Virus record (IMG/VR): IMGVR_UViG_3300042154_002293
Span: 1-26,538 of that record
Length of the DNA stretch: 26,538 bases
Strand: one strand, 5' to 3'
Source: a virus
The position numbers and the translations under genes are program-made. Each line of letters starts with the position of its first letter. The first letter of the stretch is position 1. Below are positions 1 to 26,538 of the stretch, piece by piece. The notes under the pieces were generated by a model. That model searched no databases and was not told where the DNA came from. It saw only the letters and a list, made by a program, of their open reading frames with translations.

Positions 1-2
1 GT

Positions 3-191
3 TGGCAATTAAGAGTTGGTAAAGATACATGGGTTATAATTCACGATACTTTATATTTAAATGGTGAAAAACAAAACCCAAAGCAAAAAGATTTATTTGA
101 CAAATACAAAAAGGTGAAACAAAATGACAATATTAGCACTCAAACTCGTAAGTGGCGAGGAATTGGTGGTAGAAATTTGCTCAGAGACTGA
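3..191 (+). CDS. 3' end of an unrecognised upstream ORF (partial)
   Basis: An open frame enters from the left edge and runs to a TGA at 189-191, giving 62 visible residues that are polar and Lys/Arg-rich (the end reads RKWRGIGGRNLLRD). The start lies outside the window. Its last 68 bases overlap the next gene (ATG at 124) in another frame. In T4 the gene before gene 43 is regA, but these residues do not resemble the RegA C-terminus as I know it, so no name is given. The reading frame is certain; that the whole tail is translated is less so, because the downstream gene uses the same bases. Confidence 0.45.
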   Translation, partial: WQLRVGKDTWVIIHDTLYLNGEKQNPKQKDLFDKYKKVKQNDNISTQTRKWRGIGGRNLLRD

Positions 192-417
192 GAACATGGT
201 TGAGTTTAAGAACCCTGTTGCTTGCGTGATGCAGCGTTCAGATAAAGGTCCAGTTCTTGGCTTTATGCCATGGATGCAGGCAGGTGATGGTCCATTCGTT
301 GTAAACAAAGATAAAATTGTTACTACATGTGCGGTTGCTGATGAAGTGAAAAACGGTTATAATCAGATCTTCGGTGCAGGAATAGTTGTTCCGCCTAAAC
401 AATTGATCGTAGGTTAA
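124..417 (+). CDS. Small LSm/Hfq-like phage protein
   Basis: A 97-residue protein just upstream of the DNA polymerase. The N-terminal half (LKLVSGEELVVEI, then VEFKNPVACV) has the Sm-fold pattern of a strand with a Gly-Glu turn, a bent strand and a conserved N-P. The C-terminal part (NGYNQIFGAGIVVP) matches a signature I associate with a conserved small protein of T4-like aquatic phages. Sm-fold proteins usually form rings that bind RNA, so an RNA-binding or translational-control role is possible, but nothing in the sequence proves it. AAGGTG lies 8 bases before the ATG. The stop is two bases before the polymerase start, so the two are probably co-translated. The fold call is inference. Confidence 0.75.
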   Translation: MTILALKLVSGEELVVEICSETENMVEFKNPVACVMQRSDKGPVLGFMPWMQAGDGPFVVNKDKIVTTCAVADEVKNGYNQIFGAGIVVPPKQLIVG

Positions 418-419
418 TC

Positions 420-2960
420 TTGTCTGATTTTTACACCAATGTTTGCGTCTCTGGAAGATACATCCTTTACAGAGGCGTAGAAAACGACAAGCGTGTTCGA
501 CGCAAGATCGAATATCGCCCAACGTTTTATCTCTTGAGTCAGGAAGCCAGCGATTATAAAACACTTGCTGGTGAAAACGTCAAGCCCATACAACCTGGCA
601 CGATTCCTGAGTGCCGTGAATTCTTACAGAGGTACGAAAGTGTCGACAATTTTCCTGTGTTTGGCAATAATCGCTACGAGTATGCTTTCATTGCTGACGA
701 TTATCCTGATGATATTCTTTGGGACGTTAACAAAGTTATTGTTGCTTATATCGACATCGAAGTTGGCTCAGAATCTGGGTTTCCAGAACCAAAAGACGCC
801 AACGAAGCAATCACTGCCATCACTATCAAGATTAAAGGAAATTATTTCGTATTTGGTTGTGGTGATTATAACAAGCATCGTGACGATGTTGGTTACGCTC
901 ATTGCCGTGACGAACTAGATTTAATTAAAAGATTTCTAGATCTTTGGACAAGATTTCATCCTGATGTTATCAGCGGTTGGAACATCAAGACATTCGATAT
1001 TCCCTATCTTGTAAATCGTATTAGTAAACTTCTTGGTGACGAGGAGGCTAAGAAGTTGTCTCCTTGGAATAGGCTGAGCAAACGCGAAGCATTTATCATG
1101 AATCGTGAACACACTGTTTATGACATTGATGGCATCGCAACGCTAGACTATCTAGAACTCTATCGCAAGTTCACTTATTCACAGCAAGAGTCTTATCGTC
1201 TTGACAACATTGCTCACGTTGAATTGGGTTTGAAGAAACTCGACTTCAGCGAATACGAAACACTACATCAACTCTATAAGCAAGACTATCAAAAGTTTAT
1301 TGAGTATAACATCAAGGACGTAGAACTTGTTGAGAAACTCGAAGACAAGATGAAACTTATCGAGTTGGCATTGACTCTTGCATATGACAACAAGGTCAAC
1401 TACGAAGATGTGTTTACTCAGGTGCGTATGTGGGACGCCATCGTCTACAATTATCTGCTAAAGAAAAAGATTGTCATTCCGCAGATGAAACGTGGCGATA
1501 AGCGAGGCGCATACGAAGGTGCTTATGTTAAAGATCCTATTCTTGGCATGCATCATTGGGTTGCTTCGTTTGACTTGAATAGTCTGTATCCGCACTTGAT
1601 CATGCAGTATAATATCTCGATGGAGACTCTTGTTGAGCCAGCGAAATATACTGACAACATGAGTCAGTTTATTGGCAATCGCAAGATCGAAGTTGATACG
1701 CTGCTAAATCAACGCATTGATACATCACCACTAAAAGACTTTGGTGTCACACTGACTCCGAATGGTCAGATGTTTAGTGTGAAGCAGCAGGGTGTTATGC
1801 CTGAGATTATGGATACGATGTACAAAGATCGTACACGCTATAAGAAGTTGGCGCTCGAAGCAAAGAAAAAGATTGAAACTGTTCTTGAAGATAAGAATCA
1901 GGTTGAGTATCTCGAGAAACAAGTTGCTCGATACAATAATCTCCAGTTGGCTAAAAAGGTTACACTGAATTCTGCTTACGGTGCGCTGGGTAATCAATAC
2001 TTCCGCTTCTTCGATATTCGTATCGCCGAAGGTATTACTACAGCAGGTCAGTTGTCTATTCGTTGGATTGAGCAGAAGATTAACAAGTATATGAATCTTT
2101 TGTTAAAAACTGGTAACGAAGATTATGTTATTGCGTCAGATACAGATTCAATCTATCTAAATCTTGGTCCACTGGTTGAGAAACTATATCCTGACACCAA
2201 GGACGCGAAGAAAGTTATTAAGTTTATGGATAAGGTGTGTAACGAGAAGATTCAACCATTTATTGATGAATCCTATCAAGAACTTGCTGACTATGTGAAT
2301 GCGTATCAACAACGCATGGAGATGAAGCGCGAGTCGCTGGCTAACAAAGCAATTTGGGTCGCAAAAAAGAACTACATCTTAAATGTATATGATAGCGAAG
2401 GTGTTGCATACGCAAAACCAAAACTAAAGATGATGGGTATCTCAGCGATTCGATCTTCAACTCCTTCCGCTTGTCGCGTAAAAATTAAAGAAGCAATTGA
2501 CATCATTATGACGAAGAAGGAAACTGACCTTCACAAGTTCATTGATGATTTTCGCAAAGAGTTTAGAAAATTGCCTGTTGAGGATATTGCGTTTCCTCGC
2601 AGCGTAAATGGTCTAAAAGAATATTCAGATGAAAGCAATATCTTCAAAAAAGGCACACCGATTCATGTTAAGGGTGCGCTAGTTTACAATCATTTCTTGC
2701 GAGAAATGAAATTGACCAAGCGTTATCAGTTGATTCAGGAAGGCGAGAAGATTAAGTTTGTATATTTGAAGCAGCCAAATATATTTAACAACAACACTCT
2801 TGCATTTTTGTCTGGCATTCCAAAGCAACTTGAGGCTGACCAGTATATCGACCATGACTTGCAGTTTGAGAAATCATTTCTTGAACCTCTGGATATTATT
2901 CTGTCTACAATCAATTGGAAAACTGAGGCAGTAAATTCGCTGGAAGATTTCTTTGCATAG
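420..2960 (+). CDS. 43: Family B DNA polymerase, T4 gp43 type
   Basis: An 846-residue replicative polymerase with 3'-5' exonuclease (T4 gp43 is about 900). Exonuclease motifs: D112-I-E114 (same numbering as T4), SGWNIKTFD with D193, and YNIKD with D300. Polymerase motifs: motif A DLNSLYP with D385, motif B KKVTLNSAYGALGN near 512-525, motif C SDTDS with D574 and D576, then KKNYILNVY in the palm/thumb. The C-terminal SLEDFFA resembles the sliding-clamp (gp45) binding tail. The start is TTG at 420: the next Met is far inside the exonuclease domain, and MSDFYTNV at the TTG aligns with the usual gp43 N-terminus. AGG at 411-413 is a weak Shine-Dalgarno (SD) site. Motif A has SLYPH where T4 has SLYPS. 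The gene follows the LSm-like gene after two bases. Confidence 0.97.
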   Translation: MSDFYTNVCVSGRYILYRGVENDKRVRRKIEYRPTFYLLSQEASDYKTLAGENVKPIQPGTIPECREFLQRYESVDNFPVFGNNRYEYAFIADDYPDDILWDVNKVIVAYIDIEVGSESGFPEPKDANEAITAITIKIKGNYFVFGCGDYNKHRDDVGYAHCRDELDLIKRFLDLWTRFHPDVISGWNIKTFDIPYLVNRISKLLGDEEAKKLSPWNRLSKREAFIMNREHTVYDIDGIATLDYLELYRKFTYSQQESYRLDNIAHVELGLKKLDFSEYETLHQLYKQDYQKFIEYNIKDVELVEKLEDKMKLIELALTLAYDNKVNYEDVFTQVRMWDAIVYNYLLKKKIVIPQMKRGDKRGAYEGAYVKDPILGMHHWVASFDLNSLYPHLIMQYNISMETLVEPAKYTDNMSQFIGNRKIEVDTLLNQRIDTSPLKDFGVTLTPNGQMFSVKQQGVMPEIMDTMYKDRTRYKKLALEAKKKIETVLEDKNQVEYLEKQVARYNNLQLAKKVTLNSAYGALGNQYFRFFDIRIAEGITTAGQLSIRWIEQKINKYMNLLLKTGNEDYVIASDTDSIYLNLGPLVEKLYPDTKDAKKVIKFMDKVCNEKIQPFIDESYQELADYVNAYQQRMEMKRESLANKAIWVAKKNYILNVYDSEGVAYAKPKLKMMGISAIRSSTPSACRVKIKEAIDIIMTKKETDLHKFIDDFRKEFRKLPVEDIAFPRSVNGLKEYSDESNIFKKGTPIHVKGALVYNHFLREMKLTKRYQLIQEGEKIKFVYLKQPNIFNNNTLAFLSGIPKQLEADQYIDHDLQFEKSFLEPLDIILSTINWKTEAVNSLEDFFA

Positions 2961-2989
2961 TTGCTTTTTGTTTTCGTTTACACTATAAT
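2961..2989 (+). promoter_or_regulatory. Sigma70-like promoter before uvsX
   Basis: TTGCTT at 2961-2966 and a perfect TATAAT at 2984-2989 are separated by exactly 17 bases. The -35 matches the consensus at only three of six positions, but the -10 is complete and the spacing ideal. It lies in the only untranslated gap (56 bases) between gp43 and uvsX, so uvsX and the genes behind it could be transcribed independently of the polymerase. AAAGGA at 3004-3009 is the uvsX ribosome site. Confidence 0.55.
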
Positions 2990-3016
2990 ATATGAATCTT
3001 AACAAAGGATACTACC

Positions 3017-4054
3017 ATGAGCCTACTAGATAAACTCAAGAAAAATTCAACAATTAAAGATACCGCAATTCTTTCTCGTTCAATCTTCTTTGAAGAGAAG
3101 GATATGATTCAAACGATGATTCCTGCGGTCAATGTTGCACTGTCAGGTTCTCTTGATGGTGGCTTTACTCCTGGTCTCACAATGTGGGCTGGTCCGAGTA
3201 AGCATTTCAAGACTGCCTTCAGTTTAATCATGGCAAAAGCATATCAGGACAAGTACCCTGATGCTGTAATTCTTTTCTACGATTCCGAGTTTGGTACTCC
3301 GCAATCTTATTTTGAGAATTTTGGTATTGATAAGGAACGTGTTGTTCACACTCCTATCACTGATGTTGAGCAGTTAAAGTTCGACATCATGAATCAGTTG
3401 ACTAACATTGAGCGTGGTGATCGCGTGATGATTCTCATTGACTCAATCGGCAACCTTGCTTCGAAGAAAGAAGTTGAAGATGCGATTGAGCAGAAGTCTG
3501 CCGCTGACATGACTCGTGCGAAGCAAATCAAATCCCTGTTCCGTATGGTGACACCTCACCTTACGCTGAAGGATATCCCGATGGTTGTGGTGAATCACAC
3601 ATATATGGAAATCGGAATGTTTCCAAAAGCCATCGTCGGCGGCGGAACAGGTTCCTATTACTCAGCAGATAACATTTATATCCTCGGTCGTCAACAAGAA
3701 AAAGATGGCGCTGACCTGGTAGGATATAACTATATCATCAATGTGGAGAAGTCACGTTATGTTAGAGAAAAGGCACGTATCCCTGTCACAGTTCGCTTCG
3801 ATGGTGGTGTTTCTCGTTACAGTGGTCTTCTTGACATGGCACTTGAGTCAGGTCATGTAATCAAACCAAGCAATGGCTGGTATTCACGTGTAAACACTGA
3901 CACTGGTGAAGTTGAAGCCAAGAAGTGGCGTCTTGCCGACACAGACTCCGCTGAGTTCTGGAGTTCAATTCTCGAACAAACATCCTTCAAGGATTGGGTA
4001 CGAGAGAACTATTCATTTGGCGCTATCTCAACAGAGGCTGAGGAAGATGTTTGA
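3017..4054 (+). CDS. uvsX: UvsX RecA-like recombinase
   Basis: A 345-residue RecA/Rad51-family protein that would form filaments on single-stranded DNA and catalyse strand exchange in recombination-dependent replication. Walker A is AGPSKHFKT at 58-66, the form typical of T4 UvsX rather than RecA (GPESSGKTT). The YDSEFG segment around 88-93 holds the catalytic Glu91. Walker B is MILIDSIG at 138-145. VVNHTY near 191-196 corresponds to the sensor region and GGGTGSYYSAD to the DNA-binding loop region. The acidic tail (EAEEDV) is typical. Length is close to the T4 protein (about 390). It lies between gp43 and gp41, as in many T4-like phages, with its own promoter-like sequence upstream. Confidence 0.96.
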   Translation: MSLLDKLKKNSTIKDTAILSRSIFFEEKDMIQTMIPAVNVALSGSLDGGFTPGLTMWAGPSKHFKTAFSLIMAKAYQDKYPDAVILFYDSEFGTPQSYFENFGIDKERVVHTPITDVEQLKFDIMNQLTNIERGDRVMILIDSIGNLASKKEVEDAIEQKSAADMTRAKQIKSLFRMVTPHLTLKDIPMVVVNHTYMEIGMFPKAIVGGGTGSYYSADNIYILGRQQEKDGADLVGYNYIINVEKSRYVREKARIPVTVRFDGGVSRYSGLLDMALESGHVIKPSNGWYSRVNTDTGEVEAKKWRLADTDSAEFWSSILEQTSFKDWVRENYSFGAISTEAEEDV

Positions 4055-4553
4055 GGATTTAATTGCCAAATTTCAATTCTGGTATGTCAAAAAACGATTT
4101 AAGATTGACAAACAATATACATTTTTCTTAGATCTAAATGGTCCACCTGGGAGTTTTGCTGTAAAGTTCTTGGGCAAATACGAAGGTGTTATTGTTGAGT
4201 TTAATCATATTAAAGTTGGCGATGATAACTTGATGAATTTTGATTATGATGTTATCTCGAATGTAAACAACGTAAACACCAATAGCAAATCATTTCAACG
4301 ATTTACTTCTAATGTGATTCGTAGTATACTTCTAGGTGCAATCGAAAATACGGTGAATAAAGGCAATGAAAACGGAAACACTGATCTTATCGAATCTGAT
4401 GCGGAACGAGTCTTTCATGAGGAAAGCCTTGCCGTTTCTGAAGAAAGAGTACCTAACCGAAAGCCACGAAAGAAAGGTATTCGAGGAAATAAAGGAGTTC
4501 ATTCTAAAGTACAACAGTCTGCCTCCGACAGCAGCACTGGAGATCAGCCTTAA
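4047..4553 (+). CDS. Hypothetical protein between uvsX and gp41
   Basis: A 168-residue protein; the open frame extends further upstream inside uvsX. The ATG at 4047 is preferred because it overlaps the uvsX stop by 8 bases (ATGTTTGA) and follows a GAGG-type ribosome site. The first ~105 residues look like an ordered domain (FEDLIAKFQFWYVKKRF, TFFLDLNGPPGSFAVKFLG). The last ~60 are polar and low in complexity, and the final 188 bases are also read as the start of gp41 in another frame. I do not recognise the family. T4 places gene 40 between uvsX and 41, but I see no convincing resemblance to it. The position suggests a replication or recombination accessory role. Confidence 0.7.
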   Translation: MFEDLIAKFQFWYVKKRFKIDKQYTFFLDLNGPPGSFAVKFLGKYEGVIVEFNHIKVGDDNLMNFDYDVISNVNNVNTNSKSFQRFTSNVIRSILLGAIENTVNKGNENGNTDLIESDAERVFHEESLAVSEERVPNRKPRKKGIRGNKGVHSKVQQSASDSSTGDQP

Positions 4554-5742
4554 AGAATCTACGAAACTCACAGAGGGTGAGTTAAATAAGTCACTCGAAC
4601 TTCTAAAGGAAATTTCGAATGACAAAGCAGAACAACAACTTGGCTGGTTACTTGATACAACGGAAAAGTTCTGCCAAGAAAAAGCGATTTACAATGCTAT
4701 CATGGATTCCATTCAGATCCTCGATGGCAAAGATCAAAATCGTGGCAAAGGAAGCATTCCTACTCTCCTTTCTGATGCTCTGGGCGTTAGTTTCGATCCT
4801 CATATTGGTCACGACTTTTTGGATGCTTACGCTGATCGGTACGATTTCTATCATCGCATCGAAAAAAGAATCCCATTTGATCTTGAATACTTCAACAAGA
4901 TCACTAAAGGCGGACTTCCGCAGAAGACCCTTAACATTGCTCTTGCAGGTACTGGCGTCGGCAAGTCTCTTTTTATGTGCCATGTGGCTGCTAGTTGCTT
5001 GGTTCAAAACTACAATGTTCTTTACATAACTCTTGAAATGGCTGAAGAGAAGATCGCCGAACGTATTGATGCGAATCTTCTTAACGTAACTCTTGAAGAC
5101 CTTATGAACATGCCGAAAGACATGTATGAGCGTCGTATGGGTAAACTAAAAGAAAAGATTAAGGGCAAGTTGATCATTAAAGAATATCCAACTGCGTCAG
5201 CCAATCCTGCACATTTCCGTGCATTGATCAATGACCTTGCGCTTAAGAAGAACTTCCGTCCAGATATTATCTTTGTGGATTATCTAAATATTTGTGCCTC
5301 TGCTCGCATTAAGGCTGGCGCAAATGTTAATTCCTACACCTACATCAAGGCGATCGCCGAAGAACTTCGAGGGCTTGCCGTCGAAAATAACTTGCCGATT
5401 GTCTCCGCAACTCAAACGACAAGGTCTGGCTTTTCGAATTCAGACCCTGGTCTGGAAGATACTTCCGAGTCTTTTGGCTTGCCTGCTACTGCTGACTTCA
5501 TGTTTGCACTCGTTAGCACAGAGGAATTACAGCAACTGAATCAAATTCTTGTGAAGCAGTTGAAGAATAGATATAATGACCCAAATCTTCACAAGCGATT
5601 TACGATTGGCATTGATCGTGGTAAGATGAAACTCTATGACCTTGAACAAAAGGCTCAAGATGCTGTTATGAAAGAGGCTGAGTCAAAACCAGTGTTTGAT
5701 CGCGGTCGAAGCACAGATAAGTTTAAGAATTTAAAGGTATGA
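4366..5742 (+). CDS. 41: gp41 replicative DNA helicase (DnaB/RecA fold)
   Basis: A 458-residue hexameric helicase that would unwind DNA at the fork with primase and the gp43 holoenzyme. The N-terminus (LILSNLM, then KKEYLTE) aligns with T4 gp41 (MVEIILSHL). The motor domain has Walker A AGTGVGKS at 194-201, EMAEEKIAERIDANLL near 224-239, Walker B IIFVDYLNI with D305, and the SATQTTRSGF and ESFGLPATADF segments. Length is near T4's 475. AAAGG lies five bases before the ATG. The first 188 bases overlap the preceding ORF in another frame; because the N-terminal alignment to T4 begins at this Met, the start is not simply over-extended. The stop overlaps the next gene by four bases (ATGA). Confidence 0.95.
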   Translation: MKTETLILSNLMRNESFMRKALPFLKKEYLTESHERKVFEEIKEFILKYNSLPPTAALEISLKESTKLTEGELNKSLELLKEISNDKAEQQLGWLLDTTEKFCQEKAIYNAIMDSIQILDGKDQNRGKGSIPTLLSDALGVSFDPHIGHDFLDAYADRYDFYHRIEKRIPFDLEYFNKITKGGLPQKTLNIALAGTGVGKSLFMCHVAASCLVQNYNVLYITLEMAEEKIAERIDANLLNVTLEDLMNMPKDMYERRMGKLKEKIKGKLIIKEYPTASANPAHFRALINDLALKKNFRPDIIFVDYLNICASARIKAGANVNSYTYIKAIAEELRGLAVENNLPIVSATQTTRSGFSNSDPGLEDTSESFGLPATADFMFALVSTEELQQLNQILVKQLKNRYNDPNLHKRFTIGIDRGKMKLYDLEQKAQDAVMKEAESKPVFDRGRSTDKFKNLKV

Positions 5743-6356
5743 AATTAGAGAAGATAGAAAAGAACGTAAACAAACTCATTCCTACATGGGTGGGCGATAA
5801 ACACATTCCTTCTATCATTCGTGGACTGAATAAGCAGTTCAAAAAGGGTATCATTTATTTCACGTCAGATAAATTTGAAGGCGAATATTATGAAGACCAT
5901 TCTGTGATAGTTTCTGGACAGTATTGTCCAAGAATAATGTCAATGATACCTGAGAATATTCTTATCACGCTATCCTTTCCTGCCGATTCAAAACGCGCAA
6001 TTATATCTGAAGAATGCGCCAAAAATCTGGCTCTAAAAATCATCCGCGCAATACACCATGAGTATCGCCACAAAAAGCAACAGCGCGGACGTGGATATGT
6101 GTACACCAAACAATATCATACAAAAAAGGGTGAACGCAATAGATTAAAATTGCACTATTACGGCAACCCAGATGAGATCGACGCACATGCCTATGAAACT
6201 CAGGCTGAGAAGTTAGATATAAATAGACTAAGAGTCGCACATCGCATTGATTGGCGCGAATCTGAGGCAGTGTTTATGTATCGTAAGCACTTCCGCAAAC
6301 GAGATCCTAAAGTTTGGAAACGGTTTCTAAAGAAGGTCTATAAAAATAATGGCTGA
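5739..6356 (+). CDS. Zincin-like HExxH protein
   Basis: A 205-residue basic protein. Residues 101-111 read IIRAIHHEYRH, holding H107-E108-x-x-H111 at the end of a predicted helix: the zinc-binding motif of metallopeptidases. E146 in NPDEIDAHA, about 35 residues later, could be the third ligand, as in gluzincin-type arrangements. No signal peptide or membrane segment, so it would act in the cytoplasm or virion. The Lys/Arg-rich C-terminus (near 160-205) may bind nucleic acid. It overlaps gp41 by four bases and the next gene by eight, so is probably co-translated with replication genes. The substrate is unknown; peptidase activity is inferred from the motif only, and a non-catalytic zinc site is possible. 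Confidence 0.75.
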   Translation: MKLEKIEKNVNKLIPTWVGDKHIPSIIRGLNKQFKKGIIYFTSDKFEGEYYEDHSVIVSGQYCPRIMSMIPENILITLSFPADSKRAIISEECAKNLALKIIRAIHHEYRHKKQQRGRGYVYTKQYHTKKGERNRLKLHYYGNPDEIDAHAYETQAEKLDINRLRVAHRIDWRESEAVFMYRKHFRKRDPKVWKRFLKKVYKNNG

Positions 6357-7098
6357 AGAAGAAAAAGATCCAACACAATATGAACGACAAGTTGTAAACT
6401 ATATCAACAACTTTATTAAGAGACAAAAAAATCCTATCAATATCATTATTGATGGCATTGGCACATTTAGAATGATTTCTGGTGCTATTCAAGTAGACTC
6501 GTCAATTAAAAGGAAGGGTGGTGTTACAGCAGATCCTAAGACTGACATCATTTTATACAAAGATAAAAAAGATCTTTTTTCACAAGATAATATCTTTATA
6601 TCGCATAAGAAAGCAGGTGGACCTGAAGTTTTCCAGCAATACGGTGGTATTACAGAAAAAGCTGGTGAAGAGATATATAACCATGAGGAAGTTCAAAACT
6701 TTTTAAAAAACACAGCAAAATATGTTGATCCAAAAAAAGGATTGACTATGCCAGTGTTTAAACCTGTTAAAGATAAACTATTAATATGTAAATCTATTTT
6801 TGGACCAGAGTATACTGCTAGAAATAAAAAATTTGGTTTACAGCATTGTACACTGATTGGACAAGGAATGCCGACTTTAACTAAACAGCGTGCATTAAAT
6901 ACATTTAAATTAACATTTACTCCTATGAGTGTGTCAGGAGATTTATCTCATTTTACAAATAGGTATCAACCAGTATTTGGTGGAACCTTTAGACGTAAAC
7001 GCGGATTTAAATATAATAATGTTCAATACACTGGGGTTCGTGTTGGAATTTATCCAAAGGCTCTTGTAGAAAGCAGAACTGGATTGAAAGAATTATAA
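6349..7098 (+). CDS. Conserved-type phage protein, possible PD-(D/E)XK fold
   Basis: A 249-residue protein rich in Lys, Phe and Tyr. Residues 58-100 contain GVTADPKTDIILYKDKKD, then IFISHKKAGG and FQQYGG. A K-T-D strand (D66) followed 20 residues later by an I-S-x-K-K strand (K87/K88) resembles the core of PD-(D/E)XK nucleases, in the variant where the second acidic residue is replaced by Ser. The following FQQYGGI resembles substrate-side motifs in such proteins. It starts inside the zincin-like gene (overlap ATGGCTGA) and ends 10 bases before rmlB. The bases are more AT-rich than in neighbouring genes. The nuclease idea is inference; I do not recognise a named family. Confidence 0.7.
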   Translation: MAEEEKDPTQYERQVVNYINNFIKRQKNPINIIIDGIGTFRMISGAIQVDSSIKRKGGVTADPKTDIILYKDKKDLFSQDNIFISHKKAGGPEVFQQYGGITEKAGEEIYNHEEVQNFLKNTAKYVDPKKGLTMPVFKPVKDKLLICKSIFGPEYTARNKKFGLQHCTLIGQGMPTLTKQRALNTFKLTFTPMSVSGDLSHFTNRYQPVFGGTFRRKRGFKYNNVQYTGVRVGIYPKALVESRTGLKEL

Positions 7099-7108
7099 TT
7101 GAGGTTTT

Positions 7109-8056
7109 ATGACTACATTTGTGACTGGTGGTTTGGGATTTATTGGTTCTAATTTTGTAATCTCTCACCTTAAAAAGTATCCAACAGACGAAATCGTCAT
7201 ACTAGATAATTATTCCTATGCTGCAAACAGCAGCAATCTGGATGGATTTTATGAAGATTGGAGATTGCAAGTATGTAAAATTGATATTTGCAATTATGAA
7301 TTTTTGGAGCATATGTATCGCGATTATGAACCACATATTACTTTTCACTTTGCGGCTGAGTCTCATGTTGATAATTCTATTCACGGTGACGATGCCTTTC
7401 TTAGCGCCAATATTAACGGCACTCATAACATTCTAAAGTGCATCAAGAAACATGGAGGCAAGTTAGTCCATGTTTCTACCGATGAAGTTTATGGGAGTCT
7501 TGGTCCAGAAGATCCTTCGTTTACAGAAACAACACCATACGATCCGCGCAATCCATACTCTGCAACCAAAGCAGCCAGCGACCATTTAGTTCGCTCGTAT
7601 GTCAATACACATAAGATTGATGCAGTGGTAACTAATTGTTCAAACAACTATGGTCCTCGGCAGCATGCTGAGAAGTTTATTCCAACCATTATTCGCAATA
7701 TTAAGAACAACACGCCTATTCCAGTTTATGGTACTGGCTCTAATGTTCGTGATTGGTTGTTTGTTGAAGACCACTGTGAAGCATTGCTCGCAATTGGTGC
7801 AAACTTTAAATCTGGTGAACGCTATAATATCGGCGGTGGTCATGAGATTACCAATCTAGAAATGGTAACATTAATTCTTGATATTATGGGTAAGCCAGTA
7901 AACATGTATCAGAACTGGATTAATTTCGTTGCTGATAGAAAGGGTCACGATTTGCGTTATTCTATGAATTCAGATAAAATATTCAAAGAACTCGGTTGGT
8001 CAGCAAAAACAAAGATCGTCGAGGGATTGACTAAAACATTGGAGTGGTATCTATGA
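7109..8056 (+). CDS. rfbB: dTDP-glucose 4,6-dehydratase (RmlB/RfbB)
   Basis: A 315-residue extended short-chain dehydrogenase that converts dTDP-glucose to dTDP-4-keto-6-deoxyglucose. Rossmann motif TGGLGFIGSN at 6-15; HFAAESHVDNS at 80-90; the dehydratase signature S123-T-D-E126 (Asp/Glu pair acting in water elimination); and the SDR pair Y150-SAT-K154. NYGPRQHAEKFIP and DRKGHDLRYS are family signatures. Length is slightly under the bacterial enzyme (about 350) but all catalytic residues are present, so it should be active. A GAGG ribosome site precedes the ATG. The stop overlaps rfbA by four bases (ATGA), so the two pathway enzymes are translationally coupled. Confidence 0.96.
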   Translation: MTTFVTGGLGFIGSNFVISHLKKYPTDEIVILDNYSYAANSSNLDGFYEDWRLQVCKIDICNYEFLEHMYRDYEPHITFHFAAESHVDNSIHGDDAFLSANINGTHNILKCIKKHGGKLVHVSTDEVYGSLGPEDPSFTETTPYDPRNPYSATKAASDHLVRSYVNTHKIDAVVTNCSNNYGPRQHAEKFIPTIIRNIKNNTPIPVYGTGSNVRDWLFVEDHCEALLAIGANFKSGERYNIGGGHEITNLEMVTLILDIMGKPVNMYQNWINFVADRKGHDLRYSMNSDKIFKELGWSAKTKIVEGLTKTLEWYL

Positions 8057-8928
8057 GAAAGGGATTAATTTTATCAGGTGGACTGGGAACTAGATTATAT
8101 CCATGCACACAAGTTTTATCTAAACAATTGTTGCCTGTTTATGATAAGCCACTAGTTTATTATCCACTTACAACGTTAATGATGGCTGACATTCGCGACA
8201 TTATGATCATTAATAGTCCGAATGATAGTGATCAATTTCAGCGACTTCTAGGTGATGGTTCGCAGTTTGGTTTAAACATCACATATTCAGTGCAGCATGA
8301 ACCACGTGGCATCGCTGAGTGTTTTCGTATTGCTGAACGCTGGATTGGTAATAGCGACGTAGCATTAATTCTTGGCGATAATATTTTCTACGGAAACGAT
8401 TTAATCAATCGATTTAATCGCGCAAACTGGAACACAACTGGAGCAACGTTATTTGCATATCACGTCAATGACCCAGAACGATTTGGTGTTCTTGAGTTGG
8501 ATAAAGATAATAATCCAGTAGATGTCCATGAAAAGCCAGCCAAAGCACCAAGTAATTATGCTGTCACTGGTTTGTATTTCTATGACAATAGTGTGGTCGA
8601 TTATTCATTTGCGATTAAACCATCAGCACGTGGTGAGTTAGAAATTACTGACATCAATAAGATGTACATGAAAGAAAATAACTGTAAAGTTGAGTTCTTA
8701 AATCGCGGTGTGGCTTGGATCGACACAGGAACATTTGAATCGTTGTCGGAAGCCTCTGTATTTGTTGGTTCTGTTCAGCGAAGAACAGGAACAATGATTG
8801 GCTGCCCAGAAGAGATTGCCTTTAAGAGAGCATGGATTACTGAAAAGCAAGTTGAACAACAGGCTGATAAGTATTCTAAATCAGATTACGGTAAGTATTT
8901 GTATAAAATTATTCATACGAGGATTTAA
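8053..8928 (+). CDS. rfbA: Glucose-1-phosphate thymidylyltransferase (RmlA/RfbA)
   Basis: A 291-residue nucleotidyltransferase that makes dTDP-glucose from dTTP and glucose-1-phosphate, the substrate of the upstream dehydratase. The nucleotide-binding loop GGLGTRLYP (9-17) is followed by SKQLLPVYDKP (23-33). LGDN at 107-110 holds the metal-binding Asp. EKP near 160, RGELEITDIN near 193-202 and WIDTGT near 222-227 are family signatures. The frame is open to a GTG at 8044, but the ATG at 8053 is chosen: it forms ATGA with the rfbB stop, has GGAG at 8041-8044 eight bases before it, and the protein then begins MRKGLILSGG as in known RmlA proteins. In the phage it would draw on the dTTP pool. Confidence 0.96.
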   Translation: MRKGLILSGGLGTRLYPCTQVLSKQLLPVYDKPLVYYPLTTLMMADIRDIMIINSPNDSDQFQRLLGDGSQFGLNITYSVQHEPRGIAECFRIAERWIGNSDVALILGDNIFYGNDLINRFNRANWNTTGATLFAYHVNDPERFGVLELDKDNNPVDVHEKPAKAPSNYAVTGLYFYDNSVVDYSFAIKPSARGELEITDINKMYMKENNCKVEFLNRGVAWIDTGTFESLSEASVFVGSVQRRTGTMIGCPEEIAFKRAWITEKQVEQQADKYSKSDYGKYLYKIIHTRI

Positions 8929-8930
8929 TT

Positions 8931-9701
8931 ATGGCTATTCTAGTTGTTGGTAGAGGTTGGACAGGAACAAAAGTTTTTAACGAGTTGGTTCTGCGTGGAC
9001 ATGTCACTGCTATGTGCTCGCATGATGCTGCCATTGCTGCTGTAGAAAGCAACAAGTTTTCCTGGGTTGTAAACTGTGCAGGTGTAACTGGCACACCAAA
9101 TGTTGACGCATGCGAAAAGGATAAGTCTGGAACAATTCATGGTAATGCTGTTTTCCCAATCCTTTTGCATCAAGCCTGTGAAAGAAACTATACCAAGTTA
9201 GCCCATTTCTCCAGTGGCTGCATTTATCAGGGTGACATCACCGATGTAAATGCTGATCCAAATTACTTTGGTAGCATCTATTCTATAAGCAAGGGTATTT
9301 CAGATGTATACTTGCGCGATAAAGCCCTTGTATTCCGTATTCGCATGCCATTTACAGGTAAACTTGAAGCAAAAAATTATCTGTTTAAGGTTATGAATTA
9401 TGCTAAAACTGCTAAACTTATTGATGCAGGTGAGAACTCATTGACAGATCTCGACGAGGCGGTGCGAGTCGCATGTGATTTGATTGAATCTAATGCTTTT
9501 GGACCATATAACCTGGTTAATAAGGGTTCGGTCAATATGCATGAATTGGCTGAACTTATGAATATCCAACCAGAATGGTTTACTCCAGAAGAGTTTAAGG
9601 CTGTTACTGCAGCAGCACGTTCAACCTGTACAATCCCAGCCTATGACGCAATGTCTGATCTGACTTTCGCTCTCACACAAGCGATTAAGTCAATGGATTA
9701 A
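8931..9701 (+). CDS. RmlD-like NAD(P)-dependent sugar reductase/epimerase
   Basis: A 256-residue Rossmann-fold protein, two bases after rfbA. The N-terminal VVGRGWTGT (5-13) fits the dinucleotide-binding glycine motif. NCAGVTGTPNVDACE at 48-62, SSGCIYQG at 94-101 and the pair Y117-SIS-K121 correspond to extended SDR enzymes such as RmlD (dTDP-4-dehydrorhamnose reductase). It is shorter than typical RmlD (about 290-300), and the glycine motif is unusual (GRGWTG). It likely acts on the dTDP-4-keto-6-deoxy sugar made by RmlA and RmlB, or its epimer. Without RmlC in the window the product cannot be fixed: dTDP-rhamnose, another 6-deoxyhexose, or a different sugar nucleotide. Confidence 0.85.
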   Translation: MAILVVGRGWTGTKVFNELVLRGHVTAMCSHDAAIAAVESNKFSWVVNCAGVTGTPNVDACEKDKSGTIHGNAVFPILLHQACERNYTKLAHFSSGCIYQGDITDVNADPNYFGSIYSISKGISDVYLRDKALVFRIRMPFTGKLEAKNYLFKVMNYAKTAKLIDAGENSLTDLDEAVRVACDLIESNAFGPYNLVNKGSVNMHELAELMNIQPEWFTPEEFKAVTAAARSTCTIPAYDAMSDLTFALTQAIKSMD

Positions 9702-9725
9702 TTGCAGTTTGAGCAATAAAAATCA

Positions 9726-9732
9726 CTAAATA
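9726..9732 (+). promoter_or_regulatory. CTAAATA element, possible late promoter
   Basis: CTAAATA at 9726-9732 lies in the 60-base gap between the sugar cassette and the next module. It differs from the T4 late -10 element TATAAATA in the first bases only. The same heptamer occurs at 19755-19761 and 24344-24350, both at or just before transcription-unit gaps. An overlapping TATACT (9731-9736) could also serve as a -10. No -35 is needed for a T4-type late promoter. The role is inferred from position. Confidence 0.4.
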
Positions 9733-9733
9733 T

Positions 9734-9761
9734 ACTTGTAGTCCCACAGTGTGGAGCAAGT
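9734..9761 (+). promoter_or_regulatory. Stem-loop enclosing a ribosome binding site
   Basis: ACTTG (9734-9738) can pair with CAAGT (9757-9761), and inside it CCAC (9744-9747) with GTGG (9751-9754) over an AGT loop. The Shine-Dalgarno GGAG (9753-9756) is half in the inner stem and half in an internal loop, and the ATG follows immediately at 9762. Such a structure could limit ribosome access, as in some T4 messages. It is short and interrupted, so its stability is uncertain. Confidence 0.4.
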
Positions 9762-10898
9762 ATGTTAAAGTTCTCTGCCTTTTTAACAGAGGCAACTAAA
9801 GCCGTAGGAATTCAGCATCTAGAGCATCCCTCAGATCGCACATTCGACGGTCCAAAAGAAGCATCTCAAGCACTTACTGCTCTCCGAGGCGTCGCTCTCG
9901 GAAGGACTCCAATTACACGCAAAATCGATGACAAGATGTCATTCCAGATCGTCCGCGAAAAGGACGGTCGTGTTGGTGTAAAATACAAAGGTCCAGGCGC
10001 CAAGTATAATTACACAGCCTCTGATGTTGACACTCAGCATGGTAAAAAACCATATCTTGCTGAGCCACTTAAAGCCATTCTGATGCATGGCTACAAAGTT
10101 TTACCAAAAAAAGCAGGTGAGTGGCAGGGTGGATTTATGTCCACTCCAGAAACTCGCGAAGAAACCGACGGTAAGATCTCGCATACTCCAAACACCATTC
10201 AGTATGCCGTCGATAAAAATTCCCCAGAAGGCAAAAAACTTGCTAAATCCAAACTCAGTATCACAGTTCATACTGAGTTGAAAGGTAAGAACAAAAAGGC
10301 AACACCTATTACGGATCAGTCTGAGTTTGGAGAACATCCAGACGTGCATTTAGTTAAACATGCTATCGGTAAAGAAGAACAAAAGTTAAGTCTAAAAGAT
10401 CGTAAGGCTGTTGCTGAAAGATTAGCAGCCGCTCAGAAATTAATGAAAGATCATTCCTTCGAGCATCTTACTGGTCACGAGGCAACACTTAGAACCTTTG
10501 TAAACTCGACAGTTGATACTGGTGAAAAGCCAACTGTACAGGGATACACTCGCCATCTTACAAACAGATGGGAAAAAGAAATTTCTAAAGTTAAAACTGA
10601 AAAAGCAAAAAATGCAAAGGCTGCTGCTCGTGATGCTGCGTTAGCACATGTAAAGAAAAACGCTAAAGCATTTAAAAAGACATTCGATATTCATCACCAA
10701 ACTCAACAAGCAACTAATCTGCTAGCACGTGGTTTAAATAAAACTGCGGCAGGGGAATATTCACATTCTATTGGTGGTAAAGAATCAGGTCCAGAAGGTT
10801 ATTTTGCCAAAGGATTAAAAGTTGTAGACCGCGAAGAGTTTAGCAAACTTAATCGTGCTCGATCAGCAGTTCTCAGAGGACAACAGGCAGTCATATGA
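9762..10898 (+). CDS. DUF6267-like phage protein with capsid-targeting-like leader
   Basis: A 378-residue basic protein. It begins MLKFSAFLTEA, like the leader of T4 internal head proteins (MKTYQEFIAEA), where prohead protease gp21 cuts after Glu. The rest resembles a divergent member of the phage family I know as DUF6267: HLEHPSDRTF, then a K54-I-D-D segment where family members have KWDG, WQGGFM near 121-126 where they have GDLMF, and HTPNTIQYAV near 141-150. KxDG, a later G-(E/D)-x-(M/L)-F and a downstream strand resemble the order of motifs in ATP-dependent ligases and capping enzymes, so a nucleotidyltransferase-like fold is possible, but the Gly to Asp change argues for altered or lost activity. 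The C-terminal third is Lys/Ala-rich and helical. Confidence 0.7.
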   Translation: MLKFSAFLTEATKAVGIQHLEHPSDRTFDGPKEASQALTALRGVALGRTPITRKIDDKMSFQIVREKDGRVGVKYKGPGAKYNYTASDVDTQHGKKPYLAEPLKAILMHGYKVLPKKAGEWQGGFMSTPETREETDGKISHTPNTIQYAVDKNSPEGKKLAKSKLSITVHTELKGKNKKATPITDQSEFGEHPDVHLVKHAIGKEEQKLSLKDRKAVAERLAAAQKLMKDHSFEHLTGHEATLRTFVNSTVDTGEKPTVQGYTRHLTNRWEKEISKVKTEKAKNAKAAARDAALAHVKKNAKAFKKTFDIHHQTQQATNLLARGLNKTAAGEYSHSIGGKESGPEGYFAKGLKVVDREEFSKLNRARSAVLRGQQAVI

Positions 10899-13339
10899 GT
10901 AGAGCAACATTTACATTTGGTCGCTTTAATCCGCCAACCGAAGCAGGTCATGGTAAACTTGTGTCTGCAGTTCAGGGTCATGCTGAAAAAAGTGGTGGCG
11001 CACATTATATTTTCCCATCGCATACACAAGATTCTAAAAAGAATCCACTGTCACATGGTGAAAAAACAGGTGCACTGAGAAAACTATTCCCAGACGCCAA
11101 TGTTGTTTCTAATGGCAAAGTTAAAACTGCAATTGATGCAATGAAGCATCTAGAATCTAAAGGACACACACATGTAACAATGATTGTTGGTTCTGATAGA
11201 GTCAAAGAGTTCCACACTCTACTCAATAAATATAGAACGAAAGAATTTCCAGGAATTAAAAAAGTAGAAGTTAAATCTGCTGGTCAACGAGATCCAGACG
11301 CAGAGGGAGCTGAGGGAATGTCAGCTTCTAAACTTCGTGGTCTAGTTAAGGCAGGTAAACGCGACGAGTTTGTTAGCCATTATAGCAACAAAGAACTCGG
11401 TGCATTAATACATGATAAGGTAAAAAAAGCAATGAGCGAAGAAACAAATTCACCAATCGGTATTTTCCTACTCGGCGGTCCAGGCAGCGGCAAGGATTAT
11501 GTTCTTAAGAACATTTTTTCTCGCTTTGATTTGACTGAAGTCCAGTTAGATCAAGTCTTAACAGGCAAAGCATCTGAACTATTGGAATCAAAAACCAATA
11601 TTGTCATCAATGGTGCTGCTGACGTTGATAAGATTGAACTCGTTAAGACTATGCTCGAAGGCTATGAGTTCGACACCGTGTATGTTTCTGTGACGAACAA
11701 AGTTTCTCGTGTTCGTAATGAAGAAAGAACAGATCCACTACCAGAAAACAAGCGTTTAGAAAAGTGGTATCGCGCTGAGAAACTAGCCGAAGAACTCGAT
11801 TGCTTTGTTTTCAATAACTCAATTAATCTAAATGAATCTAATCATTTTGAACAGGTTATGTTTGCAAGTCAGATCGAAAAACTATTAGAACGTCTTGTAG
11901 AGCACGGATTAGTATTATCTGAAAAGAAGTTTCCAGCTGTTGCAAAAGATAAAGAGTCTGGGCTTCCAAAGAAGTATGTTGCAGGATTGAGCAAATCAAC
12001 TGCTAAAGCAAGAGCAGCACACTGGAAAAAGAAAGCAAAACTTTCTGACAGTGACCCACGCGCATACGAGCCAGCTCCTGGCGATGCAACTGCAAAAACA
12101 AAACCAAGCAAGTATACGCTCAAAGTGCGTAAGATGATGGATGAGTCAGCTGATAAATCACTCTCTGCAAAAGCAGCCAAATCAGGTGTTTCACTTTCTA
12201 CATTAAAGAAAGTATATCGTCGCGGTGTTGCTGCCTGGAATTCTGGGCATCGTCCAGGAACGACACCATCGCAGTGGGGTCATGCTCGTGTCAATTCCTA
12301 TATCTCTAAAGGCAAAACTTATCATACCGCAGATAAAGATTTAAGAGAAGACATTGATGAATTATTTGAACAGGAGATTAATAATGTTGTTGCAATGGAT
12401 CATGAAATTATTTCCACCGAAACAGAACAAATTTGTTGCGGAGGAGACGGAATTGGAGAAGCAGTTGGAGACAATCCTCAACAAGTCGTTGACACGACGC
12501 CAACGCTCGCCGCAGCAAACAAAAAGAAAAAGTCCCAAATAACACCACCAACTGCACGTGATGCAGCACAAGATGGTTTGCCTGTAGTTACAACAGGTGC
12601 TTATGTTCGTGAGGCAAAAAAGTTATCATTTATGCCAACACCACGCCAAGTTCCAGCTCCTCCAGGAGGACATTCAGTTCCACCAGGATATGAGCGTGTT
12701 AAGTCTTGGGGTGGTGCTTACGAACTACGCAAGATTCGCGAAAAGCCAACAACAGTAAAAGAAGCTGTAGAATATCATATGGAGAATAAGATCTCTTTCA
12801 CTGAGAACGTTTTCCGTCCAGGTTCAGAGATGTTCTTCGAGATGATTGCAGAAGCCAAGAATCTCTATAAAGAAGGCAAATATACACCAGCTGATAAGTT
12901 TGAGATCGATCTACTTGAATCAGACATTGGTGAAATTGCTGAATTTGAAGGTCAGCAAGTTGTTCTAGATTATCCAATTGAGGAAGGTCTAGAAGAATGC
13001 TGGACTGGATATGTACAGAAGGGATTAAAGAAGAAAGGCAACCGAATGGTTCCTAATTGCGTTCCTGTAAATGAAGAAGATAAAACTGACGGCAAAGGTA
13101 TTGGCAAGCCATGGCGCGAAGGCGGTGGCGGCGCTGTTTATGTTCGCACTGGCGACGGCGGCGTAAAGAAAGTTCGTTTCAGTCAGTCAGGAATGACAAA
13201 AAAGTTTAATGATCCAGGTGCAACAAAATCATTCGTTGCTCGCCATCATTGCTTAACCAATAAAGATAAGACTAGCGCGTCTTATTGGGCGTGTCGTTAT
13301 CCAAGATTCTTTAGTAACTCAGGCAAAATATGGTGGTAA
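10895..13339 (+). CDS. Mosaic nucleotidyltransferase-kinase multidomain phage protein
   Basis: An 814-residue fusion. Residues 1-180: cytidylyltransferase/NadR-like nucleotidyltransferase, with TFGRFNPPTEAGH (6-19, TxxGH variant of HxGH) and GMSASKLRG (141-149, as ISSTxIR). Residues 187-340: P-loop kinase-like, Walker A GGPGSGK at 194-200. Residues 356-415: GLPKKYVAGLSKSTAKAR and PGDATAKTKPSKYT, a small phage domain (DUF5872 type, from memory). Residues 424-481: TLKKVYRRGVAAWNSGHRPG and W461GHARVNSYI (DUF5824 type). Residues ~630-695: a helical module. Residues 701-725: CWTGYVQKG and PNCVP. Residues 757-800: KSFVARHHC and YWAC. It starts in ATGA overlap with the previous gene. The order suggests serial domain capture. 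The N-terminal enzymes may act on a nucleotide cofactor; the rest is of unknown function. Confidence 0.88.
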   Translation: MSRATFTFGRFNPPTEAGHGKLVSAVQGHAEKSGGAHYIFPSHTQDSKKNPLSHGEKTGALRKLFPDANVVSNGKVKTAIDAMKHLESKGHTHVTMIVGSDRVKEFHTLLNKYRTKEFPGIKKVEVKSAGQRDPDAEGAEGMSASKLRGLVKAGKRDEFVSHYSNKELGALIHDKVKKAMSEETNSPIGIFLLGGPGSGKDYVLKNIFSRFDLTEVQLDQVLTGKASELLESKTNIVINGAADVDKIELVKTMLEGYEFDTVYVSVTNKVSRVRNEERTDPLPENKRLEKWYRAEKLAEELDCFVFNNSINLNESNHFEQVMFASQIEKLLERLVEHGLVLSEKKFPAVAKDKESGLPKKYVAGLSKSTAKARAAHWKKKAKLSDSDPRAYEPAPGDATAKTKPSKYTLKVRKMMDESADKSLSAKAAKSGVSLSTLKKVYRRGVAAWNSGHRPGTTPSQWGHARVNSYISKGKTYHTADKDLREDIDELFEQEINNVVAMDHEIISTETEQICCGGDGIGEAVGDNPQQVVDTTPTLAAANKKKKSQITPPTARDAAQDGLPVVTTGAYVREAKKLSFMPTPRQVPAPPGGHSVPPGYERVKSWGGAYELRKIREKPTTVKEAVEYHMENKISFTENVFRPGSEMFFEMIAEAKNLYKEGKYTPADKFEIDLLESDIGEIAEFEGQQVVLDYPIEEGLEECWTGYVQKGLKKKGNRMVPNCVPVNEEDKTDGKGIGKPWREGGGGAVYVRTGDGGVKKVRFSQSGMTKKFNDPGATKSFVARHHCLTNKDKTSASYWACRYPRFFSNSGKIWW

Positions 13340-13611
13340 ATAAACCATATATTGATGAAAAACTAAATAATTGGAGTTTCGTGCGCACATTTAAACACGA
13401 TGTCTTAACTGAAGAATTAGTATGGCATCGTGACGAAAAGGGTAGATACATAGAAGTTTTAGAGGGTTCTGGTTGGGAAATACAATTCGATAATAAATTG
13501 CCTAAGAAATTACGCAAAGGTGACAAGTTACATATACCAGCCAAAACATTTCATAGAATTAAAAGAGGAACAACTGACCTCGTATTAAAAATCGAGGAGT
13601 TTGAGGAATAA
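13330..13611 (+). CDS. Small cupin-fold protein
   Basis: A 93-residue single-domain protein. The pattern VWHRDEKGRYIEVLEGSG, a Gly-rich turn, then KLRKGDKLHIPAKTFHRI is that of a small cupin: an early H-x-D with a later Glu (motif 1) and P-x-x-x-x-H-R (motif 2), which could bind a metal. Similar short cupins occur in T4-like aquatic phages. The ligand is unknown; a sugar or sugar nucleotide is conceivable because RmlC epimerases are also cupins, but this protein is half their length and lacks their signatures. The ATG lies inside the preceding gene (10-base overlap). Confidence 0.8.
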   Translation: MVVNKPYIDEKLNNWSFVRTFKHDVLTEELVWHRDEKGRYIEVLEGSGWEIQFDNKLPKKLRKGDKLHIPAKTFHRIKRGTTDLVLKIEEFEE

Positions 13612-13613
13612 AA

Positions 13614-15401
13614 ATGCCAGTAAAAGTCCCACCACTATTGCACAAGATGTCTTTATCTGCTCAAAAGGCATGGTATAAGAAGAACAACATGGAAATGCCA
13701 GCCAGCAAACCAAATGAAGTTGCAGGTAAATCTGCAGCTGCTGCAAAAAAGATCAAGTTGCAGCCAAGAAAGGCACCAGAAGTTGCAGCAGGTTCTATTC
13801 GAGCAATTAATGCGGCTCGTCAGAAAGCATACATGGCAAAGGGTGGTCGCCAGCCTATTGGTGCAACTGGCTCAGGTGGAAGCAATGTAATGGCTGGTTC
13901 AAATATGTCAACTGCGAAGGGAATCGTTGCTGGAATTAAGGCTGGATTTAATCCAAAGGTTTCCTTAAATCCATACGAAGGAATGACGGCTAAAGAAAAG
14001 AAATCAATGAAGAAAGAAGAAGTTGAGCAAATCGAAGAAGGCAATCCAGCAAATAAAGCAAAGAAAAAAGAAGCCATTCGCCAGCTCGGATTAAAAGCAA
14101 TGGCTGCTGGAAAAGTTGATAAAGCCAGAGGATATATTCCACAGCGTGCTGGTAGGGAAATGCTTAAAAAGGAAGAAGCTGAAATGAATGAAGTAACAAA
14201 ATCCGAAGCCGAAAAAGTTCTTGGTGGTCCAGTAAAAACAAAACCAAAGATGCCACCAGGCAAACAACCAGCAGGTTATCGATACGTTCGTGGTCTTGCT
14301 CGTAAGGCAATGAAAGCAGGAATGAAGAAAGACGAATATGATTCTCCAGCACGTAAGGCTATGGAAAGAGAATTACAATACAATCCAAAATATAGAATGG
14401 AAGAGGTTGAGCAGGTTGAAGAAGGCAAAATTGCAAAGGCGCTCGCAGTTGGTGCGATGTCATTGGCTTCAATGGGAGCAAAGGCACACACTGATACCAC
14501 AAAGTCAGTTGCTCAATTAGCGCAGGAAAGACCAGCACTTGCACAAAGATTGAAAGATATCGGTGCAGAAGGTCAAGTCCCTGCATCTGATAAACGTGCT
14601 GCTGAACTTCAAAAGAAACAGGATCAAGAAATGCCAGCCTCTGAGCGTCGTGCAAAAGAGTTGAAAAAAGAAGAAACTGAGCAGGTGGATGAGGCTCGCC
14701 GTATGAGTGCAGCAGAAAAGTTAGGTCGTGCATTTGATTCAGAACAACAAAGAAGTGCATTGAGCCGTCAGCGTGGGCTAGATTTATTGAAGCAAAAAGA
14801 CACCGAAAAAATGCAAAATAAACTTGCATCTGGTAATATGACAAAACTAAAGAAAGAAGAAACCGAGGAATCCACAATGAAGTACATCGAAGAAAAACTA
14901 ACAGCTTCTGATCCAGCATCAAAGTGGATTAGCGATTTCGTCAAGTCAGACAATCCAAAGTTTGCTGGAGCGAGCAAGAAAGAGCGTATTCAACAGGCTC
15001 TAGGTGCTTACTACGCGAAAAAGCGTGGAACAAACGAAGAAGTCGAGAAGATTGATGAACTCAAGAAATCTACTTTGCAAAGTTATGCTAAAAAAGCAAG
15101 TACAGAAATGAAAAAAGCGTACGACTATCATCAAATGCGTTATGGTGGTCGTGATGGTTCTGATTCAGAATACATGAAAAAGACATATCCAGCTGCTGTT
15201 GCAAAATATGACAGAAGAGATGCTGGAGTTGCAAAGGCTAAACAAAAGTTAGCAAAAGAAGCACTAGATCCAGTTGGCAAAGAAGATAAGGATATCGACA
15301 ACAATAATAAAGTTGACAAGACAGATGTCTATCTAGCCAAGCGTCGCGGTGCAGTAAGCGCAGCAATTCGTAAGAAAGCTGCTGCAAAAATGGGGAAATA
15401 A
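13614..15401 (+). CDS. Lys/Glu/Ala-rich repetitive protein, possible prohead core polyprotein
   Basis: A 595-residue highly charged protein with a strong GAGG ribosome site. Similar short segments recur: KKEEVEQIEEG (133-143), RMEEVEQVEEG (261-271), LKKEETEQVDEA (350-361), KLKKEETEES with YIEE (411-427) and NEEVEKIDEL (474-483). Several end in (I/V)xE before Gly or Ala, like sites of T4 prohead protease ((L/I)xE|A/G). Small modules typical of marine T4-like phages lie between them: DPASKWISDFVKSDNPKFAG (433-452) with ALGAYYAKKRG, and KEDKDIDNNNKVDKTDVYLA (556-575), which contains an EF-hand-like Asp/Asn loop. A hydrophobic stretch at 273-291 follows the second site. No fold spans the whole chain. 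A scaffold or internal head protein cut during maturation is inference, not shown. Confidence 0.8.
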   Translation: MPVKVPPLLHKMSLSAQKAWYKKNNMEMPASKPNEVAGKSAAAAKKIKLQPRKAPEVAAGSIRAINAARQKAYMAKGGRQPIGATGSGGSNVMAGSNMSTAKGIVAGIKAGFNPKVSLNPYEGMTAKEKKSMKKEEVEQIEEGNPANKAKKKEAIRQLGLKAMAAGKVDKARGYIPQRAGREMLKKEEAEMNEVTKSEAEKVLGGPVKTKPKMPPGKQPAGYRYVRGLARKAMKAGMKKDEYDSPARKAMERELQYNPKYRMEEVEQVEEGKIAKALAVGAMSLASMGAKAHTDTTKSVAQLAQERPALAQRLKDIGAEGQVPASDKRAAELQKKQDQEMPASERRAKELKKEETEQVDEARRMSAAEKLGRAFDSEQQRSALSRQRGLDLLKQKDTEKMQNKLASGNMTKLKKEETEESTMKYIEEKLTASDPASKWISDFVKSDNPKFAGASKKERIQQALGAYYAKKRGTNEEVEKIDELKKSTLQSYAKKASTEMKKAYDYHQMRYGGRDGSDSEYMKKTYPAAVAKYDRRDAGVAKAKQKLAKEALDPVGKEDKDIDNNNKVDKTDVYLAKRRGAVSAAIRKKAAAKMGK

Positions 15402-15402
15402 T

Positions 15403-15840
15403 ATGACAGATGCAACAGAACGTTCCGCAGAAGATAAGGGCGAATACGATTACGAAGGCGATATGGCAAAGTCTCAGCTTCGCAGCATTCTAGCCAATGC
15501 AAAACGTCTTCACGACATGTTAAAGCCTGATTCAAATTTACCTGAGTGGGTTCAAAGCAAGATTACTCTTGCTGAGGATTACATTCTAACCGCAGCAAAT
15601 TATATGGAAGGTGAAATGAACGAAGAAATGAAACCATATGTCAAAGCTGCGCAGAAAAAATTTGATTTGGAAGCCAGAGCAAATCGAAAGAATACAAAAC
15701 AGGCAGGAAGTGCAGCAGCTGGTTACGAACGAAAGAAGCAAAAAGAAGCATCAGCTGCTTTGAGAGTTCTTGACCTTGTTAAAGGTAAAAAGAATAAGAT
15801 CGACACCAAACCACAAATGAGTGATAGCAAAGATGCTTAA
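15403..15840 (+). CDS. Conserved small phage protein (EYDYEGDMAK motif)
   Basis: A 145-residue hydrophilic protein. Residues 14-72 hold a motif recurring in T4-like phages: EYDYEGDMAKSQLRSILANA, LHDML, LPEWVQSKITLAEDYI and AANYM, predicted as a helical hairpin. The second half is Lys/Ala-rich and probably disordered or helical. In other phages this motif can sit inside larger repetitive proteins like the one just upstream, so the two may share a role in the head or core. A GGGGAAA ribosome site precedes the ATG. Function unknown. Confidence 0.8.
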   Translation: MTDATERSAEDKGEYDYEGDMAKSQLRSILANAKRLHDMLKPDSNLPEWVQSKITLAEDYILTAANYMEGEMNEEMKPYVKAAQKKFDLEARANRKNTKQAGSAAAGYERKKQKEASAALRVLDLVKGKKNKIDTKPQMSDSKDA

Positions 15841-16291
15841 ATTTAATGAATTTTTAAACGAAGAGTTCGGTGAATTAATTACCGTTGATTCTCGCTATCT
15901 CGAAGAGAACATGGACACAATTAATGCAGATCTCGATGCATTAACTGAAAAGCCATATCAAAATGCACCTATTTTCTTGGCTCAGCTCCGTGGAGTTACT
16001 GAGAAATATGGTATGCCATTACCACAATCTGCAACTAATAACTTCCTAGATCTAGGTGCTGAGTTAGTTTATATGCTCGGCGAAACAGACTATCATCTAT
16101 ATGTTGTTTACGATACTAATGAAGATGGATTTGTCGACGGTTATGCTCAAGTTGTATCAAACGATGAACTTCAAGACCTATTAAATATGGATTCTGAAGA
16201 AGTATTGGGAGATCGCGAAGAGATTACTATGCGCCCATCTACATGGTATGCAAAACGCGATGACGATTCAGGTAATACTAGCGAATATTAA
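15833..16291 (+). CDS. Hypothetical acidic protein with capsid-targeting-like leader
   Basis: A 152-residue acidic protein. The frame is open to a GTG at 15821, but the ATG at 15833 is preferred because it overlaps the previous stop (ATGCTTAA) and gives MLKFNEFLNEE, almost the same opening as the gene at 9762 (MLKFSAFLTEA) and close to the T4 internal-protein leader MKTYQEFIAE. The body contains FLAQLRGVTEKYGMPLP, LYVVYDTNEDGFVDGYAQVV and a Ser/Asp-rich tail. YDTNEDGFVDG resembles a calcium-binding turn but could simply be a beta hairpin. I do not recognise a family. Confidence 0.75.
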   Translation: MLKFNEFLNEEFGELITVDSRYLEENMDTINADLDALTEKPYQNAPIFLAQLRGVTEKYGMPLPQSATNNFLDLGAELVYMLGETDYHLYVVYDTNEDGFVDGYAQVVSNDELQDLLNMDSEEVLGDREEITMRPSTWYAKRDDDSGNTSEY

Positions 16292-16294
16292 TTT

Positions 16295-16684
16295 ATGTTT
16301 TTTGATGATTTGAATGAGTCTAATGTTTTGTTATATGCAGCCAAGTGCTATGATAAGCCAAACTGCATACAAAGTGAGTTCGATGATGATTATCGAACCT
16401 TTCGCTATATTAAACGATTGCTTCACCGCTATCGTATCACTGGCGAAATTAAAGAAAGGTTGTTAGTAAATCATCTAATATTATGTCAAAATGTGTTCGG
16501 TGTTGAAGCGTCAACTCGAATGTTATTTTTAAAGACGACTGAAAAAGATTGGAGTGCATTGAAGACGTTATTAATATATACTTCGGCAATGCCAAAAGTT
16601 ATAAAAGGAATTCGTGGTGAGGATATAATCTCTAGCGATATTCCAATAGATTTAAGACTTGCAGATACGTTAAGAAGTTTATGA
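16295..16684 (+). CDS. Conserved hypothetical phage protein
   Basis: A 129-residue, mainly helical protein beginning MFFDDLNESNVLLYAAKCYD. The segments FRYIKRLLHRYRITGEIKER, LVNHLILCQNVFG, EASTRMLFLK and IPIDLRLADTLRSL match a protein I know as conserved in many T4-like aquatic phages, of unknown function. There is no clear Shine-Dalgarno site before the ATG, which follows the previous stop after three bases, so translation may depend on coupling. The stop overlaps the next gene by four bases (ATGA). Confidence 0.82.
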   Translation: MFFDDLNESNVLLYAAKCYDKPNCIQSEFDDDYRTFRYIKRLLHRYRITGEIKERLLVNHLILCQNVFGVEASTRMLFLKTTEKDWSALKTLLIYTSAMPKVIKGIRGEDIISSDIPIDLRLADTLRSL

Positions 16685-17037
16685 AAAAAATTCGAAAACT
16701 AAAAGAAGAAATTGTAAACACTGTTGGCAGTGGACAGATTGCTGGTCTTGAGCCAGATATCCCACCAGTTCCTAAAGGTGTTACTACAAAGGGTAGTATG
16801 CTGCGCAGAAAAGCACCTAAAACATTTGCAGGTAAAGCAGTGTTCACAGTTCCTTCTGATCGTTTCTATAAAGCAAAATACGGCAAGAAAAAGTTTGAAC
16901 ATTATTCAAGTTATGTTGGGCATGATGAGTTGGGTTCTGAGATTCGTGCTTATATTAAAGAGAACCCAAATGAACCTATTATTTTAGAGGATGAAAAAAC
17001 AGGTGCAATGTTTTATTTAAAATACGGAAAGAGGTAG
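16681..17037 (+). CDS. Conserved hypothetical phage protein (SDRFYKAKYGKKK motif)
   Basis: A 118-residue basic protein. The N-terminus has NTVGSGQIAGLEPDIPPV, a Gly/Pro segment often seen near the start of small T4-like phage proteins. Then follow FAGKAVFTVPSDRFYKAKYG, HYSSYVGHDELGSEIRAYIK and GAMFYLKYGKR, a conserved layout of about 90 residues. No catalytic residues are obvious. It sits with other small proteins of the likely head module and overlaps the upstream gene by four bases. Function unknown. Confidence 0.82.
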   Translation: MKKIRKLKEEIVNTVGSGQIAGLEPDIPPVPKGVTTKGSMLRRKAPKTFAGKAVFTVPSDRFYKAKYGKKKFEHYSSYVGHDELGSEIRAYIKENPNEPIILEDEKTGAMFYLKYGKR

Positions 17038-17040
17038 AAA

Positions 17041-17295
17041 ATGAAAGCAGCATTATTTTTGACTGCTTTGTTATTGGTTGGATGCTCAGACACATATAGA
17101 TATCCATGTCAGGATCCAGCAAACGCGAATAAAGAAGAATGCAATCGTCCTGCTTGCGAGGCAGATAGCATGTGTTATGACACGTTAAATGGTATACCAC
17201 CAAAACAGGTTAATCCAGTTGTTGAAGAGGTAACTGCAGCACCAGCTGAAGTTGTTGTTGAAGAACATGTAGTTGTTGAAAAAACAGGAGAATGA
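17041..17295 (+). CDS. Small Cys-rich lipoprotein
   Basis: An 84-residue protein with a type II signal peptide: a Lys, a hydrophobic stretch (4-12) and the lipobox L12-V-G-C15. Ser at +2 favours the outer membrane. The mature part has DTYRYPCQDPAN and five further Cys-containing turns (ECNRPACEADSMC), then a Val/Glu-rich tail. The YPCQDP motif recurs in lipoproteins of T4-like marine phages. It precedes a two-TM protein and the endolysin, so a lysis or envelope role is likely, but its Cys-rich domain differs from a typical Rz1 spanin. A strong AGAGG ribosome site precedes the ATG. Confidence 0.85.
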   Translation: MKAALFLTALLLVGCSDTYRYPCQDPANANKEECNRPACEADSMCYDTLNGIPPKQVNPVVEEVTAAPAEVVVEEHVVVEKTGE

Positions 17296-17297
17296 TT

Positions 17298-17639
17298 ATG
17301 TTAAAGGGTCCACGTTATACTGAAACAGAATTGATGGCTCGATTGAAATTTATCGTCGGTCTTTCATTAGCCTTCACGCTCACAGGTATTGTGTTTGTAG
17401 TTCTATACTCACTTATCTTCGTGACGCAGCCAATGTCTCAATCACCAAATGACGCAAAGTTTTTTGAGTTGATTACACCTATTGCAACGTTCTTGACTGG
17501 TATTCTTTCTGGTATTATGCTTGGAAAAGATGACAAGAAACAAGAAGAACCAAAGGCACCTGAAGCGCCAAAAGCAGATGACCTTCTACCAGAACCTGTT
17601 AAGGATGTAGTTGAAGAGTCAGACGACCATATCGCCTGA
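17298..17639 (+). CDS. Two-TM membrane protein before the endolysin
   Basis: A 113-residue protein with TM helices near 18-43 and 57-76 and a charged Pro/Glu/Lys-rich cytoplasmic-type tail. The first Met codon in the frame (17292) is only one base after GGAG (17287-17290); the Met at 17298 has ideal spacing of seven, so it is chosen, although the earlier one would form ATGA with the previous stop. KYTET-type openings and LYSLIFVTQPM occur in a conserved T4-like phage protein. Placement before the endolysin and the two helices suggest a holin-like or lysis accessory role; this is not established. Confidence 0.8.
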   Translation: MLKGPRYTETELMARLKFIVGLSLAFTLTGIVFVVLYSLIFVTQPMSQSPNDAKFFELITPIATFLTGILSGIMLGKDDKKQEEPKAPEAPKADDLLPEPVKDVVEESDDHIA

Positions 17640-17647
17640 GGTAACAT

Positions 17648-18799
17648 ATGAGTTTACAAAGTCTACAAAAGAAAATTGGCGTGACTCCTGATGGGTCATT
17701 CGGTGCTGGAACAATGCGCGCAGCCATGGCATACTATAAATTGTCAGCTGAACGTGCTGCTCATTTCTTCGCACAAACTGCTCACGAGTCAGGTGGATTC
17801 AAAGCATTCTCTGAAAACCTAAACTACGGTGCAAAAGGATTGCGTGGAATCTTCGGCAAATATTTCCCAACTGATGCATTGGCAGCACAATATGAACGTA
17901 AACCAGAAAAAATCGCTAATAAGGTATATGCAAGCCGCATGGGCAATGGTGATGAGAAATCTGGAGATGGTTGGAAATATCGTGGTCGTGGTGCGCTTCA
18001 ATTAACAGGAAAGACTAATTATCAAGCCTTTGCTAATTATCTCGGCAAACCTGAGATTATGACCAATCCTGATTTAGTTGCAACAGAGTATGCCTTTGAA
18101 TCTGCCATTTACTTCTTTGAGAAAAATGGTCTTTGGAAAATTTGCGATCAAGGCATTAATGACGCTGCTATTCTTGCACTTACCAAGAAAATTAATGGTG
18201 GAACACATGGTCTAGATGATCGTAAGACTAAGACTTACAAATACTACACCATGTTGCAGACTGCAGCTCCAACTGCTGCACCTGTTGTTGCTGCTAAACC
18301 TGCTGCAGTGACTGCAGTTTCTCCAGATATGCAGCTCTCAGAACACTTTAATCTTAAAGAGTTTACTAAATCTGAAACCGCAATTAGAAAGAGGATTGAT
18401 AATACACCAAATGCAGTACATGCTAACAATCTTAAAGTCGTATGCGAAAAAATTCTTGAACCAGTTAGGAGACATTACGGTAAACCAGTTCGTATTAATA
18501 GTGGCTACCGTGGTCCTGCTCTTAATGCTGCTGTTGGTGGATCCTCCAAATCACAGCACTGCAATGGAGAGGCAGTCGACTTTGAAATTGACGGACTTGC
18601 CAATCCTGAACTAGCCAAGTGGGCGTCAGAAAACTGTGACTTTGATCAGATTATTCTAGAGTTCTATGATCCGAAAGAAGGTCCAAACTCAGGTTGGGTG
18701 CATGCATCATACACCTCAACAGGCACAAATAGAAAACAAAAACTTACAGCAGTTACAGTAAACGGAAAGACAGTCTATAAACCTGGCTTCGTAGTGTGA
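17648..18799 (+). CDS. Modular endolysin: GH19 glycosidase + M15 peptidase
   Basis: A 383-residue lysin with two predicted cell-wall enzymes. Residues 1-30 resemble a short peptidoglycan-binding helix set (LQKKIGVTPDGSFGAGT). Residues 31-200 are GH19 (chitinase/lysozyme class): FFAQTAHESGGF with the catalytic Glu at 47, and YRGRGALQLTG at 111-121. An Ala/Pro/Val-rich linker covers 205-227. Residues 228-360 are an M15-type D-Ala-D-Ala or DD/LD peptidase domain: RINSGYRGPALN, then SQHCNGEAVDF with H304 and D311, and GWVHASY with H352, the expected zinc ligands. No signal peptide, so release depends on a holin. A GAGGT ribosome site precedes the ATG. Confidence 0.94.
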   Translation: MSLQSLQKKIGVTPDGSFGAGTMRAAMAYYKLSAERAAHFFAQTAHESGGFKAFSENLNYGAKGLRGIFGKYFPTDALAAQYERKPEKIANKVYASRMGNGDEKSGDGWKYRGRGALQLTGKTNYQAFANYLGKPEIMTNPDLVATEYAFESAIYFFEKNGLWKICDQGINDAAILALTKKINGGTHGLDDRKTKTYKYYTMLQTAAPTAAPVVAAKPAAVTAVSPDMQLSEHFNLKEFTKSETAIRKRIDNTPNAVHANNLKVVCEKILEPVRRHYGKPVRINSGYRGPALNAAVGGSSKSQHCNGEAVDFEIDGLANPELAKWASENCDFDQIILEFYDPKEGPNSGWVHASYTSTGTNRKQKLTAVTVNGKTVYKPGFVV

Positions 18800-18803
18800 T
18801 ACT

Positions 18804-19748
18804 ATGAAGACATTGGAGGAAAAGAAACTCCTGGTAAAAATGGCTCGAGCATTTAATCAGCCAGTTGATCCAGCAATTCTAGAATCCATTGAGCAAGAAG
18901 AACGTTTATCTAAGATTCTTTTTAAAGAAGAAACAAAGCCAGTAATTCGAGAAGCAGTTATTGAACAGCCGAAACAAATGATTGTTGAGGCTGATCCATT
19001 GCCACCACCTGCATTTGTACCGCCAACAACTGTTGATGTGATTCAACAAACTGTTAATGTTCTAAACACCGCAAACGCAAATACCAATATCTATCGAGAC
19101 AGAGAACTCGAAGGTATGCGTAGAACATTGGCTGAAATGGTGCAAAAGATTAACACACTCTCATGGGGTGGTGGCGGCACTGGTATTGTTAGAATTTATG
19201 ATGCTGATGATCTAGATCGTAACACAATACAGGAAGATAGAGTCGTTAAGTGGCAAAACGGAATGTTTCGTCTTGATACTGTTACTGGTATTGAAGATCT
19301 AACATATGGATCGTTTTCAGATACAACAAATCAAACTGCAAATTTAGCGAATACTGCATATGAAGTGAGATTTAACACAACAGATGCTTCAAAAGAACAT
19401 TATATTAGAAATAACACCGAAATTGTTTCGAACACCACTGGCACCTATAATTATGCTTTTTCAATGCAAATTACTAGCAGCAGTTCATCATTGCATAATA
19501 TATACATCTGGGTTCGTAAAAATAACACAGATATTCCAAACACTGCAACGATACTTTCTTTGTCTTCAAATAAACAATTTGTTGTAGCAGCTTGGAATTT
19601 TTTTGTTGATATGAATGCAGGTGATCATCTACATCTAATGTGGGCTGTTGATGATACTCGAATATCCATTGTTGCACCTGCTGCAACATTGTTCTGTCCA
19701 GCAGTCCCATCAGTTATTTTGACTGTAAATGAGATTAGTAAACCCTAA
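18804..19748 (+). CDS. Virion-type protein with C-terminal jelly-roll-like domain
   Basis: A 314-residue protein. Residues 1-60 are charged and helical (KKLLVKMARAFNQPVDPAIL). A Pro-rich hinge at 64-75 is followed by a coiled-coil-like helix (80-118), then WGGGGTGIVRIYDADDLDR, a glycine-rich junction seen in T4-like tail or neck proteins. Residues ~165-314 (YGSFSDTTNQTANLANTAYE to LTVNEISKP) are Thr/Ser/Asn-rich beta structure resembling the C1q/TNF-like trimeric domains at the ends of phage fibres or fibritins. It is likely a trimeric virion protein. The start codon has a poor ribosome site, and it directly follows the endolysin. Confidence 0.75.
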   Translation: MKTLEEKKLLVKMARAFNQPVDPAILESIEQEERLSKILFKEETKPVIREAVIEQPKQMIVEADPLPPPAFVPPTTVDVIQQTVNVLNTANANTNIYRDRELEGMRRTLAEMVQKINTLSWGGGGTGIVRIYDADDLDRNTIQEDRVVKWQNGMFRLDTVTGIEDLTYGSFSDTTNQTANLANTAYEVRFNTTDASKEHYIRNNTEIVSNTTGTYNYAFSMQITSSSSSLHNIYIWVRKNNTDIPNTATILSLSSNKQFVVAAWNFFVDMNAGDHLHLMWAVDDTRISIVAPAATLFCPAVPSVILTVNEISKP

Positions 19749-19761
19749 TTTTTACTAAATA
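19735..19761 (+). promoter_or_regulatory. AT-rich hairpin and CTAAATA element between units
   Basis: TTAGTAAA (19735-19742) is a perfect 8-base inverted repeat of TTTACTAA (19751-19758), with an 8-base loop, spanning the stop of the upstream gene. No T-run follows, so it is a weak terminator at best. The right arm overlaps CTAAATA (19755-19761), the element also seen at 9726 and 24344. A TATAAT follows at 19818-19823 without a clear -35. The 104-base gap to the next ATG thus holds possible termination and initiation signals but no gene. Confidence 0.35.
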
Positions 19762-19852
19762 ACAGTAACTAATCACCTTTAATATTGCACTCTAAATCAT
19801 ATACTCGCTGATTGTTTTATAATGGTAACATTCAGAGCATACAGAGGGTACA

Positions 19853-21202
19853 ATGAAAAAATTACTAGCAGTTCTTGCTCTCCTGGCATCTGGAGCAGCA
19901 TTCGGTCAAACGACCACAGTTTCTACGGTCAATACGACCTCCGATGTCAATACGACAACAAATTCTACGTCGACTTCTACATCGACTTCGGACAACACCA
20001 ACACGAATGTGAATACGAATAATAACATTCAATCTGGTACTGCAACTAATATTAATCAGAATACGAATACTTCTACTTCGACTTCTGATAATACCAACAC
20101 GAATGTGAATACAAACACTTCGACTTCTACGAATACCAATACGAATGTTAACACAAATAATAACATTAATAGTGGTACAGTAAACTATAATAATAACAAT
20201 ACCTCTACGAGTACTGCTACGAATAATAATAACAACAATTCTGTTGTGAACAGCACAAATACGAACACGAATGTAAACACAAATAACAACATTCAGTCTG
20301 GTACTTTGACAAATAACAATAATAATGTGAACACAACGACATCTAATAACACAAATAATAATAACAATGTGAACACAACGACATCTAATAACACTAATAA
20401 TAACAACAATGTCAATGTGAGCACATCAACCTCAACGAATACAAATAACAATAATAACAATTTGTCTGGTGAGGTAACTTACAATAACAATAATAATAAC
20501 AACACGAATATTAATTCCACAAATACTAACAATAACAACAATGTCTCTACATCAACTAACACAAATAACAACAATAATGTCTCTACTTCAACTAACACAA
20601 ATGTGAATAAGAACGACAGCACTTCTGTTGCTACAAATAATAATAACAATGTGAATGTGAGCACATCAACTGCTGTAAACAAGAACGAGAATGTGAATAA
20701 GTCAGAGAGCACAAGCCAATCAAGTGTAAAGACAGATAATACGAATACAAATATCAATCGTAACGAAAATATCACCAAGTCAGAAACAACAATCAAAGCA
20801 CCTCCTGCTTCTGCCATCGCTCCAATGATCTCAACATACAGCCAGGATGTCTGTGTATCAGGTGTTTCTGGTGCTGTTCAGACTCAAGTCCTTGGTCTTT
20901 CTGCTGGTAAGGCAGTTCGCGATATGAATTGCGAAAGATTGAAACTATCTAAGACTCTATACGATATGGGTATGAAGGTTGCTGCTGTATCAATGATGTG
21001 CCAAGACGAAAGAGTCTTCAGAGCAATGGAAATGGCTGGCACACCTTGCCCATATATGGGTAAGATTGGTAAGGAAGCAACTGAACAGTGGACAGGCAAT
21101 AAAGAAGAACGTCCAGACTTCAAGAAGAAGTGGTGGAAGTTCTGGGTAAAGAACGAGCAAGAAAAGTCAACTGATCTTCCAGAAGCATCAGAAGGCGGCT
21201 AA
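19853..21202 (+). CDS. Exported Asn/Thr/Ser-repeat protein with C-terminal Cys domain
   Basis: A 449-residue protein with a signal peptide (1-18, AFG before Gln19), so it should reach the periplasm or beyond. Residues ~20-315 are almost only Asn, Thr, Ser and Val: NTNVNTNNN followed by I(Q/N)SG at 59, 105 and 147, LSG at 204, and shorter near-identical repeats. Residues 316-412 are a globular domain with C334, C360, C383 and C399 (DVCVSG, GLSAGKAVRDMNCERLKLSK, MMCQDERVF, TPCPYMGKIG) that matches a conserved domain in several marine T4-like phages. The end is Lys/Trp-rich then acidic. AGAGG precedes the ATG, and the stop overlaps the next gene (TAATG). Function unknown; a surface fibre or adhesin-like shaft is possible. 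Confidence 0.85.
   Translation: MKKLLAVLALLASGAAFGQTTTVSTVNTTSDVNTTTNSTSTSTSTSDNTNTNVNTNNNIQSGTATNINQNTNTSTSTSDNTNTNVNTNTSTSTNTNTNVNTNNNINSGTVNYNNNNTSTSTATNNNNNNSVVNSTNTNTNVNTNNNIQSGTLTNNNNNVNTTTSNNTNNNNNVNTTTSNNTNNNNNVNVSTSTSTNTNNNNNNLSGEVTYNNNNNNNTNINSTNTNNNNNVSTSTNTNNNNNVSTSTNTNVNKNDSTSVATNNNNNVNVSTSTAVNKNENVNKSESTSQSSVKTDNTNTNINRNENITKSETTIKAPPASAIAPMISTYSQDVCVSGVSGAVQTQVLGLSAGKAVRDMNCERLKLSKTLYDMGMKVAAVSMMCQDERVFRAMEMAGTPCPYMGKIGKEATEQWTGNKEERPDFKKKWWKFWVKNEQEKSTDLPEASEGG
19913..20797 (+). repeat. Asn/Thr/Ser-coding low-complexity repeat region
   Basis: About 880 bases made mostly of AAT, AAC, ACA, ACG, TCT and GTG codons in one reading frame. There is no single fixed period: blocks ending in an I-Q/N-S-G unit are 42-57 residues apart, with shorter tandem units inside. 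Synonymous codons vary between copies (AAT/AAC, ACA/ACG/ACT), so the repeat is kept at protein level more than at DNA level. The open frames on the other strand here are by-products of the biased composition. Confidence 0.9.
20327..20410 (+). repeat. Two tandem 42-base units
   Basis: Two directly adjacent 42-base copies, 20327-20368 and 20369-20410, each encode VNTTTSNNTNNNNN. They are nearly identical, differing at a few third positions (for example ACA to ACT and AAT to AAC). This is the cleanest recent duplication in the repeat region and suggests growth by replication slippage or unequal recombination. Confidence 0.9.
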
Positions 21203-23343
21203 TGAAGCGGCTTCTTGCTCTACTACTATTGGCGGTGGCTCCTGCCTTTGGGCAGGGTCTGCCTCCAATTTATGACCCTACGGTTGAACAGACATATACT
21301 GTTACGCAACCACAAACACCATTACAAAATATTAATCAATCTGGTGGAACGCCATTAACATTGTATGATGATGGTTCTACGTTCCAGCCAATTCAATTGC
21401 AATTTGATTTTTACTATTTTGGTAATTTGTTTGATTCAGTTTATATCTCGCAAAATGGATTGATAAGTTTTACCAGCAATGCCAATGGTTGCTGTAGTGG
21501 TAATGAATTGCCATTCTTGTCTAACAATTCATACTATAATTTAAACAATAGCATCTTTGCTATGTGGAGTGATCTTGCTGATTTTAAAACTCCAGGTAAT
21601 CCATATTATAAGTCCACAGGAAACTCATTTACTGTTGGTTGGTATGATGTTGATGAATTAGGTACACCAAATAAGTTTGATTTTGAAATTAGTTTATTTG
21701 CTGATAGTAGTTTTTCTATAAATTATGGTTCGTTTGATTATACAATGGTAACAGGTAGAACATTCACCTCTGGTTTTCAGGGTGACACTGCCACAGAATT
21801 CACTCAATTTTATTGGGGCAACAATCCATCATCTTTACAAAACACAACATACTTTGTACAGTCATCAGAGATCGTTCCATTGCCACCAGATACACCACTA
21901 GCACCTGATTGTACTACAAATCCATACGACCCTTCTTGCATCATTGATAGTATTGGTATTGATGATGGCGTGACTGACTACACAGATCCAGAAGAAATTT
22001 TGGCTGCTATTGAAGAACAGGAAGCAGCACAGGAAGAACTAGTTGACGATGGGAGTGATGATGGTTCAGATGATGGCTCTGAATATGTCGAGGAAGAAGA
22101 AGTCCTAGTTGCTGATGAGGAAGCCACAGAAGAACTTCTTGACGCAGACCTAGAAGAAATGCTTGCTGAAGAAACAGACGAAGAAGACATTTTACTTGTT
22201 GAAGATGCAGAAGATTCAGGAGAGCCAGCTGTTGTTGCAACCTATAGAGAACTAACTGACGAAGAAAAGGCTCAGATTCTTGCTGATGCAATTTCTAAAG
22301 ATGTACTACAAAATGCTCTTGCAATAGCATCAGAAGTTGGTTCATCAAATGCCAATGCTGCTGGTGGTCCTGCAGCAGAAAGTTCAACAACCACTACAAC
22401 AACCAGATCATCTAATGACCAATCAAGTACAGCTGAGTCAACTGAAACAGTAGTGGCTACAAATACCTCTGCAGAACAAAAAGATGACGGTTCATCTGCT
22501 TCTGATGCAGGATTAGATATTCTAGAAACTGGTAGACAATTAGGTCAACAAGCATTATCAGAAATATTAACTGCAAGTGAGGCTGCTTCTAATGATTCTT
22601 CCAGAGAAGCTGAATCAATTGCAGCATTCTCAAGCGAAGCATCGGGAACAAATCAATCTACCGACACCATTTCTGTTACAAATTTAGAAGATGTAACACA
22701 ACAGGAAATGACTGTTGCTGATTCAGGCGCAGAAGCACAAACAGATATGGGGCAACCAGTTGAGTTTACAACAGGTGAAACAACAAGCCAGATTGAACAA
22801 GAAGCTGAGATGCTTGCTGAATCATTTGTTCGTGGTCCAACTGCTGATACTGCAGAAACAGATGAGGCACTTGCAGTTGTGGAAGCAAGCCGCGCAACTA
22901 GTGAACAAAAGACATTTGAAGATGAAACAAATACAGATGCTGAAGTCACAAACGCAATGGTTGACCCAGCACTCGCCATGGCAAACACGTTCAATCAAGC
23001 ACCAAGCATGATGAACCTTGAGATTCTTGGAATCGTCAAACCAATTGAAGAAAAGTCGGATGCAGAACGTAGTGCTGAAAAAGTAGTTGCTGCAAATAAA
23101 GAGCAACAAGATGAAATCAATAAGAACTACATGGATGCTGACCAATCAGGCATTGTATCAGCAATTGCAGTAGATGCAGATGTAAGTTCATATCTAACAC
23201 AACGAATTCCAGATGTACCCTTCTATAGACCAGAAGATATCTACAAAGGTGTTATTATTAAGGACAATGCTCGAGGCGCATATTTCCTTGAAAAAGGAAA
23301 CACTGACACCTATAAAAAGATGGTTGAGGAGCAGTATAAGTAA
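21202..23343 (+). CDS. Exported NIDO-like protein with acidic middle
   Basis: A 713-residue protein with a signal peptide (1-17, AFG before Gln18), like its upstream neighbour. Residues ~65-220 resemble a nidogen-type (NIDO) domain: FYYFGNLFDSVYISQNGLIS, NNSIFAMWSDLADF, FTVGWYDVDELG and FDFEISLFADSSFSINYGSF. A Pro/Cys hinge (226-246) leads to a very acidic stretch (260-340, with DDGSDDGSDDGS) and a long Ser/Thr/Glu/Ala-rich region. The last ~110 residues (MNLEILGIVKP, MDADQSGIVSAIAVDADV, PFYRPEDIYKGVIIKDNARG) form a compact domain that I associate with conserved proteins of marine T4-like phages. NIDO domains occur in adhesion proteins. It overlaps the upstream stop by one base, so the pair is coupled. 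Role unknown. Confidence 0.85.
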   Translation: MKRLLALLLLAVAPAFGQGLPPIYDPTVEQTYTVTQPQTPLQNINQSGGTPLTLYDDGSTFQPIQLQFDFYYFGNLFDSVYISQNGLISFTSNANGCCSGNELPFLSNNSYYNLNNSIFAMWSDLADFKTPGNPYYKSTGNSFTVGWYDVDELGTPNKFDFEISLFADSSFSINYGSFDYTMVTGRTFTSGFQGDTATEFTQFYWGNNPSSLQNTTYFVQSSEIVPLPPDTPLAPDCTTNPYDPSCIIDSIGIDDGVTDYTDPEEILAAIEEQEAAQEELVDDGSDDGSDDGSEYVEEEEVLVADEEATEELLDADLEEMLAEETDEEDILLVEDAEDSGEPAVVATYRELTDEEKAQILADAISKDVLQNALAIASEVGSSNANAAGGPAAESSTTTTTTRSSNDQSSTAESTETVVATNTSAEQKDDGSSASDAGLDILETGRQLGQQALSEILTASEAASNDSSREAESIAAFSSEASGTNQSTDTISVTNLEDVTQQEMTVADSGAEAQTDMGQPVEFTTGETTSQIEQEAEMLAESFVRGPTADTAETDEALAVVEASRATSEQKTFEDETNTDAEVTNAMVDPALAMANTFNQAPSMMNLEILGIVKPIEEKSDAERSAEKVVAANKEQQDEINKNYMDADQSGIVSAIAVDADVSSYLTQRIPDVPFYRPEDIYKGVIIKDNARGAYFLEKGNTDTYKKMVEEQYK

Positions 23344-23786
23344 TGTTAGCAGAACTAGCAGCAGTCAATGCAGCATATGCCGTCATCAAAGAAGTGGTGA
23401 GTAACGGTAGAGAGCTGGGCGAGTGTGCAGGTCAATTAGGAAAGTTTTTTGAAGGTAAACGAAAGTTAGAAAAGAAAGTTATTGAAACACCTGCAAATGA
23501 GCGTAGTCGACTAGAAGAATTTTTCGCATTAGAAGAAGTGCGAAGAAAGGAAAGAGAACTTAAAGACTATATGCTGATTGCTGGGCGACCTGGATTATGG
23601 GATGATTGGGTAAAGTTTCAAAAAATGCATGCGCAGATGGAATTAGCAGCGGCGCAAGCAAGACGACGCGCTGAAATTGAAGCCGCGCAAAGGCAAGAAG
23701 AAATTACACTGATGATCTGCATAGGAATTTTATTTGTTATGTTTGTTGGTGGGTTATTTGGATTTGTTTATGTCATAACAAGATAA
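23343..23786 (+). CDS. Coiled-coil protein with C-terminal membrane anchor
   Basis: A 147-residue protein, one-base overlap with the upstream stop (TAATG). Residues 1-120 are helical and highly charged with Ala/Arg/Glu repeats; GRPGLWDDW at 81-89 interrupts the helix. Residues 121-145 form one hydrophobic TM helix near the C-terminus, so the bulk should lie in the cytoplasm. The layout (LAAVNAAYAVIKEVVSNG opening, ALEEVRRKERELK, then GRPG-W-D-W) recurs in T4-like phages. With two exported proteins before it and another TM coiled-coil protein after, an envelope role is likely. Confidence 0.8.
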   Translation: MLAELAAVNAAYAVIKEVVSNGRELGECAGQLGKFFEGKRKLEKKVIETPANERSRLEEFFALEEVRRKERELKDYMLIAGRPGLWDDWVKFQKMHAQMELAAAQARRRAEIEAAQRQEEITLMICIGILFVMFVGGLFGFVYVITR

Positions 23787-23808
23787 AGTTTTACAGAGGA
23801 ATATCAAG

Positions 23809-24351
23809 ATGAGTAAGGATTTAGACGAAAGCGTAGATAAACTAGAGGCTGCTACTGACCCAAATACGGTAATCAGCATCGGCGGTTATAACTTCACACC
23901 AGCAAAACTTATGATTGCAGGCACGATCGTATCTACCGTTCTCGGCGGTCTTTACGGCGCATTTGAAGTCTATAAAGATTACATGTCAATGAAAGAAGCC
24001 ATTCAAACTTACGTGGCTCCAGACTTGTCTGCAATCCAAGAACGCATCACCAAAATGGAAGAGCGCGTTGATGGTGCAGTCGTTATGGTCGACGAGAGCG
24101 GTGATATTATCCGTGATGTTCGTACAGACCTAAAAGGTGACATTGATTCCCTTCAAGCGGACATTGACGCTGCAGAGCGTAGAAATCGCGAGCTAGATAA
24201 AGAAGTCCGTGGATTCGTCGGCGTAACTGATCGTGATATGAACGCAAGATTGCGTACAATAGAGCGCGAAACAGATCAGAAGTTGAAGGAATTGGAACGT
24301 AAAGTGGACGAGAAGATTCAGAAAGCCTGGGAAAATCCGTTGGCTAAATAA
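23809..24351 (+). CDS. Membrane protein with long coiled coil
   Basis: A 180-residue protein with one TM helix near 33-53 (LMIAGTIVSTVLGGLYGAF) and a long heptad-rich coiled coil from about 70 to 175. The N-terminal 30 residues are polar with GGYNFTPAKL before the helix. A strong AGAGGA ribosome site precedes the ATG. No enzyme motif. The shape (short N-terminus, TM, long coiled coil) resembles an inner-membrane spanin, but the better spanin candidate lies downstream (25884), so this may be a scaffold or accessory membrane protein. CTAAATA at 24344-24350 overlaps its last codons and stop. Confidence 0.8.
   Translation: MSKDLDESVDKLEAATDPNTVISIGGYNFTPAKLMIAGTIVSTVLGGLYGAFEVYKDYMSMKEAIQTYVAPDLSAIQERITKMEERVDGAVVMVDESGDIIRDVRTDLKGDIDSLQADIDAAERRNRELDKEVRGFVGVTDRDMNARLRTIERETDQKLKELERKVDEKIQKAWENPLAK
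24344..24350 (+). promoter_or_regulatory. CTAAATA element at the end of a gene
   Basis: The same heptamer as at 9726 and 19755. Here it overlaps the last codons and stop of the coiled-coil gene (L-A-K-stop), so coding alone could explain it. It precedes the 49-residue ORF and the holin-like gene. Weak evidence for a late promoter. Confidence 0.25.
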
Positions 24352-24360
24352 GAAACGATA

Positions 24361-24510
24361 ATGGAAACATTATGTCTCCGCAATGTAGAAAAGCGATATA
24401 TTGTGAGTTTTCGCAATCGGATTCTTATACTGACTTACGATTATAATACCGCAATGAAGTATATGAATTTTGTAAAATTTGCAAAAAATGTATTGGGAGA
24501 CAGAAAATGA
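24361..24510 (+). CDS. 49-residue hypothetical ORF
   Basis: An ATG at 24361 opens a 49-codon frame ending in TGA at 24508-24510, which overlaps the next gene's ATG as ATGA, the arrangement used by many gene pairs in this window. The protein begins METLCLRNVEKRYIV and is basic, with an amphipathic or membrane-binding look (ILILTYDYN, MKYMNFVKF). No strong Shine-Dalgarno site precedes the ATG, which is the main doubt. It fills nearly all of the only 155-base gap between larger genes here. Family unknown. Confidence 0.6.
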   Translation: METLCLRNVEKRYIVSFRNRILILTYDYNTAMKYMNFVKFAKNVLGDRK

Positions 24511-24731
24511 GTCTATTAGCAAATCTAAAGTCTATGATTTCTGATGGTGTAGATGGTTCTATTTCATCGAAGCGTGTTATTACAGTTATGGCAACATTCC
24601 TAGTTGCTTTAGCATTCGTGCTAAATCTATTCTGGGATCTAGATGTTGACGCTAACATGTATGACTCTATGATGATGATTGTTGTGGCTGGTTTAGGTAC
24701 TACTGTTGCGGAGAAATTCGCTAAAAAATAA
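24507..24731 (+). CDS. Small two-TM holin-like protein
   Basis: A 74-residue protein with two hydrophobic helices, near 22-44 (RVITVMATFLVALAFVLNLF) and 52-68 (YDSMMMIVVAGLGTTVA), a short acidic turn (WDLDVD), and a basic C-terminus (EKFAKK). Size, two helices and positively charged tail are typical of class II-type holins or pinholins, and it lies near nuclease and spanin genes. The SSKRVITV entry to the first helix recurs in small phage membrane proteins. GGGAG at 24495-24499 is its ribosome site. The holin role is inference; the two-TM protein before the endolysin is the rival candidate. Confidence 0.75.
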   Translation: MSLLANLKSMISDGVDGSISSKRVITVMATFLVALAFVLNLFWDLDVDANMYDSMMMIVVAGLGTTVAEKFAKK

Positions 24732-24744
24732 TTAGGAGATGATC

Positions 24745-25002
24745 ATGGGTACATTACTTGTTGTATTATTAGTCGCTGTTGTTGCTTGGATTGCCTGGAC
24801 ATTATTGAAGAAGCCAGACGCCAATGATGATGGCAAAGTAGATCACAAAGACGCACTTGTTGCTGCAAAGTCAGTTGCTGCTGAAGCGAAAGCAAAGGTA
24901 GTTGCTGCTGCAGATCTAAACAAGGATGGCAAAGTTGATCTTGCTGACGCAAAGGAAGCTGTTGCTAAAGTGAAGAAAGGTCGCAAGAAGAAGGCAGAGT
25001 AA
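24745..25002 (+). CDS. Membrane-anchored protein with two EF-hand/dockerin-like loops
   Basis: An 85-residue protein. The Met at 24745 is chosen because AGGAG (24734-24738) lies six bases before it, whereas it directly abuts the earlier ATG at 24739. One N-terminal TM helix (3-21) is followed by two almost identical calcium-type loops: DANDDGKVDHKD (25-36) and DLNKDGKVDLAD (58-69), each with D, N, D, D and D at positions 1, 3, 5, 9 and 12. An Ala/Lys helix separates them and the tail is Lys-rich. Two such loops are the layout of dockerin and EF-hand pairs. Calcium binding is likely from the residues; the partner is unknown. Confidence 0.85.
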   Translation: MGTLLVVLLVAVVAWIAWTLLKKPDANDDGKVDHKDALVAAKSVAAEAKAKVVAAADLNKDGKVDLADAKEAVAKVKKGRKKKAE

Positions 25003-25003
25003 T

Positions 25004-25447
25004 ATGAAGAAGAGAATAACTATAATGCAAGCTGCATTGCTTGCAATGTTTATCGGTTTATTCACTTCATATGCTTTTGCCAATCCTTACGATTATAAAA
25101 TCGTCAAGGTGAGCGATGGCGATACAGTGGTGTTTGAAGCACCATTTATGCCAGCACCACTCAAGCCGCAATTAAGTTTGCGCGTCTTGGGTGTTGACAC
25201 GCCAGAGAAAGGTGCACGCGCTGGTTGTCCAGCAGAGGCTGCTGCGGCAGAAAAAGCCAGTGCGTTTACCAAGAACCTTGTCGCCAATGCTAAAAAGATT
25301 CAGATTGAATTGAAAGAGCATGACAAGTTTGGTGGGCGTGTGCTTGGTGATCTAATTGTCGATGGTCAGAGATTATCTGAACTATTGATCAAAAACGGTC
25401 ATGCTCGTGCATACTTCGGCGAAAAGAAACAATCTTGGTGTGATTAG
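25004..25447 (+). CDS. Exported SNase-like (thermonuclease) protein
   Basis: A 147-residue nuclease of the staphylococcal nuclease fold with a signal peptide (1-26, AFA before Asn27), so it should act in the periplasm or outside. SNase signatures: VSDGDTVVF (36-44; D40 as metal ligand), LSLRVLGVDTPE (57-68; R60, D65 and E68 matching Arg35, Asp40 and Glu43 of the staphylococcal enzyme), DKFGGRVLGDLIVDG (107-121; R112 as Arg87) and ELLIKNGHA. All expected catalytic residues are present. It starts one base after the previous stop. It could degrade DNA near the envelope; whether host debris or incoming phage DNA is unknown. Confidence 0.93.
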   Translation: MKKRITIMQAALLAMFIGLFTSYAFANPYDYKIVKVSDGDTVVFEAPFMPAPLKPQLSLRVLGVDTPEKGARAGCPAEAAAAEKASAFTKNLVANAKKIQIELKEHDKFGGRVLGDLIVDGQRLSELLIKNGHARAYFGEKKQSWCD

Positions 25448-25466
25448 TGTATACAGAGATTTTTAT

Positions 25467-25880
25467 ATGAGTAACAATCCAGAATATACATTTTATCTAG
25501 AGTATTATGATCAGCCAGATGGCACATCTAAACAATGTGTAAAAGGAATTGATGATAATTATATTTTAGTCGATAATATTCAAGTTGGTGACGCTATAAA
25601 AACTGATATCAGTCTTAATGGTGTTAATACATGGAATGTGGCATCTAAAACTTTAACAACAGATACTTACGTGACATTTAAATTAGACAGCAAAAAACTA
25701 ATGTGCTCTTCTAATGCAAATTTCGCAAATTCAACAACCAAACAGTTAATTAATGTATCTGAAATAACAGATGGTATGATGTTGGGTGATAAAGTTGTTA
25801 GCGAGAAACAAGTGAATATTGATGCTGAAATTTATCAAATTAATCTAGAAAACACTGTATTAGTTTTAATGGGAAAATAA
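25467..25880 (+). CDS. Isolated Hint-like (intein/hedgehog-type) domain protein
   Basis: A 137-residue protein. The open frame extends upstream, but the Met at 25467 is preferred: it has AGAG at 25454-25457 and gives MSNNPEYTFY, and the upstream part overlaps the SNase gene. The middle follows the order of a Hint fold: ILVDNIQVGDAIKTD (as 'eelkvGDkV'), VTFKLDSKKLMCSSNANF (as the strand before the TxxH/NHxF block, but with no His), VSEITDGMMLGDKVV (a second 'eL-GD-v' turn), and DAEIYQINLENTVLVLMG (as 'vyDieVe-nhnfvanG'). The usual first Cys and block-B His are not visible, so self-splicing is unlikely. Fold assignment is by pattern only. Function unknown. Confidence 0.6.
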   Translation: MSNNPEYTFYLEYYDQPDGTSKQCVKGIDDNYILVDNIQVGDAIKTDISLNGVNTWNVASKTLTTDTYVTFKLDSKKLMCSSNANFANSTTKQLINVSEITDGMMLGDKVVSEKQVNIDAEIYQINLENTVLVLMGK

Positions 25881-25883
25881 TTT

Positions 25884-26441
25884 ATGCTTATACCATTACC
25901 ATATAAGATCCTTGCAGTTGTTCTTGTCGTCGGTGGCGCATTTGCTGCTGGATATAAGAAAGGAACTGATCAAGGCGAAGTGATGATTCAACAGGCTGCA
26001 AACGAAGCAGAACAGTTGAAGATCGAACTTGAAAAAGAACAAGCAAACATCAAAGAGCGAGTTGTGACTGAGTATGTCGACAAGATTAAAGTTGTCACTC
26101 AGAAAGAAACAATCTATCGCGATGCTGCTGAGAAACAAGTTCCTGGTAAATTTAACCTTACGAATGGTTGGGTTTACTTGCACGACACTAGCGTAAAAGG
26201 CGAGGAACTCAATCCTGAAATGACAACTGATGATAGTGATTCAGTTGTCAAGGATAATCAAGCACTTGGTACAGTGTTAGCAAATTATTCTGTTTGTTTA
26301 CAGAATGCTCAGCAACTTGTAAGTTTACAGTCATGGATTCTTGAAACAAAGGCATCTGTTGATAAGCAAAATGCTGATCGTGGTTTAGATATTAAACTAC
26401 CTGACATGCCTTGGAAGAAAAATAATGATGTTGCAAAGTAA
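25884..26441 (+). CDS. Inner-membrane spanin (Rz-like)
   Basis: A 185-residue protein with an N-terminal TM anchor (7-23) and a long charged coiled coil (about 30-85), then LTNGWVYLHD (92-101), a segment like the (L/M)SNGWVxLHD of many Rz-type spanins, and a C-terminal helix (ALGTVLANYSVCLQNAQQLV, 127-146). This is the i-spanin layout: it spans the periplasm to join an outer-membrane lipoprotein and fuse the membranes at the end of lysis. The single periplasmic Cys138 could form a dimer bond. The next ORF begins inside its 3' end, as Rz1 does in Rz. Confidence 0.82.
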   Translation: MLIPLPYKILAVVLVVGGAFAAGYKKGTDQGEVMIQQAANEAEQLKIELEKEQANIKERVVTEYVDKIKVVTQKETIYRDAAEKQVPGKFNLTNGWVYLHDTSVKGEELNPEMTTDDSDSVVKDNQALGTVLANYSVCLQNAQQLVSLQSWILETKASVDKQNADRGLDIKLPDMPWKKNNDVAK

Positions 26442-26538
26442 AATAAAATTTATATGGACTCCATTATTTTTTATAATGTTTATCTATGAATATTTTGCTC
26501 CTGGTATGGTTCTGTGTGGTAGTATGGCTCTTACAGGT
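26425..26538 (+). CDS. Probable outer spanin, 5' part only (partial)
   Basis: An ORF opens at ATGATG (26425 or 26428) in a different frame within the spanin gene and runs off the right edge with 38 codons visible. Lys-rich start, then a hydrophobic run (FIWTPLFFIMFIYEYF), and the last visible residues are SMALTG. If the next codon is Cys, this makes a lipobox (L-T-G-C), as expected of an Rz1-type outer spanin. A shorter start at ATG 26477 would give a more usual signal length. The call depends on bases outside the window. Confidence 0.5.
   Translation, partial: MMLQSKIKFIWTPLFFIMFIYEYFAPGMVLCGSMALTG

Follow-up and report, generated by a model that had tools for sequence, protein, structure and literature searches.

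The T4 internal proteins are packaged one gene at a time, each with its own targeting peptide, and the T4 genes for gp67 and gp68 sit in the slot between the portal gene (20) and the protease gene (21). The T4 protease gp21 cuts after the glutamate of L/I-x-E, and gp67 and gp68 are precursors that it cuts into pieces (PMC9026906). One of the internal proteins, IPI, is an injected restriction inhibitor (PMC3012670). In SPN3US and phiKZ, inner head proteins (SPN3US gp53 and gp54) have long propeptides that receive multiple xE cuts from a gp21-type protease (PMC10052503), and the polyvalent proteins of phages and conjugative elements are thought to travel with the DNA, sometimes being processed before packaging (PMC5512222). 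Core proteins cut many times, internal proteins bearing a capsid-targeting peptide (CTS), polyvalent proteins and the multi-cut propeptides of SPN3US are all known.

Here we describe P0001, encoded by an uncultured T4-type phage in a stretch of 26,538 nucleotides (the window; positions 1 to 26,538 of IMG/VR record IMGVR_UViG_3300042154_002293). Its sequence suggests that P0001 is probably a head-internal (prohead core) polyprotein that a gp21-type protease would cut at each of its junctions. What appears to be new is the combination of exchangeable basic modules with a standard joint; in the literature searched, we found junctions of this kind described neither for cyanophages nor for other T4-type phages from the environment.

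Modules and junctions of P0001

The P0001 open reading frame starts with ATG. A preliminary description had read it as a head polyprotein punctuated by five protease sites, with conserved small modules between them. All five quoted segments are real and end, as claimed, at residues 142, 270, 360, 427 and 482 of the translation, but a sixth junction, KKEEAEMNE↓VTKSEAE after residue 193, had been overlooked. The gene, its modules and its junctions are as follows (↓, putative cut).

13614..15401, + strand: polyprotein gene P0001, 595 aa, strongly basic apart from the junctions
13614..14039, + strand: module 1, residues 1-142, family F1, common to 11 other proteins, ending KKEEVEQIEE↓
14010..14039, + strand: junction 1, KKEEVEQIEE↓, after residue 142, P3 = I
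14040..14192, + strand: module 2, residues 143-193, family F15
14163..14192, + strand: junction 2, LKKEEAEMNE↓, after residue 193, P3 = M (L/I in relatives)
14193..14423, + strand: module 3, residues 194-270, family F9 (VTKxEAExxLGGPVK)
14394..14423, + strand: junction 3, RMEEVEQVEE↓, after residue 270, P3 = V
14424..14693, + strand: module 4, residues 271-360, family F13
14664..14693, + strand: junction 4, KKEETEQVDE↓, after residue 360, P3 = V
14694..14894, + strand: module 5, residues 361-427, family F4
14865..14894, + strand: junction 5, EESTMKYIEE↓, after residue 427, P3 = I, motif in its short form
14895..15059, + strand: module 6, residues 428-482, family F3, homologue in gp67/gp68-slot proteins L177 and L031
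15030..15059, + strand: junction 6, TNEEVEKIDE↓, after residue 482, P3 = I
15060..15401, + strand: module 7, residues 483-595, family F0 (LKKSTLxSYxKKA), the most frequent of the modules

The [ILV]xE triads of P0001 number five and coincide exactly with the five named junctions, with none elsewhere. The bare triad is not enriched (5 observed against 7.0 expected in composition-preserving shuffles), and the argument therefore rests on where the triads stand and on the repeated long form, E[EA].E.[IVL][DE]E. This long form occurs in 4 copies against 0.0017 per shuffle, a contrast that speaks for common origin and conservation and not for four independent events, since the copies are homologous repeats. 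The site at residue 427 (MKYIEE↓K) lacks the long form and is a true module start, KKEEVEQIDE preceding the same module in L031. EEAEMNE↓ (residue 193, nt 14192) was counted as a junction because LDE, IDE or INE precedes module VTKSEAEKVLGGPVK in relatives.

The module bodies of P0001 have net charges of +4 to +18, and are thus basic like the mature bodies of T4 internal proteins. An N-terminal CTS ending in [L/I]xE, as in those proteins, was not found: P0001 begins MPVKVPPLLHKMSLSAQKAWYKKNN, and its first xE junction comes only at residue 142. The AlphaFold model is poor (pLDDT 57, pTM 0.20) and nearly all helix. Four of the five named junctions lie in or next to stretches of low confidence; the junction after residue 360, unlike the others, falls inside a helix predicted in this same low-confidence model. 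A Pfam search of P0001 returned no domain, its PHROG matches were to families of unknown function only, and tblastn of the whole protein against phage isolates gave no match, single modules alone making a connection. The C-terminal DPVGKEDKDIDNNNKVDKTDVYLAKRR segment of module 7 is similar to a segment in cyanophage gp185 slot proteins. A search for the late promoter TATAAATA gave 49 matches against 40 expected, none of them informative near the P0001 gene.

Exchange of modules among relatives

A first scan of viral contigs yielded 67 loci; scanning again with L018 yielded 34, mostly new. These loci together with four long records, after removal of near-duplicates at 90% identity, gave 87 non-redundant proteins. 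They hold 184 long-form sites with the consensus [K/N]-E-E-V-E-Q-[I/V]-[D/E]-E↓x, in which the invariance of P8, P5 and P1 is imposed by the search pattern. When the chains are split at the sites, the median length of the internal modules is 79 residues, and many are close to 57. The conserved small modules of the preliminary description are borne out across these relatives, where module families recur in differing orders and numbers; family F4, for example, is preceded by the N-terminal module in L004, by F13 in the window and by an unrelated module in L036.

With the sites masked, 404 local alignments started at a site in both partners, compared with 2-11 under random decoy masks, and 313 crossed sites, compared with 993-1151; these alignment counts are not independent of one another, but they differ widely from those of the decoys. 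A masked-BLAST breakpoint test with a uniform expectation was dropped, because the mask biases it, and the decoy masks were used in its place. As far as sequence comparison can tell, homology breaks at the junctions and modules are exchanged between related phages. The module bodies of the family carry a mean charge of +11 per 100 aa and exceed +8 in 71% of cases, against 3-9% of genome ORFs, while the junction tails are acidic (-4.2).

The N-terminal unit of a 1431-aa polyprotein homologue (L062:5453-9745) resembles the HicA toxin (Pfam E 2e-11), and the same protein has an intein-like insert within one module (AKSKFDVYP / SAYANGWAAKWYK).

Modules in the portal-protease slot and in virions

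The P0001 gene lies after the cytidylyltransferase gene, downstream of uvsX and a gp41-type helicase gene, and not between genes 20 and 21, where only its modules recur. No head genes occur in the window record, a 26.5-kb fragment, and we therefore infer the gp21 of this phage from relatives. Six long relatives encode gp21 (PF03420; G002, G003, G004, G028, G029 and G030). G028 (173 kb) keeps the window gene order (uvsX, gp41-type helicase, sugar-nucleotide genes, DUF6267, cytidylyltransferase, cupin-like gene, polyprotein), and the two UvsX proteins are 83% identical.

At 14 of the 51 gp21 loci, the slot protein has a module in common with polyproteins whose genes lie next to the cytidylyltransferase gene and away from gp21. 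This count replaces a first comparison, at about 30 of 51 loci, which had used L027, L029 and L031; these come from the first scan, lie in records with gp21 and are themselves apparently slot proteins. The gp20-gp21 slot proteins of G002, G003, L215, L143 and L214 have the same motif and modules: the G002 gene carries EEVEQIDE↓I and EEVESIEE↓K, and the G003 gene VELDE↓V and EEIEE↓VSKKTLGSYIKKA, the latter being the commonest polyprotein module. Module 6 of P0001 (residues 428-482) is 64% identical to its match in the L177 slot protein, and a homologous module lies in L031; both slot proteins are encoded immediately upstream of gp21. The long motif is absent from the gp67/gp68-slot protein of G028 itself. 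In that genome the gp68 position, directly upstream of gp21, is occupied by a very basic 99-aa protein (L305:6972-7268) that starts MSLVSDIVREIIAE↓A, where a CTS-like leader precedes a body resembling protamine.

Three genes near P0001 have features that bear on its surroundings.

9762..10898, + strand: DUF6267 protein, starting MLKFSAFLTE↓A, in the same slot as cyanophage T4-GC71
10895..13339, + strand: cytidylyltransferase/DUF5824 protein, whose cyanophage relatives are virion proteins
15833..16291, + strand: protein starting MLKFNEFLNE↓E, a CTS-like N-terminus, syntenic with MLKFSEFLKE in G028

The N-terminus of L306:8832-9980, MFSFKDYIPLLTE↓E, also resembles T4 capsid-targeting peptides. 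The resemblance of these N-termini (9762-10898, 15833-16291 and L306:8832-9980) suggests that the whole cluster may encode head-packaged proteins. A genome scan for IPIII-like N-termini was too crude for statistics.

Several other genes were noted along the way. Between the helicase and the putative head-cargo genes, window positions 7109-9701 hold three sugar-nucleotide genes (dTDP-glucose dehydratase, glucose-1-phosphate thymidylyltransferase and epimerase-like), partly kept in G028. A 449-aa signal-peptide-like protein consisting mostly of Asn/Thr/Ser repeats (NTNTNVNTN...) is encoded at 19853-21202 and is followed by a 713-aa acidic, secreted-looking protein. The 3′ end of a secreted thermonuclease-like ORF (25004-25447) is overlapped by an ORF (25401-25880) of Hint/intein-like appearance (CVKGIDDNYILVDNIQVGDAI), and the pair may represent a nuclease gene into which an intein has inserted. 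In G002 the polyprotein gene adjoins one for a protein that by eye is Dps/ferritin-like (79120-79566, - strand), possibly a further DNA-protecting head cargo.

In cyanophages the T4-GC190 cytidylyltransferase gene immediately precedes the polyprotein slot. The virion cytidylyltransferases of S-SM1 and S-CREM2 start MKKFSAFLNE↓A and MKNFSSFLTE↓A, respectively, and these ends appear much like the T4 IPIII targeting peptide (PMC9026906). Their presence in virions was reported for S-SM1 (PMC3037559) and for S-CREM2 (PMC10665884), and the S-CREM2 virion proteome also lists gp155 (5 unique peptides) and gp160 (7 peptides; PMC10665884). Gp155, the next gene after the cytidylyltransferase, has KKEKIEE↓G followed by a module, and this stretch is 63% identical over 67 residues to the L112 stretch around KKEEVEQVDE↓; in gp160, NLEE↓ and EISE↓ accompany modules that also occur in L045. 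The module KKPTGxLKDACW stands behind an internal EEVEQIDE↓ in L032 and behind an N-terminal MKTFKEYINE↓, which resembles the T4 IPIII targeting peptide, in L127 (similarly in L125 and L126), and therefore can apparently be delivered either as a CTS-like protein with a single leader or as part of a chain.

These data bear on what would become of the pieces. P0001 might be a head-internal, cut scaffold precursor whose pieces are mostly lost, like those of T4 gp67 and gp68, with no part to play in the next host; this is a sub-case of the polyprotein reading, set apart by what becomes of the pieces. It would fit the modules and motif shared with gp67/gp68-slot proteins, the observation that T4 core fragments mostly leave the head (PMC9026906), and the free change of the modules, as might be expected of filler. 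However, the module-bearing gp155 and gp160 of S-CREM2 are still in mature virions, strongly basic modules suit retention with DNA, and the neighbouring cytidylyltransferase is a virion protein in both S-SM1 and S-CREM2. Loss of the pieces is thus a serious possibility, but we consider it the less probable outcome.

Residues retained at the joint

Junctions without the long motif were gathered through the modules' own sequence, which gave 134 distinct cases. In 98 of them (73%) an [ILV]xE triad ends exactly at the module start, compared with 0.8% at offsets of more than 8 residues. P1 is Glu in 117 of the 134, and P3 is I in 46, L in 34, V in 19 and M in 11 (110 with one of these four). The contexts upstream are otherwise unrelated (DGPVIDE↓, MKYIEE↓, ELDILINE↓, GCPLLE↓). 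P1 Glu and an aliphatic P3 thus outlast the rest of the motif, the pattern expected of a gp21-type site.

The (L/I)xE rule invoked in the preliminary description covers P0001 in part: P3 is I at three of the six junctions, as in the T4 consensus of L/I, but V at two and M at one. The triad before the mature gp23 N-terminus in 73 distinct proteins is LxE in 71, IxE in 1 and MxE in 1, and never has V, so V at P3 marks at most a putative cut site in this clade. In homologous junctions V at P3 alternates with L and I among relatives; the counterparts of junction 3 in L006, L012, L020 and L021 have L.

Codons at the conserved junction residues vary across the 184 sites (P5, GAG in 99 and GAA in 85; P6, GTC in 67, GTT in 61 and GTA in 18), and selection therefore acts on the protein level. 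A DNA-level recombination site at the junctions was rejected on the same ground.

The junction could alternatively be an uncut, disordered acidic spacer or recombination joint between the basic domains of a multidomain DNA-binding protein. An acidic tail of -4.2 would offset the basic modules, pLDDT is low at most junctions, and the break of homology at the junctions would suit such a joint. A spacer, however, would not need to keep P1 Glu and an aliphatic P3 where the remaining motif positions have changed; N-terminal CTS-like contexts have the same x-x-E end, and the variable codons speak against recombination at the DNA level. We consider an uncut spacer unlikely. Cutting outside the head by a host or other phage protease, to give several cytoplasmic proteins, is very improbable: V and M at P3 lie outside the T4 rule and synteny alone gives P0001 no head location, but its modules are common to gp67/gp68-slot proteins, relatives are present in virions, [ILV]xE↓ is near the T4-type prohead protease signature and LxE is kept in the gp23 of relatives.

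A proposed pathway for P0001

The head polyprotein with prohead-protease sites originally proposed has much indirect support, from module boundaries that fall at the sites, the retention of P1 and P3, modules in slot proteins, gp21 and LxE in relatives and relatives in virions; counting against a place in the head, P0001 lies outside the gp67/gp68 slot and has no N-terminal capsid-targeting-like peptide. On balance we infer a head location, cleavage and a role for the pieces as follows. Some seven small modules, helical and basic, would be made as a single chain that enters the prohead core with gp22 and the protease. During maturation the gp21-type protease would then cleave every junction behind the Glu of [I/L/V/M]-x-E, and the small basic proteins would come free individually beside the packaged DNA. 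These might serve in DNA condensation or as anti-defence cargo like T4 IPI; the cargo role is favoured for at least some units because L062 contains a HicA-like unit and T4 IPI is an injected inhibitor (PMC3012670).

A broader and more tentative reading, which we would not yet favour over its negation, is cassette loading of the head: one gene would supply several cargo proteins on standard joints, swapped by recombination and injected with the DNA as a changeable mix for anti-defence or host takeover.

If P0001 is a head polyprotein, this suggests that one gene can load several separate proteins into a phage head, and it would be a clear case of a DNA-phage polyprotein whose units pass between phages and between genes. 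The joint motif would then be a reading key to the boundaries of unannotated head cargo in the genomes of many marine and freshwater phages, and would give exact termini to seek in existing virion mass spectra.

Comparison with known systems

The P0001 family resembles the polyvalent proteins (P1 DarB and DdrB; Iyer et al, 2017, PMC5512222) in having one long chain of shuffled units. Polyvalent proteins, however, have large enzymatic domains and their processing is ascribed to built-in metallopeptidases, whereas the Pfam search gave P0001 neither a single domain nor the set of disparate, mainly enzymatic ones typical of that class; its relative L062 does have the HicA-like unit. In SPN3US the motif is A-x-E and the propeptide is destroyed, whereas in the P0001 family [I/L/V]-x-E separates conserved modules.

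Among cyanophages, SSM1_191, S-SSM5 gp185 and an S-SKS1 hypothetical protein share modules with the P0001 family, and the S-SM1 and S-SSM5 slot proteins are located, like P0001, after the T4-GC190 cytidylyltransferase. These slot proteins carry KKEEVENVEE↓G or NEEFEQLDE↓L, with fewer clear sites and diverged modules compared with P0001. S-SSM5 gp185 (L135:5980-7569) and SSM1_191 (L138:3422-4843) are annotated 'cytidyltransferase', and no nucleotidyltransferase motif was seen in either; the annotation looks wrong, and both instead resemble polyprotein-slot proteins.

With the T4 internal proteins the family shares small putative mature proteins that a predicted cut after [L/I]xE would release, fast-changing bodies beside a constant cut signal, and a module common to a CTS-like protein and a polyprotein. 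The T4 proteins are encoded by separate genes with one N-terminal CTS each, whereas P0001 has many units per chain and no N-terminal CTS-like peptide. T4 gp67 and gp68 are likewise charged, with several xE sites per chain, and relatives of P0001 occupy their head-core gene position; no sequence similarity is claimed. P0001 is encoded far from the 20-21 cluster and is much longer, and, unlike T4 gp67 and gp68, it is composed of exchangeable basic modules with one repeated long junction motif.
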